From: Alistipes sp. | Lineage (GTDB): Bacteria; Bacteroidota; Bacteroidia; Bacteroidales; Rikenellaceae | DNA length: 64,000 nucleotides | Assembly: GCA_017646625.1 (NCBI GenBank) | Contig: JAGCMF010000013.1 | Span: 1-64,000 of the forward strand | Direction of reading: 5' to 3' | Shown here: piece by piece, positions 1 through 64,000 of the stretch | How positions within the stretch are numbered: the first letter of the stretch is position 1 | Layout of the letters: every line of letters starts with the position of its first letter | Notes under the pieces: model-generated | Databases searched by the model: none | What the model saw: the letters and a program-made list of their open reading frames with translations, nothing else | What the model was told of the DNA's origin: nothing | Made by a program: the position numbers and the translations under genes

Positions 1-319
1 GGCAAAAGAGGCTGGATTCTTTGTGCGAATATTCTTTGTTTGTACCGAGTCTCCAACTATAAATGCTATGCGTATTGCCAAGCGAGTGATGCAGGGTGGA
101 CACGATGTGCCTATTACGAAGATAATATCTCGATATAAGCTCTCAGTAGCAAATTGCATAGATGTGGCAAAGATGGTTGATAGGTGCTATCTATATGATA
201 ACTCGGTGGAGTATAGTGATGCTCGCCCGCTATTTAGAACAGTTGATGGAAAAGTATTTAAGCGTTATACTGAGAATATGCCTTCGTGGGCGCAACTAAT
301 AGAACGAAAGCTGGAATAG
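1..319 (+). CDS. Zeta-toxin-like P-loop kinase, C-terminal part (5' end outside window)
   Basis: The reading frame is open from base 2, before the GTG at 23, so the gene starts outside the window and only about 105 C-terminal residues are seen. The text around RVMQGGHDVP, followed by ISRY and a late AxxxxDRCYLYDNS segment, resembles the C-terminal half of the zeta-toxin/predicted-ATPase family (COG4185 type). Known family members use a Walker A loop, which here would lie upstream, to phosphorylate a small substrate. No antitoxin gene follows; any partner would be upstream. The gene ends at a strong inverted repeat. Family call from sequence resemblance only. Confidence 0.6.
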   Translation, partial: AKEAGFFVRIFFVCTESPTINAMRIAKRVMQGGHDVPITKIISRYKLSVANCIDVAKMVDRCYLYDNSVEYSDARPLFRTVDGKVFKRYTENMPSWAQLIERKLE

Positions 320-328
320 ATTTATAAT

Positions 329-370
329 AAATAATGGTCGTTATGCAATATATGCTAACGACCATTATTT
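329..370 (+). terminator. Perfect 15-bp inverted repeat, likely bidirectional terminator
   Basis: Arms 329-343 and 356-370 are perfect reverse complements (AAATAATGGTCGTTA and its complement) around a 12-nt loop. A/T-rich ends give a T-tract on both strands. It sits between two convergent genes: the zeta-like gene ending at 319 and the minus-strand lipoprotein ending at 416. Confidence 0.75.
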
Positions 371-415
371 ATGCCCAACTACTGACCCAAGGGTTGTAAA
401 CATTAATGTATAATA

Positions 416-814
416 TTATATTGGACTATACTTGCTTACCAATGTTTCTCCATCTAAAACTATTGATGTGTTTTTTGTAGTAAGATAAAATATTTGTGCA
501 ACATAACGATTGAACTCACCATACGCAGTGTCCGCCTTAATGTAGACAACTAACTTTGTTGCTAAGTCGTGAGCCGCAAATGATTTTTTAGCTCCATTTT
601 GAACATTATCCCAAGTGTTATAATTAATCATCTCATTCTTGTCATTATATTCATAAAATCTCAATTCTATGCTGTTTGCACCAAGTTCCCCTAAATAGGA
701 TGTTACAGTGTAATTATGTTTGGCAGAGGCTCCTCCAAATTCATCCTTTTCACACGATGTGAATACGCAACAACTTGCAATAGTAATAATTGCCAAAAGA
801 AAAAGTCTTTTCAT
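416..814 (-). CDS. Small secreted lipoprotein, unknown function
   Basis: A 132-residue protein beginning MKRLFLLAI, with a signal peptide and a lipobox ending FTSC, followed by an acidic stretch (EKDEFGG) of the kind that marks surface-exposed lipoproteins in Bacteroidetes. A longer GTG start at 841 is possible, but it would add nine residues in front of a complete signal peptide, so the ATG at 814 is preferred. The mature part is mostly predicted beta strand, with no motif I recognise. A consensus promoter lies about 300 nt upstream. Confidence 0.6.
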   Translation of the reverse strand: MKRLFLLAIITIASCCVFTSCEKDEFGGASAKHNYTVTSYLGELGANSIELRFYEYNDKNEMINYNTWDNVQNGAKKSFAAHDLATKLVVYIKADTAYGEFNRYVAQIFYLTTKNTSIVLDGETLVSKYSPI

Positions 815-1108
815 AAAAATTGATTGTTTTTTCCGCCCCACCTCCTATGACGCGTTCGTATAAAAAAGAAAGTGTGGAGATGTTCGTTTATCTAACAATG
901 GGCATTTGGCGTGGCCTCGACGAAAATAAACTATACTCCACACCTGTATAGTATGGAGTAGACACAGAACGTGCCAACATATCATACCAATACAAGAGAT
1001 GTAAGTATCCGTTATCCCTTCGTCTAAAATCGCCAAATTTCATTGTTAAGGATTAGCGAAACACTTTCACTAATAAATATGTCTATCGAGAGCATGCCCC
1101 CGACACTA

Positions 1109-1140
1109 CAAAATTAAGCAAAGTTTTTTGAAAATACAAA
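1109..1140 (-). promoter_or_regulatory. Consensus Bacteroidetes promoter, leftward
   Basis: On the minus strand TTTG (1137-1140) is followed after 20 nt by TAATTTTG (1109-1116), matching the TTTG-N19/20-TAnnTTTG consensus. The only annotated gene downstream is the lipoprotein starting at 814, which gives a leader of roughly 290 nt. That leader holds a minus-strand ATG frame of 51 codons (888-1043) with no recognisable features; I do not call it a gene. Confidence 0.55.
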
Positions 1141-1168
1141 TTGTGTAGCGCAGCGGAACACCATTTAT

Positions 1169-1350
1169 AAACTACTAACGTTTCCACCAGCAGGTCAGAC
1201 AATGCGTGGACAATGGTTGCGTAGCAACAATAGAGCAATGGCGAGGGATTGTGAGCTTGTTCACTAAATTCTCTCGCCATTGCTCTGTTGATGAGTGCTT
1301 GCACTCGTTGGTACACGCATTGTTGCTACGTTCAAAACCGTCAGTAGTTT
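1169..1350. repeat. Nested inverted-repeat element
   Basis: Outer arms 1169-1180 (AAACTACTAACG) and 1339-1350 are complementary with one mismatch. Inside them are a 10-bp pair (1199-1208 with 1314-1323), a competing 12-bp pair (1220-1231 with 1319-1330), a 14-bp stem (1232-1245 with 1273-1286) capped by GTGA/TCAC, and a tight GAGTGC/GCACTC hairpin (1293-1306). Two of the stems exclude each other, since both need 1319-1323. No open frame with credible coding character lies across it. It could be a structured RNA or a small non-autonomous mobile element. Confidence 0.6.
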
Positions 1351-1441
1351 TTATTACAGAACCTATAAAAAAGAATTAGGCGGGAGTCTCACGACTGCCG
1401 CCTATCCTCTTACAGAAACAGGTTCTGTAATAAAAACTACT
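1343..1441. repeat. 22-bp perfect inverted repeat enclosing a second hairpin
   Basis: Bases 1343-1364 and 1420-1441 are perfect reverse complements over 22 bp. Between them is another stem, TAGGCGG (1377-1383) with CCGCCTA (1398-1404), capped by AGTC/GACT. The left arm overlaps the end of the preceding nested element, so the arms are shared between neighbouring structures. Confidence 0.65.
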
Positions 1442-1471
1442 AACCCAAACTTAAATAAATGAAGAAACCTA
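1434..1471. repeat. Conserved linker repeat, copy 1 (uninterrupted)
   Basis: A 38-bp linker that begins AAACTACTAACCCAAACTTA and ends GAAGAAACCTA. It recurs at 1580-1651. It is followed directly by the hairpin GTGGTT-ttt-AACCAC and, further on, by stem-loops near 1504-1524 (AAATAC/GTATTT) and 1548-1577 (GGATGGTG/CACCATCC). Conserved linkers alternate with hairpins of unrelated sequence. Confidence 0.65.
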
Positions 1472-1579
1472 GTGGTTTTTAACCACTTATCTCAATTTAG
1501 TGCAAATACCTTGCCAAAGTATTTGACTAAATAAATCTCTTAATAAAGGATGGTGGGACTTCACAGTTGCACCATCCGT

Positions 1580-1651
1580 AAACTACTAACCCAAACTTGT
1601 TTTAGGCAAAATTACTATTCTGCCCTAAACTTAAATAAATGAAGAAACCTA
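1580..1651. repeat. Conserved linker repeat, copy 2, interrupted by a 34-bp hairpin
   Basis: The same linker as at 1434-1471, but split. AAACTT at 1593-1598 is repeated at 1627-1632, and the 28 bases between them form a stem (GTTTTAGGCA with TGCCCTAAAC, imperfect). This looks like insertion of a hairpin with a 6-bp duplication. The copy is followed by another hairpin, CTACGTTG with CAACGTAG (about 1653-1677). Confidence 0.6.
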
Positions 1652-1679
1652 ACTACGTTGTCTCGTTGCCAACGTAGCT

Positions 1680-1865
1680 GTTAGAGTAATAAACAAAACT
1701 CATGCCAAAGTAACGTGTGGCAGTGGTATAATATTGCGAGGGTAGTACTTTTTGACCTCTTTGCAATACTAATGTGCCATAATGACTATGATGATGGCGT
1801 TGTTTATGTTTTGCCTCTGTTAGTAGGGTATGAGCTCCCTCTTTATGTTGGGTTATGGGGTGATA
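1680..1865. other. Intergenic stretch with no feature recognised
   Basis: About 185 bases between the linker/hairpin array and the prs terminator. Short open frames exist on both strands, but none has a credible start region or a recognisable product. Confidence 0.4.
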
Positions 1866-1900
1866 CAAAAAGAGGGCCTATCCAGTGGATAGACCCTCTG
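1866..1900 (-). terminator. Rho-independent terminator of prs
   Basis: Read on the minus strand, AGAGGGTCTATCC pairs with GGATAGGCCCTCT around a 3-nt loop and is followed by TTTTTGT. It lies 23 bases beyond the prs stop codon. Confidence 0.8.
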
Positions 1901-1922
1901 TTATTACTATAAGGTTTATATC

Positions 1923-2864
1923 TTAACGATAGAAAATCGAAGATATAGACTTGTAGTTGTGTACTCGTTCGATAACCTCTGCGAAGATTGGAGCAACACT
2001 CAACACAGTGAATTTTGACAAGTCCTCGCCCTCCTTCAAAGGAATAGTATCTGTAGTGATAACCTCCTGGATGGCACTCTCGTTGATGCGGTCGTAAGCC
2101 TTGCCTGAAAGCACAGGGTGTGTCACGGCAGCACGCACACTCTTTGCGCCACGATCCATGAGCATGTTAGCGGCCATGCAGATGGTACCTGCAGTATCGA
2201 TCATGTCGTCAACGATAATCACGTTGCGACCCTCAACATCGCCGATGGCAGTCATCGAGCCTACGACGTTAGCCTTCGCGCGTTCCTTGTGAGAGATGAT
2301 GATTGGTGCGTTGAAGTGCTTTGCGTAAGATGAAGCACGCTTTGCACCACCCATGTCAGGTGAGGCGATTGAGAGGTCTGGAATCTCCAACTTCTGGATG
2401 TATGGCACGAAGATGCCTGAAGCATAGAGGGCATCCATAGGAAGGTCGAAGAAGCCCTGAATCTGATCGGCATGTAGGTCCATTGTCATCACGCGCTGAA
2501 CACCCGCAGCGATGAGCATATTGGCTACGAGGCGTGCTGTGATAGGCACACGTGGACGATCCTTACGATCCTGACGCGCCCAACCGAAGTATGGGATGAC
2601 AGCGATAACCTGGTGTGCAGAGGCACGACGCGCAGCATCAGCCATCATCAACAACTCCATGAGGTTGTCTGAAGGTGGGAATGTAGACTGAATGATAAAT
2701 ACTGTACATCCACGGATAGACTCGTGGAAGCATGGCTGGAACTCGCCGTCGCTAAACTGCAGAACGTCAGAGTCTCCGAGCTTGATGCCATACTCGGCAG
2801 CGATCTTCTCTGCGAGGTAGCGTGAGCCACGACCAGCAAAGAACTTAATTTTATGGATTGCCAT
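1923..2864 (-). CDS. prs: Ribose-phosphate pyrophosphokinase
   Basis: This enzyme makes PRPP from ribose 5-phosphate and ATP, the precursor of purines, pyrimidines, NAD, histidine and tryptophan; it is cytosolic. The 313-residue length is normal for class I PRPP synthetases. Visible motifs are FFAGRGSRYLAE at the N terminus, the signature DLHADQIQGFFD (about residues 130-141) that binds divalent cation and ATP, and the PRPP-binding loop VIIVDDMIDTAGT (about 215-227). It is monocistronic, with its own promoter and terminator. Confidence 0.97.
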   Translation of the reverse strand: MAIHKIKFFAGRGSRYLAEKIAAEYGIKLGDSDVLQFSDGEFQPCFHESIRGCTVFIIQSTFPPSDNLMELLMMADAARRASAHQVIAVIPYFGWARQDRKDRPRVPITARLVANMLIAAGVQRVMTMDLHADQIQGFFDLPMDALYASGIFVPYIQKLEIPDLSIASPDMGGAKRASSYAKHFNAPIIISHKERAKANVVGSMTAIGDVEGRNVIIVDDMIDTAGTICMAANMLMDRGAKSVRAAVTHPVLSGKAYDRINESAIQEVITTDTIPLKEGEDLSKFTVLSVAPIFAEVIERVHNYKSISSIFYR

Positions 2865-2893
2865 AATTTAATATTAGGTTAGGTAAAGTGATA

Positions 2894-2924
2894 CAAAAGT
2901 AGGTTAAATAAGCCGAATAAACAA
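2894..2924 (-). promoter_or_regulatory. prs promoter
   Basis: On the minus strand TTG (2922-2924) is followed after 20 nt by TACTTTTG (2894-2901). The start codon of prs is about 30 nt downstream. Confidence 0.65.
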
Positions 2925-2943
2925 CTTTTTCGACGCTTATTTA

Positions 2944-3543
2944 TCAATAATTTGTGAGGCACTCATCGATGAAGGTTAGTATCTCATCGCGACCTGTGCC
3001 CTTCTCACTCGATGATATGAACATTGGTGGCAGCTCCTCCCACTGCTCGCCCAGAGTCTTCTTGTATGTTGCTACACTGCGGTTTAGTTGTGCCTGTGAC
3101 ATCTTGTCGGCCTTGGTGAAAATGATGCCAAAAGGTATTCCATTTTGCCCCAAAAGCTCGATGAAGCGTAGGTCTATCTTTTGTGGTTCGAGGCGTGAGT
3201 CTACGAGTACAAAGAGGAAGTGCATCTTCTCGCACTTGAGTACATAGTCGGTTATGAGCTTCGAGAACTCGCCACGTGTGCTCTTCGATACGCGTGCGTA
3301 GCCATAGCCTGGCAGGTCGACAAGATACCAGCTGTCGTTGATGATGAAGTGGTTTATGAGCTTTGTCTTACCCGGTGTTCCCGACACCTTGGCCAGTCCC
3401 TTGATGCCGGTGAGCATGTTGACAAGCGATGACTTGCCTACATTACTACGTCCAATGAAGGCTATATCCTTAAGGTTGTCCTTGGGTACCTGTGATATGC
3501 GTTCCGAACTGCACTTGAACTTTGCTTTTACCGTAATTGCCAT
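2944..3543 (-). CDS. engB: Ribosome-biogenesis GTPase EngB/YsxC
   Basis: A single-domain TRAFAC GTPase needed for assembly of the 50S subunit. The 199-residue protein has the G1 loop GRSNVGKSS (about 31-39), G3 DLPGYGYA, G4 TKAD and G5 SSSEKGTG, all in the normal order. It probably has its own promoter, TACCTTTG at 3563-3570 on the minus strand, 20 nt before the ATG. It is followed by prs on the same strand, whose promoter lies in the 79-nt gap. Confidence 0.95.
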   Translation of the reverse strand: MAITVKAKFKCSSERISQVPKDNLKDIAFIGRSNVGKSSLVNMLTGIKGLAKVSGTPGKTKLINHFIINDSWYLVDLPGYGYARVSKSTRGEFSKLITDYVLKCEKMHFLFVLVDSRLEPQKIDLRFIELLGQNGIPFGIIFTKADKMSQAQLNRSVATYKKTLGEQWEELPPMFISSSEKGTGRDEILTFIDECLTNY

Positions 3544-3562
3544 CTCTGCGTTGTAATTTTTG

Positions 3563-3570
3563 CAAAGGTA
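3563..3570 (-). promoter_or_regulatory. engB -7 box
   Basis: TACCTTTG on the minus strand, 20 nt upstream of the engB start codon. No clear TTTG is seen at the -33 position. Confidence 0.5.
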
Positions 3571-3753
3571 TATAAAAATGGGAAATTAACCACTCTATGG
3601 CGTAAAATAATGTTGCGTGGGGTAGGTGAGGAGTGCTATAATCAGTGTTATTTAGCCATAAAAGAGTATAAAAATGATGCCTTGTATCGACACTTTCTGT
3701 ATTACAAATGATGGCATTCGTTGAATTTATTTCTCAAATGGGAAAGTTTATTC

Positions 3754-3761
3754 TATCTTTG
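3754..3761 (+). promoter_or_regulatory. -7 box of the seven-gene surface operon
   Basis: TATCTTTG lies 33 nt upstream of the ATG at 3795. No good -33 element is visible. The seven following genes (3795-13507) run on the same strand with short gaps, so this may be their main promoter. Confidence 0.55.
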
Positions 3762-3794
3762 CCGCACTTAATTATTCAATATAAAGTAATATTT

Positions 3795-5624
3795 ATGAAT
3801 ATTCTAAAGAGAGTAGTCTTGTCGTCTATCGCCCTTGTTGCTATGTCGGCGTGCGATAGTCATATTGACGAGAGTAGACCCATGGCTCCCGAGGCGGTAA
3901 GTGAGGTGGGCTTTGCCTTGACTACAGATGCTACGCGTACGACACTTGCCGATGATGGCATGACGACGCGTTGGGCAGAGGGCGATAAGCTTGCTGTGTG
4001 GGCTATGGATGCAGAGGGTGGCTTTGCATTTGAGAATTGTGAGTTTAGAATGAGATATTTTAGTGCCGAGTTCGATAAGGCATACTTCGTCTCAAGCATT
4101 GAGCCTATGGCCGATGGCGAGTATACCTATATGCTCTCATACCCAACGCCCAAGGCTGTTGAAGGTACTCACGCCACATACACGTTGCCTGCTGTGCAGT
4201 CGGGTGTGTATGACGGTAGCTATGATGTGATGGTTGCCGAGAGTGTTGTCGCTGGAGAGCTTAATAAGGATGAGAAGACGGAGCTTAACACCTTGATGCA
4301 CCACCAGATGCATGCCCTTAAGATTACCATACCGGAGAAGAGTGGTAACTTTACAGATAGGGTATATGGCCTCGATATTACCTTCCCTCGCGGTGTTGTG
4401 GGTGATATGACGGTGGATGTGGCAAATCCTACTGCGGAGCCTACACTATCTAACATGTCGAACACTATTACCGTGTGGAACGATGAGGGCTTTGCTGTGG
4501 GTAGCGACATATGGGTATTTGTGCTCCCTGGCACCGTGTCGGGTGAGGTGAGCTACAGGATTGAGGGTGCAGAGCAGCGTTCAGAGGTTGCTGTCTATAA
4601 CCTCGAACGTGATATGCAGCGTGGTCATGTGACGCCTATCCGCATGGGTATGCCATCATTTGAGAAGTATACAGCCTTTAACTTCTCCATCGGCGAGAAC
4701 TACCTCGGTGAGGATTTCAATTTCTTTACGCTGTACGATAGCAATGGTACTAATATGGGTACTTTTAATCGTAATAGCGAGAATCGTTATACGTGGGAGC
4801 ATCACGGTGAGTTTGATGTTACGCCATACAACAACTCAACCTGGACTCTTGTCTTCGATACGGAGAGTGCTGTTGTGGAGAATAAGGTGAACATGGGAAC
4901 TCTTCGTCCATACTATAAGCAGGATATCACCCCTGTGGATGTGCCATACCTCCTGTTCCAGGACTTCGATAGTGTGTCGGAGGATGAGAGCTATGGTAAC
5001 AACTCATATGCGTCAGAAGATCGCGATCAGCCAGGTAAGGCTTTGAGTGGTGTGCTTTCGGGTTGGAATGCTGCGCGTTTTTGGCTTAAGCCGGGTGCTA
5101 TGCGTCTCAATGCTCGTCGTCAGTGTGTAGAGATATGGGTTATTCTGACAACTCTGAAGTTTACCTCGTCGCACCACGGACGTATGGATACACCACCACT
5201 TTGGAATGGAACTCGAGGCATCAAGCCAGGCAAGAGTGTGAATGTTAATTTGCAGTTCGATGCTGCAATGAACCGCCACTCATCAAGCTCTCTTAAAGTC
5301 ACCCAGGCGGGTATATCTGTTTCTACGCACACAAATGCGAACAACCCTATTGATGGTATCCCTACAGGTGCTACAGGCGTTAATGATTCATATAGCACAA
5401 CACTCGCTGACTACGGTCCCGCATGGTGTGAGTTAGTGTTGGATGAGACTGCTGGTAGTGATGATTTTGGAAAGCAATTCCCAACATATAGTACTGAATT
5501 TTCCGTGTCAAGCACCACGCGTATATGCTTCTATCCAACCATCAATTGTGAAGATAGTGGCATTGGTAACACGGAGATTAATGTCTACCTCGACAATATA
5601 AAGGTGTCGATTGCAAAGGAGTAA
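3795..5624 (+). CDS. Fimbrillin-like surface lipoprotein (Mfa-like N-terminal domain)
   Basis: A 609-residue protein starting MNILKRVV. The in-frame ATG at 3708 would place 29 unlikely residues before a complete signal peptide and would lie upstream of the -7 box. The lipobox is AMSAC. After it come an ATRTTL motif and MTTRWAEGDKLAVWA, a signature typical of the fimbrillin-family N-terminal domain of Bacteroidales (R-T...W..GD.I.V). The C-terminal third (from about 410) contains HHGRMDTPPLW and ends in INVYLDNIKV, suggesting a jelly-roll or beta-sandwich. First gene of a seven-gene run of exported proteins. Role inferred as adhesin or pilin-like. Confidence 0.75.
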   Translation: MNILKRVVLSSIALVAMSACDSHIDESRPMAPEAVSEVGFALTTDATRTTLADDGMTTRWAEGDKLAVWAMDAEGGFAFENCEFRMRYFSAEFDKAYFVSSIEPMADGEYTYMLSYPTPKAVEGTHATYTLPAVQSGVYDGSYDVMVAESVVAGELNKDEKTELNTLMHHQMHALKITIPEKSGNFTDRVYGLDITFPRGVVGDMTVDVANPTAEPTLSNMSNTITVWNDEGFAVGSDIWVFVLPGTVSGEVSYRIEGAEQRSEVAVYNLERDMQRGHVTPIRMGMPSFEKYTAFNFSIGENYLGEDFNFFTLYDSNGTNMGTFNRNSENRYTWEHHGEFDVTPYNNSTWTLVFDTESAVVENKVNMGTLRPYYKQDITPVDVPYLLFQDFDSVSEDESYGNNSYASEDRDQPGKALSGVLSGWNAARFWLKPGAMRLNARRQCVEIWVILTTLKFTSSHHGRMDTPPLWNGTRGIKPGKSVNVNLQFDAAMNRHSSSSLKVTQAGISVSTHTNANNPIDGIPTGATGVNDSYSTTLADYGPAWCELVLDETAGSDDFGKQFPTYSTEFSVSSTTRICFYPTINCEDSGIGNTEINVYLDNIKVSIAKE

Positions 5625-5655
5625 TTTAAATATAAACCAATAAAATCAATTGAGT

Positions 5656-6420
5656 ATGAGGAAGTTTTTTACATTCGCATCACTCGTAGCGTTGATGCTT
5701 TCGGCATGTTCGAAGGAGGCGGCGCAGAGTGAACAGGCGGGTAAAGGACAGGTGACTATCAACTGCAATGTTGAGACTGTAGTTGATACACGTGCCAACA
5801 TCAGCTGTACAACCCCCAAGGCAGAGGATTTCGCACTTACTATCGAGGGCGTAGGTCACACCTACATTGCAGAGTATGATGCCATCCCAATGTTCAACGA
5901 TGGCGATAACTATCTGCGCCTTGGTAGCTATGTGGCAAATATTGTCGCAGGAGATGTCAAAGATGAGGGTTATGATAAGGTAGCATTTGTCGGAAGCAGC
6001 GAGTTTAGTGTAAGTGCTCGTAAGCAGACGGATGTTGCTATCGTAGCGACCATCGCTAATGCTATTGTTAAGGTGGAGGTGACAGATGCCTTCAAGGGTT
6101 ACTTTACTGACTATAAGCTTACGCTTAAAACGGCTCTTGGTAATGAGTTTGATGTTACAAAGCAGCAAGAGCCTATCTTCGTAGCCCCAACATCATTTAC
6201 CATTAGTGGTTTTGCGACAAAGCAGCCTAATCAGTCGGGTGTCGAGGGTGTTGTTGTGACACTCCCTGAATACAAGAAGGTAGATGCTGCGGCACGCACA
6301 TTCTACACCGTGAAGTTCGATGTTGAGCAGGCGGGTAGTGCGTCGCTTACAATCACGCTTAACGATACTCTTGTCGAGACATATACAATCGAGACAGAGC
6401 TTAATGATAACGCTAAATAA
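5656..6420 (+). CDS. DUF4493-type lipoprotein
   Basis: A 254-residue lipoprotein (lipobox LMLSAC). The ATG at 5656 is chosen over a TTG at 5650. The layout of TRANIS, FALTIEG, LRLGSYVANIVAGD and then a region rich in IVATIANAIVKVEVTD follows the DUF4493 pattern, a Bacteroidetes surface-protein domain of unknown function. It lies 31 nt after the preceding gene and 14 nt before the next, consistent with cotranscription. It contains only this one domain, unlike the two longer neighbours. Confidence 0.7.
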   Translation: MRKFFTFASLVALMLSACSKEAAQSEQAGKGQVTINCNVETVVDTRANISCTTPKAEDFALTIEGVGHTYIAEYDAIPMFNDGDNYLRLGSYVANIVAGDVKDEGYDKVAFVGSSEFSVSARKQTDVAIVATIANAIVKVEVTDAFKGYFTDYKLTLKTALGNEFDVTKQQEPIFVAPTSFTISGFATKQPNQSGVEGVVVTLPEYKKVDAAARTFYTVKFDVEQAGSASLTITLNDTLVETYTIETELNDNAK

Positions 6421-6434
6421 TAAACCTTTGAGAT

Positions 6435-8090
6435 ATGAAATCAGTATTAAGAGTTATGAGCATCGCCCTCGCCTCACTCCTTGTGTTGGCGTCGTGCCAC
6501 AAGGATAAGGTGGATTACCAGGAGAATGGTGGTGTAGCGAAGCAGAATATAGGTTACCTCAGCATCGGTGGCATGCAGGCATCGGTGATGGAGGATACAG
6601 ATAACGTAGAGACACCATCTGCTACACGTGCCGAGGGTGTTGACATCGACAACTTCAATGTGACCATCACAAATAAGGCGGGCGATGTTGTTAAGTCGTT
6701 TACATATGGTGCCCGCCCAACTGATGCCATCGAACTTGAGGCTGGTGTATATAACATCACTATGAGCTCTGCATCTATGGCGGCAGCCGAGTGGGAGGCT
6801 CCTGTATACTCTTGCCAGAAGGAGGTTATCATCAAGCGCAAGGAGACAACCAAAGTTGAGGATATGGTATGTAAGCTCGCAAATATTAAGGTTTCGGTAG
6901 CCTACTCGGCAGATGTCGTCGAGCAGGTAGACCCAGAGTATACCAAAATGACTGTTGCTCTTGAGAGTAACGCGTTGGAGTTCGCCTTCTCGGAGGAACG
7001 TGCCGGCTTCTTTGCACCTGTTGCTGCGGAGAATAGCCTCAAGCTAACCTTCAACTGCCGTTATAAGGGTGAGACGAAGGATATCACTATGACCAGCGAG
7101 ATTAAGGGTGTTAAGGCTGCACAGTGGCGTAAGATAAATGTTGTTATCCAGCATGCTGCAGATGGTACTGCTACCATCGGTATCACATGTGATACATGGA
7201 CCTACGATAAGGAGGTCATCTTCGACTCATCGGCAGTGATGGTAGAGGAGGTTATTCCTGATGACACAGATGCTCCTGTAATCGTATGGGAGGGTCACGA
7301 CCTTGCGGAGGCCTTTGAGCTTACAGATGATATGTTCGATGCGGAGGGTAACTTCACAAAGAGCATCAACATCGATGTATTTGCAAAGTCACCTATTAAG
7401 TCATTCGTTGTTAAGGCTTCATCAGACAATGCAGACTTTGTTTCGGCATATTCAGAGATTATGCCTATTGAGGAGGACTTGTGTGCTCCTACGGCAAGCT
7501 CTGCAATCCTCAAGATGATGGGTTATCCTACAGATGTTAAGGGTAGCACACAGACACGCATTAAGTTCGCTGCGCAGGCTGACCTACTCAAGTCGTACGA
7601 GGGTACTCACTCATATGAGATGACTGTTGTGGATGAGAATGGTGCCACAGTAACAACAACACTTGCAATTAAGTATGGACAGAATGTTGCTCCACAGATA
7701 CAGTGGGTAGGTTACGACATCGACAAGCGCCAGACAATCCAGGCTGACGATACTTGTATGATTCGTATTACAGCACCTTTGGCAATCAAGGACTTTGAGA
7801 TTGAGATTGTATCTAATACTCTTACTCCAGAGGAGTTGCAGGCTGTAGGTCTTGCTGCAGAGTTCAGCCTTGTAAACTCTACAGATATGTTTGAATCGCT
7901 TTCAGGCCTCGGTTTCCCTGTTGGTGACCAGGTATACAACCAGACATTAATCTCGGAGGATAAGCTTAACATTACGTCGTTCCTTGGTATCCTTGGCATG
8001 CTTGGTGCTGGTGATCACGACTTCGTGATGACTGTAACAGATATGGAGGGTAACACTACTACAAAGACTGTGATGATGCGCTTCCAGTAG
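6435..8090 (+). CDS. DUF4493-type lipoprotein with C-terminal beta-sandwich repeats
   Basis: A 551-residue lipoprotein (lipobox VLASC). Residues about 40-250 match the DUF4493 layout: SATRAEG, FNVTITN, ELEAGVYNITMSS and KLANIKVSVAYS. The part beyond about 275 has two similar segments, each beginning with a P.I.W.G.D.. pattern (APVIVWEGHDL and APQIQWVGYDI), and ends in MTVTDMEGNTTTKTV, which looks like two Ig-like domains. Second of three DUF4493 genes in a row. Ligand and role are unknown. Confidence 0.7.
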   Translation: MKSVLRVMSIALASLLVLASCHKDKVDYQENGGVAKQNIGYLSIGGMQASVMEDTDNVETPSATRAEGVDIDNFNVTITNKAGDVVKSFTYGARPTDAIELEAGVYNITMSSASMAAAEWEAPVYSCQKEVIIKRKETTKVEDMVCKLANIKVSVAYSADVVEQVDPEYTKMTVALESNALEFAFSEERAGFFAPVAAENSLKLTFNCRYKGETKDITMTSEIKGVKAAQWRKINVVIQHAADGTATIGITCDTWTYDKEVIFDSSAVMVEEVIPDDTDAPVIVWEGHDLAEAFELTDDMFDAEGNFTKSINIDVFAKSPIKSFVVKASSDNADFVSAYSEIMPIEEDLCAPTASSAILKMMGYPTDVKGSTQTRIKFAAQADLLKSYEGTHSYEMTVVDENGATVTTTLAIKYGQNVAPQIQWVGYDIDKRQTIQADDTCMIRITAPLAIKDFEIEIVSNTLTPEELQAVGLAAEFSLVNSTDMFESLSGLGFPVGDQVYNQTLISEDKLNITSFLGILGMLGAGDHDFVMTVTDMEGNTTTKTVMMRFQ

Positions 8091-8122
8091 CATTATAATT
8101 TATCAAAGCAGATTGTTCTATT

Positions 8123-10153
8123 ATGAAAAAGTTATTCGCTTTGTTGAGTGCTGTGCTCGTTGTTGCATCGTGCTCAAAAGATACAGATATGAATGTGGAG
8201 TTTGCTGCTGGGGAGGGTGCTATGCGTTTTGGTATCGCCACACAGGCAGACCTCACAGCCGAAGATAGTGTCGTTATCAAGGTATATAAGGTAGAGGGTG
8301 AGGAGCAGATGCTCATCCGTCGCTACGATGCCATAGGTGATGTACCAGAGTATCTTGCACTCCTCGCTGGTAACTATGTTGCCAAGGTGCAGGTTGGTGA
8401 ACGACAGGCTGTGTCGTTTGACAACAAGTACTACTATGGTGAGTCGACGTTTACTGTAGAAAAGGGTATCGTAACACCTGTTACGGTGGATTGTAAGCTC
8501 ATATCTACTGTTGTTGCAGTAAATTATGATGCTACTGTTGCAGAGAAGCTTGCGGAGGGTTACTTCACGACTGTGGCTATCGCTGATAACTACGATGCTG
8601 ATGCCATAGCTACAGGCGATGTCCTCTCGTTGACATACGAGCAGAGTAAGGATGGCTATGTGATGATGCCCGAGGGTATGACCTCTCTCTACTGGCACTT
8701 CGAGGGTACTCATCCTGTTGAGGGTGACATCGTGAAGGAGGGTCTTATTGAGAATGTTAAGGCTTCAGCACGCTACACCATCACGCTTAAGTATTCGGCT
8801 GATGCTCCAGGTAACCTTGTCATCGAGGCTACGGTGGATGAGAGCATCGATGAGTATGACGATACTATGATCTTTAGCCCAGACCCAACACTTCTCGGTG
8901 ATGGTTTTGATGAGGGTGCAGCACAGCTCTCTACTGTGACTCGCAGATACAACATCGCATCGTTGGCGACTATTGATGTCATGATGCTCGATGTTGATGG
9001 TCAGTCGTACAACCTTCTTGAGAGCCAGCCACAGGGTATTGTGCTCACAAAAATTGATGAGATGACATATACACTCGATATTAATCCTGCGTTCTTCTCA
9101 CAGGTGACAGGTGGTCAGCAGGAGTTGTCATTCCACATTGAGGATGTTGATGGTGGTAAGGCGACAAAGAGTCTTGTATACTTTGTACAGGGTATTACTC
9201 CTCTTCGTGTCTACAGCTTGTGGAATGCAACCGCAAAGTTTGAGGCTGTTGTTGTCGATGCTGCTGCCTCTACCGTTGAGATTGCTTATGCTGCAAATGG
9301 TGGCGAGTGGAAGGTTGTTGCAGCCGAGAAGGTGGCAGATGATAATATCTATGCTGCTACCATCGCTGACCTTGCGCCAGCAACAACATATAGCTATAAG
9401 CTCATCGTCAATGGCGTAGATGCTGGTAAGAGCCTCTCAATGGTTACCGAGGCGGGCACACAGCTCCCTAATGGCGATATGGAACGTTGGCATACGAAGA
9501 CATGGATTCTTCCATACGGCGAGGGTGATAGCCCATTCTGGCTCACAGGTAACGAGGGTGGTAACATGGCAGGTGCTACACTTACTGCGCCTTCTGAAGA
9601 TGTACGTCCAGGATCTACAGGCGTAAGTTCAGCACACCTCAAGTCGCAGAAGGCTTCTGTGATGGGCATCGGTAAGTTTGCCGCTGGTAACCTCTTTACT
9701 GGTACATTCTCACTCAACGGTATGGATGGTATTGTTACCTTTGGTCGTGACTTCGCCTTCACAGCCAAGCCAAAGAGCCTTTCATTCTGGATGAAGAATA
9801 ATGAGGGTACTATCAATGAGGGTAGCCACGCCTCTGGTACTGATATCTACACCATTATGGTGCTTATCACTGATGGTACTACCTTTGCGGTGAATACGAA
9901 GGATACATCAACATTCCTCAATGTTACGGAGTTGAATAACTTGCCTGGTGTCATCGGCTCTGGCTATATGTCGGGTAGCGACTCACGTGCGGAGTGGAAA
10001 GAGGAGACTATCAACATTACATATCGTGAGGATAGGAGCAATCTTAAGCCAAAGAAGATCATTGTGTCGTTCACACCTTCAGGTTATGGTGACTACTTCT
10101 GCGGTTCAACAAGCTCGTGGATGTATGTCGACGATATCGTACTAAACTATTAG
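8123..10153 (+). CDS. DUF4493 lipoprotein with C-terminal PCMD domain
   Basis: A 676-residue lipoprotein (lipobox VVASC). Residues about 25-240 are DUF4493-like. The middle has a fibronectin-type segment (ATTYSYKLIVNG). From about 445 the sequence follows the putative carbohydrate metabolism domain: LPNGDMERW, DSPFWLTGN, VRPGSTG, GKFAAGNLFTG and a final MYVDDIVLNY. The same C-terminal domain occurs in the protein at 11891-13507. A hairpin follows the stop codon, so expression of the later genes may be reduced. Confidence 0.75.
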   Translation: MKKLFALLSAVLVVASCSKDTDMNVEFAAGEGAMRFGIATQADLTAEDSVVIKVYKVEGEEQMLIRRYDAIGDVPEYLALLAGNYVAKVQVGERQAVSFDNKYYYGESTFTVEKGIVTPVTVDCKLISTVVAVNYDATVAEKLAEGYFTTVAIADNYDADAIATGDVLSLTYEQSKDGYVMMPEGMTSLYWHFEGTHPVEGDIVKEGLIENVKASARYTITLKYSADAPGNLVIEATVDESIDEYDDTMIFSPDPTLLGDGFDEGAAQLSTVTRRYNIASLATIDVMMLDVDGQSYNLLESQPQGIVLTKIDEMTYTLDINPAFFSQVTGGQQELSFHIEDVDGGKATKSLVYFVQGITPLRVYSLWNATAKFEAVVVDAAASTVEIAYAANGGEWKVVAAEKVADDNIYAATIADLAPATTYSYKLIVNGVDAGKSLSMVTEAGTQLPNGDMERWHTKTWILPYGEGDSPFWLTGNEGGNMAGATLTAPSEDVRPGSTGVSSAHLKSQKASVMGIGKFAAGNLFTGTFSLNGMDGIVTFGRDFAFTAKPKSLSFWMKNNEGTINEGSHASGTDIYTIMVLITDGTTFAVNTKDTSTFLNVTELNNLPGVIGSGYMSGSDSRAEWKEETINITYREDRSNLKPKKIIVSFTPSGYGDYFCGSTSSWMYVDDIVLNY

Positions 10154-10160
10154 CAAATGC

Positions 10161-10191
10161 GAGATAGTGGCGACATGGTTGCCACTATCTC
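10161..10191 (+). terminator. Intergenic stem-loop, possible attenuator
   Basis: GAGATAGTGGC (10161-10171) pairs perfectly with GCCACTATCTC (10181-10191) around a 9-nt loop. It is followed by ACAATCTTTTA, a weak T-tract. It lies between the PCMD gene and the first beta-barrel gene and may cause partial termination. Confidence 0.55.
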
Positions 10192-10205
10192 ACAATCTTT
10201 TATTG

Positions 10206-11027
10206 ATGAAGAAATTTTACATTACACTTCTTGCCATGCTATCCGCGGTGAGTGTCATGGCACAGAGTGCAGAGGTTGATGCTGTTGTTATGGAGGAGGG
10301 TGCCACGGAGCAACTCCTCACACCTAATGAGGCGCGTATGCAGCGAGGCTTCACTACGAATACCAACTTTGTGCCCAAGGGCCAGTGGATATTCGGTGGT
10401 ACGGCGTCGTACTCTATGCATCATAATAAGGACTATAAGCTGCTTATCATCGATGACATAGCATCCGAGGGATATACCGTTAAGGTGAGTCCTATGATTG
10501 CCTATGCGCCATGGAAGAATATGGCTGTCGGTGTGCGCTTTGCCTATGGTCGTTCTATGCTTGCGCTTGATAGTGCGGCGTTGTCGTTTGGCGAGGGTGA
10601 GTCGGGTATTAACATGAATGTGGACTACTACCACCAGGTTAAACACTCGTACACAGGAACACTCTTTTGGCGTCCCTACATACCCCTTGGCCAGAGCAAC
10701 CGTTTTGCAATTTTTGCAGAGGTGCAGCTCAACTTCGTCGGCTCGCAGTCGAAGCTTGTTGCCGAGGATGGTGTCATCGATGGCTTCCAGAACTACCGCG
10801 GCTCGTATGCCGAGTCGTATGGTGGCTCTATAGCCCTCCAGCCCGGTATCATAGCCTTTGTTACCAACAATACAGCTCTTGAGCTCTCTATAGGTGTCTT
10901 TGGTGTCGGCTTCGAGCATACCAATCAGGTGCGCAACCAGGTTGAGACTGGTACTACAAAGCGGAGTAATATGAATTTCAGGGTCAACCTACTATCTGTT
11001 GGCTTTGGTGTGTCGTTCTACCTATAA
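10206..11027 (+). CDS. Outer-membrane beta-barrel protein, surface operon copy 1
   Basis: A 273-residue protein starting MKKFYITLLAML, with a Sec signal cleaved after SVMAQ. An upstream in-frame ATG lies within the preceding hairpin and is rejected. The mature chain shows alternating strands with aromatic girdles (KGQWIFGGTASYS, WRPYIPL, FAIFAEVQLNFVGS) and ends in SFYL, a terminal aromatic typical of barrels assembled by BamA. The next gene encodes a similar barrel. Possible role: export or anchoring of the operon's lipoproteins; this is inference. Confidence 0.7.
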   Translation: MKKFYITLLAMLSAVSVMAQSAEVDAVVMEEGATEQLLTPNEARMQRGFTTNTNFVPKGQWIFGGTASYSMHHNKDYKLLIIDDIASEGYTVKVSPMIAYAPWKNMAVGVRFAYGRSMLALDSAALSFGEGESGINMNVDYYHQVKHSYTGTLFWRPYIPLGQSNRFAIFAEVQLNFVGSQSKLVAEDGVIDGFQNYRGSYAESYGGSIALQPGIIAFVTNNTALELSIGVFGVGFEHTNQVRNQVETGTTKRSNMNFRVNLLSVGFGVSFYL

Positions 11028-11039
11028 ACATACAGCACT

Positions 11040-11891
11040 ATGAAGAGAGTATTATTATTTATGGCGGCTGTAATGTTGTTTAATGTTTCAGTACGCGCAC
11101 AGGAGGTGGTAAATGAGGGTGTTGATGCTGTGGTGGAGGCTGCTGCTGTTGAGGCAGATGTAGCGCCACAGAGCTCACGTTTCCTCCCAACAAGCCGACG
11201 TGTGGATCGCAATGTCGACAATGTGAAGTTCGTATTCAAGGGAGAGGTTATGCTCGGTCTTACTGCCTCGTATGGCACGCTTGATGTCAGCGATAGCGAC
11301 CTTATGTTGCTCTTTGATGATATTAACCTCAATGTACGCCGCACGGCTGTTATGCCATTCGTGGCATACTCATACCGTGACAACCGTGCTGTAGGTTTAC
11401 GCTTCGGCTATGAGTTCCTGCAGGGTGATCTGGGCAATATAGCCCTCGACCTTGGCTCGGGAGCAGAGCTGTCGTTTGGTCTCTCGGATATAAACTTGCG
11501 TAACGAGAGCTACTCATGGTCGGCCTTCCACCGCAACTATATAGGCCTGGATCGCCGAGGTATCATAGGTGCTATCCTCGAGACAGAGCTCCTTGTGAAG
11601 ACGGGTACAACAACCTTCTCTATGGGTAGTGGTGAGTCGCGCGACTACTCTGTGAGCAAGAACTTCGCTGCGAAGCTAAACATCAACCCTGGTGTTGCTG
11701 TATATGTCTTCCCCCAGGTGTGTGTTACGGTCACAGTGGGCATCGGTGGTCTTACCTACAACCAGATACGCCAGCAGGATTTGTATGGTGTGGAGACGGG
11801 TCGTCGTGACCACTCGGCACTTAAGTTTAAGTTGAATATTGCCGACATACAGATAGGTGTCGTTGCTCATCTGTGGAATAAGAAGAAATAA
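11040..11891 (+). CDS. Outer-membrane beta-barrel protein, surface operon copy 2
   Basis: A 283-residue protein with a signal peptide cleaved after VRAQ. Architecture and length match the previous gene: a short acidic N-terminal spacer, KGEVMLGLTASYG, YRDNRAVGLRFGYEF, and an HRNYIGLDRRGIIGAI segment that matches the WRPYIPLGQSNRFAIF segment of copy 1. It ends VVAHLWNKKK, so unlike copy 1 the last residue is not aromatic. Its stop codon overlaps the next ATG (TAATG), which points to translational coupling with the PCMD lipoprotein. Confidence 0.7.
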   Translation: MKRVLLFMAAVMLFNVSVRAQEVVNEGVDAVVEAAAVEADVAPQSSRFLPTSRRVDRNVDNVKFVFKGEVMLGLTASYGTLDVSDSDLMLLFDDINLNVRRTAVMPFVAYSYRDNRAVGLRFGYEFLQGDLGNIALDLGSGAELSFGLSDINLRNESYSWSAFHRNYIGLDRRGIIGAILETELLVKTGTTTFSMGSGESRDYSVSKNFAAKLNINPGVAVYVFPQVCVTVTVGIGGLTYNQIRQQDLYGVETGRRDHSALKFKLNIADIQIGVVAHLWNKKK

Positions 11892-13507
11892 TGGCTATGC
11901 GTAAGATTATGAGATATTTGGCCGTGAGTGCTATTGCGCTTCTCGCGGCTACGGGATGTATCGAGAATGATATTCCCTATCCCGTTGTTAAGCTCGAGAT
12001 ATTGAGTCTTGAGGCTGATGGTCTACTCGCCCCAGCGGTGATTGACCCCTCGGCACACAGCGTAAGCCTCGAGTTGGAGGAGACGACAGATATACGCAAA
12101 GTGAATATCACGAATGTTACCGTAACAGAGGGTGCTACATCGAGTGTGGCGTTCCCTGGTATCTTCGATATGCGACTACCTCTGTTTGTTACTCTTTCGA
12201 TGTATCAGGAGTATGAGTGGTGCATCACTGCCAAGCAGAGCATTGAACGCTACTTCCATGTTGAGGGACAGATTGGTGAGTCGGTTATTGATGAGGAGCA
12301 CCACATCATAACTGCATATGTGCCTATGGATGCTGATCTTAAGAATGTCGTAGTTACGGCTGCCAAGTTCGGCCCTCGTGATATAACTACATATACGCCT
12401 GACCCGCTGACGCTTACCGACTTTGATGGTACGGTGCGTAATGTGATGGCTACATATCACAACGATATTGAGGAGATGTGGACAATATGCGTTGAGCCTA
12501 CAGATGTGGAGGTTGAGTTCACCTCTGTAGATGCATGGGCAAAGCGTGTGTGGCTATATGCCCAGGGTCGTAGCGATGCTAATCTCGGCTTCAAGTATAG
12601 ATTGAAGGGTGACGAGGAGTGGATCAATGTTGAGGATGTCACTGTTGAGGGCGGTAGCTTTAAGGCGTGCGTCACAGGTCTCGAGACACTCACCGAGTAT
12701 GAGTTCGTGGCATTCTCTAACGATAGCTTCACAGAGGTAGTGTCGGCAACCACAGAGGATGTATTTATGTTGGATAATGGAGGTTTTGAGGAGTGGTCGT
12801 TTGCCAGCAAGTGCTACTTCCCATATGCAGATGGTGCTTCACCATTCTGGGGTACTGGTAACCCTGGTGCTACAACCCTTGGTGATGCCTTTAACCTCAC
12901 AACACCTACCAAGACAGACCTTCGTCCTGGCACTGCGGGCGAGACAGCAGCAAATCTGCAGTCTATGTACCCCAATATGGCGGGTGTGGGTAAGTTTGCC
13001 GCTGGTAACCTCTTTGTTGGTCGCTTTGCAGGCACCGTAGGTACTAATGGTATCGTACATTTTGGTTGTCCCACTACGGCACGCCCTGTGGCACTACATG
13101 GCTGGGTTAAGTATGACCAGGGTACTATAGATAAGGTTGGTAAGGTGCCATCAAACCGCCCTGATATCGGTGTAGGTAGCCCTGACGAGGGTCAGATACT
13201 TGTTGCTGTGGGCGATTGGGATCCTGCCACCTTCGGTGGTGATGCTGATAGTCCTATCGCTATTGATACACGCGATGAGTCTACCTTCTTCAATAAGGGT
13301 GGTGAGTCTGTCATCGGTGTCGGTGAGATTATCCTTACCCAGTCTACTGATGGTTGGTGGGAGTTCACATTGCCTCTTGAGTATAAGTCGACATCGCGCA
13401 TACCTACGCACCTCGTTGTGGTATTCACAGGCTCACGCTTTGGTGATTACTTCACGGGCTCTACGCAGAGTAGAATGGTGGTGGATGATGTAGAACTCGT
13501 CTACTAA
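11891..13507 (+). CDS. PCMD-domain surface lipoprotein
   Basis: A 538-residue lipoprotein (lipobox AATGC); an alternative ATG is at 11897. The first part has a Bacteroidetes DUF5018-like pattern (CIENDIPYPVVKLEILSLEA). A fibronectin-type segment (LTEYEFVAFSND) precedes a C-terminal PCMD domain: GGFEEW, SPFWGTGN, LRPGTAG, GKFAAGNLFVG and MVVDDVELVY. The last domain closely parallels that of the protein at 8123-10153. It is the final gene of the operon, with the start overlapping the preceding stop and a terminator just after it. Confidence 0.75.
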   Translation: MAMRKIMRYLAVSAIALLAATGCIENDIPYPVVKLEILSLEADGLLAPAVIDPSAHSVSLELEETTDIRKVNITNVTVTEGATSSVAFPGIFDMRLPLFVTLSMYQEYEWCITAKQSIERYFHVEGQIGESVIDEEHHIITAYVPMDADLKNVVVTAAKFGPRDITTYTPDPLTLTDFDGTVRNVMATYHNDIEEMWTICVEPTDVEVEFTSVDAWAKRVWLYAQGRSDANLGFKYRLKGDEEWINVEDVTVEGGSFKACVTGLETLTEYEFVAFSNDSFTEVVSATTEDVFMLDNGGFEEWSFASKCYFPYADGASPFWGTGNPGATTLGDAFNLTTPTKTDLRPGTAGETAANLQSMYPNMAGVGKFAAGNLFVGRFAGTVGTNGIVHFGCPTTARPVALHGWVKYDQGTIDKVGKVPSNRPDIGVGSPDEGQILVAVGDWDPATFGGDADSPIAIDTRDESTFFNKGGESVIGVGEIILTQSTDGWWEFTLPLEYKSTSRIPTHLVVVFTGSRFGDYFTGSTQSRMVVDDVELVY

Positions 13508-13512
13508 AAGAG

Positions 13513-13546
13513 TCGGGGATGTCGCGAGGCATCCTCGATTTTTTTT
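13513..13546 (+). terminator. Terminator of the seven-gene surface operon
   Basis: TCGGGGATG (13513-13521) pairs with CATCCTCGA (13530-13538), with one G-T pair, followed by eight T residues. Confidence 0.8.
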
Positions 13547-13598
13547 GTGATAGTGGGGTGGTCTACGGGCCTAAAGAGAATAATTAGGTTTTTTTACA

Positions 13599-13606
13599 TA
13601 TCTTTG
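13599..13606 (+). promoter_or_regulatory. -7 box of the HAD phosphatase gene, very close to the start codon
   Basis: TATCTTTG ends only 4 nt before the ATG at 13611. With the usual start site about 7 nt after the box, the message would have almost no leader. Confidence 0.5.
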
Positions 13607-13610
13607 TGAT

Positions 13611-14258
13611 ATGAATGGTAAAGTTATAATCTTCGATTTTGATGGCACGTTGTGCGATACGCGCCAAAATATCATCATCGCCTTTCGTGCTACGATGCAG
13701 CGTCTGGGCCTCGATATTCGCGATGAGGCTACATGTGCTGCAACCATAGGTCTCACGCTACACGATGGCTTTAAGGCTATGTATCCTGCGATGAGTGATG
13801 CCGAGGCTGCGCACTGCGTAGATACCTATCGTGAGATATTCGCTGAACGACGTAGGGAGCTTATCCCAGCACTCTTTCCTCATGTGCGTGATGTTCTCAC
13901 AACTCTGCATAATGATGGTTATACCCTTACTATCGCCTCATCACGCCTCACCGACTCTATCAGGCTATTCATTCGTGAGCACGCCATAGATCACCTCTTT
14001 AGCTATGTTGTGGGCTCGGATAGTGTCACGCACCATAAGCCACACCCCGAGCCTGTCCTTATGACCCTTGAGGCGTTGGGTGTTGTGGCGGCAGATGCCG
14101 TGGTGGTGGGCGATATGCCCCTTGATGTGGCCATGGGTCGTGGCGCTGGTGTGCGCACCATTGCCGTTACATATGGCAATGCCTCGCGCGAGGAGCTCGA
14201 GATGTCGGGGGCAGATGCTATAATTGACTCCTTTGATAAGTTGCTATACCACATATAG
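13611..14258 (+). CDS. HAD-family phosphatase (phosphoglycolate phosphatase-like)
   Basis: A 215-residue soluble hydrolase. Motif I is IIFDFDGTLCDT, with nucleophile and acid/base aspartates at about residues 9 and 11. Motif II is the ASSRLTDS segment, the motif III lysine is in HHKPHPEP, and motif IV is VVVGDMPLDVAMG. A helical cap lies between motifs I and II, as in Gph/PgmB-type enzymes. The exact substrate cannot be read from sequence. Leader of almost zero length (see the -7 box). Followed by a stem-loop. Confidence 0.85.
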   Translation: MNGKVIIFDFDGTLCDTRQNIIIAFRATMQRLGLDIRDEATCAATIGLTLHDGFKAMYPAMSDAEAAHCVDTYREIFAERRRELIPALFPHVRDVLTTLHNDGYTLTIASSRLTDSIRLFIREHAIDHLFSYVVGSDSVTHHKPHPEPVLMTLEALGVVAADAVVVGDMPLDVAMGRGAGVRTIAVTYGNASREELEMSGADAIIDSFDKLLYHI

Positions 14259-14280
14259 CCAGATGCAATATGATACTTTT

Positions 14281-14320
14281 ATGAGTGGGGTTGTCCAATG
14301 ATGGGCAGCCCCACACTCAT
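14281..14320 (+). terminator. Stem-loop after the HAD gene
   Basis: GGGGTTGTCC pairs with GGGCAGCCCC, and the outer GAGTG/CACTC can pair after a 2-nt bulge. There is no T-tract (ATTATACGG follows), so termination may be weak. Confidence 0.5.
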
Positions 14321-14442
14321 TATACGGGGCCACCTGCTACGTTGGTGTGCGAGTCATGCAACGCAAGTTCGCCATATCACTATATCTTGTAGGTTGATGA
14401 GCTATATTAGTTATGTTTAGAGAGACTATTAAATGGACTATT

Positions 14443-15636
14443 ATGGCAACAATAAAGGTGAAATTACGTCTATCACGGGTGATGGATAGAATGGGTGTTG
14501 TGTACTATCAAGTTACCCACCACCGTAGAACGCGGCATATAACGACAAAGTTGAGGGTGAAACCTTCGGAGTGGAATGGTGATAAGGGGCGACCTAATGA
14601 GTCGGCACCTAATAGTATGATTATTCAGAGTCAGATAGATCGTGATGTTGCGACCCTACGAAGGATCATCGACTACTATGAAGACTGCAATAAGGAGTAC
14701 AAAATTGAGGATATTATCAGTCGCTATAGGTCTGTAGATATCAATATTACGACCCTTGATTTCATGCGTGCGCAGGTCGAGCAGCTACGTGCTTCAAATA
14801 GACTGGGAACAGCCAAAAATTATGAGAAGACGATGAGGAGTTTTATGCTATTTTTGGATAATGCACGACTGCCAATATCTGCGCTGACAGAGCAGGTCAT
14901 CAGAGACTATAACACCTTTCTCATTCAGCGGGGATTGGTGCGTAACTCGGTGTCGTTCTACATGCGAGTCATGCGTGCTATATATAACAAGGCTGTGCGG
15001 CAGCGGCTTGTAGAGCAACAGCATCCATTCGTTGAGGTATATACCGGCATTGACCATACGCGCAAACGTGCTGTGTCCGAGTCTATTATTTTGCGTTTGT
15101 GTCGTCTTGAATTGGAGCCTGACTCGCCTCTGGCCATGTGTCGTGACATCTTTATTTTCAGCTACTGCACACGAGGTATGGCATTCGTCGATATAGCCTA
15201 TCTTAAGCGGAGTAACATACAGAATGGGGTGATATGTTATACACGACGTAAGACGGGACAGCTTCTCACAATCAGAATTGAGCCGAGCATACAGCGCATT
15301 ATAGACCGTTATGCAGATGCGAATAGCCCCTATATCTTCCCTATATTGAAGACTCTGGATGCTGTTGAGGCATACGAACAGTATCAATCTGCTCTTAACG
15401 CCTATAATAGGCATCTTGGCCGCTTGTCGAGGATTTTGGGGTGTGGTTGTAGGCTCACATCCTACACAGCACGTCACAGCTGGGCTACGGCAGCAAGAGA
15501 CCATAATGTGCCTATATCTGTCATCAGTCAAGGTATGGGTCATGCGTCGGAATATACCACCCAAATTTATCTTACGATGTTAGAAAATTCGGTTATTGAC
15601 GAGGCTAATAGGAGGATAATTGGTTTTCTGGAGTAA
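14443..15636 (+). CDS. Tyrosine recombinase (probable invertase of the adjacent promoter)
   Basis: A 397-residue site-specific recombinase. The ATG at 14443 gives MATIKVKLRLS, the usual start of Bacteroidetes arm-binding domains; the ATG at 14413 is 10 codons upstream. Residues 1-90 are the arm-binding region, about 105-185 the core-binding SAM-like domain, and about 210-390 the catalytic domain with R244 (CTRGM), K270, Y341-x-x-R344 (YTARHSWAT; Tyr replaces the usual His, as is common in this group), H367 (GMGHAS) and nucleophile Y376. All catalytic residues are present. Two bases after the stop begins the first of three repeat sites, so the inverted segment is almost certainly its substrate. 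No other integrase or phage gene is near. Confidence 0.88.
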   Translation: MATIKVKLRLSRVMDRMGVVYYQVTHHRRTRHITTKLRVKPSEWNGDKGRPNESAPNSMIIQSQIDRDVATLRRIIDYYEDCNKEYKIEDIISRYRSVDINITTLDFMRAQVEQLRASNRLGTAKNYEKTMRSFMLFLDNARLPISALTEQVIRDYNTFLIQRGLVRNSVSFYMRVMRAIYNKAVRQRLVEQQHPFVEVYTGIDHTRKRAVSESIILRLCRLELEPDSPLAMCRDIFIFSYCTRGMAFVDIAYLKRSNIQNGVICYTRRKTGQLLTIRIEPSIQRIIDRYADANSPYIFPILKTLDAVEAYEQYQSALNAYNRHLGRLSRILGCGCRLTSYTARHSWATAARDHNVPISVISQGMGHASEYTTQIYLTMLENSVIDEANRRIIGFLE

Positions 15637-15637
15637 G

Positions 15638-15656
15638 AGTTCCACAAAAGAACTAA
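15638..15656 (+). repeat. Recombination site r1 (left outer)
   Basis: AGTTCCACAAAAGAACTAA. Internally AGTTC and GAACT are inverted around a 7-nt spacer (CACAAAA), the geometry of a tyrosine-recombinase core site. It matches r3 over 19 bp in inverted orientation and starts directly after the recombinase stop codon. Confidence 0.85.
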
Positions 15657-15665
15657 TCAGATATG

Positions 15666-15699
15666 CAAAGTTAATATAAAATATCTTAATATGTTCAAA
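15666..15699 (-). promoter_or_regulatory. Promoter inside the invertible segment, currently pointing left
   Basis: On the minus strand TTTG (15696-15699) is followed after 22 nt by TAACTTTG (15666-15673). The -7 box is a perfect TAnnTTTG; the spacing is slightly longer than the usual 19-20. In this orientation transcription would run across r1 into the antisense strand of the recombinase gene. Confidence 0.6.
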
Positions 15700-15723
15700 T
15701 ATTGGAGACTATTTTCGACCATT

Positions 15724-15740
15724 GTTCCACAAAAGAACTA
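15724..15740 (+). repeat. Recombination site r2 (internal, direct to r1)
   Basis: GTTCCACAAAAGAACTA, identical to r1 over 17 bp and in the same orientation. It is inverted relative to r3, so it could support a smaller 204-bp inversion with r3 or deletion with r1. Confidence 0.8.
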
Positions 15741-15943
15741 TCTTGAATTTATTTGATTTCCAAATACTTATTGCCATATATATGATTAATACGCTGATTA
15801 TTAGCCAATAAAAAATATTTTTTTGCCGATATTCACAACATAAACGTCATTATAGTTTATTGTCCGATTGTTTAAAAAGTTTTTAAATATTTCGTTAAAT
15901 AAGCATTCTACAAATCTTATTATCAAGACAATATCTATAAGTG

Positions 15944-15962
15944 TTAGTTCTTTTGTGGAACT
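15944..15962 (-). repeat. Recombination site r3 (right outer, inverted)
   Basis: The reverse complement of r1 over 19 bp. Including the next base it reads TAGTTC-cacaaaa-GAACTA on the minus strand, so the half-sites are 6 bp. It sits 100 nt upstream of the first fimbrial gene. Confidence 0.85.
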
Positions 15963-16062
15963 AGCAATACTAAATTATTATATTTTGCGAAAAATTATAT
16001 CGCATATTGGTGATGTTTAGGTGGTTATCCACTTGTATTAGAAATTGTAAATATTAAAAACT

Positions 16063-16656
16063 ATGAAACCCAAATGTAGCTTTTTGATATTGCTATTCTC
16101 TATTTTTATTGGAGGTGGCGTATCGAATGTTCATGCACAAGACTGGGCGATAAAGACAAATATAGTCTACGATGCTACTGCTACGGTAAACATCGGCGCA
16201 GAGGTGGGCCTCGCCAAGAGGTGGACACTTGATATCTCGGGTAACCTAAATGCGTGGAGCAAGAATGAGGAGACAAAGTGGAAGCACTGGTTGGCACAGC
16301 CCGAGGCGCGCTACTGGTTTTGTGACCGTTTCTCACGTCACTTCATAGGTGCTCATGCCATCGTCGGAGCCTTCAACTTCGGCGGTATCAACAACAACAT
16401 ATCAATGCTCGGCACGGACTTCTCGGTCTTAAAGGATAACCGTTATCAGGGTTATGCCTATGGTGCTGGTGTGGCCTATGGTTTTGCCTTTATGCTTTCG
16501 GAGCACTTTAACCTCGAACTCGAGGCTGGCTTCGGTTATGCCTATCTCGACTATGAGGTCTTCGACTGCGGTGACTGCGGACGTAGGATTGGTGAAGGTG
16601 GTCACCACTATATTGGCCCTACAAAGGTTGCAATTAATTTAGTATATCTCTTCTAA
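16063..16656 (+). CDS. DUF3575 outer-membrane protein, first gene of fimbrial operon
   Basis: A 197-residue protein with a signal peptide cleaved after VHAQ. DUF3575 is recognisable by WAIKTNIVYDATAT at the mature N terminus, the WLAQPEARYWFCDRF segment and the aromatic beta-strand pattern ending in VYLF. In Bacteroidales this family regularly precedes a DUF3868/OmpA protein and FimA/Mfa1-type fimbrillins, as here. It is probably an outer-membrane barrel helping fimbrial assembly or anchoring; the exact role is not established. Expression likely depends on the invertible promoter 100 nt upstream. Confidence 0.85.
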   Translation: MKPKCSFLILLFSIFIGGGVSNVHAQDWAIKTNIVYDATATVNIGAEVGLAKRWTLDISGNLNAWSKNEETKWKHWLAQPEARYWFCDRFSRHFIGAHAIVGAFNFGGINNNISMLGTDFSVLKDNRYQGYAYGAGVAYGFAFMLSEHFNLELEAGFGYAYLDYEVFDCGDCGRRIGEGGHHYIGPTKVAINLVYLF

Positions 16657-16667
16657 ATCACTTCACA

Positions 16668-18110
16668 ATGAGAGCTATTTTCTTGATCGTTGCTGCTGTT
16701 CTAACCTCTGTTATCAGCTATGCTAAGGAGACAAAAGGTGTTGATATTAAGGATTTTACCTTGGAGCTTAATGAGGATGGTAACCTGAATGTGGCAATAG
16801 ACATAGATTTCACTGACCTAAATATAAAGGCTACACAGGTGGTTGTGCTTACGCCCATTATCGTCAATGGCAATAATTCCGAGGAGTTGATGTCGATAGC
16901 TGTATATGGCCGAAATAGACGTATTTACTATCAGCGTAATGAGGATGTGAAGCCTACCACGGCCGAGGATGTTGAGCTTACGCGCAGTGAGGCGCGTGGT
17001 GTTGTGACATATAGCACATCGCTATATTTTGCCGACTGGATGGATGGTTGTAGTGTTGAGCTTCTTCGTACCGACTATGGCTGCTGTGGTAATCCCTCGA
17101 TGATTGCTCGTGAGAGCCTTGTCGATAGATTTCCTATTGAGACATACCACCCCGAACTTATCTACCTACGTCCCGAGCATGAGGTCGTCAAGACACGTCA
17201 AATAAGTGGCTCGGCATTCGTCGATTTCCCTGTGAGCCAGACTGTCATATATCCTGATTACCGCGATAATAGAGCCGAGTTGGCGAAGATTACCGGCACT
17301 ATTGACGCTGTTGTGAATGACAAGGATGTATCCATAAAGTCTATCTTCATCAAGGGTTATGCCTCACCCGAGAGCCCCTATAGCAACAATACCCGCTTGG
17401 CCAAGGGGCGTACCGAGGCTTTGAAGGTCTATGTTGAGAATATCTATCACTTTGGTGAGGGCTTCATCAAGACGGACTATGAGCCCGAGGATTGGGCGGG
17501 CCTCGCGCGATATGTCGAGACCTCGACACTTGCGCATAAGGAGGATATTTTGGCTACCATACATTCGGATAGAGACCCTGATACTAAAGAGTGGATTATC
17601 AAGTCTACATGGGAGGATGAGTATCGCTTCTTGTTGGACAACTGCTACCCCGCCTTGCGACATTCGGACTATGTCATCGAGTATGAGATTAGGAGCTATA
17701 GTAACCCTGTGGAGATAGAGCAGATACTTCGCACTGCACCTCAAAATCTATCCTTGGAGGAGTTTTACATTCTCGCCCAGACATACGAGCCTGGCAGTGA
17801 TAAGTTTAATGAGCTGTTTGAGACTGCTGTGAGGATGTATCCTAATGACCCTGTTGCAAACCTCAATGCCGCGAACTCGGCAATATTGAAGCACGACTAT
17901 CGCAGTGCTCTTCGCTATCTCGATAATGCGGGTGATATGGCCGAGGCGGTATATACGCGTGGCGTGTTGGCGGTATATATGGATAATCAAGCCGAGGCAA
18001 GGCAATACTTTGAGGAGGCGCAGAGGCTTGGCATACCACAGGCAGAGGTTGCCCTTGTGGAGATTGCGAAGAATAGGAATATCGTGACTATGAATAATAA
18101 TAACAGATAA
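16668..18110 (+). CDS. DUF3868/OmpA-like fimbrial accessory protein with TPR tail
   Basis: A 480-residue exported protein. Residues 1-17 form a signal peptide. About 20-170 is the DUF3868 region (FTLELNEDGNLNVAIDIDF). About 200-330 is an OmpA-like domain recognisable by IKGYASPESPYSNN and RLAKGRTEALKVYV, which in the family contacts peptidoglycan. The C-terminal part holds tetratricopeptide-like helices (NLNAANSAILKHDYRSALRYL, shortened here; VYTRGVLAVYMDN). It follows the DUF3575 gene by 11 nt. It may anchor the assembly platform to the cell wall; inference from family context. Confidence 0.82.
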   Translation: MRAIFLIVAAVLTSVISYAKETKGVDIKDFTLELNEDGNLNVAIDIDFTDLNIKATQVVVLTPIIVNGNNSEELMSIAVYGRNRRIYYQRNEDVKPTTAEDVELTRSEARGVVTYSTSLYFADWMDGCSVELLRTDYGCCGNPSMIARESLVDRFPIETYHPELIYLRPEHEVVKTRQISGSAFVDFPVSQTVIYPDYRDNRAELAKITGTIDAVVNDKDVSIKSIFIKGYASPESPYSNNTRLAKGRTEALKVYVENIYHFGEGFIKTDYEPEDWAGLARYVETSTLAHKEDILATIHSDRDPDTKEWIIKSTWEDEYRFLLDNCYPALRHSDYVIEYEIRSYSNPVEIEQILRTAPQNLSLEEFYILAQTYEPGSDKFNELFETAVRMYPNDPVANLNAANSAILKHDYRSALRYLDNAGDMAEAVYTRGVLAVYMDNQAEARQYFEEAQRLGIPQAEVALVEIAKNRNIVTMNNNNR

Positions 18111-18146
18111 ACAAACAAATCAATTTATTAACTTAATTTTTGCTTT

Positions 18147-19712
18147 ATGAAAAAGTATCTATTTATTGCACTTGCAGCATTAGGTTTTGCTGCTTGTGAG
18201 AAGAGTGCTGACGACAACAACGTTCAGCAGAATGGTGAGTTGGAGCAGTCATACGTGGCTATCACACTCGCTGCCGACGACATCACACGCGCATCTGATG
18301 GTGTGTATGAGGAGGGTCGTGATGAGGAACGTGCTGTTAAGTCTGCTTACGTATTCTTCTTCAAGGATGGTGCTGCTTTCCCCGTAGCATTTGATGGCAC
18401 TACTTCAACTAACGCAGGTGTAACCAACTACTTGCAGGTTAACTTGACTGGCAATAATACAAATATGGACAATGTATCTGATGTTAAGGATGCTGTTCTT
18501 GTTCTTCAGAACTACAAGGGTGAGTATCCTAACCAGATTGTAGCTGTCCTCAACTGGAATCCTACAGCCAAGTCATCATACACTCTTAGCGAGCTTCAGA
18601 CAAAGATTTCAGCATTGGGTGATGATGCAAATGGTTATGTTATGAGCAACGCTGTATATGCTGACAACGCAGATCAGGTGGTAGATGCTGTTGATTTGAC
18701 AATTGCGAACATCGGTAAGACTGCTGATGAGGCTTTGGCTCATCCTGTAACAATCCATGTAGAACGTGTTGCTGCTAAAGTGGTGTTTACTGCCGATAAC
18801 GGTGGTAAGTTCGACGTAGAGAAGGAGATTGATGGTAAAAAAGTATATGCGCAGATCATGGGCTTCGAGCTTTACAACGACTACCAGGAGTCTTGGCTTA
18901 TCAAGCGTATCGACCCATCTTGGACAGATATGGGCTTCAACTGGAATGATGCTGACTGGTTCCGTTCATACTGGGCACAGTCACTCGGCAAGGCATTCGA
19001 TGAGAATACTTTCGCGTGGACTACTGACAACACAGATATGGGTGGTTACGTATATTGCGGTGAGAACACTCGTGCTTGGACAGAGGATGCTGATGTTCGT
19101 ACAAAGGTAGTTGTTAAGGCGCAGCTTGTAGACGTTGATGGTAGCCCATTCGAGGTTGTTAACTGGTACGGTAAGGACTACATCGGCGAGGGAGACCTCT
19201 TGACTGTTGTTGCTAACACTCTTAAGAACACTTACTTCTCATCTGCAGATGGTACTACTTTCGTTGGTCTTACTCCTGCTGATATCAAATGTGTTGATCG
19301 TCTTGTAACTGACGCCAAGGCTTATGAGGTATACTTCCAGCTCTCTGATGCTGGCGCAGCAAAGAGCTGGTATAAGTATGAGGGTGGCAACTATACGGCT
19401 ATTAATGTGGCAGATTTCAACACAGCTCTTGCAGCTGTTCAGCCAGCTCTTGTTTACAAGAATGGTATGACATACTACTGGCTCGACATCAAGCACCTTG
19501 GTGCTGCTGGTAAGACCGCAGAGTATGGTATCGTTCGTAACCACGTCTACAAGGTGAATATCAACGACATCACTGGCTACGGTACACCTGTTTATGATGG
19601 TACATCTGACTTCATCAATCTTGAGAAGCCAGAGGATATCGTAACATACGTATCTGCACAGATTAACATCCTCTCTTGGCGAGTTGTTGATAACGACTAC
19701 GACTTGGAGTAA
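18147..19712 (+). CDS. Mfa1/FimA-type major fimbrillin, copy 1
   Basis: A 521-residue prepro-lipoprotein (lipobox LGFAAC). The pattern YVAITLAADDITRAS places an Arg at residue 48, close to Arg49, after which Porphyromonas Mfa1 is known to be cleaved before polymerisation. ERAVKSAYVFFF starts the N-terminal fimbrillin domain, and IVAVLNW, VERVAAKVVF, YVYCGENT and the final AEYGIVRNHVYKVNI...ILSWRVV follow the P1/Mfa1 pattern. The extreme C-terminal strand is a plausible donor-strand element. Followed by a stem-loop and a second, similar fimbrillin. Confidence 0.88.
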   Translation: MKKYLFIALAALGFAACEKSADDNNVQQNGELEQSYVAITLAADDITRASDGVYEEGRDEERAVKSAYVFFFKDGAAFPVAFDGTTSTNAGVTNYLQVNLTGNNTNMDNVSDVKDAVLVLQNYKGEYPNQIVAVLNWNPTAKSSYTLSELQTKISALGDDANGYVMSNAVYADNADQVVDAVDLTIANIGKTADEALAHPVTIHVERVAAKVVFTADNGGKFDVEKEIDGKKVYAQIMGFELYNDYQESWLIKRIDPSWTDMGFNWNDADWFRSYWAQSLGKAFDENTFAWTTDNTDMGGYVYCGENTRAWTEDADVRTKVVVKAQLVDVDGSPFEVVNWYGKDYIGEGDLLTVVANTLKNTYFSSADGTTFVGLTPADIKCVDRLVTDAKAYEVYFQLSDAGAAKSWYKYEGGNYTAINVADFNTALAAVQPALVYKNGMTYYWLDIKHLGAAGKTAEYGIVRNHVYKVNINDITGYGTPVYDGTSDFINLEKPEDIVTYVSAQINILSWRVVDNDYDLE

Positions 19713-19722
19713 TCAAATTTGG

Positions 19723-19758
19723 CTACCGACTTTATGGTCAATGCCGTTGAGTCGGTAG
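19723..19758 (+). terminator. Stem-loop between the two fimbrillin genes
   Basis: CTACCGACT (19723-19731) pairs perfectly with AGTCGGTAG (19750-19758). Followed by TCCTGTTT, a weak T-tract. It could partly terminate transcription or stabilise the upstream message, favouring copy 1. Confidence 0.6.
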
Positions 19759-19792
19759 TCCTGTTTAATCAATAACTAATGGTAGATATTAT

Positions 19793-21466
19793 ATGAAAAA
19801 GTATCTATTTTTAGCAGTGGCACTCCTTGGCATGGCATCGTGCGCAAAGGATGACATCGCTAATGGTAATAACCCTATCCACAGCGGAGAGATCGAGGAG
19901 TCATATATCGCCATCAACCTCTCTGCATCTGATATCACACGTGCTCAAACTGGTTTTGAGGATGGCACTGCGGAAGAACGTGCCGTTCACCACGCCGATT
20001 TCTTCTTCTTCGATGAGGCGGGTAATCCGTTCAATGTAACTGGTAACCCTGCAACAACTTCTGGTGGTGCAACAAATCACTTGCATGCTGCAGATATTAC
20101 ATTTGCTACTGATGAGGATGGTGGTGATGATATCTCTGATTCATCAGCGGCAGTCCTCTTGCTTCAGACATACAAGGGCGAGTATCCAAGTCAGATTGTT
20201 GCAGTTCTTAACTGGAGTCCCGATACCAAGCCTTACACATTAGATGAGTTGCACGCTGCAGTAAACCTTACTGGCAAGTGGGATACCGAAGACTACTTTG
20301 TAATGAGCAATGCCGTATATGCACAGAATGGCAAGGCTGTTTATGCTACACCTCTGTCGTACGACAATATCAAGTCAAGCGAGAAGGATGCCGAGAATAA
20401 TCCAGTGAGCATCTATGTTGAACGTGTGGCTGCAAAGGTTAAGTTGGAAACATCAGCAAAGTATGACTTGCAAGAGGAGGTTATGTATCATCCTCTTGGC
20501 GGCACCACAACCATAGAGGGTGGCGTCTTTGCAAAGATTATTAGCTGGGACCTCTATCGTGATAACACCCAGTCTCAACTCCTTAAGGTGATTGACGAGA
20601 CTTGGACTGATGATTCTTTAGGCTTCCCATGGAACAATGCTCCTTGGTATCGTAGCTACTGGGCAGAATCGTTGTCTGCTCCAACAGATGACCAAATCTT
20701 TGGAAACTCTCCTTTTACTCCTGGTACCCATACCTATATCGGTGAGAATACCACCGGCAAAGAGAGTTGCACAAAGGTGGTTATCAAGGCCCAGTTGGTG
20801 ACAACTGTTGGTGAAGAAGATAAGCCTCTCGAGCTTGCAATTTGGAATAATGTAGAGTATGTTGATGAGGTTGCCGATGAAGAATCAAAGGGCGGTGAAT
20901 CACTTCGTATTGCTGTTGCTAACACCCTCAAAAATACATACTTTGCAAATACCAAAGATGGTTATGTAGGCCTTATGCCAGAGGATTTGAAGTGCGTAGC
21001 AGGTGGTGGCGAGGGCGCCCCAGAAGGTGTTAAGGCAAACGAGGTTTATTTCCAGTTGTCAGAGACAGGTGAGGCAAAGGATTGGTACAAGCTCGTAAAT
21101 GGTGAGTATAAGCCAGTGGCTGATGATATCACCAAAGATGCCAATAGTAAAGCAGCAACAAATAATGCTCTAAAGAGTGTCCCTGCAGCTGTGCTTTATA
21201 AGAGTGGTGAGACATTCTACTATGTAGATATCAAGCACCTCGGTGCTGCTGGCAAACCTGCAGAGTATGGTATTGTTCGTAATCACGTCTACAATGTCAA
21301 AATTAACACAATCAAGGGTTATGGCAGCCCTGTCTACACAGGTGTTAGCTACCTTGAGTACCCACAGATTACCGAGCAGAGTACATTTGTATCGGCACAG
21401 ATCAATATCCTCTCTTGGAGATTGGTGAATCAGGAGGTAGATATTGAAACAAATCCAAGTAATTAA
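19793..21466 (+). CDS. Mfa1/FimA-type fimbrillin, copy 2
   Basis: A 557-residue paralogue of the preceding gene with the same blocks: lipobox GMASC, YIAINLSASDITRAQ (Arg at residue 50), ERAVHHADFFFF, IVAVLNW, VERVAAKV, a WYRSYWAESL segment, AEYGIVRNHVYNV and a final INILSWRLV. It is longer than copy 1 mainly through acidic loops near 270-300 and 340-350. It may be a second structural subunit or an alternative pilin. Followed by another stem-loop. Confidence 0.87.
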   Translation: MKKYLFLAVALLGMASCAKDDIANGNNPIHSGEIEESYIAINLSASDITRAQTGFEDGTAEERAVHHADFFFFDEAGNPFNVTGNPATTSGGATNHLHAADITFATDEDGGDDISDSSAAVLLLQTYKGEYPSQIVAVLNWSPDTKPYTLDELHAAVNLTGKWDTEDYFVMSNAVYAQNGKAVYATPLSYDNIKSSEKDAENNPVSIYVERVAAKVKLETSAKYDLQEEVMYHPLGGTTTIEGGVFAKIISWDLYRDNTQSQLLKVIDETWTDDSLGFPWNNAPWYRSYWAESLSAPTDDQIFGNSPFTPGTHTYIGENTTGKESCTKVVIKAQLVTTVGEEDKPLELAIWNNVEYVDEVADEESKGGESLRIAVANTLKNTYFANTKDGYVGLMPEDLKCVAGGGEGAPEGVKANEVYFQLSETGEAKDWYKLVNGEYKPVADDITKDANSKAATNNALKSVPAAVLYKSGETFYYVDIKHLGAAGKPAEYGIVRNHVYNVKINTIKGYGSPVYTGVSYLEYPQITEQSTFVSAQINILSWRLVNQEVDIETNPSN

Positions 21467-21487
21467 ATGCTAATATAGCAGTGTTTC

Positions 21488-21521
21488 AAGGGGTCGCCAG
21501 GCGACTGCTCGACGACCCCTT
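21488..21521 (+). terminator. Stem-loop after the second fimbrillin gene
   Basis: AAGGGGTCG (21488-21496) pairs with CGACCCCTT (21513-21521) around a GC-rich loop, followed by CTTAAAATTAA. It separates the abundant subunits from the presumed minor subunits that follow. Confidence 0.6.
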
Positions 21522-21571
21522 CTTAAAATTAACTATGGGCGATAGCCCTGCACATAATAAATAGTAGTAAA

Positions 21572-22609
21572 ATGAACAGAGTGCATATATTCAGAAGAGT
21601 ACTTCTCGCATCGGCAATGGTGGTGGCGATGCTGGCGGCATCTTCGTGTAAGGATGGCCTCATCTTCGATGGAGAGGGCGACTGCGGCATATATTACCGC
21701 ATACGCTTTAAGTATGACTACAACATAAAGTTTGCTGACGCCTTCGCTAATGAGGTGAACTCCGTAGCACTCTACATCTTCGACGAGAGTGATACCCTTG
21801 TCGATAATATCACCACCATAGATAAGCAATCACTATCATCGGGTACCTTCGAGATACCTCTCGAACTAGAGCCCGGAGAGTATACACTTCTGGCTTGGGG
21901 CGGACTTATGAACGAAGAGTCGTTCGATATGCTGGCTGATGCAACGGTTGGCGAGACGAAACTCGAGGATATGCAGGTGATGATGCGCCGCGAGCATAAC
22001 GATAGTGGTGAGGCGACGGTAAGTGAAGATCTCTTGCCGCTATATCATGGTACATTGGCTCTCGAGGTGGCCGACATCCCTGGCACCTACACAGAGACGA
22101 TGTCACTCATGAAGGATACAAATGCAGTACGCATACTGCTTCACGAGATGTCGGGACATGATGTGGATGCAGATAAGTTTATATTTGAGATTAGAGATAA
22201 TAATGGCCTCTACGACTGGGACAACAGACTCCTTGAGGATGAGGATATAATATATTCGGCATGGTATCAGGCTACTGGCTCTGCCGAGATGGATGAGTCT
22301 GACACACGCACGGTGACAGAGGTAAATGTGGCACTCGCAGAACTCGCCATAGGTCGCATTAGGGCAGATAACTCGCCAATACTTCATATCAGAAGCCGCG
22401 AGACAGGCGAGGACCTCGTACGTCTACCTTTTGCCGAGTATGCGCTGCTGGTGAAGGGATACTATAGAGGTGGCATGGGCGATCAGGAGTATCTCGATCG
22501 TCAGGATGAGTACACCATGACACTCTTCCTCAATGAGGGTGAGTGGGTGAGCTCGCAGATCATTATTAACGGTTGGCGTGTGGTATACAACGACACGAGC
22601 ATCAACTAA
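21572..22609 (+). CDS. FimB/Mfa2-family fimbrial anchor
   Basis: A 345-residue lipoprotein (lipobox AASSC). CGIYYRIRFKYDYNIKFAD followed by NSVALYIFDESDTLV, ELEPGEYTLLAWGG and a final SSQIIINGWRVVYND is the FimB/Mfa2 pattern. Characterised relatives in Porphyromonas lie at the base of the fimbria, anchor it in the outer membrane and limit its length. No Arg-cleavage (TR) motif follows the lipobox, in keeping with an anchor that stays lipidated. It lies between the fimbrillins and the presumed tip genes, the usual order. Confidence 0.9.
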   Translation: MNRVHIFRRVLLASAMVVAMLAASSCKDGLIFDGEGDCGIYYRIRFKYDYNIKFADAFANEVNSVALYIFDESDTLVDNITTIDKQSLSSGTFEIPLELEPGEYTLLAWGGLMNEESFDMLADATVGETKLEDMQVMMRREHNDSGEATVSEDLLPLYHGTLALEVADIPGTYTETMSLMKDTNAVRILLHEMSGHDVDADKFIFEIRDNNGLYDWDNRLLEDEDIIYSAWYQATGSAEMDESDTRTVTEVNVALAELAIGRIRADNSPILHIRSRETGEDLVRLPFAEYALLVKGYYRGGMGDQEYLDRQDEYTMTLFLNEGEWVSSQIIINGWRVVYNDTSIN

Positions 22610-22649
22610 TAACCCGACATCTGGAGATATAATAAGACACGATATTTAG

Positions 22650-24272
22650 ATGAATAGTTTGGTAAAATATGTAGTAGTGCTTATCTGTGGTGCACTCTCT
22701 GTGTCGTGCGTATTCGATACAGAGCACTGCATCCCACAGGTGCCCCTCGCGCCAGTGGTACTCGAGGGTGAGCATACTATATCCTTTACCATAGGCTTTG
22801 ATGCCTCGACAACACGTGTGTCGTGCGACGAGACTGACGATGCTATACCTTTTGACTACTATATCAATCCCGAGACGCTACGTGTGATGCTCACCGACAT
22901 GGATAGTAACCCTATTGGTGAGGTTGAACGCCTCTACATATGGCCTACAAACGAGGCACAGACAGAGTTTGAGTTCACAGGAAAGCTCCCCGAGGGTCTC
23001 GTCTTCTACCCCGAAAAGCCACAGTATAAGCTCTTTGCTATGGTTAATGCTCCGCGTGAGGCCCTCGACAATGAGTTAACACTATATCGTCAGGAGAGAC
23101 TCGACCCACGTAATGAGGGTAGCGCAATACCTATGTGGGGTGTCACAACGGTTGACCTTTCACCCGCCGTGAACGCCGATAACTACAAGATTACTAACCC
23201 ATTGTGGATGTTGCGTTCGGCGGCAAAGATTGAGGTGCAGCTCTCCCAAACCCTCAAGGATAGGGGCACCGAGATAACATCGGCAACAATGAAGTACTAC
23301 AATGTTGAGGGATATGTCGCCCCTGCTAACTGGCATAGCTTTGGCGATACACAAGATGTAGACTGCGAGGCCGCCATACACGTATATCGCCATGCTGCTG
23401 TCAAACTCCCTCTGATAAAGGATGAGGCTACGGGCAACTACTATGTATATATGCCCGAGTATGACAATAAGAACTATCCTGGCGAACGTAATAAGATAAG
23501 CCTTACGATGATTCACTCCGGGAAGGAGGAGGTTTTTGAGGATGCTATCTCGTTCTGTGAGTATAGCGATGGCGCTATAATGGATGGTAGCGACTATAAC
23601 ATCGTGCGTAACCACATATATAGGTTCACCATTCGTTCCATATCGGGCTCGAGCATTGCTCTCGACTACACCGTGGCAGACTGGAGCTCGGAGGATTGGG
23701 ATGGCAATGGCAAGGGGTATGAGGAGCATGACCTATCATATCCTACATACCACAATCCCGTTGTGCCGTATGAGTTTTTGGGTCTCACAGGCACCGCGCA
23801 GTCTAACTATGTCATTACTCGGGAGCCTACGATGATGTACTATGGTGTTGGTAACCCCGAGGATGGCGGTTTCCACTGCTACTTCCAGATTATAGCACCC
23901 AAGGCTGTGAAGTGGAAGCCTGTGTTTATGGGCTCAAAGGAGAACTATCAGATTCGTGTATATCTCGTAGATAAGAAACTTAACGAGTCTGGGGAGGTTA
24001 TATTTGACTCGGCTGTGTCAGGCAAGCAGGGCGATATCAAGGCATGTGAGGTCGGCGAGTGGTACCATATTGTTGTCTTCCCCCTCAGTGACGATGGCGC
24101 AGATAGCTCTGTCATAGAGTTTGGTATCTCATATTATCAGGCATGGACAGACCAGTACATCAACCTCTATGTGAATGGAGAGTACGATAATATCAGATGG
24201 CCTAATAGTGGCAATAACCCAAAGATTATAAACATTAGACACATCTCGGCACAAATTGTTGATGAGGAGTAA
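22650..24272 (+). CDS. Minor fimbrial subunit lipoprotein
   Basis: A 540-residue lipoprotein (lipobox LSVSC). The N-terminal half has fimbrillin-like features: TISFTIGFDASTTRVS, YKLFAMVNAP, WMLRSAAKIEVQLS and IVRNHIYRFTIRSISG. After about residue 350 (VADWSSEDWDG) a second domain without a known family name follows, rich in aromatic strands (YYGVGNPEDGGFHCYFQII). By position and architecture it is likely an accessory subunit near the tip, comparable to Mfa3/Mfa4 in role; homology to those is not claimed. Gap to the next gene is 9 nt. Confidence 0.65.
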   Translation: MNSLVKYVVVLICGALSVSCVFDTEHCIPQVPLAPVVLEGEHTISFTIGFDASTTRVSCDETDDAIPFDYYINPETLRVMLTDMDSNPIGEVERLYIWPTNEAQTEFEFTGKLPEGLVFYPEKPQYKLFAMVNAPREALDNELTLYRQERLDPRNEGSAIPMWGVTTVDLSPAVNADNYKITNPLWMLRSAAKIEVQLSQTLKDRGTEITSATMKYYNVEGYVAPANWHSFGDTQDVDCEAAIHVYRHAAVKLPLIKDEATGNYYVYMPEYDNKNYPGERNKISLTMIHSGKEEVFEDAISFCEYSDGAIMDGSDYNIVRNHIYRFTIRSISGSSIALDYTVADWSSEDWDGNGKGYEEHDLSYPTYHNPVVPYEFLGLTGTAQSNYVITREPTMMYYGVGNPEDGGFHCYFQIIAPKAVKWKPVFMGSKENYQIRVYLVDKKLNESGEVIFDSAVSGKQGDIKACEVGEWYHIVVFPLSDDGADSSVIEFGISYYQAWTDQYINLYVNGEYDNIRWPNSGNNPKIINIRHISAQIVDEE

Positions 24273-24281
24273 CAGTAGAGT

Positions 24282-26675
24282 ATGAGAGATAGAATACTAC
24301 ATATAATTGCCTTGGTTGCGATGTCGCTTATGGCGGTGTCGTGCTCGACGGTGCTCGACGACGAGCCAGGACTTAATGGCGACAACTATATAACTCTTAA
24401 TTTCAAGGTGCCAGGCGTGGATACGCGCGGTGAGGTGGCAGACAACGATTTTGAGTCATATGTGAGCCATCTCGACGTGGTAATATATGAGTATAGCGAC
24501 AAGACATACACTCCATTCTATCACCAACGCATAGATGTCTCTGCCTCCGCTAATGGCAGGGCAATAATCGCGAAGACCAAGAGTGATTTTAAGGAGAATA
24601 TCCTCTATCGCTTTTTTGTCATTGCAAATAGCACGCATGATAGTTCGGTATACTACGATAATAACGGCAATATCCTCAACTACGACACATTCATAAAGCT
24701 CGATCAGACAGATAACTATATCCACCTGTCGGGTATCGAGTTTGGCGTTCATGGCTCTATATACCCACAGATGTTCCTTATGGATGGCATTGCCGATGTT
24801 GTTAATGGCGAGCCTGCGGTGGCGGGTAACATTGTTATTAACGATCCCACAAAAGATGAGGATGTTACAATTAGTGTTACACTACGACGAGCTGCCGCCA
24901 AGGTGCAGATATCCATCACCCCAGGTGAGAAGGTGACACTGACAAAGGAACTTATGGATAGGTCGAGTGGATATATGGTGCGCAATATGCCTATTAGAAC
25001 TACGCTAACCGCCGAGGGTGGCTATCCACGTAACGATGCCGGTGCAAACCCATATTGGAAGTCATCGACCATCTCGCAGACCCCATATTTCGAGTTGATA
25101 CCCACGGCTGGTGATAATTATCAAATACGACTAACACTATACTGCTACTCGCATACATGGCAGAAAGACCAGGTGTTCGATAGGGGTACATCTGTGGTGG
25201 TTATGATTCCAATGATATACGATGGCGTTGAGTATGTGAACAACTACTATCAGATATCGTTTAGTAAGAAGGAGGGTGATATAGATGAGTCGTACCACCT
25301 TATCAAGCGTAATACATACTACGACCTACGCATCAACCTTAATGCCCCTGGAGCCGAGGACTTCAACGAGCCAGAGGCGATTGAGGATGTCACATACTTT
25401 ACTGCACCATGGGAGAGGGTAGACCTCGATATTTCGGGCGAGAATACCGTTAAGTACCTTAAGGTAAGTAGAGATAAACTCTATATGTATAACATCAGTG
25501 ATGATGATTCATCACTATACTTCTCATCCTCTTCGCCCGTAACCGTCACTCTCGTGTCGAATAGTGCGTACTACTACGATAAGTACAACGTTAAGAAGAC
25601 GTTACGTGATAGCGATGTAGATATCCATGCTGCCTCAACCGAGGTGGGCGCAACATCGGGAAATATCTCGGTGCATAGTGATATCCCGACAAACAACACC
25701 ATTCGTTACTTCCAACTTATGGTAAGAAACCAGGATGGTTTGAGTGAGATTATAGATGTTGAGCAGTATCCGCTTATCTACATCACCAATGACCTACCAT
25801 GGTACTCCTACCGTGATGACTACTACTATCGCACTACGGGCAACCACGGTTGGGCTGGAAATGTGACTAAAGGTACAGCATCGGGTGATTTGCCAACGAC
25901 GTTTAGATATGGTGGAGACCATATCACAAGTATCTCTACTATTGACAGGGTAGATGTCGATACAAAGACGGTGAGGTATACCTACACAAGTGCAACTCCA
26001 GGCAGTAGTAAGGGTTGGACCGCTTCGAAGGTTAGGGGTAACAAGGTTACTAATAGCCAGCACTACGCCATACAGTACTACTACTACTCTTATAGCAGAA
26101 ATTCATGGAGTAGTAAAACGGCAAGTTGCGAGAATCATAATGTCCGTAACTACCATGTGCGAGTTATGGCATCGTCGAAAGAGTATACGCTTGGCCGCCC
26201 CGCATTGGATGAGTATGGTTATACTGCGGGGGATGAGGAGAATGCAAGACTCGTCTCTCCATCATTCGTCATTGCATCGCGTCTGGGTGCCGTGCTATCA
26301 ACCTATAGTGGTTTGTCGAGTATGTCAAACGATAAGAAGCTTATTGTCTTTGCTGACCACTGCAAGAACTATGTCGAGGTAGACGATGTTAACGACGACA
26401 AGAAGGACCCTACAGTCGTCTACGACAACTGGCGACTACCCACCGAGGCGGAGCTAAATATCATCATCGGACTTCAAGGTGAGGTGGAGGCTAATGCCGA
26501 GGCTATAGACTATCTGCTTAATGGTAGATATTATATGAGTGCGAGTGGTCCAGTGTATAATCCGAAGAATACTCCAGGTCAGCAGAATGGTAAGTACTTG
26601 CCCCCTGAACCGCCGTTTGATAATCACTGGAATGCTACAGATGTCGCTATTCGATGCGTTAGAGATGCCTATTAA
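24282..26675 (+). CDS. Fimbrial tip-like lipoprotein with FISUMP/DUF1566-like C terminus
   Basis: A 797-residue lipoprotein (lipobox MAVSC). VDTRGEV follows the lipobox. The N-terminal half has fimbrillin blocks (FESYVSHLDVVIYEY, LRRAAAKVQISI, YHLIKRNTYYDLRI). A middle Tyr/Ser-rich part (about 500-620) has many YYY and SYS runs. The C-terminal 80 residues contain DNWRLPTEAELNIIIG, YYMSASG and VAIRCVRDAY, the signature of Fibrobacter-type/DUF1566 domains often found in adhesins. Likely a minor or tip subunit; inference. Confidence 0.68.
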   Translation: MRDRILHIIALVAMSLMAVSCSTVLDDEPGLNGDNYITLNFKVPGVDTRGEVADNDFESYVSHLDVVIYEYSDKTYTPFYHQRIDVSASANGRAIIAKTKSDFKENILYRFFVIANSTHDSSVYYDNNGNILNYDTFIKLDQTDNYIHLSGIEFGVHGSIYPQMFLMDGIADVVNGEPAVAGNIVINDPTKDEDVTISVTLRRAAAKVQISITPGEKVTLTKELMDRSSGYMVRNMPIRTTLTAEGGYPRNDAGANPYWKSSTISQTPYFELIPTAGDNYQIRLTLYCYSHTWQKDQVFDRGTSVVVMIPMIYDGVEYVNNYYQISFSKKEGDIDESYHLIKRNTYYDLRINLNAPGAEDFNEPEAIEDVTYFTAPWERVDLDISGENTVKYLKVSRDKLYMYNISDDDSSLYFSSSSPVTVTLVSNSAYYYDKYNVKKTLRDSDVDIHAASTEVGATSGNISVHSDIPTNNTIRYFQLMVRNQDGLSEIIDVEQYPLIYITNDLPWYSYRDDYYYRTTGNHGWAGNVTKGTASGDLPTTFRYGGDHITSISTIDRVDVDTKTVRYTYTSATPGSSKGWTASKVRGNKVTNSQHYAIQYYYYSYSRNSWSSKTASCENHNVRNYHVRVMASSKEYTLGRPALDEYGYTAGDEENARLVSPSFVIASRLGAVLSTYSGLSSMSNDKKLIVFADHCKNYVEVDDVNDDKKDPTVVYDNWRLPTEAELNIIIGLQGEVEANAEAIDYLLNGRYYMSASGPVYNPKNTPGQQNGKYLPPEPPFDNHWNATDVAIRCVRDAY

Positions 26676-26687
26676 AATTGACGAGAG

Positions 26688-29600
26688 ATGAAACAAATCA
26701 TATACATATTCACACTATTGCTCCTTCTGCTGTGCTCATGCGTGCAGGAGGATGTGGTCGTTACACCTGTTGTAGATGATGTGCCCGAGGGTTATGTTAA
26801 GATAACCTTCACCGCGAACATATCATCGCCCACCACAGATGTGGCTACACGTGCCGTAGACCCTGATGGCTTGGATGTGAATAATATGACACTCTTCTGT
26901 TTCAATGAGTTTGGCCTATATATAAGCTCCGAGGAGGCTACGCTTAAGCCTGGTAGTAAGACCCAGGATGGTATCTCCGAGAGTGGTGTGTATACCGCTG
27001 TTGTGCCTAACCATACACAAATCATCCACTTCCTTGCTAACCATAGTAGTGGTCTCTATAATGAACAGGACTTTCCTGGACAGACTGAAAGTATGGTTGT
27101 GGCTAACATGGAGGGTGGCTCTGGTATGCTTGTTTATTGGTCGCGTTTCGAGATGGATGCCAATAATAGCAAGCCTATTGATGAGCAACTCATGGACCTC
27201 ACTTACCAGATTCATGGCACCACTTATAAAGGTGTAAAGCTTATTCGAAATCAGGCGAAAGTAACTATCGGTAATTGGAATACCGACGATTTCATCGTTA
27301 CGGGCTTCCGCACTGTCAACATCCCTGCCTTCGGCACCGTGGCCCCACACCATCCAGACCGTAAGTTTGATATTGTGGATGATTGGGAGACTACCGAAGA
27401 GTTTGTGACGCTGCCCAACAATCAGGCCTTGATGTCTGATATCTCGGATATCAACACCAAGCCCGTAGACTATATATTCGAGAGTGATAACTCGGGTGAC
27501 AGACTCATCAGCGTTATCATCAAGGGTCATGCACGCGGTAAGACCGAGGCCGACGATATGTACTATCGTGTGGTTATGCAGAATCACGATGGTAGCAACT
27601 TTATGATTCGTCGCAACCACCACTACAACATCAATATTACAGGTATGCTCACCTTTGGTCAGGATAGCTTCGAGAAGGCATTGACTGCTGCCGCCTCCAA
27701 CAATGCGTGGATATCTATCGACGAGTGGGTAAATGAGATCTCGGATGGTGTGGAGACACTATGGGTGGAGCAGACAAGCTATGTGTTAAGTAGCGACACA
27801 TACGCCGGTACCAACTGGTCGATACCTTATCGATATACATATAATGGTAAGGGTAGTAGTGAGGCTCCAACGGTAACGTGGATTGATAATAACGTGGCAT
27901 ATAACAACATCACAAATAACTATAATACCACAACAGGTGAGGGCTCTTTGCTGCTACGCCTATACCCTATGTATGATGGTAATGAGCAACAGACGGGTAC
28001 GCTGCTTATCAAACATGGTAAGTTGCAGCGTAAGATATCTGTATACATTATTCGTACCCAGCATTTTACACCCTCGTGGATATCGTCACAGATATATGGT
28101 GTCGCCGACGAGCATGTCACCCTAATGTTCACCGTGCCTGATACCTGCCCCGATGCCCTCTTCCCATTCACGGTGCTGGTGTCAGTAAACCATCTTGATG
28201 TGCGTTCTGACTCTGGTGCGCAGCTGCCTGTATACATTAAGGGTGAGGAGGGTTACTTTGGTACCGACTGGGAGGGTATCAATTATAAGTATGCCTACAC
28301 AGTAACCGAGCCTGGCAAACACCGTCTACATATGCGTTCTATCCTAAAGCATGAGGATGGTGATATGGAGGAGGTGCATCTCGAGGCTAATTTCTTTGAG
28401 ACTATCACCAAAAATGCGATATTCAGTGGATACGACCATGTGCATCGCAGAATCTTTGTTGATAACCTCCACTCCTATGGTAATATGTATGCCGATGATG
28501 AGGAGCTATACTATATGCTTGTGCCACAGAAGCGCGCTCACCCCATTGTGTTTACTATAATGTTGGAGGAGAGAGGGGACGATGGCACGTACACATCGCT
28601 AAACCATGCTGCTAATCCTGGTAGCGAGCAGTGGCATAAGAATGGACATGACGAGTTTTTGATATACTCGAAGAGGTTTAGTGACTATCGAACCTATTAT
28701 GATAATCACGAAGATAGATACGAGGAGATTCAGGATCTTGCATGGGAGGGTGATGTGATACTCTTCAATGAGGAGTATTGGAGTACAAATGGTCGTGTTA
28801 TGGCATTCCGCACACAGGACTATAAGACTACTTCATTAATAGAAGAAGAGTTGTATGGCCTTCAGGAGGATGGTACGTATAACATCTACTTTTTGACAAA
28901 TAGTGCAGATAATAGGGATGTTGTGCGTGTCGCATCTAACAATGTGTTGAGTCCTCACGCCTTTAAGACTACGCGTGATGGTAGAATATTGGATCACGAC
29001 TACTGTGGTAATGAATACCGTTCTGTAATCTTTGATGTTGCACACTATAGACCCTACCGCTTTGCTGCACAGATAAGAGTCTCGGAGGGAGGTGCAAATA
29101 GTGAAATGACGATAATCCCCAGTGATGACGAACTCTTAAGTAATGAGCAACATGGCTCCCAAGAGGAGAATGTAGACGATGTAGTTTTTAGTTATAAGCC
29201 TGGTCAGCAGGTCGATATACTCTTTGATATCACAAGTTTTAAGGGCTCTGATGGCTGCTCTGTACACCCTTTTGGCGAGAACTTTGGTGACCATTTCGAG
29301 GTGTACATAGACGCCCCAATGCTCGAGATAGACTATGGCCGCTACCCCGCGAGTTGGTATAAGGAGAATAATGGCTCGGGATTGAATGTTGACAAGCTGC
29401 GCCCTCATCCTACAATCCCCGGACGATTTATCTATACCGTAGACCGTCACCGTGACCACGAACGTCACTTTGGCGACAGCAATCTCCAGGTGGTAAATAG
29501 GGATGCTTCGAAGATAGAGTTCAATAAGTTTGGTCAGAAGGAAGTGACAGCAGGTATCGACCAGACGGGTGAACGTAAGCTGTTGCCATTCAAGAAGACG

Positions 29601-30011
29601 GCTATTACGGCAGGTGGTAATATCTATATTACGACTGATAAGGATAGGATTGTGTTCTGGGATAAGACCTTCAATGTGGATACGGAGCACATCAAGGGTG
29701 AGATATACTACATGAAGGATGGACAGCCTCTTCCTGTCCCCCAAGATGCCTTTGTGGCCTTTGTACGTCTGCGTACAGGTGCACGAATAGGCGTGGTGAC
29801 AATCACGCAGAGTGGCGCTTTTGAGCTCAACTTGCGTGATGAGTACCAGTTTGCATGGGATGATGATAGTATCGACTTTTACTATACCGATTCAGAGGGT
29901 GTGACATACAACTTCAACTATATGGAGAATGGTGTAGCCAAGAGTATCGACTTGAATCTCCTCTATACACTTGTGGAACGTGGTGAATCTATTGTGCTGA
30001 CCCAGGAGTAG
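26688..30011 (+). CDS. Large fimbrial tip-like lipoprotein (DUF4906-like)
   Basis: A 1107-residue lipoprotein (lipobox LLCSC), the largest and last gene of the fimbrial operon. After VATRAVDPDG come fimbrillin-type blocks (VNNMTLFCFNEFGLYIS, KLIRNQAKVTIGNW, MIRRNHHYNINITG) and WISIDEW. The long remainder is strand-rich and contains WRTY-type aromatic segments and a VFWDKTFNVDTEHIKGEIYY region that I cannot assign. Size and last position suit a tip adhesin, as with the large Mfa5-type genes ending other clusters. No von Willebrand motif was seen. Confidence 0.65.
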   Translation: MKQIIYIFTLLLLLLCSCVQEDVVVTPVVDDVPEGYVKITFTANISSPTTDVATRAVDPDGLDVNNMTLFCFNEFGLYISSEEATLKPGSKTQDGISESGVYTAVVPNHTQIIHFLANHSSGLYNEQDFPGQTESMVVANMEGGSGMLVYWSRFEMDANNSKPIDEQLMDLTYQIHGTTYKGVKLIRNQAKVTIGNWNTDDFIVTGFRTVNIPAFGTVAPHHPDRKFDIVDDWETTEEFVTLPNNQALMSDISDINTKPVDYIFESDNSGDRLISVIIKGHARGKTEADDMYYRVVMQNHDGSNFMIRRNHHYNINITGMLTFGQDSFEKALTAAASNNAWISIDEWVNEISDGVETLWVEQTSYVLSSDTYAGTNWSIPYRYTYNGKGSSEAPTVTWIDNNVAYNNITNNYNTTTGEGSLLLRLYPMYDGNEQQTGTLLIKHGKLQRKISVYIIRTQHFTPSWISSQIYGVADEHVTLMFTVPDTCPDALFPFTVLVSVNHLDVRSDSGAQLPVYIKGEEGYFGTDWEGINYKYAYTVTEPGKHRLHMRSILKHEDGDMEEVHLEANFFETITKNAIFSGYDHVHRRIFVDNLHSYGNMYADDEELYYMLVPQKRAHPIVFTIMLEERGDDGTYTSLNHAANPGSEQWHKNGHDEFLIYSKRFSDYRTYYDNHEDRYEEIQDLAWEGDVILFNEEYWSTNGRVMAFRTQDYKTTSLIEEELYGLQEDGTYNIYFLTNSADNRDVVRVASNNVLSPHAFKTTRDGRILDHDYCGNEYRSVIFDVAHYRPYRFAAQIRVSEGGANSEMTIIPSDDELLSNEQHGSQEENVDDVVFSYKPGQQVDILFDITSFKGSDGCSVHPFGENFGDHFEVYIDAPMLEIDYGRYPASWYKENNGSGLNVDKLRPHPTIPGRFIYTVDRHRDHERHFGDSNLQVVNRDASKIEFNKFGQKEVTAGIDQTGERKLLPFKKTAITAGGNIYITTDKDRIVFWDKTFNVDTEHIKGEIYYMKDGQPLPVPQDAFVAFVRLRTGARIGVVTITQSGAFELNLRDEYQFAWDDDSIDFYYTDSEGVTYNFNYMENGVAKSIDLNLLYTLVERGESIVLTQE

Positions 30012-30037
30012 AGTCGGTTATTCACTCTCTTATTATG

Positions 30038-30073
30038 GGGGCTGGCTATGTTACTTTTTAGTCAGCCCCTTTT
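30038..30073 (+). terminator. Terminator of the fimbrial operon
   Basis: GGGGCTG (30038-30044) pairs with CAGCCCC (30063-30069), followed by TTTTA. Confidence 0.75.
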
Positions 30074-30091
30074 AAGGTTGTGTTGAGTTAT

Positions 30092-30724
30092 TTAGAAGTA
30101 TAGCTTGAAGCCAATCTGCGCATTTGCAAGAAGACTAAAGTTGAAGGCATTGCTGCTAACCTGTGTGGTAATCTGCGTGTTGAGTATCTCGCTACTATTT
30201 GCGTCTGTGAGGAAAACATACTGAAGCGAGCATAGGCTAACTGTCATGGCAAACTGCTGTGTAGGGCGGAATTCCACTGCCAATGGCTGTAACTCTGTGG
30301 CAAGACCACACATCGTAAAGTTCTCGTTTGTATAGTCGTTTGTGCTAGTAGTGGCAAGACCAAAGCCTATCGAGAAGTTAGGTGTGTAGTAGAAGTTATC
30401 TGTCAATCGCACGTAGTATGCTATGTTAGGCATTATGATTAGCGAGTGGGTCTTCGATTCATCTGCAGTGTAGCCATAGCTAATTTGGCCACCTAAACGA
30501 AGGTTGTTGGCAATAAAGTAGCCATACTCAATGCCTACGCCAAGATTATCTCCGCCGAGGATAGTAGCAGCGGTGCTCTGCTCATCATTAATCTGCACCT
30601 TTGTTGTTGACTTACCTGTGCTGTAATTGAGGTTAAAGCCAAGTGTCTGTTCGCCCCTCTGCTGTGCCGAGGCCGATAGAGCCATCGCTACGATGGCAAC
30701 AATTGTCAATAATGTTCTCTTCAT
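30092..30724 (-). CDS. Small outer-membrane beta-barrel protein
   Basis: A 210-residue protein with signal peptide MKRTLLTIVAIVAMALSASA cleaved before Q. The mature part shows alternating amphipathic strands (YGYFIANNLRLGGQISYGY, FYYTPNFSIGFGLATTS) and ends GFKLYF with a terminal Phe, typical of OMP_b-brl/OmpW-type barrels. Convergent with the fimbrial operon. The -7 box TACATTTG at 30763-30770 on the minus strand leaves about 40 nt of leader. Confidence 0.72.
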   Translation of the reverse strand: MKRTLLTIVAIVAMALSASAQQRGEQTLGFNLNYSTGKSTTKVQINDEQSTAATILGGDNLGVGIEYGYFIANNLRLGGQISYGYTADESKTHSLIIMPNIAYYVRLTDNFYYTPNFSIGFGLATTSTNDYTNENFTMCGLATELQPLAVEFRPTQQFAMTVSLCSLQYVFLTDANSSEILNTQITTQVSSNAFNFSLLANAQIGFKLYF

Positions 30725-30762
30725 AACTATTCTAATGGGGTTAATGTCTCTATTCTGTTTAA

Positions 30763-30770
30763 CAAATGTA
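30763..30770 (-). promoter_or_regulatory. -7 box of the 210-residue barrel gene
   Basis: TACATTTG on the minus strand, 38 nt upstream of the ATG. No clear -33 element. Confidence 0.45.
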
Positions 30771-30891
30771 GCAATATTTCTATTGCTAAAAAATTAAATT
30801 CAATAAACCCTCATTATTTTAAATTATATTCGTAATAACTTGAAAATATAGTATCAATACCCAACACACGTAGTATCTTATATCTGCGTGT

Positions 30892-30908
30892 CTATCATCT
30901 CAACGTGT
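30892..30908. repeat. 17-bp direct repeat, left copy (overlaps acyltransferase stop)
   Basis: CTATCATCTCAACGTGT, identical to 32453-32469. The same bases, with one change, belong to the GGGtGRT gene near 35751-35767. The left copy supplies the last codons and the stop of the acyltransferase gene. Confidence 0.65.
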
Positions 30909-32069
30909 TTTAGCACTCGTTAAGAACTTGCGTATGGGCCTGTCATATAATTTTAGGCAGAGGTATGCGAGTGTTATGCTCGAGGCTATGACCAAAAGGG
31001 TAGCAGACCAGCAATCTCGCAATATATAGATGTCGTTTTTAATAAGCCAGGCGTAGAAGATATACATTATTGGGTAGTGTACAATGTATAGTGGGTATGA
31101 TAGTTCCCCAAGAAATCTGTTGACTCTGTTTGTAAGCCCCTTTGCCGAGCCGCAAGCACCGAGCCATACGATGGCTGGGAAGATGCACGCTATACATATA
31201 AACTCGTATAGGCTGTTGATGCTGATGCCGCTATTCGAGGGTATGTATGGCATCGCAAAGAGTGCTATGAGTGCAGATGTACATATCCAGAATGCGCCTT
31301 TTACCTCTCTTGGCCTGAATGTGCGTGCAAGCAACATTCCCATGCTGAATGGGAAGAGCATCCTGATGAATCCACCCCAGAAGTTTATGGTATCGAGTCT
31401 CCAACCAACACCAATCATATCGTATCCCGATGCATCACCTATGAAAAACCAGGCGTGTGTAATGCCGAGCAGCACCGTGAAGAGGAGTAGTATCTTGGTT
31501 GACATGCGTCGCATGAATAGTGCATAGCAGATATTGCCGATATATTCGAAGAAGAGTGACCAGATTGGGCCGTTAAGCGGAAACATCTCACCGTTGCCAC
31601 GAACCTCATATTGTGCTCCTGGTATAGCGGGTATCATGCACATTGAGAGTATTATGGCGAACAGGACATGATGCATGGGCGTTGTGCTGCCATCCCATCT
31701 TTCACAGCCTACGATGATGAATGCTATGACACCAATTGAAACGCCCATTAGTAGCATGGGGTGTAGACGAATAAGACGGCGTTTGAAAAAATCTTTGAGA
31801 GACATTGTGCCCCAGCGGTCATCATAGGCGTAGCTAATTACAAATCCGGATAGGATAAAAAAGAGGTCGACAGCAATATGACCATGGTTAAGCGTCGTTA
31901 TAATCCCGCTACCCACACCATCAGCTGTTTGAGCAAATGCAAATCCTTCAAAGATGTGATATATGACTACCAGTATGGCGGCAACGCCTCTCAATCCGTC
32001 GAGTAGCTCATAGTGAGGCTTTGTATCTGTAAAGTATGTTGGCTCGATTGTTTGCTCCGGTTGCTTCAT
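30900..32069 (-). CDS. Membrane acyltransferase (Acyl_transf_3 family)
   Basis: A 389-residue integral membrane protein of the OafA/NodX type, which transfers acetyl or other acyl groups to sugars of cell-surface polysaccharide. It begins with the family motif YELLDGLRGVAAILVVIYH, followed by HGHIAVDLFFILSGFVISY and KRRLIRLHPM; about ten hydrophobic segments fill the rest. The catalytic His and Arg of the family are visible in the IYH and RLIRLHP blocks. No other polysaccharide gene is nearby. It is flanked by 17-bp direct repeats, and its last codons coincide with one of them, suggesting that it was inserted or that its end was replaced. Confidence 0.88.
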   Translation of the reverse strand: MKQPEQTIEPTYFTDTKPHYELLDGLRGVAAILVVIYHIFEGFAFAQTADGVGSGIITTLNHGHIAVDLFFILSGFVISYAYDDRWGTMSLKDFFKRRLIRLHPMLLMGVSIGVIAFIIVGCERWDGSTTPMHHVLFAIILSMCMIPAIPGAQYEVRGNGEMFPLNGPIWSLFFEYIGNICYALFMRRMSTKILLLFTVLLGITHAWFFIGDASGYDMIGVGWRLDTINFWGGFIRMLFPFSMGMLLARTFRPREVKGAFWICTSALIALFAMPYIPSNSGISINSLYEFICIACIFPAIVWLGACGSAKGLTNRVNRFLGELSYPLYIVHYPIMYIFYAWLIKNDIYILRDCWSATLLVIASSITLAYLCLKLYDRPIRKFLTSAKTR

Positions 32070-32088
32070 ATACTAAAGTTTGATAATG

Positions 32089-32096
32089 CAAATATA
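32089..32096 (-). promoter_or_regulatory. -7 box of the acyltransferase gene
   Basis: TATATTTG on the minus strand, 19 nt before the start codon at 32069. Confidence 0.45.
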
Positions 32097-32287
32097 TATA
32101 ATATTACATAATAGAGGATTTATTTTTATAATATTAGCATTATTTACACTTAACAGACCCCTCCCCCGCAAAGAGTTGGATCTCTTGCTAGAAGAGGTTA
32201 GGCTTGGTCTCGACATGAAAAAAGCCCGGATGAGGAGTGTGAGAAGTTTTTGATTTTAGAGGAGCAGATTTGGTCTATTACAAAAGA

Positions 32288-32340
32288 AGAGTCCGGGGGA
32301 TAGTAGTTTAATCTACAGCCCTCGGACTCTTACTTTTAGG
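32288..32340. terminator. Long stem-loop
   Basis: AGAGTCCGGGGG (32288-32299) pairs with CCCTCGGACTCT (32319-32330), with one G-T pair. TACTTTTA follows on the plus strand and CTTCTTTTG on the minus strand. It may terminate leftward transcription from the HTH/S24 gene before it enters the acyltransferase. The rest of 32097-32385 shows nothing else I recognise. Confidence 0.6.
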
Positions 32341-32385
32341 GATAGGACGAAGATGCCCTATACAAATCGAAAATTAGTTCATTGC

Positions 32386-32475
32386 CTGCTGGATAGCTAC
32401 TGCAATAGCAACAGTTGCACCTGCCATAGGGTTGTTACCCATACTTAAGGGCCTATCATCTCAACGTGTGCTGGT
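32386..32475 (-). pseudogene. Decayed fragment of the GGGtGRT gene 3' end
   Basis: About 90 bases closely match the last codons of the intact gene at 35667-36668 (plus-strand text around 35687-35777, for example GCAACAGTTGCACCT). The stretch encoding GNNPMVGATVAIAVAIQQ is readable, but a 1-nt deletion near 32442-32452 breaks the frame and the rest of the gene is missing. It is a partial duplication or the remnant of a recombination event, not a gene. Confidence 0.75.
32453..32469. repeat. 17-bp direct repeat, right copy
   Basis: Identical to 30892-30908. It lies inside the decayed GGGtGRT fragment. The two copies bracket the acyltransferase gene and its upstream stem-loop, about 1.56 kb apart. 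Confidence 0.65.
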
Positions 32476-32571
32476 AGTGAATAAGACACATAAAGCTATG
32501 CGTTAATAGTTTATCGTATGTAATACGATCAAATTGCTATATAGTTATAGTAGGCCACCTCCTCTTTAACC

Positions 32572-33402
32572 TTATTTATCCTCCATAAGTTTATCTATAA
32601 GCATATCAACCCTCTCGCCTCGTCGCTGTATCTCTTCTATAAGCTTGGAGTTACTTGCAAGAAATTGGTCGATCTGCTCATCCTTCTTTATGCGCACAGC
32701 CTCCATCTGTGAGTATGACGATGTGAAATTCTTACGGAAGATACCTATGATATTAGCAGCACTAAAGTGGTCGGCATCCATATCTAAGACTATATCTCCA
32801 TACTTTGGATTACGCGCTCTAAGTGTCATCTGTTTGCCGTCGATGTACACATCGCGTATCACACCCGCATAGGCTGGAGTATCGATAAAATAGACACTTC
32901 CACTATGAAGCTTTGCCGTCTTTGGCAAAAACTTGAGAAAGACAATATCGCCCTGAGCTATATCTGGCGACATAGAATCCTTGAGTATCTCCATTGCAAA
33001 CTCAGCTCCCTCAACCAACGAGCGAGGATCAATAGAGGCTAACTCCGAGCCATTGTTCTGGACATACTTACAAATATCAAGATTGCGACGGCTGATAATC
33101 TCGTCAGAAAGAACAGGGATGCTATTATCATCCTTCGCAACACTCTTTGCATCCTCCGCAACGACATCAACTATCTCGATAGCAGACTCCTTCGCCGATG
33201 CCACTTGACGCTCCTGTGATATTCTATATTGAGATATTGTCTCCTCTCCGAAATACTCAATCAATCCATCAATATGTTTGCGAAGTATTCGGCGATTGGC
33301 ATTGGCAATCTGCGACACCTCCGACTGTGAAGTATTCATTATCTCGGCTAACTGCCTTTGCGATAATGATTTATCAAACATTAACGCCTTAATATCTATC
33401 AT
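32572..33402 (-). CDS. HTH regulator with degenerate S24/LexA-like domain
   Basis: A 276-residue protein. Residues about 1-55 form a Cro/C1-type helix-turn-helix (LSQRQLAEIMNTSQSEVSQI). About 145-235 resembles the S24 peptidase fold: KDSMSPDIAQGDIVFLK carries the position of the catalytic Ser, but the segment that normally holds the catalytic Lys (VKR) reads VIRD, so self-cleavage is doubtful. The last 40 residues are a heptad-like coiled coil. In relatives such proteins act as dimeric repressors that sense stress or a ligand. Divergent from the sigma-54 activator gene, with which it shares a 268-nt control region. Confidence 0.72.
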   Translation of the reverse strand: MIDIKALMFDKSLSQRQLAEIMNTSQSEVSQIANANRRILRKHIDGLIEYFGEETISQYRISQERQVASAKESAIEIVDVVAEDAKSVAKDDNSIPVLSDEIISRRNLDICKYVQNNGSELASIDPRSLVEGAEFAMEILKDSMSPDIAQGDIVFLKFLPKTAKLHSGSVYFIDTPAYAGVIRDVYIDGKQMTLRARNPKYGDIVLDMDADHFSAANIIGIFRKNFTSSYSQMEAVRIKKDEQIDQFLASNSKLIEEIQRRGERVDMLIDKLMEDK

Positions 33403-33482
33403 AGTATAATTGTTATTTATTGACTTTGATTGTTTTCATAAAAAAATCCAATCAATAATAATTGAAATTAATTGTTATATTA

Positions 33483-33513
33483 TTTGCAAATTATTTTCAA
33501 TATACTACCTTTG
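33483..33513 (+). promoter_or_regulatory. Promoter of the sigma-54 activator gene
   Basis: TTTG (33483-33486), then 19 nt, then TACCTTTG (33506-33513): a full consensus match. The leader to the ATG at 33671 is about 150 nt and A/T-rich, with several short AATAAT/ATTATT-type repeats that could bind regulators. Confidence 0.65.
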
Positions 33514-33670
33514 CACCAACGAAACATAATAATTTGAAGCAAAATTAAAAAATAATTTTTGAAATTGCAAATATTTAACAATAATCAATCAATATTTTTA
33601 TAATATATAGACTTACTTATAGGAACAAACGACCACAAAGTTATTGTACAACCACTCACAACAGTTGACT

Positions 33671-34804
33671 ATGACAAAGATTTTACTTCTCTCTCCGTCA
33701 AAAGGCATGCTCAACTCTTTGCGTGAGCGCCTGAATTTCGAAAACATCACAACTGTCGAGGCAGACAATCTATCGCGAGCGATGGAGCTTTGCTACACAG
33801 ATGATTTCGATGCTGCTGTCGTTGATAGCGAACTACTATCGGAGGACATAAAAATCCCCTCTATTGTCATTGCACACACGCCAAATGTGGAATCTGCAAT
33901 TGCGGCAATACGACATCGCGCGATTGACTATCTTTCAACCCCAATAGATATGAATCGCCTACTTTTGTCACTGCGTAGCATCTCAAACGAGGATAGCAAC
34001 ATCCACACACATGTACACCGACACATATCAAAAAAATGCAGCAGTGCAACAGCACAACCCATTCTTGGTATATCAGAGGCTATTGAGTGCGTGCGCAATA
34101 TGATATGGAGAGTAGCGCCCTCTGATGCACGAGTGCTAATACTCGGCGAGAATGGGACGGGTAAAGAACTTGTGGCTCGATGGCTACACCTAAAGAGTAA
34201 CCGCGCAACGGGGCCCTTCGTAGAGGTAAACTGCGCAGCAATACCATCGGAACTTATTGAGAGCGAGCTATTCGGTCACGAGAAGGGGTCGTTCACATCA
34301 GCCATCAAGCAACGTAAAGGGAAATTTGAGCTCGCCGATGGAGGCACTCTCTTCCTCGACGAGATTGGCGACATGTCGCTATCGGCACAGGCTAAGGTGC
34401 TACGCGCTCTACAGGAGAACAAGATTACACGCATCGGAGGTGACAAGGATATCCCTGTAAACGTACGCGTGGTGGCTGCAACAAACAAGGACCTACGCAA
34501 GGAGATTAGCCTTGGTAACTTCCGCGAAGACCTATACCACCGTCTAAGCGTCATCGAGATTAATGTACCGCCACTCCGTGAGCGTCATGGCGATATCAAG
34601 CTTCTGGTAGAGCACTTCATGTCAGAGATATGTGACCATCATAAGATGAGCACCAAGCATATTGATCCTGAAGCCATCGACCTCCTCACGCGCTACGCCT
34701 GGACAGGCAATATACGCGAGTTACACAACGTGGTAGAGCGACTAATAATCCTAAGCGATGAGCGCATTACCGCCGACACAGTGCTATGCTACTGCCACGC
34801 CTAA
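33671..34804 (+). CDS. Sigma-54-dependent activator lacking a DNA-binding domain
   Basis: A 377-residue NtrC-class protein, starting MTKILLLSPSKG (the ATG at 33644 is rejected because the receiver begins here). Residues 1-105 look like a receiver domain with Asp52 kept, but the acidic pair is replaced by SPSK and the conserved Lys is missing. Residues about 130-360 form the AAA+ domain: Walker A GENGTGKE (159-166), the GAFTGA loop as GSFTSA (206-211), Walker B GGTLFLDEIG (224-233) and an R-finger region LRER. The chain ends at CYCHA, just after the AAA+ lid, without the Fis-type helix-turn-helix. It could act from solution or through a partner. Confidence 0.85.
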   Translation: MTKILLLSPSKGMLNSLRERLNFENITTVEADNLSRAMELCYTDDFDAAVVDSELLSEDIKIPSIVIAHTPNVESAIAAIRHRAIDYLSTPIDMNRLLLSLRSISNEDSNIHTHVHRHISKKCSSATAQPILGISEAIECVRNMIWRVAPSDARVLILGENGTGKELVARWLHLKSNRATGPFVEVNCAAIPSELIESELFGHEKGSFTSAIKQRKGKFELADGGTLFLDEIGDMSLSAQAKVLRALQENKITRIGGDKDIPVNVRVVAATNKDLRKEISLGNFREDLYHRLSVIEINVPPLRERHGDIKLLVEHFMSEICDHHKMSTKHIDPEAIDLLTRYAWTGNIRELHNVVERLIILSDERITADTVLCYCHA

Positions 34805-34862
34805 TACCCACTACAAATATAGAGATATAGCTACTAGACCTCACCATTAATTGTACAAAGCG

Positions 34863-35378
34863 ATGAAAGACCTATTTACATTAAAGAGAGACTTGTGGAA
34901 TAGACTCACCTCTAATGACCCCACATTGCTATCTGAAGCTACACTACAAAAGCTCATCGCGCTTACCGACTACCTCGAAAATGAGGTGCAAAGCGAGTAT
35001 CATCTATCTAATGAGCTGACAACCGATGTCAGAATGTTATTCACTAAGAAGGTTTGGCACAGTAGGGATGAGGAGGATTTCGAGCTATCCATTGAGGTTA
35101 TGTTGGGACTACTTGTGGAATCTATCGAATCAGAGTGTCGCAGATATGGTTACTCAGAGGAGGAGGTTGTGTCGATGACTCTAAACTTTAAGGATCTTAT
35201 ATGTTGTGTTCCAGAGTCCTTCAGGGCACATGAGTCGAAGATCCGTGCGATAGTTATTCGTTCCTACATAATCGATAAATTCTTGGAGATAGGATGTCCC
35301 GAAGCGTTTGTATATCAGATTGTCCCTTCTGAGAAGGAGATAGAGCGTCGATTGATGATTGATATCTTGGAGAGCTGA
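34863..35378 (+). CDS. Conserved-looking protein of unknown function
   Basis: A 171-residue, mostly helical, acidic soluble protein. The ATG at 34863 gives MKDLFTLKRDLWNRL; a TTG four codons earlier is also open. No signal peptide, membrane segment or known motif. It contains a Cys pair (LICCVPE) and a Glu-rich segment (YSEEEVV). It follows the sigma-54 activator by 58 nt on the same strand and ends in a clear terminator, so the two are probably cotranscribed. A partner or target of the activator is possible, but this is speculation. Confidence 0.55.
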   Translation: MKDLFTLKRDLWNRLTSNDPTLLSEATLQKLIALTDYLENEVQSEYHLSNELTTDVRMLFTKKVWHSRDEEDFELSIEVMLGLLVESIESECRRYGYSEEEVVSMTLNFKDLICCVPESFRAHESKIRAIVIRSYIIDKFLEIGCPEAFVYQIVPSEKEIERRLMIDILES

Positions 35379-35414
35379 TATGTTAGATTTACGCACGGTG
35401 TAACACCACAAAAC

Positions 35415-35450
35415 AAAAGGAGCAAGCCCGCAAGGTCTGCTCCTTTTCAA
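35415..35450 (+). terminator. Terminator after the 171-residue gene
   Basis: AAAAGGAGCA (35415-35424) pairs perfectly with TGCTCCTTTT (35438-35447); the T-tract is part of the stem. Confidence 0.75.
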
Positions 35451-35591
35451 TATATTATAAACCAATATGTTGATTATCATATTAGCCACACATCCCAATT
35501 TAGCATCAGAGTGGTGCTAATTTGGTGTCGATAAATAAGAGGAGTGACTTGTGAGTTTTGCAAAATAAGTGGTTAGATGTGGCCTCGATAA

Positions 35592-35642
35592 AGAAATTGC
35601 CCTGGATGGGTAGTACCTGGCGTACGTCCCATTCAGGGCAAT
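35592..35642 (-). terminator. Terminator of the NifU-like/GGGtGRT operon
   Basis: ATTGCCCTGGATGGG (35596-35610) pairs with CCCATTCAGGGCAAT (35628-35642), with one mismatch. On the minus strand it is followed by TTTCTTT. Confidence 0.75.
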
Positions 35643-35666
35643 GATTAAGAGGTCGCAGATGACCGC

Positions 35667-36668
35667 TTATTTTGCGAAACTCTGCTGGATAGCTACTGCG
35701 ATAGCAACAGTTGCACCTACCATTGGGTTGTTACCCATACCGAGGAAGCCCATCATCTCAACGTGTGCTGGAACTGATGAAGAACCTGCGAACTGTGCGT
35801 CAGAGTGCATACGACCCATAGTATCGGTCATACCGTATGATGCAGGACCTGCAGCCATGTTATCTGGGTGCAATGTACGACCTGTACCACCACCAGATGC
35901 TACAGAGAAGTACTTCTTACCAGCGAGTGTGCGTTCCTTCTTGTATGTACCTGCAACAGGGTGCTGGAAGCGTGTTGGGTTTGTAGAGTTACCTGTGATA
36001 GATACGTCTACATCCTCCTTCCACATGATAGCTACGCCCTCGCGAACGTCGTCAGCGCCATAGCAGCGTACCTTTGAACGAAGACCGTCAGAGTAAGAGA
36101 TTGTCTCTACCTCGTTAACCTCGCCTGTGTAGTAGTCGAACTCTGTGCGAACATATGTAAAGCCGTTGATACGTGAGATGATCTTTGCAGCATCCTTGCC
36201 GAGACCGTTAAGGATAACGCGCAATGGGTTCTTACGTACGCGGTTAGCCATCTCTGCGATCTTGATAGCGCCCTCTGCGGCTGCGAATGACTCGTGACCA
36301 GCGAGGAATGCGAAGCACTGTGTCTCCTCGCGGAGAAGACGTGCTGCGAGGTTACCGTGGCCGATACCTACCTTACGGTCCTCGGCAACAGAACCATTGA
36401 TGCAGAATGCCTGGAGACCCTCACCGATAGCCTCGGCAGCGTCAGCAGCATTTGTGCAGCCCTTCTTAATAGCGATAGCGGCACCTACAACGTATGCCCA
36501 CTTTGCGTTCTCGAAGCAGATGGGCTGAGTCTCCTCACACATCTTATATGGGTCGATACCCTTCTCGTCGCAGATGGCCTTTGCCTCCTCTACTGACTTG
36601 ATACCATATTGTGCAAGCACAGCGTTGATCTTATCGATTCTGCGCTCGTAGCTCTCAAATAATGCCAT
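35667..36668 (-). CDS. GGGtGRT-family protein
   Basis: A 333-residue protein carrying the motif that names the family, SGGGTGRTLHPDNMAAG (about 265-281). Other conserved-looking blocks are RLLREETQCFAFLAGHESFAAAEG, in which two Cys-free catalytic-looking acidic clusters lie, and the C-terminal GMGNNPMVGATVAIAVA. No signal peptide. The biochemical role is unknown to me. The preceding gene encodes a NifU-like scaffold, and a link between the two is suggested by their operon: 46 nt between stop and start, shared promoter and terminator. A decayed partial copy lies at 32386-32475. Confidence 0.88.
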   Translation of the reverse strand: MALFESYERRIDKINAVLAQYGIKSVEEAKAICDEKGIDPYKMCEETQPICFENAKWAYVVGAAIAIKKGCTNAADAAEAIGEGLQAFCINGSVAEDRKVGIGHGNLAARLLREETQCFAFLAGHESFAAAEGAIKIAEMANRVRKNPLRVILNGLGKDAAKIISRINGFTYVRTEFDYYTGEVNEVETISYSDGLRSKVRCYGADDVREGVAIMWKEDVDVSITGNSTNPTRFQHPVAGTYKKERTLAGKKYFSVASGGGTGRTLHPDNMAAGPASYGMTDTMGRMHSDAQFAGSSSVPAHVEMMGFLGMGNNPMVGATVAIAVAIQQSFAK

Positions 36669-36714
36669 AATTTTCTTAAAATTTAATGGTTAATAAACTC
36701 TCGAACGCCTCGCA

Positions 36715-37407
36715 TTACTCGTGACGAGGATCGATATACTTAACTGCGTCCTTGAAGCGGCCATATGAGCCCTTTGCCTTCTCCAACGCCTCTGCTGGCT
36801 CGATGCCCTTCTTGATGAAGTCCATCATCTTGCCGAGGTGTACGAACTCGTAACCGATAACCTCATCGTTAGCGTCGAGTGCCATGCGTGTGCAGTAGCC
36901 CTCTGCCATCTCGAGGTAGCGTGTACCCTTTGCGTTAGTACCGAACATAGTACCTACCTGTGAACGGAGACCCTTGCCGAGATCCTCGAGTGACGCACCG
37001 ATGACGAGACCACCCTCCGAGAAGGCTGACTGTGTACGGCCGTATACGATCTGCTTGAAGAGCTCGCGCATAGCGGTGTTGATAGCGTCGCAAACGAGGT
37101 CGGTGTTGAGAGCCTCGAGGATTGTCTTGCCAGGAAGAATCTCTGAAGCCATAGCCGCAGAGTGTGTCATACCAGAGCAACCGATAGTCTCTACCAATGC
37201 CTCCTCGATGATACCATCCTTAACGTTGAGGGTAAGCTTACATGCACCCTGCTGTGGTGCGCACCAGCCAATACCGTGAGTAAGACCAGAGATATCCTTA
37301 ATCTCCTTTGCGCGTACCCATTTTCCCTCCTCAGGGATAGGAGCCGACTCGTGGTTGGCACCCTTCTTCACGCAGCACATCTGCTGCACTTCGTGTGAGT
37401 AAATCAT
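36715..37407 (-). CDS. NifU-like iron-sulfur cluster scaffold-related protein
   Basis: A 230-residue protein starting MIYSHEVQQMCCVKKG. The in-frame start at 37491 would add 28 low-complexity residues and is rejected. Family features include IGWCAPQQGACKLTLNVKDG, ETIGCSGMTHSAAMASEILPG and a Cys at EGYCTRMAL. Together with the N-terminal CC pair they supply several Cys that could hold a cluster, in the manner of the NifU/IscU N-terminal fold (IGCSGMTHS..AS resembles the IscU GCGSAIASSS block). Likely works in cluster assembly or delivery, perhaps to the GGGtGRT protein encoded next. First gene of the two-gene operon. Confidence 0.8.
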   Translation of the reverse strand: MIYSHEVQQMCCVKKGANHESAPIPEEGKWVRAKEIKDISGLTHGIGWCAPQQGACKLTLNVKDGIIEEALVETIGCSGMTHSAAMASEILPGKTILEALNTDLVCDAINTAMRELFKQIVYGRTQSAFSEGGLVIGASLEDLGKGLRSQVGTMFGTNAKGTRYLEMAEGYCTRMALDANDEVIGYEFVHLGKMMDFIKKGIEPAEALEKAKGSYGRFKDAVKYIDPRHE

Positions 37408-37517
37408 AATTGTAGTCGTTTTTAATTTATTGTATATTAATACTTTATCATTCTCTTCGGACGCTGATGACCTCATCTCGTATGCCACCATGCCTCTACC
37501 TATTGCACAAATCGTGA

Positions 37518-37547
37518 CAAAGGTACAAAAATAAATGGATTTATCAA
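37518..37547 (-). promoter_or_regulatory. Promoter of the NifU-like/GGGtGRT operon
   Basis: On the minus strand TTG (37545-37547), 19 nt, TACCTTTG (37518-37525). The leader to the ATG at 37407 is about 105 nt. Confidence 0.65.
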
Positions 37548-37623
37548 CGCAGATTTCATAAATTTTTTTAATAATTATGATTTATCTGCGCCGACAGACT
37601 ATTAAGTGTAATAGGGTAGTGGG

Positions 37624-39705
37624 TTACTCTGGGTCGTAGGGTCTCATCACGCTGCTATAGCGCGACCATGTGGGGGCTGTGGTGTATGTCTCGAGGGCCT
37701 CGGCAGGTACGTATATCACAATGTTGGGTTGTTCGCGGTTGAAGACGTAGTTGTTGCCGAGTTCTGGGGGTGTTACTCCTCGCATATATATCGTTGTTAG
37801 GCTCTCGCAGTCGGCAAAGGCATATTCGCCAATGTATGTCACCGTTGAGGGTACAGATATTGTTGTTAGTGCCGTGCAGCTATTGAAGGCGTATGCCTCA
37901 ATAGTCTCGAGTCCCTCGTTGAGTGTTACGTTGTGTAGCTTGCTACACTCAAAGAGGGCGTGCTTATCTATGGTCTTAAGGCCACGTCCCATTGTTATTG
38001 TCTCTAACTCGAGGCATTGTGCAAAGGCGCCTTGTCCTATATACTCCACGTTGTCACATATGGTGATGTATTTGACATCTGCGCGGCTCAACGTGAAGTC
38101 GCCGATTGATGTCACGCCGTCACCAAAGGTTATGTCGGGGCAGTGTAGGCCCTTGAACCAGTGCATAGCATTTTCTATGTTGAAGCTATGGCCTGGGAAG
38201 TTGAAGTTTATGGTCATATGGTTTGCTGTGCACCCCTCAAAGACGTTTGCACCCATAGATATTATGCCTTTGCCGATGTATAAATCATCGACATTGCAGT
38301 TGCCAAATGCTCCCCAACCGATAGACTTTGTGTGGTCACCAATAGTGATGCTTGTTATTGGCTCGTAGTTATAGAAAGAGTAACGACCTATAGTTGTTGT
38401 GGCCTCGGTTGTTCGCACCGCCGTTACGAGGGTGTAGTTTGCCCATAGTTTGGCTTTGTTGTTGTGGAGTGGGTTAGAGGTGCTTGTGCCAAAGGGTATG
38501 GCATACCACTGCTCGATGTCGCTTATGTGTACATTCTCGATGTTCTCACAGCCACTGAAGGCGTTGTTCTGCACATTCTTGACATCCCTGCCTATGATCA
38601 CCTTGTGCAGAGCTGTATAGTTGCTAAATGAGCCCTTTCCTATATCGCCGAGGAGTGTCACTTTGGGGAAGTTGGAGCCATGTAACCAATGGTCTGCATT
38701 GTCGCTTGAGGTGTTGCAACTTGGCGTTATGCCCTCCATCACTAACTCGCCCTCGCAGCCACTAAATATGCTGCCACCAAGTGTTGTTATGCTGGTAGGA
38801 AGTGTGAATGTCGAGCATCCTGTGCAGCCCTCGAAGGCGCGACTGCCGATGTTGTATAGCGACGTTGGGAAGGTGAAGGAGGTGATATTGCTCTGACCGC
38901 TGAATGCCTCTGTGGGTATTGTTCTTACTGCTGTCTCAAAGATAAGGCGGCAGTTGTCGCTGCGGCTATCGTATATGTGAGCTATGACATTATTGTTGAA
39001 TAATTCGAGTTTATCGAACTCGGCAATCTGGTCTGTTGCCGTTGTGTATAGAATCTCGTTATATGAATTGTTCGCAGCATCCTGGAGTATAGGTAGCGAG
39101 TCTATCACCTTATTCTCGGGTGTCAGGATTCGTAGGTAGGATACGCGCGATATGTCGAGGTAACTCCTATCTACCGTCACCCTTATTGTGCCATCTTGCA
39201 TTGCACGTGTCCTCTCGGCAGTTACCCACACATCGGTCTTCGGTATTGATACCTGGTACTCCATATTTATAGATATGTCTATATCTATTGTTCCGCCCTC
39301 GGCACTTATGATGTATGTGCTTGGTCCATGGATCTCGACATGAGGCAGTCGTTGCTGCTCTATGGGTATTACCATCTGCTTGCCGTGTGATAGGTATATC
39401 GTTATCTTGCCGTAGCGTGGCTCTATGCTGTCTGTAGCCTTCACAGCCACCGAGAATATCTTATCGCGAGGAGTTCCCGAGGTTGGGAATACTGTTATCC
39501 ACTCCTGGTCTGTGGCTATAGACCAGTAATCTTTGGTCTCGAATCCATACATCAGCGTGTCGCCCTCGGCAGGGAATATGGGTGCCATGTCGCAGTCGGA
39601 ATCGAACTTCATCCCGAATCTACTACCTTCATCATTGCTACACGCCATAGTTGCGATGCATAGTATGGCTGCTGTGAATATTTTAAGAGCCTCTCTTACC
39701 ATCAT
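37624..39705 (-). CDS. BspA-like leucine-rich-repeat surface lipoprotein with BACON domain
   Basis: A 693-residue lipoprotein (lipobox ATMAC). Residues about 50-120 look like a BACON domain (WSIATDQEWITVFPTSG and ITIYLSHGKQMVIPIEQQ), with a second related segment about 125-205. From about 230 to 690 run roughly ten LRR_5 repeats of Treponema/BspA type, with units such as IGSRAFEGC, NVQNNAFSGCENI, IGQGAFAQCLELETI and IEAYAFNSCTALTTI. Such proteins bind host or bacterial surface molecules. Single gene; a -7 box lies 21-28 nt upstream and a terminator-like hairpin lies directly behind that box. Confidence 0.85.
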   Translation of the reverse strand: MMVREALKIFTAAILCIATMACSNDEGSRFGMKFDSDCDMAPIFPAEGDTLMYGFETKDYWSIATDQEWITVFPTSGTPRDKIFSVAVKATDSIEPRYGKITIYLSHGKQMVIPIEQQRLPHVEIHGPSTYIISAEGGTIDIDISINMEYQVSIPKTDVWVTAERTRAMQDGTIRVTVDRSYLDISRVSYLRILTPENKVIDSLPILQDAANNSYNEILYTTATDQIAEFDKLELFNNNVIAHIYDSRSDNCRLIFETAVRTIPTEAFSGQSNITSFTFPTSLYNIGSRAFEGCTGCSTFTLPTSITTLGGSIFSGCEGELVMEGITPSCNTSSDNADHWLHGSNFPKVTLLGDIGKGSFSNYTALHKVIIGRDVKNVQNNAFSGCENIENVHISDIEQWYAIPFGTSTSNPLHNNKAKLWANYTLVTAVRTTEATTTIGRYSFYNYEPITSITIGDHTKSIGWGAFGNCNVDDLYIGKGIISMGANVFEGCTANHMTINFNFPGHSFNIENAMHWFKGLHCPDITFGDGVTSIGDFTLSRADVKYITICDNVEYIGQGAFAQCLELETITMGRGLKTIDKHALFECSKLHNVTLNEGLETIEAYAFNSCTALTTISVPSTVTYIGEYAFADCESLTTIYMRGVTPPELGNNYVFNREQPNIVIYVPAEALETYTTAPTWSRYSSVMRPYDPE

Positions 39706-39725
39706 ATAGAGTATCTATTATGTCA

Positions 39726-39733
39726 CAAAGGTA
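39726..39733 (-). promoter_or_regulatory. -7 box of the BspA-like gene
   Basis: TACCTTTG on the minus strand, 20 nt before the ATG. The position where a -33 element should lie is occupied by the A-tract of the upstream terminator. Confidence 0.5.
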
Positions 39734-39734
39734 T

Positions 39735-39774
39735 AAAAAAAAGTGTTTCGGACATCTCCAAAACACTTTTTTTT
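39735..39774 (-). terminator. Bidirectional-looking terminator of the TonB receptor gene
   Basis: AAAAAAAAGTGTTT (39735-39748) pairs perfectly with AAACACTTTTTTTT (39761-39774) over 14 bp. It ends transcription coming leftward from the receptor gene, whose stop is 12 nt away. Confidence 0.8.
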
Positions 39775-39786
39775 GTCACCCCGACT

Positions 39787-42700
39787 TTAGAATACCACGC
39801 GTACACCAAGTTGCATGTGCCAGCGCGAGTTGATGTCGTCCGTGGTGTAGCTTGCTCCGTTAAACTTATATACAGGGCGGTAGTCGTTGCCCTCGGCACG
39901 TAGCTCTGTGATTGTCACAGGCGATAGTGTCCAGTTTGATGTGCGGTGTACAAGGCCCCATGAACGAGATATGAGGTTCGAGAGGTTTATGACGTCGAGT
40001 GATAGCTCTATGCGACGTCCTGACTTATTATCACGGCTGAAGTAGAACGACTGGGCAATGTGTAGGTCGAGACGGTGCACAAAGGGTAGTGAGTGAGAGT
40101 TGCGTTCAGCAAACTTGCCACGGTGTGTGCGTAGGTAGTCATCCTCCTCGATGTAGTCGTTGAATGCCGCCATTGATGTCTCATCTGCCCACAGCATCGT
40201 TGGCATCTCTGCCTCTGTGGGGATGTATATCAGTGAGTTGCCTCGGTAAGTGTCGCCATTCTCATCAGTCTTGCCCTTGGCATATGTAAGCGAGTAGTGC
40301 TCGCCCGAGAAGCCATTGTAGAGAAGCATCACGTTAGTGCCAAAGAGTCCGTGGCCGTAGCGACGTGCATACGATATAGATGCCACAATCTTATGTGGGA
40401 ACTCATATACGGAGCTGCTCAACGCTGGGGAGTTGCTATCTACGGCATACGTGCGACCCCAGTTTGATGATGCCTGTGCCGAGATGCCATCGTTCACGCT
40501 GCGTGACTGCGAGTAGGTATATGCCGCTGCTATGTCGAGACCGTCGAGTGCACCTGTGAAGCTGTACTCGGCACGTGCTGTTGTAGACCATGAGTATCCC
40601 TTGTGGGTGTTGCTCAAGCGGTATACGGCAGAGTACTCCTTGGTCGATGAGTCGTAGTATGTCGTCGATGAGGCACTGCCCTGGCCACCAACATATACAC
40701 GTCGACCATTATCCTCGGCTACGAGGTTTTCAAAGAAGATGTTGTTTATGCCCTTCGTGTAGTCGCCCATGAGCATCAGTCGTAGGTTCTGTATCGTGAA
40801 GTTGGCACCCGCCGAGATGCGGAACACCTGTGGGTAGCGGAAGTCTTTGTCTACAAGGTCGATGGATGGGTTGCTGCGGAGACCTATTGCCTCGGGGTTG
40901 AGGTTGAAGTCGGGGGTCTGTGCAGGGTCGTTTACCGTTACGCTTGTAGAGCTTAAGCCGGTGTTCTGGTAGCAGTTAGCAAGCCATACAAAGGGTACAC
41001 GACCTGTGTATATTCCGGCGTTTGCGAAGAGGCGAACGAAGGAGTTGTGCCACATGATGCCTATGCGTGGCGATAGGAGTAGCTGTGCACGTGGTATCTC
41101 CCCCGTGTAACTGTCACTCTTTGTTGCTATCTCGCTGGCGTTGAATGTCTCGTTGACTCTTGGCGTGTCGAACATCACGGGTATGTCGAGGCGGAGGCCA
41201 TATGAGAACTCGAGGTTGCCACCCGCTGCAAGAATCTTATCCTGGGCATATAGTGCAAACTGTCCCATTGTCATCGGTGGATTCTTCTTGCCGCCAATGA
41301 AGTAGCCGTATGTATACTGCGTAGCATTGTCAGCAAGGAAGTCGTCGAGAGATGCATATGTGTAAGTGCCTCGGGCATTGGCCATGTAGAGGTTGTCAGC
41401 ACGATATATCTCGTTTGATGTGCCGAATGTTATGGTATGGTTACCCAACGTGATGTTTACATCGTCGCTGATGAAGAATATGTCCTGCTTCAGCATGTTA
41501 CTTCCCGAGTATGGGTTAGTGCCTATCGTTGCCGAGCCATTCTCCCTCTCACCGAGTCCATTTATTATTACTGCGGGGAGACTCTCGTCGGTGAGACGAC
41601 CATCCTTGAGACGTGTGTAGCCCACACGAAGAGTATTCGAGCCCCAGTGCTTCGATGTGTTTAGCTCGCCCACAACGGAGTGCGAACGGTTGATGTTGGT
41701 GTACTCCGCACCTGTGAAGTAGAATGCCTGTGCTGTGTTAGATGAGGCATCAGCATCGGCGTAGAGCATGTTGTAGCGTAGCGTCAGATGGTTGTCTCGG
41801 TTTATGTTCCAGTCTATTCGTGCTACGGCCGAGCCGGTAATCTCAAGTACGTTGTTCTCGCCATATCCACCACCATCATAGCCAGTGAGGCTCTGGTATC
41901 TCTGCGATATAATCTCTGCCTGGTTAAGGGTCAGTGCCGAACTGCTACTACCAGGGTAGTTTGTCGATGGTGTGGCGTTGCGATTGAACTCGCCAGCAAC
42001 AAAGAAATGTAGTCTATTTTTAATTATAGGTCCACCAAGTGTTACACCTACAATGTTTGTCATCTGCTGCGATAGATGACTGCGGTTGTCGACGTCAGCA
42101 CCAGGCGTTGTGCCCCAGAAATGTTCATTGTTGAAATAGGTGTATGCCGAGCCACGGAACTCGTTGTCACCCGAACGTGTCACGGCATTTATGCCACCTC
42201 CTGTGAAGCTGCTTTCGCGCACGTCAACCGTTGATGTTGTGATTGTTACAGCCTCAAGCGCATCAATAGGAATGGGGTTTGCACGTGTTAGTGAACCTGT
42301 CATGCCTGTGGTGCCAAGACCATATATGTCGGCCGAGGGCGAGCCATCTATTGTGAAGGCGTTGTAGCGGTTGCTTTGACCACTCAATACTATACCTCCC
42401 GAGGCGGGACTTACCGCTGTCGACATCATGTGCGTGAGGTCGTATATGGAACGGTCGATTGTAGGTATTATGGCCATTTTGCTACGGTCGTAGTAGCTAC
42501 GGTCGTAGTTCTTTGCCGAGTGCTCGTTGAGTACTCCCTGTCCTATGATTACGGTATTTTCGATGTATATGTCCTCCACCTTGAGGTCGGCATTTATGGT
42601 CTCTGTTGTGCCCAGCTGAAGCTCCACATCCTCAAGTTGTTGTGTCGAGTAGCCGATGAATGATATGGTGATGGTGTAGGGGCCTCCCACGCGCATGCCA

Positions 42701-42897
42701 CTTATAGAGTAGTAGCCTTGTGCATTTGTCGTTGTGCCATAGGTGGTGCCCGAGGGGCTGTGATAAGCAACAATAGTTGCACCAGCAAGAGGTTTGTCGT
42801 CGGTGGTTACACTGCCTCTCAATGCCGAGGTTGTAACCTGTGCGGTCGACACTGCCACGACAAGGAGCAGTGCGATCGTTAAAAGCAATCGCTTCAT
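39787..42897 (-). CDS. TonB-dependent receptor, Oar-like
   Basis: A 1036-residue outer-membrane transporter. Signal peptide to STAQ, then a carboxypeptidase-regulatory-like domain (about 25-110: RGSVTTDDKPLAGATIVAYHS, shortened, and YYSISGMRVGGPY). The plug domain has ALEAVTITTSTVDVRESSFTG and GGINAVTRSGDNEFRGSAY, typical of Oar-type receptors rather than SusC. A 22-strand barrel follows, ending VRVVF with a terminal Phe. No SusD partner is adjacent, again as in Oar proteins, whose substrates are mostly unknown (protein or peptide uptake has been proposed). Own promoter and terminator. Confidence 0.9.
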   Translation of the reverse strand: MKRLLLTIALLLVVAVSTAQVTTSALRGSVTTDDKPLAGATIVAYHSPSGTTYGTTTNAQGYYSISGMRVGGPYTITISFIGYSTQQLEDVELQLGTTETINADLKVEDIYIENTVIIGQGVLNEHSAKNYDRSYYDRSKMAIIPTIDRSIYDLTHMMSTAVSPASGGIVLSGQSNRYNAFTIDGSPSADIYGLGTTGMTGSLTRANPIPIDALEAVTITTSTVDVRESSFTGGGINAVTRSGDNEFRGSAYTYFNNEHFWGTTPGADVDNRSHLSQQMTNIVGVTLGGPIIKNRLHFFVAGEFNRNATPSTNYPGSSSSALTLNQAEIISQRYQSLTGYDGGGYGENNVLEITGSAVARIDWNINRDNHLTLRYNMLYADADASSNTAQAFYFTGAEYTNINRSHSVVGELNTSKHWGSNTLRVGYTRLKDGRLTDESLPAVIINGLGERENGSATIGTNPYSGSNMLKQDIFFISDDVNITLGNHTITFGTSNEIYRADNLYMANARGTYTYASLDDFLADNATQYTYGYFIGGKKNPPMTMGQFALYAQDKILAAGGNLEFSYGLRLDIPVMFDTPRVNETFNASEIATKSDSYTGEIPRAQLLLSPRIGIMWHNSFVRLFANAGIYTGRVPFVWLANCYQNTGLSSTSVTVNDPAQTPDFNLNPEAIGLRSNPSIDLVDKDFRYPQVFRISAGANFTIQNLRLMLMGDYTKGINNIFFENLVAEDNGRRVYVGGQGSASSTTYYDSSTKEYSAVYRLSNTHKGYSWSTTARAEYSFTGALDGLDIAAAYTYSQSRSVNDGISAQASSNWGRTYAVDSNSPALSSSVYEFPHKIVASISYARRYGHGLFGTNVMLLYNGFSGEHYSLTYAKGKTDENGDTYRGNSLIYIPTEAEMPTMLWADETSMAAFNDYIEEDDYLRTHRGKFAERNSHSLPFVHRLDLHIAQSFYFSRDNKSGRRIELSLDVINLSNLISRSWGLVHRTSNWTLSPVTITELRAEGNDYRPVYKFNGASYTTDDINSRWHMQLGVRVVF

Positions 42898-42975
42898 AGG
42901 TTTTGATTTAGGGACACTATTTATGTGTCAGGTTAATGAATAGGTTTTGTGCTATTTTATGAGCAATAGCGGATG

Positions 42976-43005
42976 CAAATATATGAAAAAAATCGCGTAG
43001 TGCAA
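42976..43005 (-). promoter_or_regulatory. Promoter of the Oar-like receptor gene
   Basis: On the minus strand TTG (43003-43005), 19 nt, TATATTTG (42976-42983). Leader about 70 nt. Confidence 0.65.
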
Positions 43006-43241
43006 CACTGTGATTAAATTTTTTTCTTTGTTGTAATATCTTGTTTTTGTAGATGTTCGGCGTCGCAAATAATGACATATCGCATAAATATGTCTCTAAT
43101 ATTATGCGGATTGGTTTTTTATTTAATAAAATGTCCTTTTTGTTGAAGATTTTTGGTGTCTGTAAAGCGCTATTTTGGGTATTATTTATTGTTAAATTTT
43201 GAAATACGTAGTATGTTGTTGAAAAAAAAAGAGATGGAATT

Positions 43242-43272
43242 TTTGCTATTTAAATTAATTGGGTTATCTTTG
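43242..43272 (+). promoter_or_regulatory. Promoter of the SusC/SusD operon
   Basis: TTTG (43242-43245), 19 nt, TATCTTTG (43265-43272): a full consensus match. Leader about 125 nt. The intergenic region 42898-43406 holds this promoter and the divergent one of the Oar-like gene. No anti-sigma, hybrid two-component or SusR-type regulator gene lies beside it. Confidence 0.75.
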
Positions 43273-43406
43273 TGCATTAACTTTACGCAGAGAGTCCATA
43301 CTTTGCATTGCTTTTAGCGCCGATATAGGTGATGTGGTGTTTGGCTTTTGGCGTAGGGAGAAGAAAAAACTTTATAACTTTATACAAATTTTTTCACTTA
43401 AAACTA

Positions 43407-46400
43407 ATGCTTATGGTTAGAAAAGTTGTACTATCAATGGTTGCAACTCTGGTCTTGGGCTGCTTCGGCGCTTATGCACAAGGTCAGCGTGTTACCGGTA
43501 CAGTGACCGATGAGACCGGTACGCCGGTCATCGGAGCAGCGGTTGTAGTCGAGGGAACATCTCGCGGTACTACTACCGACGTTGCCGGTTGTTATGAGAT
43601 CGCAGCTGATGCGAATGCTACCTTGGAATTCTCTTACCTTGGTTTGCAGACGCAGAAGGTTGCAGTTGCAGGACGTACAGTCGTAGACGTAGTTCTCGCT
43701 GCCGATTCAGAGCAGATTGAGGAGGTTATCGTCCAGGCGTTCGGTACTGCAAAGAAGGAGGCCTTTACAGGTTCTGCATCTGTCATCAAGTCGGAGGACT
43801 TGGTTAAGACGCAGTCATCATCTGTAGCTACGGCTCTCGTTGGTAAGGTTGCAGGTCTTCAGACCTCACAGGGTTCTGGTCGTCTTGGTTCAGAGCCATC
43901 AATCACCATCCGTGGTGTCGGTTCACTCTACGCTGGTACTGCTCCTTTGTGGGTAATCGACGGTGTGCCTTTTGATGGTGACCTTAACAACATCAACATG
44001 GCCGATATCGAGACAATGACAGTCTTGAAGGATGCTGCTTCAAACGCACTTTATGGTGCTCGTGGTGCTAACGGTGTTATCATGGTTACCACAAAGCGCG
44101 CAAAGGCGGGTGATGCTCGTATCTCATTCGATGCAAAGTGGGGTGTTAACACACGTGCTCGTCAGCTTTACGACTACGTGAAGGATCCAGGTCAGTACTA
44201 TGAGATGCACTACACAGCGTTGAAGAACAACTACATGGCTAACGGCTCTAACGCTGATGATGCTCATGCACTTGCTAACGCTGCATTGACATCTAATGGT
44301 GCTGGTGGTTTGGGTTACTCTGTATTCACAATTCCTACAGGCCAGACTCTTATCGGTGCAAACGGTAAGATGAACCCTAACGCTACTTTGGGCTACAAGT
44401 TCAACCACAACGGTCAGGACTATACAGCTACTCCAGACGATTGGATGGATGAGTTGTACGACCCTGCATTCCGTCAGGAGTATAACTTGAGCATTGCTGG
44501 TGCTACAGAGAAGTCTAACTTCTTCGCATCATTCGGTTACCTCAACAACAATGGTATTACTGACGGTTCTAACATGGAACGTTACACAGCTCGTTTGCGT
44601 GCTGACTACCAGGCAAAGAAGTGGTTGAAGGTAGGTGCTAACATGACATATACTAACTTCTACTGGAACAGCTCTTCATCAGGTAACGAGGGTGATGGTT
44701 CTACAGGTGACGTATTTATGGCTGCTGCTGATACAGCTCCTATCTATCCTGTATACATCCGCGATGGTGAGGGTAACATCATGAAGGATCAGTACGGTTG
44801 GAACGTATATGACTCTGGTGATGGTTCAATTTGGGGTATGAAGCGTGCTTCAGGTTCTATGGCTAACCCATTGCAGCTCATCTCTCTTGATAAGTCTATT
44901 TCTGAGGGTAACGCATTTGGTGTTAACGGTTTTGCTGATTTCATCTTCATGCCAGGTTTCAAGCTCCAGATCAATGGTGCAATCTCTGTTGATGAGACAC
45001 GTAGCACATCATTGCAGAACCCATACTATGGTCAGTTCGTAACTAACGGTGGTATCTTGTACAAGTCACACAGCCGTAGCTTGTCATACAACCTCCAGCA
45101 GTTGCTCTCTTATAATAAGTCATTCGGTGCTAACGATGAGCACAACCTCGACTTGTTGCTCGGTCACGAGTTCTACGTAAGCCAGTCTTACGCTTTGAGC
45201 GCACAGAAGTCTAACATCTTCGATGATAGCATCCTCGAGTTGGCAGGTGCTGTTGTTGACCAGAGTGCTTCTTACTCTGCATTCGATGAGTACCTCAACG
45301 AGGGTTACTTCTTCCGTGCACAGTACGAGTATGATGGCCGTATCTTCGCTTCTGCATCATTCCGTCGCGATGCATCTTCACGCTTCCATCCTGATCACCG
45401 TTGGGGTAACTTCTGGTCAGTAGGTGCTGCATGGATCATCAACCGCGAGCAGTGGTTCAACGCCCCTGTATTCAGCATGTTGAAGGTTAAGGCATCTGTT
45501 GGTTCACAGGGTAACGATAACATCGGTTCTTACATGTATACAGACCGTTACAGCGTAACAAACGACGGTAATGGTGGTATCGCTGTGATTTGGGGTGCAA
45601 AGGGTAATCCTAACATCACATGGGAGACTAACACAAACATCAACCTTGGTGTTGAGTTCGGTTTGTGGAATGATCGTTTGACAGGTAGCGTTGACTTCTT
45701 CAACCGTATCACTTCTGATATGTTGTTCTCTGTTCCTGTTGCTTCATCTCTTGGTTACTCATCATACTACGATAACATCGGTGACATGCTTAACCGCGGT
45801 ATCGAGATCGTATTGAATGGTGATATCATCCGCACAAGAGACGTTGTTTGGAGTGTTAACGTTAACCTCACACACGCGAAGAATAAGGTATTGAGCTTGC
45901 CAGAGTCTCGTAAGAACTACAATCTTGATGGCCACGAGGGCTTCATCAACGGTTCTACAGGTATCATCGCCGAGGGTCTCTCAATCCACTCTATTTATAT
46001 GCTTACTTACGCAGGTCCTCACCCAGAGACTGGTGAGCCTCAGTGGTGGCAGAAGAACAAGGAGACTGGTGAGTGGGTTGAAACAACATCTCCATCTGTA
46101 ACTTCAGATATCGATTCACGTAAGTTCCTCGGTGACGCATCACCAAAGATCTTCGGTGGTTTCGGTACTACATTGTATGCTTACGGTTTCGACCTCTCTA
46201 TCGCATTTGACTATCAGCTTGGTGGTCTCTCATACGATGGTGGCTACGCAGGTTACATGGCTTCTCCATTCGGTTCAAGCGTTGGTGGTAACTACCACAT
46301 CGACTTGTTGAACTCATGGGATAAGGAGACTAATCCTAAGTCACAGATTCCACGTTTCCAGTTCGGTCGTGAGTATAACAGCACACAGTCTGACTACTAC

Positions 46401-46619
46401 TTGATCAAGTCTGACTACTTGAACATCTCTAACATCAATCTTGGTTACACATTCCCAGCAAAGTGGTGGAACAACAAGATTCAGAACTTGAGAGTTTATG
46501 TTGCTGCTGACAACGTGATCTTCTGGTCACACCGTAAGGGTTACGATCCACGTGGTACAGGTAACACTAACTACTCACCTATCCGTACAGTGTCTGGTGG
46601 TGTAACTTTGACATTCTAA
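43407..46619 (+). CDS. SusC/RagA-family TonB-linked outer-membrane transporter
   Basis: About 1070 residues. The start is taken as the ATG at 43407 (MLMVRKVVLSMVATL), with 43413 as alternative; the frame is open to 43329, but that would put a charged stretch before the signal peptide. After AYAQ comes a CarboxypepD_reg-like domain (RVTGTVTDETGTPVIGAAVVVEG, shortened), the LEFSYLGLQTQ block, a plug with ITIRGVGSLYAGTAPLWVIDG and LKDAASNALYGARGANGVI, and a long barrel ending GGVTLTF. With SusD it imports oligomers that are too large for porins; here the downstream proteases suggest peptides. First gene of the locus. Confidence 0.95.
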   Translation: MLMVRKVVLSMVATLVLGCFGAYAQGQRVTGTVTDETGTPVIGAAVVVEGTSRGTTTDVAGCYEIAADANATLEFSYLGLQTQKVAVAGRTVVDVVLAADSEQIEEVIVQAFGTAKKEAFTGSASVIKSEDLVKTQSSSVATALVGKVAGLQTSQGSGRLGSEPSITIRGVGSLYAGTAPLWVIDGVPFDGDLNNINMADIETMTVLKDAASNALYGARGANGVIMVTTKRAKAGDARISFDAKWGVNTRARQLYDYVKDPGQYYEMHYTALKNNYMANGSNADDAHALANAALTSNGAGGLGYSVFTIPTGQTLIGANGKMNPNATLGYKFNHNGQDYTATPDDWMDELYDPAFRQEYNLSIAGATEKSNFFASFGYLNNNGITDGSNMERYTARLRADYQAKKWLKVGANMTYTNFYWNSSSSGNEGDGSTGDVFMAAADTAPIYPVYIRDGEGNIMKDQYGWNVYDSGDGSIWGMKRASGSMANPLQLISLDKSISEGNAFGVNGFADFIFMPGFKLQINGAISVDETRSTSLQNPYYGQFVTNGGILYKSHSRSLSYNLQQLLSYNKSFGANDEHNLDLLLGHEFYVSQSYALSAQKSNIFDDSILELAGAVVDQSASYSAFDEYLNEGYFFRAQYEYDGRIFASASFRRDASSRFHPDHRWGNFWSVGAAWIINREQWFNAPVFSMLKVKASVGSQGNDNIGSYMYTDRYSVTNDGNGGIAVIWGAKGNPNITWETNTNINLGVEFGLWNDRLTGSVDFFNRITSDMLFSVPVASSLGYSSYYDNIGDMLNRGIEIVLNGDIIRTRDVVWSVNVNLTHAKNKVLSLPESRKNYNLDGHEGFINGSTGIIAEGLSIHSIYMLTYAGPHPETGEPQWWQKNKETGEWVETTSPSVTSDIDSRKFLGDASPKIFGGFGTTLYAYGFDLSIAFDYQLGGLSYDGGYAGYMASPFGSSVGGNYHIDLLNSWDKETNPKSQIPRFQFGREYNSTQSDYYLIKSDYLNISNINLGYTFPAKWWNNKIQNLRVYVAADNVIFWSHRKGYDPRGTGNTNYSPIRTVSGGVTLTF

Positions 46620-46639
46620 TTTAAATACGATTTAAGATT

Positions 46640-48319
46640 ATGAAAATGAATAAGATATTCAAGCTTACAGCAGTTGCTCTTTGCGGCGTTGTCGCATTGA
46701 CAGGCTGTATTCGTGAGACTCTTCCACAGACTGGTACGGTTACACAGGGTCAGGTTCAAGATAGCTCTGCGGGTATCGATGCCAGCTTGAAGGGCCTTCC
46801 ATCAGGTTTGATGAATGCAGCCTATGGCATGTGGTCTCATGGTGACTTCGGCTATACATCATTTGGTGTATGGAATGACCACGCTAACCACCTTATCATG
46901 CCATGTACAGTATGGTCAGGCGGTAACCAGTACTACGACCGTTTCCAGCAGCCTTACTACGGTTTGGGTATGGGTGCCAGCGGTTATATGGCTTACCACT
47001 ACTGGGGTCAGAACTATCCTAACATCAAGCTTTGCAACGATATGATTGCAACTTGTGGTGATGATGAGAGCCTCGCAACATACCGTGGTATTGCAAAGGC
47101 ATTCCGTGCTCTTCTCTACATCGATATGGCACGTATGTATGATGCACTTCCAGCAAATGCTCCAGACAACGCTAACTACGCTGCCGAGCTTCTCGAGGTT
47201 CAGGGTCTCACAGTGCCTATCGTAACAGAGGCTACTACAGAGCAGGATGCTGCTAACAACCCACGTGCTACACGTGATGAGTTGTTCACATTCATCTTTG
47301 CTGACCTTGCAGATGCAGCTACTTGTCTTGCAGAGTACAAGCCTACATCTGTTAACTATCCATCATTGGCTGCTGTATACGCATTGTATGCACGTGCTTA
47401 CCTTTGGTTGGGTGGTTTCGAGATTGGTCTCTATTCAGATGTTCCTACAGGTGCTGATGCTTATCGTCTTGCTGCAGAGTATGCACGTAAGGCTATCGAT
47501 ACAGCGGGTGGTGCTATCATGACAGAGGCTGAGTGGACTAACCCACGTACTGCGTTCAACACAGTTGCTTCATCATGGATTTGGTCATTGCAGATGTCAA
47601 CTGATACCGTTCTTGGTAACCTTCACGCATTTGCTGCACACATGTGTCCAGAGGCAACTTACGGTTACACTCCATTGGCGCAGCCAGGTGTTACACAAGC
47701 GATGTACAACCGTATGAGCCGTACTGACTGGCGTAAGTCTGTTATCTTGAGCCCAGAGCCATCATACGAGGATATCAAGGGTCGTACACTCTATACAGAG
47801 GAGGAGTTCAACGCAGCTAAATTCAACCCATACGTATCGTTCAAGTTCCGTCCTGCAGGTGGTGAGATGGTTGACTTCATGACAGCTAACGCTATCACAT
47901 TCCCTATCGTTCGTCTTGAGGAGATGTACTTCATTGAGATGGAGGCTACAGCACACTACGATGTTGCTACAGCAAATACTCTTCTCTACACATTCATGTA
48001 CAACCGCGACCCATACTACGCATACGCTGGTAACCAGTCTGACGTAGATGCGCTTGTTGACGAGATTATCTTCCAGAAGCAGGTAGAGTTCTGGGGTGAG
48101 GGTCACACATTGTTCGACATGAAGCGTCTTAACATGAGTGTTGATACAAGCGATCCTAACACTTACCCAGTTGCTGGTGCTAACTTTGAGCCTATTGGTC
48201 GTCTTCCATGGTGGAATGCATGTATCCCAATGGGTGAGATGCAGGTTAACCTTGGTATCCAGAAGAACAATCCTGACCCATCAGGTGCGTTGAAGTCTTC
48301 AACATCGATGCCAGAATAG
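46640..48319 (+). CDS. SusD/RagB-family substrate-binding lipoprotein
   Basis: A 559-residue lipoprotein (lipobox ALTGC). The layout of N-terminal SusD-like helices (IAKAFRALLYIDMARMYDALP, shortened), YARAYLWLGGFE, and a C-terminal RagB domain with FPIVRLEEMYFIEMEA and FWGEGHTLFDMKRL is typical. The protein forms the lid of the SusC channel and binds the substrate. It lies 20 nt after susC and 27 nt before the next lipoprotein gene, so they form one transcript. Confidence 0.95.
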   Translation: MKMNKIFKLTAVALCGVVALTGCIRETLPQTGTVTQGQVQDSSAGIDASLKGLPSGLMNAAYGMWSHGDFGYTSFGVWNDHANHLIMPCTVWSGGNQYYDRFQQPYYGLGMGASGYMAYHYWGQNYPNIKLCNDMIATCGDDESLATYRGIAKAFRALLYIDMARMYDALPANAPDNANYAAELLEVQGLTVPIVTEATTEQDAANNPRATRDELFTFIFADLADAATCLAEYKPTSVNYPSLAAVYALYARAYLWLGGFEIGLYSDVPTGADAYRLAAEYARKAIDTAGGAIMTEAEWTNPRTAFNTVASSWIWSLQMSTDTVLGNLHAFAAHMCPEATYGYTPLAQPGVTQAMYNRMSRTDWRKSVILSPEPSYEDIKGRTLYTEEEFNAAKFNPYVSFKFRPAGGEMVDFMTANAITFPIVRLEEMYFIEMEATAHYDVATANTLLYTFMYNRDPYYAYAGNQSDVDALVDEIIFQKQVEFWGEGHTLFDMKRLNMSVDTSDPNTYPVAGANFEPIGRLPWWNACIPMGEMQVNLGIQKNNPDPSGALKSSTSMPE

Positions 48320-48346
48320 TATTGTAACGAATAACGAATTTTGTAT

Positions 48347-50368
48347 ATGAAAAGTCTAAAGTATATTCTATTGTTCCTCGCTGCGGCAGTAACTTTTACT
48401 GCCTGCGAGGAGGAGTGGACGCCAGGTGAGCCTGATGCTGCACAGAGTGTCTATTTCCCTTCAGACATTCGTAGCTTCACATTGACTACAGAGGATACAT
48501 CTGTTGAGTTCCCTGTATACCGTGCCGTTGCGGGTGATGCTGTTACTGTCAACCTTCTTACATCTGTTGTAGATCCTACTACAGAGGCTGAGACTGACTT
48601 GTTCACTCTTCCTACTTCAGTGTCGTTTGCTGCTGGTGAGGTTGAGAGTTCTTACACTATCACTTTCGATACTACACAGATTGAGGCAGGTGTTAAGTAT
48701 AATGTGATGATTCAGGTTAAGGATGCAGAGTTCCGTGGTAACTATGGTATCTCATCATTGTCATTCACTATTGGTCTTCCAGAGCCATGGGTAAGCCTTG
48801 GTGAGGGTATCTACCGCGATAACTTCTACAACTGCTTGGTTAACGGTCTTGACCCAGGTTACATGGCATATGTTGACATTCAGCAGCATGCTATTGAGAA
48901 GACACGTGTACGTGCTTATGCTCTCTTCGGTCGTGAGATGATGGCTTCGTTCTATGGTGGTATTCCAGACTTCGTAGAGTACTATGCAGAGGATAAGAGC
49001 CTTGAGTTCGATATTACTGATCCAGAGGCTGTCATGATCAAGGGTGATGCTGAAGATATCTTTGGTGGTGCCCCAGCTCAGTCTGTAGGTTTCATTATGG
49101 ACGGTATGACTCTCTACCTCGTTATGGCCGATGCAACTAAGCTCGGTGTATATCGTGATGGTATTATTTCATTCCCACATGCTAAATCATTCTACATCGT
49201 TAATGAGGAGGGCCGTGGTCTCTATGGTAACGATGCAGGTCTTCTTGCGTTTGCATTCCCAGGTTCATCATTCGTTGATCCATCAATCTCTGCGGATTAC
49301 GCAGGTATGACTATTGATGCAGAGGGCAACGCAAAGGCTGTTGTTGAGTTCAAGCTTGGTTTCGATGTTACATCTTACAAGTTTGTAGTTCTTGATGCTG
49401 ATGCTACTGCTACTGTTGATGAGGTTGTTGCTGGTATCTTGGATGGTTCTCTTGAGGAGGGTGTCTACGTATCAGAGGATGCTTCACAGCTCAAGTGGGA
49501 GGTTCCCGTTAAGAAGGGTATCTTCACTGTTGTAGCTGTTCCTTATGTTGGCGAGGATGCTTACGATGCATATGATGAGAGGTTCTACTTCCCAGGTGCT
49601 GAGGTTCAGATACCTGAGTTTACAGCAGAGGTAAGTGTTGATTCAATCGCCAACATCACTGGTAACCCTGCTACCGAGGAGTCTTACCCAACAACATCAT
49701 CATTTGGTGTTTATTTGGGATCTGAGATGGGTGATGCCATTAAGTCTATCACTTATTTCGTTGGTGAGGGCGCTTTGGATGAGAAGACTGATGATAGCGT
49801 TTACATCACAAACGGTAATGATGCATCAGCATTTATCCCTCAAATTATCGAGAGGAATTATGCTATCATGGCATTCAATCAGATGAAAGCTGGTGTGGAG
49901 TACGGTATTCTTATAAGCTTCGACACTGTTTATGGCGTTAAGACTTTCCGCGCTACTTACACTGTTCCTACTGAGGCTCCTGTAATCCCAGAGACACCTG
50001 GTGAGGGTGAGGGAACCGAGGGTGACGGCACTGAGGGTGACGGCACTGAGGGTGATGGCACCGAGGGTGAAGGCACTGAGGGTGACGGCACTGAGGGTGA
50101 TGGCACCGAGGGTGAAGGCACTGAGGGTGACGGCACTGAGGGTGATGGCACCGAGGGTGATGGCACTGAGGGTGATGGCACTGAGGGTGATGGCACTGAG
50201 GGTGATGGCACCGAGGGTGAGGGCACCGAGGGTGATGCTACACAGCAGTCATTCAAGGCATCAAAGTCAAATCTTGTTCGTGCTCCACGCATCGTTAAGG
50301 ACATCGTTCCTTACTATGGTGAGGTTAAGCATGAGTACACTGCTCGTCAGGCACAGGCACTTCGCTAA
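48347..50368 (+). CDS. Surface lipoprotein with a 15-bp/5-residue tandem repeat
   Basis: A 673-residue lipoprotein (lipobox TFTAC). The ATG at 48347 is chosen over a TTG at 48341. Residues about 25-140 look like a Calx-beta/BACON-type beta sandwich ([29 protein letters not shown]-like ending). The middle is beta-rich with no family I can name. From about residue 550 come some 15 units of EGDGT (with EGEGT variants), a very acidic flexible linker, then a basic tail ([16 protein letters not shown]). It occupies the SusE/F position, that of an accessory surface binding protein. Terminated by a strong hairpin. Confidence 0.75.
50002..50235 (+). repeat. 15-bp tandem repeat (VNTR) inside a lipoprotein gene
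   Basis: About 15 units of GAGGGTGACGGCACT with third-position variants (GAC/GAT/GAA, ACT/ACC). A unit of 15 bp keeps the frame whatever the copy number. Groups of three units recur as blocks, pointing to expansion by slippage or unequal exchange. The minus strand is also open but only as a mirror of the repeat. Confidence 0.9.
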
Positions 50369-50391
50369 TAACTCACAGGTTATATAGTTCG

Positions 50392-50424
50392 TGAGGCTCG
50401 GGTTATCCCGAGCCTCATTTTTTT
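50392..50424 (+). terminator. Terminator after the repeat-rich lipoprotein gene
   Basis: TGAGGCTCGGG pairs with CCCGAGCCTCA around a 4-nt loop, followed by TTTTTTT. One of the clearest terminators in the window. Confidence 0.9.
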
Positions 50425-50501
50425 GCTCATGGGCAATGGTTGTGCTTTCTATTCTATTTACTATTTTTGGCGACAATTATTTTATATTTAGAAATTTTTG
50501 T

Positions 50502-50509
50502 TACCTTTG
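50502..50509 (+). promoter_or_regulatory. -7 box of protease/lipoprotein pair 1
   Basis: TACCTTTG, 69 nt upstream of the ATG at 50579. No clear -33 element. Confidence 0.5.
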
Positions 50510-50578
50510 CGCAGTATAGTGTTTATGAGAGAGACTTGCAATACAATACGTGAATATTAACCTTTTAACTTTATAAAC

Positions 50579-52585
50579 ATGCTTAAAGCTAAAAAACTAA
50601 TCTTTGCCTTGGTGGCAATGCTTGCTGTGGCGTGCGTTGCAGACCCTACAAATGAGGCTCCAGAGAACTCGTTGGAGGCATCCCTTGCCAAGAAGTTCGT
50701 AAACATCCCTGACTCATCTGCCAAGGGCTCTATCCTCTTGTTTGTGAGTGAGGAGACATCAAAGGTATGGCGTGAGGCTACTACCGTTACTCGTTCGGGT
50801 ATTGCTACACTCGATGCCATTGCACAGGAGTTTGAGGTATTGTCAATCTCGCCTATAGTAAATCTTAATGTTAATCCTGAACGTCTACGTAAGTATGGTC
50901 TCGACCGTTGGTATGAGGTACGTTTTGCCGAGGATATCGACGTGGAGAGTGTTGCAAAGCGTTTTGCCGCTGATGCTGGCATTGAACGTGTGCAGTATAA
51001 CACTATCCTCACACGTCCAACAATGCGTGCTATCCCTGCTGCGCAGATGCCTGACGTGACACGTGCTGATGAGCTTCCTATGAACGACCCTATGCTTAAC
51101 CTTCAGTGGCACTACAAAAACACAGGTTCTGTGATGAGCTATCGTAATGGTGCCGAGAAGGGTGAGGATATCAACCTCTACCCTGCGTGGAATTATACAG
51201 CCGGTAACCCCGCCATCGTTGTTGCCGTACTTGATGAGGGTGTGCAGTATAACCACCCTGACCTCGAGGCAAATATGTGGGTAAACGTTGCGGAGCAGAG
51301 TGGTGCCCAGGGTAAAGATGATGACGGCAATGGCTACGTCGACGATATCTACGGTATCAACGCTGTGATGAGTACGGGCAACATTACATGGGATAAGTAT
51401 GGTGACACAGGTCACGGTACACACGTTGCTGGTACTGTTGCAGCCGTTAATAACAATGGTATAGGTGTTGCTGGTGTTGCTGGTGGTAGAGGTAATGGCG
51501 ATGGTGTACGCATTATGTCTTGCCAGATTTTCGATGGTAATAACTCAAACTCAGGCAACATTGCAAGTGTTGTTCGTGCTGCTACATATGCAGCCAACAT
51601 GGGTGCCTGCATCCTCCAAAACTCATGGGGCAACCCCGGAAACTTTACAGACCAGTCATACACAAATTATTTTAGTGCAGAGTTAGCGGCGTTGCGTTAC
51701 TTTGCAGACGCAAGTGGCAATCCTGATGTTATGGATGGTAATGCAGTAATCTTTGCTGCTGGTAACGAAATGAAGCCACAATCAGACTATCCTGGTGGTT
51801 TCAATGAGTTCATCTCTGTAGCCTCATATTCTCCTGATGGCAAGCCTTCGTACTACACTAACCATGGTCCTGGTTGCAACATCTCGGCTCCTGGCGGTGA
51901 GTATGACGTATATAGCGCAGCGGAGTATAGCTGTGTGCTCTCAACCCTTCCACCAAGCTTGTATGATGGTGAGGCGTATGGCTACATGCAGGGTACATCT
52001 ATGGCGTGTCCTCATGCCTCGGGTGTAGCTGCCCTTGTTCTCTCTTATGCCTACGAGCATGGCATCAAACTTACAAACAAGGAACTCTACGACATCCTCT
52101 GCACATCTACTCGTTCATTCTCAAATAGCGACTTTACGGGCACAAAGAAGGCTTACGACGCCAACTTGGATAAATATGTAGACATCCAGCTTAAGGATTA
52201 TAAGGGCACTATGGGTACAGGTAAGATTGATGCTACGCTTGCTATCATGAACCTACTTGCTACGCCATGTTGCGATCTTATCGTGGGCCAGGAGGCGACT
52301 ATTGATATCAACCGCTTCGTTGGTGATGGTAAGAATGGTGTGACTATGTTCGGTGACTATGTTATCTCGGATGAGGTGCGCGAGAGACTCGATATCAATG
52401 GCGACCAGATATTTGGTGGTAAGTTGTACATCACATGCCGCCAGACAGGCATTGGAGTTATCACGGTTAAGTATATCGCTGGTGGCACAAGTGTGGGTGG
52501 CGGTAACACTGTCGGTGGTAAGCTCATCGAGAAGGATATAGTGCTTATCGTTCGTGAGAACAACGATACAAATGGTTGGTTGTAA
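50579..52585 (+). CDS. Secreted S8 (subtilisin-like) protease lipoprotein, copy 1
   Basis: A 668-residue lipoprotein (lipobox LAVAC). Residues about 30-150 resemble an inhibitor-I9-like propeptide (WYEVRFAEDIDVESVAKRF). VTRADELPMNDP (160-171) marks the likely pro/mature junction. Catalytic residues are Asp219 (VVAVLDEGVQ), His279 (GHGTHVAG), oxyanion Asn396 (FAAGNE) and Ser474 (GTSMACPHASG). A C-terminal beta domain after about 560 ends in NGWL. It should cut proteins at the cell surface, feeding peptides to the SusCD complex encoded upstream. Paralogous to the gene at 53287-55296; followed after 21 nt by a small lipoprotein. Confidence 0.92.
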   Translation: MLKAKKLIFALVAMLAVACVADPTNEAPENSLEASLAKKFVNIPDSSAKGSILLFVSEETSKVWREATTVTRSGIATLDAIAQEFEVLSISPIVNLNVNPERLRKYGLDRWYEVRFAEDIDVESVAKRFAADAGIERVQYNTILTRPTMRAIPAAQMPDVTRADELPMNDPMLNLQWHYKNTGSVMSYRNGAEKGEDINLYPAWNYTAGNPAIVVAVLDEGVQYNHPDLEANMWVNVAEQSGAQGKDDDGNGYVDDIYGINAVMSTGNITWDKYGDTGHGTHVAGTVAAVNNNGIGVAGVAGGRGNGDGVRIMSCQIFDGNNSNSGNIASVVRAATYAANMGACILQNSWGNPGNFTDQSYTNYFSAELAALRYFADASGNPDVMDGNAVIFAAGNEMKPQSDYPGGFNEFISVASYSPDGKPSYYTNHGPGCNISAPGGEYDVYSAAEYSCVLSTLPPSLYDGEAYGYMQGTSMACPHASGVAALVLSYAYEHGIKLTNKELYDILCTSTRSFSNSDFTGTKKAYDANLDKYVDIQLKDYKGTMGTGKIDATLAIMNLLATPCCDLIVGQEATIDINRFVGDGKNGVTMFGDYVISDEVRERLDINGDQIFGGKLYITCRQTGIGVITVKYIAGGTSVGGGNTVGGKLIEKDIVLIVRENNDTNGWL

Positions 52586-52606
52586 ACTTTTAAAGCATAG
52601 AATAGT

Positions 52607-53083
52607 ATGAAGATTTTTAAGATATTGTCACTCTTGGCCGTTGCTCTTGTGTCCTTCACATCATGCGGTGAGACTAACGACGAGCCTACAGGCCCAAACA
52701 ATGAGCTCCCCGCAGGCCCTATAGAGAAGATTGTTAACCAGTGGCGCCTGGCTACGGTAAATGGCGTAGAGGCGGAGTTTGATGTATATATCGACATCAA
52801 GGATGACGCGAGCTTCGAGTTGTACCAGATGGTTTACTCTAACCAGTACTACCTATACAAGGGTACATACGAACTCAATGATCAGCTCTTCACTGGTAGC
52901 TACCTCGGCGGTAATATGTGGAAGTGCGACTATATTGTTGGCATCTCGGAGGATGAGCAGCGCCTCACCATGATTAGCGTTGAGGATCAGAGCATCACAT
53001 GTGTATATGAAGCTACTACAATCCCAGAGGATGTTAAGCAGTGGGCTGTAACACGTGCTCTTGACGTAGTGCCATTCTTATAA
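52607..53083 (+). CDS. Small lipocalin-like lipoprotein, partner of protease copy 1
   Basis: A 158-residue lipoprotein (lipobox SFTSC). After a Pro-rich spacer the pattern QWRLATVNG, FDVYIDIKDDASFELYQM, YLYKGTYELND and LFTGSYLGG suggests a small eight-stranded barrel of lipocalin-like type. The last residues are VTRALDVVPFL, which resembles VTRADELPMN of the adjacent protease. Same operon as the protease. Possible roles are inhibitor, chaperone or peptide-binding protein; none is proven. Confidence 0.6.
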   Translation: MKIFKILSLLAVALVSFTSCGETNDEPTGPNNELPAGPIEKIVNQWRLATVNGVEAEFDVYIDIKDDASFELYQMVYSNQYYLYKGTYELNDQLFTGSYLGGNMWKCDYIVGISEDEQRLTMISVEDQSITCVYEATTIPEDVKQWAVTRALDVVPFL

Positions 53084-53104
53084 TAGAATATAAATCAAAT
53101 GTTG

Positions 53105-53135
53105 GGGTCTGTCCATCTAATTGTTGGGCAGACCC
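53105..53135 (+). terminator. Terminator of protease/lipoprotein pair 1
   Basis: GGGTCTGTCC (53105-53114) pairs with GGGCAGACCC (53126-53135), with one G-T pair, followed by TTCGTTATTTT. Confidence 0.7.
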
Positions 53136-53168
53136 TTCGTTATTTTCTAAAAATATGATGTAAGTCGC

Positions 53169-53196
53169 TTGTTTTGCAAAAAAAATACTATCTTTG
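53169..53196 (+). promoter_or_regulatory. Promoter of protease/lipoprotein pair 2
   Basis: TATCTTTG (53189-53196) with TTG at 53169-53171, a spacing of 17 nt. Leader about 85 nt. The pair is thus expressed independently of pair 1. Confidence 0.55.
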
Positions 53197-53286
53197 CAAG
53201 TTGAGGAAGTGCTTATAATGTCGCAATGGCATGGCAACGATTCACATGGCGTAGACTATGAATGAAACTTTTAACTTTAACTAACT

Positions 53287-55296
53287 ATGAATAAGGCTAA
53301 ATTTTTATTGTTTGCCTTGGTTGCAATGTTTGCCACATCGTGTGTGGCCGACAATGTAGATCAGCCCCTATCTATGGAGCAGGATCTAATGTATGCCAAG
53401 AAGTTTGTAAACAACTCTGTAGGTGCGTTGGAGCATGAGCTCATCATCTTCGTGTCGTCAGAGTGTGTTGAGTCGTTGACAGGTGCCGAGGTTACTCGCA
53501 CAGGTATGTCGGAGTTCGACGCGTGGGCACAGGAGCTTAACGCTGCCTCTGTACGCCCTGTATTTAACATGGCGGTAAATGGTGATCGTAAGCGTGAGAT
53601 GGCTATGGACCGTTGGTTCGTTGTTGAGTTTGCGGAGAATGTAAATGTCGTGGATGCTGCACAGAAGCTCGCTGCTGTGGACTATGTAGAACGTATTCAG
53701 TTCTCAAAGCCTATAAACCGTCCTTCAGTACAGCCTGTGGTACTCGTATCGGATGCTGCTATGACACGTGCCGAGGAGATGCCTTTCAACGACCCTAATC
53801 TTCCACTTCAGTGGCACTATAATAACACTGGTAACACTGCAATCTTCGCTACAAGTGTTGAGGGTGAGGATGTAAACCTCTTCCCAGCATGGGAGCTCAC
53901 AGCGGGTGACCCTAATGTTATCGTAGCTGTCGTTGACGAGGGTGTGGATCATACGCATGTTGACCTTAAGGATAACATGTGGACTAACGATGCAGAGTTG
54001 AACGGTACTTCAGGTGTTGATGACGATAAGAATGGTTATATTGATGATATCCATGGTTACAACTTCGTAGGTAATACCGCTACCATCTCTTGGGATCGTC
54101 AGCATGACTCGGGTCATGGTACACACGTTGCAGGTACTATAGCTGCTGTTAACAACAATGGTAAAGGTGTAGCTGGTGTAGCTGGTGGTACAGGTAACAA
54201 TGATGGTGTACGCATCATGTCTATTCAGATCTTCTCTGGTAAAAATGTTGCTGGCCCAAGTGCTACAGCTGAAGGTGTAGAGTATGCTGCTGACAATGGC
54301 GCATGTATCCTTCAGTGCTCATGGGGTGGTGAGCCCGGTGCTATTCCTAACGATAATGCATTCATCACAGGTGACTACGAGGTAGAGTATCTCGCTTTCA
54401 AGTACTTCATGCAGACACAGAACTGTGATGCCCTCATGGGTGGTCTTGCTGTCTTTGCTGCAGGTAACGAGTCGAAGCCTGTGGCATGCTACCCAGGTGC
54501 TTACAATGAGTTCATCTGCGTGACAGCATTCTCTCCAGATGGCCTTCCAGCATACTACACTTGTTACGACCGCGGTTGTAATATCTCTGCTCCAGGTGGT
54601 CAGTATGACCTTGATGAATCAGAGTCTGGATGTGTTCTATCAACTCTTCCACCAAGCTTGTATAGAGGTGAGGCTTATGGTTACATGCAGGGTACATCTA
54701 TGGCATGTCCTCATGTTTCAGGTGTTGCTGCTCTTGGTTTGTCATATGCCCTAAAAATTGGTAAGACGTTTACATTGAGTGAGTATAAGGAGATGGTCCT
54801 TACTTCTGTTAATGCCTTCGATAATTCACGTTTTGTTGGCTTCAAGGATTCTCCAGAAGGTCCAGCTCTTAACCTTGCAAGTTACAAGGGTAAGATGGGT
54901 ACAGGTAAGATTGATGCTTACCGTTTGCTTATGGCTGTTCGTGGCGATATCTGTGTGCCTATATCGACTACAGAGAGCAATACCATTGATTTCAATGCAT
55001 TCATGGGTGATGGCAAGGTGTCATTGAAGTTGTGTTCTGATTACAAGATCCCACAGGAGACAATCGATGCCCTTGGCATAACATATCACCAGAATTTCGG
55101 TGGCAAGATTGTTATTGAGTGTACAAAGTCTGGCGTTGGTTCTATCAAGGTTAACTTCATCGCTGGTGGTACCACACAGGGTGGTGGTCAGATTACTGCT
55201 GGTTTGAAGTTCGAGAAGGAGTTTATCCTCATTGCGCGTCCAGGTGTTGCTGTTGATGCGAATGGTCAGCCACAGAATCCTGGCGGATGGTTGTAG
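53287..55296 (+). CDS. Secreted S8 (subtilisin-like) protease lipoprotein, copy 2
   Basis: A 669-residue paralogue of the gene at 50579-52585, with the same architecture: lipobox FATSC, propeptide with DRWFVVEFAENVNVVDAAQKL (shortened), junction MTRAEEMPFNDP, then catalytic Asp in VVDEGVDHTH, His in SGHGTHVAG, Asn in FAAGNES and Ser in GTSMACPHVSG. The C-terminal domain again ends in GGWL. The two differ mostly in the propeptide and in loops around 325-370, which may give different specificity. Followed by a second small lipoprotein. Confidence 0.92.
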   Translation: MNKAKFLLFALVAMFATSCVADNVDQPLSMEQDLMYAKKFVNNSVGALEHELIIFVSSECVESLTGAEVTRTGMSEFDAWAQELNAASVRPVFNMAVNGDRKREMAMDRWFVVEFAENVNVVDAAQKLAAVDYVERIQFSKPINRPSVQPVVLVSDAAMTRAEEMPFNDPNLPLQWHYNNTGNTAIFATSVEGEDVNLFPAWELTAGDPNVIVAVVDEGVDHTHVDLKDNMWTNDAELNGTSGVDDDKNGYIDDIHGYNFVGNTATISWDRQHDSGHGTHVAGTIAAVNNNGKGVAGVAGGTGNNDGVRIMSIQIFSGKNVAGPSATAEGVEYAADNGACILQCSWGGEPGAIPNDNAFITGDYEVEYLAFKYFMQTQNCDALMGGLAVFAAGNESKPVACYPGAYNEFICVTAFSPDGLPAYYTCYDRGCNISAPGGQYDLDESESGCVLSTLPPSLYRGEAYGYMQGTSMACPHVSGVAALGLSYALKIGKTFTLSEYKEMVLTSVNAFDNSRFVGFKDSPEGPALNLASYKGKMGTGKIDAYRLLMAVRGDICVPISTTESNTIDFNAFMGDGKVSLKLCSDYKIPQETIDALGITYHQNFGGKIVIECTKSGVGSIKVNFIAGGTTQGGGQITAGLKFEKEFILIARPGVAVDANGQPQNPGGWL

Positions 55297-55326
55297 TCGT
55301 TGTATAATTTAAATTTAAACAAAGAT

Positions 55327-55806
55327 ATGAAGAATCTTAAGATATGGTCACTCGCCATGATGTTTATCTTGGCGTTGACATCATGCGAAAAGGAGCCAGA
55401 TGGTCCTGTTCAGCCCCCTATCCCTGGCGACCTCAAAGGCATCGTCGACGAGTGGGCACTCGCTACATGGAGCAATGCAGAGGTGGCATTCAATGTCTAT
55501 ATTGACTTTAACGAGGATGGTACATTCTCTATGTATCAGCAGGTGTACTCGTTGGATTATGTACTATACGAGGGTACTTATAGTCTCTCTGACGACATTC
55601 TTACAGGCAAGTACTCTGATGGTCAGTCATGGGCATGCGGCTATAAGGTAGATATATCTGTTGACAATGATGGTGCTAAAACGATGACACTCTTCAGCCA
55701 GGAGGATCAGAGCATCTCAAGTGTCTATTCTAATACTACTATCCCCGAGGAGATCAAGGCGGAGGCTGCACAGACACGTTCAGAGGAGGTAGTTAGATTC
55801 CTTTAA
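55327..55806 (+). CDS. Small lipocalin-like lipoprotein, partner of protease copy 2
   Basis: A 159-residue paralogue of the protein at 52607-53083. The ATG at 55327 (MKNLKIWSL) is used; an earlier frame start at 55300 would add nine residues before the signal peptide. Lipobox ALTSC, then DEWALATWSN, FNVYIDFNEDGTFSMYQQ, YVLYEGTYSLSD and ILTGKYSDGQSW. It ends QTRSEEVVRFL, resembling MTRAEEMPFN of its protease neighbour. Conservation of the pairing through duplication suggests that the two products work together. Confidence 0.6.
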   Translation: MKNLKIWSLAMMFILALTSCEKEPDGPVQPPIPGDLKGIVDEWALATWSNAEVAFNVYIDFNEDGTFSMYQQVYSLDYVLYEGTYSLSDDILTGKYSDGQSWACGYKVDISVDNDGAKTMTLFSQEDQSISSVYSNTTIPEEIKAEAAQTRSEEVVRFL

Positions 55807-55821
55807 TATTATACCTATAGA

Positions 55822-55863
55822 AAATGGGGTTATCCGACAATAAGTTGGATAACCCCATTTTTA
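55822..55863 (+). terminator. Terminator of pair 2, bidirectional
   Basis: AAATGGGGTTATCC (55822-55835) pairs perfectly with GGATAACCCCATTT (55847-55860); T/A-rich on both sides. It separates the protease locus from the convergent waaA gene. Confidence 0.85.
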
Positions 55864-55894
55864 GTTGTTATAAGTGCTTATGGCGTTGTGGTGG

Positions 55895-57130
55895 TCATTT
55901 GCTTGTTAAATGCTCGCCTAATGCCTCTACTATGCGTGCTGTGGCACCGCAGTTCTTGGCGGTGTAGTCGCCTGCGGCACTACTTGCCTCGTGCCACGCC
56001 GCGCTGTTGGGTGTTAGAGGTGCGAACCACGCCTCGAGCTCCTTCGTCTCGCTTACACTATGTGCAGCACCCAGTGCTATCATGTCACGCGCCTCCTTAA
56101 ACTTCTGGTATCGTGGTCCAAAGGCTATAGGTATGGCAAATGTCGCAGCCTCCAGAGTGTTGTGTATGCCACGGCCGAAGCCACCGCCAATATAGGCCCA
56201 TGTGGCGTAGCGATAGACGGATGATAGAAGGCCTATGGTGTCGAGTATTAGGCACTGCGATGATGCGAGGCTATCGTCGTTATGTGTGGTGTAGCGTGTG
56301 ACGCCACCAGCTATATGTGTCTCTATATGGCACATTCGTGCCTCGCAAATCTCGTGCGGCGCTATGATGAACTTTATGTCGGGGTGCCTATTTGCGAGGT
56401 CTATTATCAGCTCCTCATCACGCCCCCATGTGGAGCCGGCAACAAAGAGAGGACTCTTACCTCTAAACCTCTCAACAAGTGGCAGTACCTTTGCTGCGCG
56501 TGCAATATCTCGCACACGGTCGAAGCGTGTGTCGCCCGCCACGATGCTATCTACGCCTAACTCCTTAAGTAGACCTTGCGATGCCTCATCCTGGACATAT
56601 ATGCCGCGATAGGTGGTGAGTGCCTTGCGCCATGCTCCTCCCCAAGGGCTAAAGAAGATGGAGTTGCGGCGGAAGATTGAAGATATGAGGTATGTGGGTA
56701 TGTTGCGCTGGCGTAGCGCCTTGAGGTATCCGAGCCAAAACTCATACTTTATGATGATGGCAACCTCTGGCTTTATGGCATCGAGGAAGTGCGCTACGTT
56801 GCGAGGTGTGTCTGTAGGTAGGTAGAATACATAGTCGGCATTGGGGTAGTCCTTACGTATCTCGTAACCCGAGGGCGAGAAGAAGGTTAGCACAACCTTT
56901 ATGTCGGGATATGCTCTCTTAAGCTGCTCTATGACGGGTCGTCCCTGCTCGAACTCGCCGAGGGAGGCGGCGTGTATCCACACACGTCGTTCGTGAGGCT
57001 TCATGCTCTGTGTTATAGTCTCGAGCAGCCCTTGTCGTCCCATGCGCCACTTGCGTGCCTTGCTGCTCCACAGCCCTGCCATTGCGGCGCTACACTCATA
57101 GAGGCGTATGCCAATGTTGTATAGTAACAT
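55895..57130 (-). CDS. waaA: 3-deoxy-D-manno-octulosonic acid (Kdo) transferase
   Basis: A 411-residue GT30-family enzyme that adds Kdo from CMP-Kdo to the lipid A precursor at the inner membrane. Visible blocks are WIHAASLGEFEQGRPVIE (about 50-67), LTFFSPSGYEIRKDYPNADYV (shortened), IIIKYEFWLGYLKAL, VAGDTRFDRV, FVAGSTWGRDEELI and the nucleotide-sugar site YIGGGFGRGIHNTLEAATF. The conserved Glu of the first block is the expected catalytic base. A -7 box lies only 8 nt before the ATG, so the leader is nearly absent. Confidence 0.95.
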   Translation of the reverse strand: MLLYNIGIRLYECSAAMAGLWSSKARKWRMGRQGLLETITQSMKPHERRVWIHAASLGEFEQGRPVIEQLKRAYPDIKVVLTFFSPSGYEIRKDYPNADYVFYLPTDTPRNVAHFLDAIKPEVAIIIKYEFWLGYLKALRQRNIPTYLISSIFRRNSIFFSPWGGAWRKALTTYRGIYVQDEASQGLLKELGVDSIVAGDTRFDRVRDIARAAKVLPLVERFRGKSPLFVAGSTWGRDEELIIDLANRHPDIKFIIAPHEICEARMCHIETHIAGGVTRYTTHNDDSLASSQCLILDTIGLLSSVYRYATWAYIGGGFGRGIHNTLEAATFAIPIAFGPRYQKFKEARDMIALGAAHSVSETKELEAWFAPLTPNSAAWHEASSAAGDYTAKNCGATARIVEALGEHLTSK

Positions 57131-57138
57131 CTACGTGT

Positions 57139-57146
57139 CAAATATA
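57139..57146 (-). promoter_or_regulatory. -7 box of waaA, almost leaderless
   Basis: TATATTTG on the minus strand, ending 8 nt before the start codon. Its upstream side overlaps the terminator of the preceding gene. Confidence 0.45.
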
Positions 57147-57183
57147 AAAGGGGGTGTCGCAACATCGTTGTTGGACAGCCCCC
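57147..57183 (-). terminator. Terminator of the pepE-yraN operon
   Basis: On the minus strand GGGGGCTGTC pairs with GACACCCCC (one bulge), with an inner CAAC/GTTG pair, followed by TTTTATATTT. Confidence 0.75.
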
Positions 57184-57201
57184 AATGTATTACACTCTTT
57201 G

Positions 57202-57558
57202 CTACAGGATATTCTCCGTGAGTTCTATGACGGTGTTATTGTGGTCGTCGATGGTCACAGCAACAAGGTCGAACTCTATCTCGAGGGGTGTGCGGTATAT
57301 CGTGCGGTATGCCTGTGCTCCACGACGTAGCGTACGTATCTTCTGGTCGTTTATGCTGTCGTATGCCGACTGCCAACCGCCGAGTTTACGTGTCTTAACC
57401 TCTACGAAGTGGAGGGTGTCGTAGCGCTGCGCAATGATGTCTATCTCGTAGTGTCCTATGCGCCAGTTACGTTCCACGATGAGGTATCCACGTTCACGTA
57501 GCCATGCCACGGCGGCATCCTCACCCCGTGTGCCTATCTCGATAGTCGATATATCCAT
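57202..57558 (-). CDS. yraN: YraN/UPF0102 family nuclease-like protein
   Basis: A 118-residue protein of the small endonuclease-like fold. Its blocks are GEDAAVAWLRERGYLIVERNWR (shortened), YEIDIIAQRYDTLHFVEVKTR and RRGAQAYRTIYR, with the D-x(n)-E-x-K metal-binding pattern of the PD-(D/E)xK superfamily. Cellular role is not established. It follows pepE by 3 nt on the minus strand, so the two are cotranscribed. Confidence 0.9.
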   Translation of the reverse strand: MDISTIEIGTRGEDAAVAWLRERGYLIVERNWRIGHYEIDIIAQRYDTLHFVEVKTRKLGGWQSAYDSINDQKIRTLRRGAQAYRTIYRTPLEIEFDLVAVTIDDHNNTVIELTENIL

Positions 57559-57561
57559 CTG

Positions 57562-58275
57562 CTACTTTCCGCGACGCATTAGGAAGTCGATGTTGTCGCC
57601 GGGGTTAACCTCGTATGGTGCTATGCCCTTCTTAAATATGCGCATTGGTCGCGAGCCGATAAGCTCAATGCCGTTGTTGTCGATGCGGAGCATGCAACCC
57701 TCGCGCAAGCCCACAACATAGCGGCTGCGGTTAGCCTCGAGGTACTCCATGATACGCTGCTCGCGTGTCTCGCCAGCATGACCTACGGGGTTAGCATCGA
57801 GGTAGTGTGGGTTAATCTGGAACGACACGAGGCCTATTGCACGGAATGACTCTGGCTGCACGATAGGCATATCGTTTGTTGTGCATATTGTAGGGCATGT
57901 CACGTTGCTACCTGCTGACCAGCCTATATATGGCACTCCAGCCTTCACGCGGCGGAATATCAAGTCCAAGAGATCCTCCTCCTGCATCTTCTTGAGCAGT
58001 GCAAAGGTGTTACCGCCACCTATCACAATTGCCTGTGCGTGGCGAATGAAGTTACGCTTGTTTAGTGCGCGATGTATAGATGTCACCTTAATTCCAATCT
58101 CGTTGAATCGCTGCTGCACCTTCGCCTCATACTCGTCGTAGGAGAATGTCACGGCAGCATATGGCACGAATACTACTTCGCTAACACCTTCGAGTGTTTT
58201 TGCTATCTCTTTGATGGGATACTGCAAATAAGGCTCACCTGCATTGGTGGAATTGGAAATTAATAGAAGATTCAT
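57562..58275 (-). CDS. pepE: Dipeptidase E (Asp-X dipeptidase)
   Basis: A 237-residue S51-family serine peptidase that cleaves dipeptides with N-terminal aspartate; cytosolic. Ser120 lies in GWSAGSN, Asp135 in CTTNDMPI and His157 in INPHYLD, the same numbering as the triad of the Salmonella enzyme. GGGNTFALL (87-95) is the conserved glycine-rich loop. First gene of a two-gene operon with yraN. No consensus promoter was recognised in the A/T-rich gap before it. Confidence 0.95.
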   Translation of the reverse strand: MNLLLISNSTNAGEPYLQYPIKEIAKTLEGVSEVVFVPYAAVTFSYDEYEAKVQQRFNEIGIKVTSIHRALNKRNFIRHAQAIVIGGGNTFALLKKMQEEDLLDLIFRRVKAGVPYIGWSAGSNVTCPTICTTNDMPIVQPESFRAIGLVSFQINPHYLDANPVGHAGETREQRIMEYLEANRSRYVVGLREGCMLRIDNNGIELIGSRPMRIFKKGIAPYEVNPGDNIDFLMRRGK

Positions 58276-58366
58276 AAATCCTTGAATATTAGTTAATTAA
58301 TATATGTTTTCGTAAAATTGTAAATATTTTTTTGCGTCATAATGTCAAAGATAATAAAAAAAGTGT

Positions 58367-58374
58367 TATTTTTG
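58367..58374 (+). promoter_or_regulatory. -7 box of acpP
   Basis: TATTTTTG, 86 nt before the ATG at 58460. No good -33 element. Confidence 0.5.
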
Positions 58375-58459
58375 CACCGTTCGATGAAAAAAATATTATC
58401 GAACAAGTTACAGTAGAAAAATATTTACTACTATAATGTTTAACTAAAACTTATTTATT

Positions 58460-58693
58460 ATGTCAGAAATTAAGTCAAAGGTTGTCGAGATCATCGTTGA
58501 CAAGTTGGGCGTAAAGGAGTCAGAGGTAGTTGCAGAGGCTAGCTTCACAGCACACCTTGGTGCAGATTCTTTGGATCAGGTAGAGCTTATCATGGAGTTC
58601 GAGAAGGCTTTCGATCTTCAGATTCCTGATGGTGACGCAGAGAAGATCCAGACTGTGGGCGATGCTATCAGCTATATCGAGTCTCACAAGTAA
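58460..58693 (+). CDS. acpP: Acyl carrier protein
   Basis: A 77-residue acidic four-helix protein that carries acyl chains on phosphopantetheine during fatty-acid synthesis. The attachment Ser is in [19 protein letters not shown] (shortened to the DSLD motif, Ser at about residue 38). In many Bacteroidales acpP is followed by fabF and then rnc; here a 262-nt gap with two hairpins leads straight to rnc. Confidence 0.97.
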
Positions 58694-58955
58694 TAGATAA
58701 TTCTTAAGCACATGTAGCATTTCCCACCCGCTGGGCTATCCTTGTGGTGTGCCGAATGGTGGTAGTGCTTACAGCATAAAGAGTTATGATGGTCGTGATA
58801 CTACGACCGCGGAGACTTACTCATGTATCTGGCTCTGGCGTAGTAGTATCAAGATCTTTAATGAGAGTTATGGACTATGCCAAGGGATTTATCCCTCGGT
58901 ATAGTCCATTCTTTGTCTATGAAAAAAACTACTATAATCTATTAAGATTAATCCT
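58694..58955 (+). other. acpP-rnc intergenic region with hairpins
   Basis: About 262 bases without a convincing gene. Contains a short hairpin (GGTCGT/ACGACC near 58792-58809) and a long one near 58867-58906, where ATGGACTATGCCAAGGGAT pairs with its partner through two G-T pairs, followed by TCTTTG. The second looks like a terminator for acpP. No fabF sequence or remnant was recognised. Confidence 0.55.
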
Positions 58956-59741
58956 ATGTTTGACTTTTTGCTTCGTCCCCTACGTCGTCGTTTTGGCCGC
59001 GATAAGGAGTACTATGCAGTCATCGATGATATGTTTGGCTTCATGCCACACAACATAGAACTCTATAAGTTGGCGCTTATACATAAGTCGGCATCTGTGC
59101 AGCTTGAGGATGGTAGTCATATAAACAATGAACGTCTCGAGTTTTTGGGCGATGCTGTCATCGAGAGCATCACCTCGGACTTCTTGTTTATTGAGTTCCC
59201 GGAGCATGACGAGGGCTTCATGACGCAGCTACGTTCGAAGATTGTCTCTCGACAGTCCCTAAACCGCATAGCCTCGGAGATAGGTCTTGACAAGCATGTC
59301 ATATCTCACGCTGCGGGTAACTCTACGCAGAAACATATATATGGCGATGCCTTCGAGGCGATGATAGGTGCTATATACCTCGATCAGGGTTACGACTTTG
59401 CTAATAGATTGCTCATCAACGACATCTTTGGTCGTTACCTCTCCATTGATGATGTCATGATGTCGGAGACTGACTTCAAGAGTCGCCTTATAGAGTGGTG
59501 CCAGAAGAATCATCTTGCTATCGAGTTCCGCACGGGACACGACACTGCGGCGCTATCGTCGCACCCTGTCTTCCACTCTACGGTGTATATAGGAGGTATC
59601 GCGGCGGGTCATGGCACAGGTGACTCGAAGAAGCAGGCGGAGCAGAATGCTGCCTTCTCTGTGTCGCAGAACTCAACGGCGACAATCACGGATGAGAGTA
59701 GCGCAGCAATGCTCGATCGCATAGATAGATTGGCCAATTAG
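58956..59741 (+). CDS. rnc: Ribonuclease III
   Basis: A 261-residue double-strand-specific endoribonuclease involved in rRNA processing and RNA decay. The catalytic signature is ERLEFLGDAVIES (about 59-71), with the second acidic cluster in GDAFEAMIGAIYLDQG (about 130-145). A C-terminal dsRNA-binding domain (about 170-240) includes DFKSRLIEWCQKN and the final GDSKKQAEQNAAF. An in-frame upstream start at 58786 in another frame is not related. No terminator follows. Confidence 0.95.
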   Translation: MFDFLLRPLRRRFGRDKEYYAVIDDMFGFMPHNIELYKLALIHKSASVQLEDGSHINNERLEFLGDAVIESITSDFLFIEFPEHDEGFMTQLRSKIVSRQSLNRIASEIGLDKHVISHAAGNSTQKHIYGDAFEAMIGAIYLDQGYDFANRLLINDIFGRYLSIDDVMMSETDFKSRLIEWCQKNHLAIEFRTGHDTAALSSHPVFHSTVYIGGIAAGHGTGDSKKQAEQNAAFSVSQNSTATITDESSAAMLDRIDRLAN

Positions 59742-59770
59742 TTTGTAGCCATAAGATTTAGTAGCAAATA

Positions 59771-59802
59771 TTTGTCTGTCGATAAAATATTTGCTACTTT
59801 TG
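59771..59802 (+). promoter_or_regulatory. Promoter of the L,D-transpeptidase/radC operon
   Basis: TTTG (59771-59774), 20 nt, TACTTTTG (59795-59802): a full consensus match, about 48 nt before the ATG. Confidence 0.7.
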
Positions 59803-59850
59803 TTTTGTGTTGATTTATCAATATATCATAACCTAAACTGTATAAATAAA

Positions 59851-60951
59851 ATGAGGTGTAAAAGCCCTGTTCGCAGATGGCGGCTTCTTGTCGCGTGTGT
59901 TGTATTGCTCATTGGCGCATCGTTTCTTGTGGTGGCACTGATGTCTGATGGCTCTAATGGTAGTAGGGTGGTGTCAACAAGGTGTCATGTCGATTATGTT
60001 ACACTATATAGTCCAGCTGATAATGGTGCTGTTGAGGACTTCTGGGGCGACCCCGAGGATGCTTGCCAGATTGTCATCTCGAAGCAGAGTCAGACAATCA
60101 CAATGTGCGACTCGAAGGGTGGTACCATATGTTCCTATTTAGTCTCTGTGGGCCGTAACTTCGGTAACAAACAGTGTGCTGGCGACCTAAAGACTCCCGA
60201 GGGTGTCTTCTCCATCGAGATGATTCATGATGCGTCGGACTGGGGTCACGACTCGAATGATGGTAATGGCTATGTATCAAGCTGCTATGGTAATTGGTTT
60301 ATGCGCCTTAAGACGCCACCACACCGCGGTATTGGCATCCATGCCTCGATACGCCGACCATCTATCGGCCAGCGAGCATCTGAAGGTTGCATATGTCTGC
60401 ATAGCGAGAATCTCGATAAGCTGCGACCTCTGGCATACGAGGGTATGCCAGTGATTATCGAGACATCGATAAGGGATATGGCGGCAGATGGCAGATGCGA
60501 GATACTGCACGAAGAGTATGTGCTAAATAATAATCTTATGCGTGGTCTCGGTTGGTTTGATGCTATGCCTCTGGTTGTTGTTATGCAAGATAATGTAACC
60601 CATGTCGTTGAGGAGGGCGATACATATCTATCACTCGCCGTTAAGTATGGCACCACACGTAAAAATATAGAGGTGCTAAACCCTGGTGTCGACCCTGAAG
60701 CCTTGACTCCAGGCGATAACATTGTGGTTAAGGGAACCTTTGTTGTGCCCCTACGCTATGTAGCCCCTACAATATACAACTCAAGGGCGATGGTCAATTG
60801 TACTGATACACTCTACTATACAGCCACCAAGGTCGATAACTTCGGTCGTATTGCGGTTATGCATAGCACAACGCGCGATAGGATTATCGAACTCAACCCA
60901 GGTGTTAATCCCGATAGACTCACCGAGGGTCAGGTTGTACGTGTGAGGTAA
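59851..60951 (+). CDS. Membrane-anchored L,D-transpeptidase-like protein with LysM repeats
   Basis: A 366-residue protein; the ATG at 59851 is used because the frame upstream overlaps the promoter. One membrane segment (about 11-31) would anchor it with a periplasmic body. Residues about 70-215 form a YkuD domain with His164 (GIGIHAS) and catalytic Cys180 in SEGCICL; the usual Arg after Cys-x (SHGCIRL) is replaced by Cys. Two LysM modules follow (HVVEEGDTYLSLAVKYGTT, shortened, and a second ending at LTEGQVVRV), which bind peptidoglycan. Expected role: wall cross-linking or tethering. Followed by radC after 17 nt. Confidence 0.85.
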   Translation: MRCKSPVRRWRLLVACVVLLIGASFLVVALMSDGSNGSRVVSTRCHVDYVTLYSPADNGAVEDFWGDPEDACQIVISKQSQTITMCDSKGGTICSYLVSVGRNFGNKQCAGDLKTPEGVFSIEMIHDASDWGHDSNDGNGYVSSCYGNWFMRLKTPPHRGIGIHASIRRPSIGQRASEGCICLHSENLDKLRPLAYEGMPVIIETSIRDMAADGRCEILHEEYVLNNNLMRGLGWFDAMPLVVVMQDNVTHVVEEGDTYLSLAVKYGTTRKNIEVLNPGVDPEALTPGDNIVVKGTFVVPLRYVAPTIYNSRAMVNCTDTLYYTATKVDNFGRIAVMHSTTRDRIIELNPGVNPDRLTEGQVVRVR

Positions 60952-60968
60952 TTTAATACTTTAAGGAG

Positions 60969-61622
60969 ATGAAGAATATCACAGGCAAACTTCAGTCGCG
61001 TGGTGCTGGGTCACTAACAGACGAGGAACTTATATCTCTTGTACTTGCCGAGATGTCGGGAGGTGATACAAGAGGTGTTGCCGCAGAGCTTATGCGTAGC
61101 GTGGGTGGTAGTCTACTCGCACTTGCCGATGTCGACATCATGCGCTTGAGGATGCTTGGTGGCATAGGCATGGTTCGTGCCGCCCGCCTCAAGGGAGCTA
61201 TGGAGCTTGGTCGTAGGCTCGCTGTCGCCGAGGCCACAGGACAGGATGTCGTGACTTCGGATAGCGATGTTGTGCGTATCATGGAGCCGCACCTCGGAGG
61301 CCTGCAACATGAGGAGTGCTGGGCGTTGTACCTTGCATCGTCGGGCAAGGTTCTCGAACGTATGCGTATAAGCCAGGGTGGTGTGCAGGCTACTGTTGTA
61401 GACCTCCGCCTCATCATCAAGCGTGCGCTGGAGTTGCTTGCCGTGCAGATTGTTCTTGTGCACAACCATCCTTCGGGTAGTGCCGAGCCGAGTGGTCAGG
61501 ATGTGGCACTCACTGAACGTGTTGCCGAGGCTGCGAAGCTCTTCGACATTCGTCTTTTGGACCATGTCATCGTGGCGCGTGGTGCGCACTTTAGTTTCAG
61601 GGGACATAATATGCTGAAATAG
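60969..61622 (+). CDS. radC: RadC-family JAB-domain protein
   Basis: A 217-residue protein. The N-terminal helix-hairpin-helix region includes LGGIGMVRAARLKGAMELGRR (shortened, about 63-83). The C-terminal JAB/MPN domain has the metal-binding motif HNHPSG (165-170) with the Asp at 178 (SGQD). Named for DNA repair, but the real function is unproven; family members are often linked to mobile DNA. Here it is in a housekeeping context, cotranscribed with the L,D-transpeptidase. Confidence 0.92.
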   Translation: MKNITGKLQSRGAGSLTDEELISLVLAEMSGGDTRGVAAELMRSVGGSLLALADVDIMRLRMLGGIGMVRAARLKGAMELGRRLAVAEATGQDVVTSDSDVVRIMEPHLGGLQHEECWALYLASSGKVLERMRISQGGVQATVVDLRLIIKRALELLAVQIVLVHNHPSGSAEPSGQDVALTERVAEAAKLFDIRLLDHVIVARGAHFSFRGHNMLK

Positions 61623-61645
61623 GTGTATATTTCACCAAAAATTAC

Positions 61646-61653
61646 TATCTTTG
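61646..61653 (+). promoter_or_regulatory. -7 box of glyS
   Basis: TATCTTTG, 61 nt before the ATG at 61714. A short hairpin (GCGG/CCGC) lies in the leader. No T-box is visible. Confidence 0.55.
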
Positions 61654-61713
61654 CGGGTTGATTATCCGCGGGGGATATCTATGCGAGTAAGTAGTAACAA
61701 AAAGATATAGATT

Positions 61714-63261
61714 ATGACACAGGAAGAATTGTTTAAGAAGCTTATTGCTCACTGTAAGGAGTATGGATTTATATTCCCTTCGAGTGAGATTTATGACGGT
61801 CTCGGTGCTGTCTACGATTATGGCCAGAATGGTGTTGAGCTCAAGAATAACATCAAGCGTTATTGGTGGGACTCAATGGTTAAGCTCAACGAGAATATCG
61901 TAGGTATCGATGCCGCCATCTTCATGCACCCAAAGACATGGGAGGCGTCAGGTCACGTTGGTGCCTTCAACGATCCACTTATCGACAATAAGGACTCGAA
62001 GAAGCGTTACCGTGCCGATGTCCTCATCGAGGATTGGATGGCAAAGCAGGAGGAGAAGATACAGAAGGAGGTGGAGAAGGCACGTAAGCGTTTCGGTGAG
62101 CAGTTCGACGAGGCGCAGTACCTTGCTACATCGCCACGAGTGTTGGAGGTTAAGGCCAAGATGGATGCTGTGCATACGCGCTTTGCCGAGGCGTTGAACA
62201 ACAACGACCTTGTGGAGTTACGCCAGATAATCCTCGACTGCGAGATTGTCTGCCCTATCTCTGGTACACGCAACTGGACAGATGTACGTCAGTTCAACCT
62301 TATGTTCTCTACACAGATGGGTTCTACGGCTGATGGTGCTAACACCGTATACCTCCGTCCCGAGACAGCACAGGGTATCTTTGTTAACTACCTCAACGTG
62401 CAGAAGACGGGCCGCATGAAGCTTCCCTTCGGTATTGCGCAGATAGGTAAGGCTTTCCGTAACGAGATCGTTGCCCGTCAGTTTATCTTCCGTATGCGTG
62501 AGTTCGAGCAGATGGAGATGCAGTTCTTCGTGCAGCCAGGCACAGAGATGGAGTGGTGGGCAAAGTGGAAGGATACACGTATGGCATGGCACCGTGCCCT
62601 CGGCTTCGGCGACCAGAACTACCGTTTCCACGACCATGATAAGCTTGCTCACTATGCAAATGCCGCTACTGACGTAGAGTTTAACTTCCCATTTGGTTTC
62701 AAGGAGGTTGAGGGTATCCACTCACGTACCGACTTTGACCTTGGTCGTCACCAGGAGTTCTCTGGTAAGAAGATTCAGTACTTCGATCCAGAACGTGGTG
62801 AGAGCTATGTGCCATACGTTGTCGAGACATCTATCGGTGTTGACCGCATGTTCCTCCAGATCATGTCGGCAGCATATACCGAGGAGAAACTCGAGAATGG
62901 CGAGGAGCGCGTGGTATTGCGCATCCCTGCAGCCCTTGCTCCTACGAAGGTTGCTGTCATGCCACTCGTTAAGAAGGATGGTCTGCCAGAGGTGGCACGC
63001 CAGATTATCGACGACCTCAAGTTCGACTACAACGTGGTATACGACGAGAAGGACTCTATCGGTAAGCGTTACCGTCGTCAGGATGCTATTGGTACACCAT
63101 TCTGTGTGACTATCGACCACGATACGCTTAACGACGGCATGGTTACCGTTCGTCACCGCGACACTATGCTCCAGGAGCGCGTTAAGATTGAGGATCTCCG
63201 TGCGTTGATCGAGAAGGAGGTATCGTTCCGCGAGCTCTTCAAGAAGATTAAGGAGGCGTAA
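61714..63261 (+). CDS. glyS: Glycyl-tRNA synthetase, single-chain (alpha2) type
   Basis: A 515-residue class II synthetase that charges tRNA-Gly. The N-terminal block FIFPSSEIYDGLGAVYDYG is typical of this form. FSTQMGS, YLRPETAQGIFVNY (motif 2 region), KLPFGIAQIGKAFRNEI and REFEQMEMQFF follow, and GVDRMFLQIMSAAY is motif 3. The C-terminal anticodon-binding domain runs from about 400. Residues about 110-180 hold a helical insertion (KQEEKIQKEVEKARKRFGEQ). Length is normal for the eukaryote-like bacterial form. Confidence 0.97.
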   Translation: MTQEELFKKLIAHCKEYGFIFPSSEIYDGLGAVYDYGQNGVELKNNIKRYWWDSMVKLNENIVGIDAAIFMHPKTWEASGHVGAFNDPLIDNKDSKKRYRADVLIEDWMAKQEEKIQKEVEKARKRFGEQFDEAQYLATSPRVLEVKAKMDAVHTRFAEALNNNDLVELRQIILDCEIVCPISGTRNWTDVRQFNLMFSTQMGSTADGANTVYLRPETAQGIFVNYLNVQKTGRMKLPFGIAQIGKAFRNEIVARQFIFRMREFEQMEMQFFVQPGTEMEWWAKWKDTRMAWHRALGFGDQNYRFHDHDKLAHYANAATDVEFNFPFGFKEVEGIHSRTDFDLGRHQEFSGKKIQYFDPERGESYVPYVVETSIGVDRMFLQIMSAAYTEEKLENGEERVVLRIPAALAPTKVAVMPLVKKDGLPEVARQIIDDLKFDYNVVYDEKDSIGKRYRRQDAIGTPFCVTIDHDTLNDGMVTVRHRDTMLQERVKIEDLRALIEKEVSFRELFKKIKEA

Positions 63262-63264
63262 TAT

Positions 63265-63375
63265 ATGACAAGTAAGCCATCATCTACCCGTAAGTGGTCT
63301 GTGGTAATCGCTATTATTGCTACATGTTTCGTTGTTGGCTATGGCATAGGTTACCTTATAGGTTCTATTTTGTAG
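63265..63375 (+). CDS. Small single-pass membrane protein, 36 residues
   Basis: ATG at 63265, three bases after the glyS stop, to TAG at 63373-63375, one base before the ruvX ATG. The product starts MTSKPSSTRKW and continues as one hydrophobic helix of about 22 residues with small-residue packing (GYGIGYLIGS). The tight fit between two real genes, the basic N-terminal face and the clean membrane segment support a real gene, but I know no homologue. Confidence 0.6.
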   Translation: MTSKPSSTRKWSVVIAIIATCFVVGYGIGYLIGSIL

Positions 63376-63376
63376 T

Positions 63377-63793
63377 ATGCCACGACTGATAGCCATAGAT
63401 TACGGCACGAAGCGCACAGGGTTGGCCGTCACCGACCCTATGGGCATCTTCGCCTCGCCCCTCGAGACTGTGGAGACGAAGCAGCTGGAACGCTACCTCG
63501 CCGACTACTTCCAGAGGGAGGAGGTGTCAACCATTGTTGTTGGCTATCCCCGCCAGATGAATGGTGAGCCCTCGGCGACGATGCGCTTCATACAGCCTCT
63601 TGTGGGTCGTCTGCGTCACGCCTACCCCGACAAGGCTGTGGTGACATATGACGAACGTTTCACCTCGGTATTGGCGCAGCGCACCATACGCGAGAGTGGC
63701 ATAGGCAAGATGGCACGTCGTGATAAGAGCCTTGTTGATAAGGTCTCTGCGGCGATAATCTTGCAGGACTATATGGCGTCGGTTGGAATGTAA
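63377..63793 (+). CDS. ruvX: RuvX/YqgF, putative pre-16S rRNA nuclease
   Basis: A 138-residue RNase H-fold protein. IAIDYGTKRTGLAVTDP at the N terminus holds the first catalytic Asp, VVGYPRQMNG is the next conserved block, and TYDERFTS plus DKVSAAIILQDY hold the remaining acidic residues. In E. coli it matures the 5' end of 16S rRNA; it was first described as a Holliday junction resolvase homologue. It lies between the small membrane gene and def, probably in one transcript from the glyS promoter. Confidence 0.93.
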   Translation: MPRLIAIDYGTKRTGLAVTDPMGIFASPLETVETKQLERYLADYFQREEVSTIVVGYPRQMNGEPSATMRFIQPLVGRLRHAYPDKAVVTYDERFTSVLAQRTIRESGIGKMARRDKSLVDKVSAAIILQDYMASVGM

Positions 63794-63814
63794 AACCCTG
63801 AAAATATAGAAATT

Positions 63815-64000
63815 ATGATTTATCCTATTGTTATATACGGCTCGCAGGTGCTGCGTAACGAGTCGGAGGATATCACTCCTGACTACCCAGAGCTCAAGAA
63901 GCTCATCGAGGATATGTGGATTACCCTCGGTGAGGCTGAGGGTGTGGGTCTTGCGGCTCCACAGATAGGCAAGAACATACGCCTCTTCATTGTCGACTGT
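63815..64000 (+). CDS. def: Peptide deformylase, 5' part (cut by window end)
   Basis: ATG at 63815, 21 nt after the ruvX stop; the frame stays open to the last base (62 codons). The product begins MIYPIVIYGSQVLR and reaches GVGLAAPQIGKN, deformylase motif I, whose Gln helps form the metal site. The Cys and HExxH motifs would lie beyond the window. The enzyme removes the formyl group from new proteins. Confidence 0.95.
   Translation, partial: MIYPIVIYGSQVLRNESEDITPDYPELKKLIEDMWITLGEAEGVGLAAPQIGKNIRLFIVDC

Follow-up and report, generated by a model that had tools for sequence, protein, structure and literature searches.

A predicted invertible promoter with a local tyrosine recombinase upstream of a type V fimbrial operon in Alistipes

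The window, by which we mean the whole 64,000-nucleotide stretch of Alistipes sp. DNA that was analysed, contains a tyrosine recombinase gene, a promoter-bearing segment between inverted repeats, and an eight-gene fimbrial operon (Table 1). This arrangement is very probably a phase-variation switch, in which a local invertase flips the segment between repeats r1 and r3 to switch a type V fimbrial operon, with the sequenced state being off. In the mechanism that we propose, the recombinase would recombine r1 with r3 and so invert the intervening DNA. As sequenced, the one promoter would point back towards the recombinase, into the 3' end of its gene, with the operon off; in the inverted orientation the promoter box would lie at 15927–15934 on the plus strand, pointing over r3, and the eight genes would be transcribed with a leader of about 120 nt. 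The computed position of the inverted box is the one given by an earlier reading made from the letters of the DNA (the sequence-only reading). From the comparisons below we infer that the segment flips in the window strain, that the adjacent recombinase catalyses this, and that the operon is expressed according to orientation.

Table 1. Features of the recombinase, the invertible segment and the fimbrial operon, in window coordinates
Feature	Positions	Strand	Basis
Tyrosine recombinase (predicted invertase), 397 aa	14443..15636	+	ORF and translation, Pfam, catalytic positions
r1, recombination site (predicted), core GTTC-CACAAAA-GAAC	15638..15656	+	site comparison
Promoter (predicted), -7 box TAACTTTG at 15673-15666	15664..15711	-	matrix from 12 relatives
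r2, third site, direct copy of r1	15724..15740	+	position and core kept in 3 relatives
Rest of invertible segment, strong promoter not found	15741..15943		box and matrix scan
r3, recombination site (predicted), inverted to r1	15944..15962	-	site comparison
Leader between r3 and first fimbrial gene	15963..16062	+	best plus-strand matrix score -3.3 bits
Gene 1, DUF3575	16063..16656	+	Pfam PF12099, E 1.7e-70
Gene 2, DUF3868	16668..18110	+	Pfam PF12984, E 2.6e-9
Gene 3, Mfa1-family fimbrillin	18147..19712	+	NCBIfam NF038041 above cut-off
Gene 4, second Mfa1-family fimbrillin	19793..21466	+	NCBIfam NF038041 above cut-off
Gene 5, Mfa2-type anchor	21572..22609	+	Pfam PF08842, E 7.4e-60
Gene 6, no family match at E<=0.001; lipoprotein-like start by look	22650..24272	+	relatives in syntenic operons
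Gene 7, FimD-type tip adhesin	24282..26675	+	NCBIfam NF052322, 439 bits, cut-off 170
Gene 8, 1107 aa, no family match at E<=0.001	26688..30011	+	relatives in syntenic operons

Repeat r1 follows the recombinase gene after a single intervening base and, as the sequence-only reading had noted, recurs inverted as r3, the two being complementary at 19 of 19 positions with 287 nt between them. That reading did not describe r2, an exact 17-nt copy in the orientation of r1 that lies 85 nt from it, start to start. The cores of the three sites are identical, with short inverted arms around a 7-nt middle, which we take to be the form of a tyrosine-recombinase crossover site. Allowing up to 3 mismatches, the site matches three places in the window (mean 0.01 in shuffled sequences), and at up to 2 mismatches there are three copies in the 1.87-Mb assembly (37 contigs, 90.7% complete, with the window at the start of contig C13), all at this locus. 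The 7-nt middle varies between genomes (CACAAAA, CACGAAA, TATCAAA, TACCAAA or CGTAAAA), and the visible copies agree within each locus except in L091 (1 mismatch) and L074 (3), as expected if the sites of a locus recombine with each other.

Two other interpretations of the repeats were considered and rejected. A global system, with one invertase and sites at many loci, does not fit three site copies (up to 2 mismatches, in an assembly 90.7% complete) that are all at one locus, and a terminator or an integrase att site does not fit repeats that are inverted, about 300 nt apart, linked to a promoter and found in both orientations.

The inverted pair flanks a predicted promoter, the arrangement that characterizes a Bacteroidales invertible promoter. 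Its -7 box lies 12 nt inside the r1 core and points at the recombinase; it is the sole TAnnTTTG between the repeats on either strand, so that the one perfect box facing away from the operon in the sequence-only reading stands. A box somewhere in a segment this AT-rich is unsurprising, being present in 46% of resampled sequences, while only 4.5% of them have an outward-facing box no more than 20 nt from a repeat. We identified the promoter by comparison, using a 48-nt matrix built from 12 relatives with the window and one near-duplicate left out. The matrix gives the minus-strand site a score of 20.6 bits, and the next best score between 15600 and 16062 is 0.3; 99% of 500 resampled sequences fall below 11.8 bits, and the shuffled 95% level is 8.1. 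This site is the best match in the 64 kb. Five other places in the window exceed 9 bits, the best reaching 17.5, and none of them lies between 3.6 and 39.7 kb; therefore, outside the segment, nothing of similar score is directed at the operon. Downstream of r3 we found no fixed promoter, the best plus-strand score in 15925–16062 being -3.3 bits (ATATTTTG at 15980) as against 20.6. The matrix is weak for distant members of the family: when left out in turn, L032 scores -0.7, L076 5.0 and L068 7.6, and these 3 of 14 segments are thus below the shuffled 95% level.

An intact tyrosine recombinase adjoins the sites, as is typical of Bacteroidales invertible promoters with a local invertase. Its reading frame is open over the full length, and it carries the Pfam domains Arm-DNA-bind_5, Phage_int_SAM_5 and Phage_integrase, corresponding to arm-binding, SAM-like and catalytic domains. 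The claim of the sequence-only reading that all catalytic residues are present has to be modified: alignment places R244, K270, R344, H367 and Y376 at catalytic positions, but Tyr (Y341) takes the place of the His found in the aligned XerA-type sequence, giving YxxR instead of HxxR. Because this Tyr is found in 27 of 27 aligned family members, the window included, we regard it as a trait of the family and not as damage; the other catalytic positions are identical in all 27.

Searching the genus gave 26 recombinase matches at E<=1e-100, in 25 of 180 genomes. Behind 12 of these is an inverted pair of the r1/r3 type, the right site being degenerate in L074, and in two more the contig ends after the near site or sites (L066, and L067 with r1 and r2). 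No such repeat pair was found for the remaining 12, among which L072 was examined over a shorter sequence, and membership of the recombinase family does not therefore by itself imply a switch. In a tree, the window recombinase groups with six close relatives (support 98/94) whose loci include both orientations.

The related loci provide the principal argument for inversion. After their boxes had been seen, we defined a set of 14 complete segments that adjoin a recombinase (L026–L032, L069, L009, L068, L074, L091, L075 and L076). All 14 have an outward TAnnTTTG no more than 20 nt from one of the repeats, where 0.63 would be expected from resampled sequences. The set leaves out L066, L067 and L005, which run into contig ends, L018 and L010, where there is a single site, and L023, whose pair is complete but which has no recombinase in the stretch examined and no exact box; counting L023 in gives 14 of 15. 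The box is at the recombinase-side repeat, the off orientation, in eight segments (the window, L027, L028, L009, L068, L032, L075 and L076) and at the far repeat, pointing downstream, in the six that are on (L029, L030, L031, L069, L074 and L091). When the segments were compared with one another by BLAST, 15 pairs of different loci matched at E<=1e-3, and the strands of these matches follow the orientations assigned from the boxes: the 9 pairs whose orientations differ all match on opposite strands, and the 6 whose orientations agree all match on the same strand. The strongest reversed pair is L009 (off) and L091 (on), with 80% identity over 260 nt; others are L009 and L031 (on), with 71% over 216 nt, and L027 (off) and L030 (on), with 84% over 55 nt. 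The truncated segment of L066 likewise has a reversed match to L028 (77% over 84 nt).

Both orientations thus occur among homologous loci, and they do so among the relatives only (8 off, 6 on). The segment of the window has only its self-match at E<=1e-3 and hence no significant reversed match among the relatives' segments; its best match elsewhere, to L067 (E 0.004), is co-oriented. A reversed segment in related genomes, which the sequence-only reading had proposed to look for, is accordingly found as reversed homologous pairs among the relatives but not for the window's own segment. The contigs of L005 and L018 stop no more than 2 nt from where the 17-mer ends on its inner side, and those of L066 and L067 break off within the segment. 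An assembly would break at such points if the sampled population contained both orientations, which is a possible explanation, as are other causes.

A scan for the exact 17-mer gave 22 stretches, four of which have two inverted copies 283–284 nt apart (L009, L022, L023 and L024), and L021 is a fifth inverted pair with one mismatch; L024 is the same locus as G015:C1, L022 as G174:C25 and L021 as G362:C23. A pattern search for site pairs in 393 genomes returned G362 and the window's own genome and, with a shorter gap, G038. As about 30 chance matches to an exact 17-mer are expected in 257 Gb at equal base composition, single matches were not counted as evidence, and the single-site loci L005, L010 and L018 were considered for their surroundings only. 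In a viral collection seven stretches have one 17-mer each, with no pair.

The eight genes downstream (16063–30011) are co-directional and, to judge from their family matches, form a type V pilus operon: they include genes for stalk (Mfa1, twice), anchor (Mfa2) and tip (FimD) pilins, the combination that defines operons of the FimA/Mfa1 type. Relatives of genes 1 to 8 occur in the same order in 6 of 7 regions from other genomes, with one to three fimbrillins, and the seventh has relatives of genes 1 to 7 in order before being cut by the region end. No match to the window recombinase is found in these seven syntenic regions. More broadly, relatives of the DUF3575 protein at E<=1e-40 are present in 94 of 180 genomes of the genus. 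We examined 19 other DUF3575 loci from this search. None of them (0/19) has a recombinase of the window family beside it, in a flank of up to 1.5 kb, and paired repeats of 14 nt or longer are likewise lacking from the 700 nt upstream (0/19), the upstream flank being shorter in L101 (312 nt) and L108 (868). One genome, G025, has both this fimbrial operon without the switch and a switch before another operon. The best plus-strand matrix scores in 400 nt at the 19 loci range from -1.3 to 13.6; with scores this low a fixed promoter of the switch type is not shown there, and the comparison establishes only that the recombinase is missing. The proposal of a switch in the sequence-only reading thus gains support from several sides, namely cassettes of relatives in both orientations, reversed homologous segments, co-varying sites, the same operon in relatives that lack the recombinase, and the absence of a comparable promoter facing the operon from outside the segment.

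The genome of the window contains a second DUF3575-led fimbrial operon (G000:C32:40313-40867), examined up to its first fimbrillin, and the stretch upstream of it contains TATGTTTGCA and resembles those of several relatives. This genome (loci L119–L145) also has runs of G8–G9 at 15 places, of which 12 are exactly G9, three are G8 and none is longer; 14 of the 15 are outside ORFs longer than 150 aa in the flank examined, and five are 84–219 nt upstream of paralogous lipoprotein genes with DUF6562. Runs of G8–G10 also occur in the 400 nt before DUF3575 at 7 of the 19 relatives' loci (L102, L104, L105, L108, L110, L112 and L118). The 27 overlapping G 8-mers are close in number to the roughly 29 that base composition gives, but this does not account for the preference for exactly nine. 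Possibly these runs reflect slipped-strand phase variation.

The arrangement might instead be a decayed switch, whose segment formerly inverted and is now locked off in the window genome. Decay does appear to have occurred among the relatives: the recombinase of G015 (on) has two in-frame stops, that of G060 (off) has one, and that of G154 (on) matches only from residue 148, with 3 mismatches in one of its sites, so that by sequence all three look like switches frozen in one state. The window recombinase is moreover on a long branch, 0.34 as compared with 0.01–0.08 for its six closest relatives. However, its full-length reading frame, catalytic positions that are as in the 26 relatives aligned, and three identical site cores make a locked state improbable. 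It is harder still to credit that the repeats and the recombinase are left over from an integrated element and do not affect expression of the operon. Many tyrosine recombinases with this fold are integrases, and the 12 of 26 relatives in which no repeat pair was found are in keeping with such an origin, but remnants would not be expected to have inverted sites about 300 nt apart with an outward promoter in all 14 complete segments beside a recombinase and in both orientations. We retain the model of a working r1–r3 switch.

Within that model the third site raises the question of whether r2 takes part, so that the device has a brake or more than two states; this would be a refinement of the r1–r3 switch and not its opposite. 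Inversion between r2 and r3 would turn only the part without a promoter and leave the promoter in place, and recombination between r1 and r2, which are direct copies, could delete the promoter. A role for r2 is suggested by its position, 84–88 nt from r1 in four loci (the window, L027, L028 and L067), and by its core, which in all four equals that of the other visible sites of the locus even though the core differs among loci. Against this, the part of the segment beyond r2 has turned together with the promoter end in L066 relative to L028, and has stayed with it in L067 relative to both L028 and the window. In these three informative comparisons the two parts are in phase, which speaks for r1–r3 as the usual event. 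In addition, r2 is present in 3 and absent from 8 of the 11 complete segments compared (L032, L075 and L076 being left out of this count), and a spacing of 85 nt is short for synapsis. We consider participation of r2 unlikely, and in the literature searched we found no report of a third inverted repeat in an invertible promoter.

The operons that follow related switches are varied. By family models, the leading gene in G025 and G183 has a NusG domain; G015 has M48 peptidase and TIR genes, G174 has FHA and kinase genes (with a phosphatase-like neighbour matching PADLOC PDC-M21C) and L009 has a radical-SAM gene. G154 has a TIR-like protein (PADLOC ThsB model, E 1.2e-6), G038 has AAA and dynamin-like genes (Pfam AAA; PADLOC IetA 1.5e-30 and LeoBC 9.9e-13), and G214 has a tubulin-like protein that is below cut-off. 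By look, the first genes of G028, G015, G154, L009, L018 and G185 resemble the NusG-domain gene, G183 and G185 have capsule-type genes, and L091 has peptidase and radical-SAM genes. The protein adjoining the NusG-domain gene in G025, with similar ones in G001 and G028, has no Pfam match. The term defence-like is used here for model matches and nothing further.

At L060, L086, L058 and L085, switch recombinases of the same lineage precede operons with M48 peptidase, TIR, AAA/dynamin-like or FHA/kinase genes, and these operons, some of which match defence models, are possibly cases of phase-variable defence. The segments of L009 (off) and L091 (on) precede operons with radical-SAM and peptidase-like genes, that of L009 together with a small Cys-rich ORF. 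Past the far repeat at L027, L030, L031, L009 and L018, the NusG-like gene begins with near-identical DNA (TTGTCAATGGGACAAACGA) that could give the message a hairpin at its start. The promoter end of L010 (146–230) is 98% identical to that of L091 over 66 nt and adjoins what by look is a NusG-like gene start, and the sequence beyond differs; no second site was found in L010 at up to 3 mismatches. A broader proposal would be that r2 is a working crossover or binding site and that the cassette is a portable switch placed before unrelated operons (fimbriae, capsule-like, radical-SAM, and TIR, AAA, dynamin or kinase defence-like), making possible defence operons phase-variable. As a whole we regard this proposal as doubtful.

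The window switch joins a known kind, and its unusual points are the third site and the varied range of cargo of one recombinase lineage. In the fim switch of Escherichia coli a promoter segment of about 300 bp is inverted by two dedicated tyrosine recombinases to turn type 1 fimbriae on and off; the window resembles it in having a promoter on a predicted invertible segment of about 300 bp and differs in the unrelated pilus and the number of recombinases. Among Bacteroidales, it is established that tyrosine recombinases invert DNA upstream of genes for surface structures, including fimbrial ones (PMC12632263, PMC11892184). The inversions in Bacteroides fragilis that affect outer surface proteins (Weinacht et al. 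2004, as described in PMC12632263) share with the window a tyrosine recombinase and, as predicted for the window, DNA inversion and a phase-variable locus, in their case with an adherent or aggregative phenotype and an ORF matching a fimbrial protein (PMC12632263); they differ in genus, and the window has a third site copy. The capsule promoters of B. fragilis (UpxY/UpxZ) similarly invert upstream of a surface-structure operon, and NusG-domain first genes occur in the cargos of the window's relatives, whereas the capsule system has one global invertase for seven loci and the sites of the window are at a single locus (PMC12632263). In gut bacteria, genes of the FimB/Mfa2 family lie beside promoter-carrying invertons, a gene family and arrangement as in the window, and tyrosine-type invertases near invertons are mostly placed beyond the drive of the inverton promoter, as is also the case here (PMC11892184). 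The word Alistipes does not appear in the main text of that paper, and the accessible part of it does not mention a third site.

The locus adds a switch that is well supported and whose sequenced state is given as off, in a genus on whose switches we found little in the literature searched, and its relatives include natural examples of on, off and decayed forms. If the portable-cassette proposal were true, one recombinase lineage would have made fimbrial, capsule-like and defence-like operons phase-variable within a genus, and this would bear on surface diversification of gut Bacteroidales and perhaps on their responses to phage.
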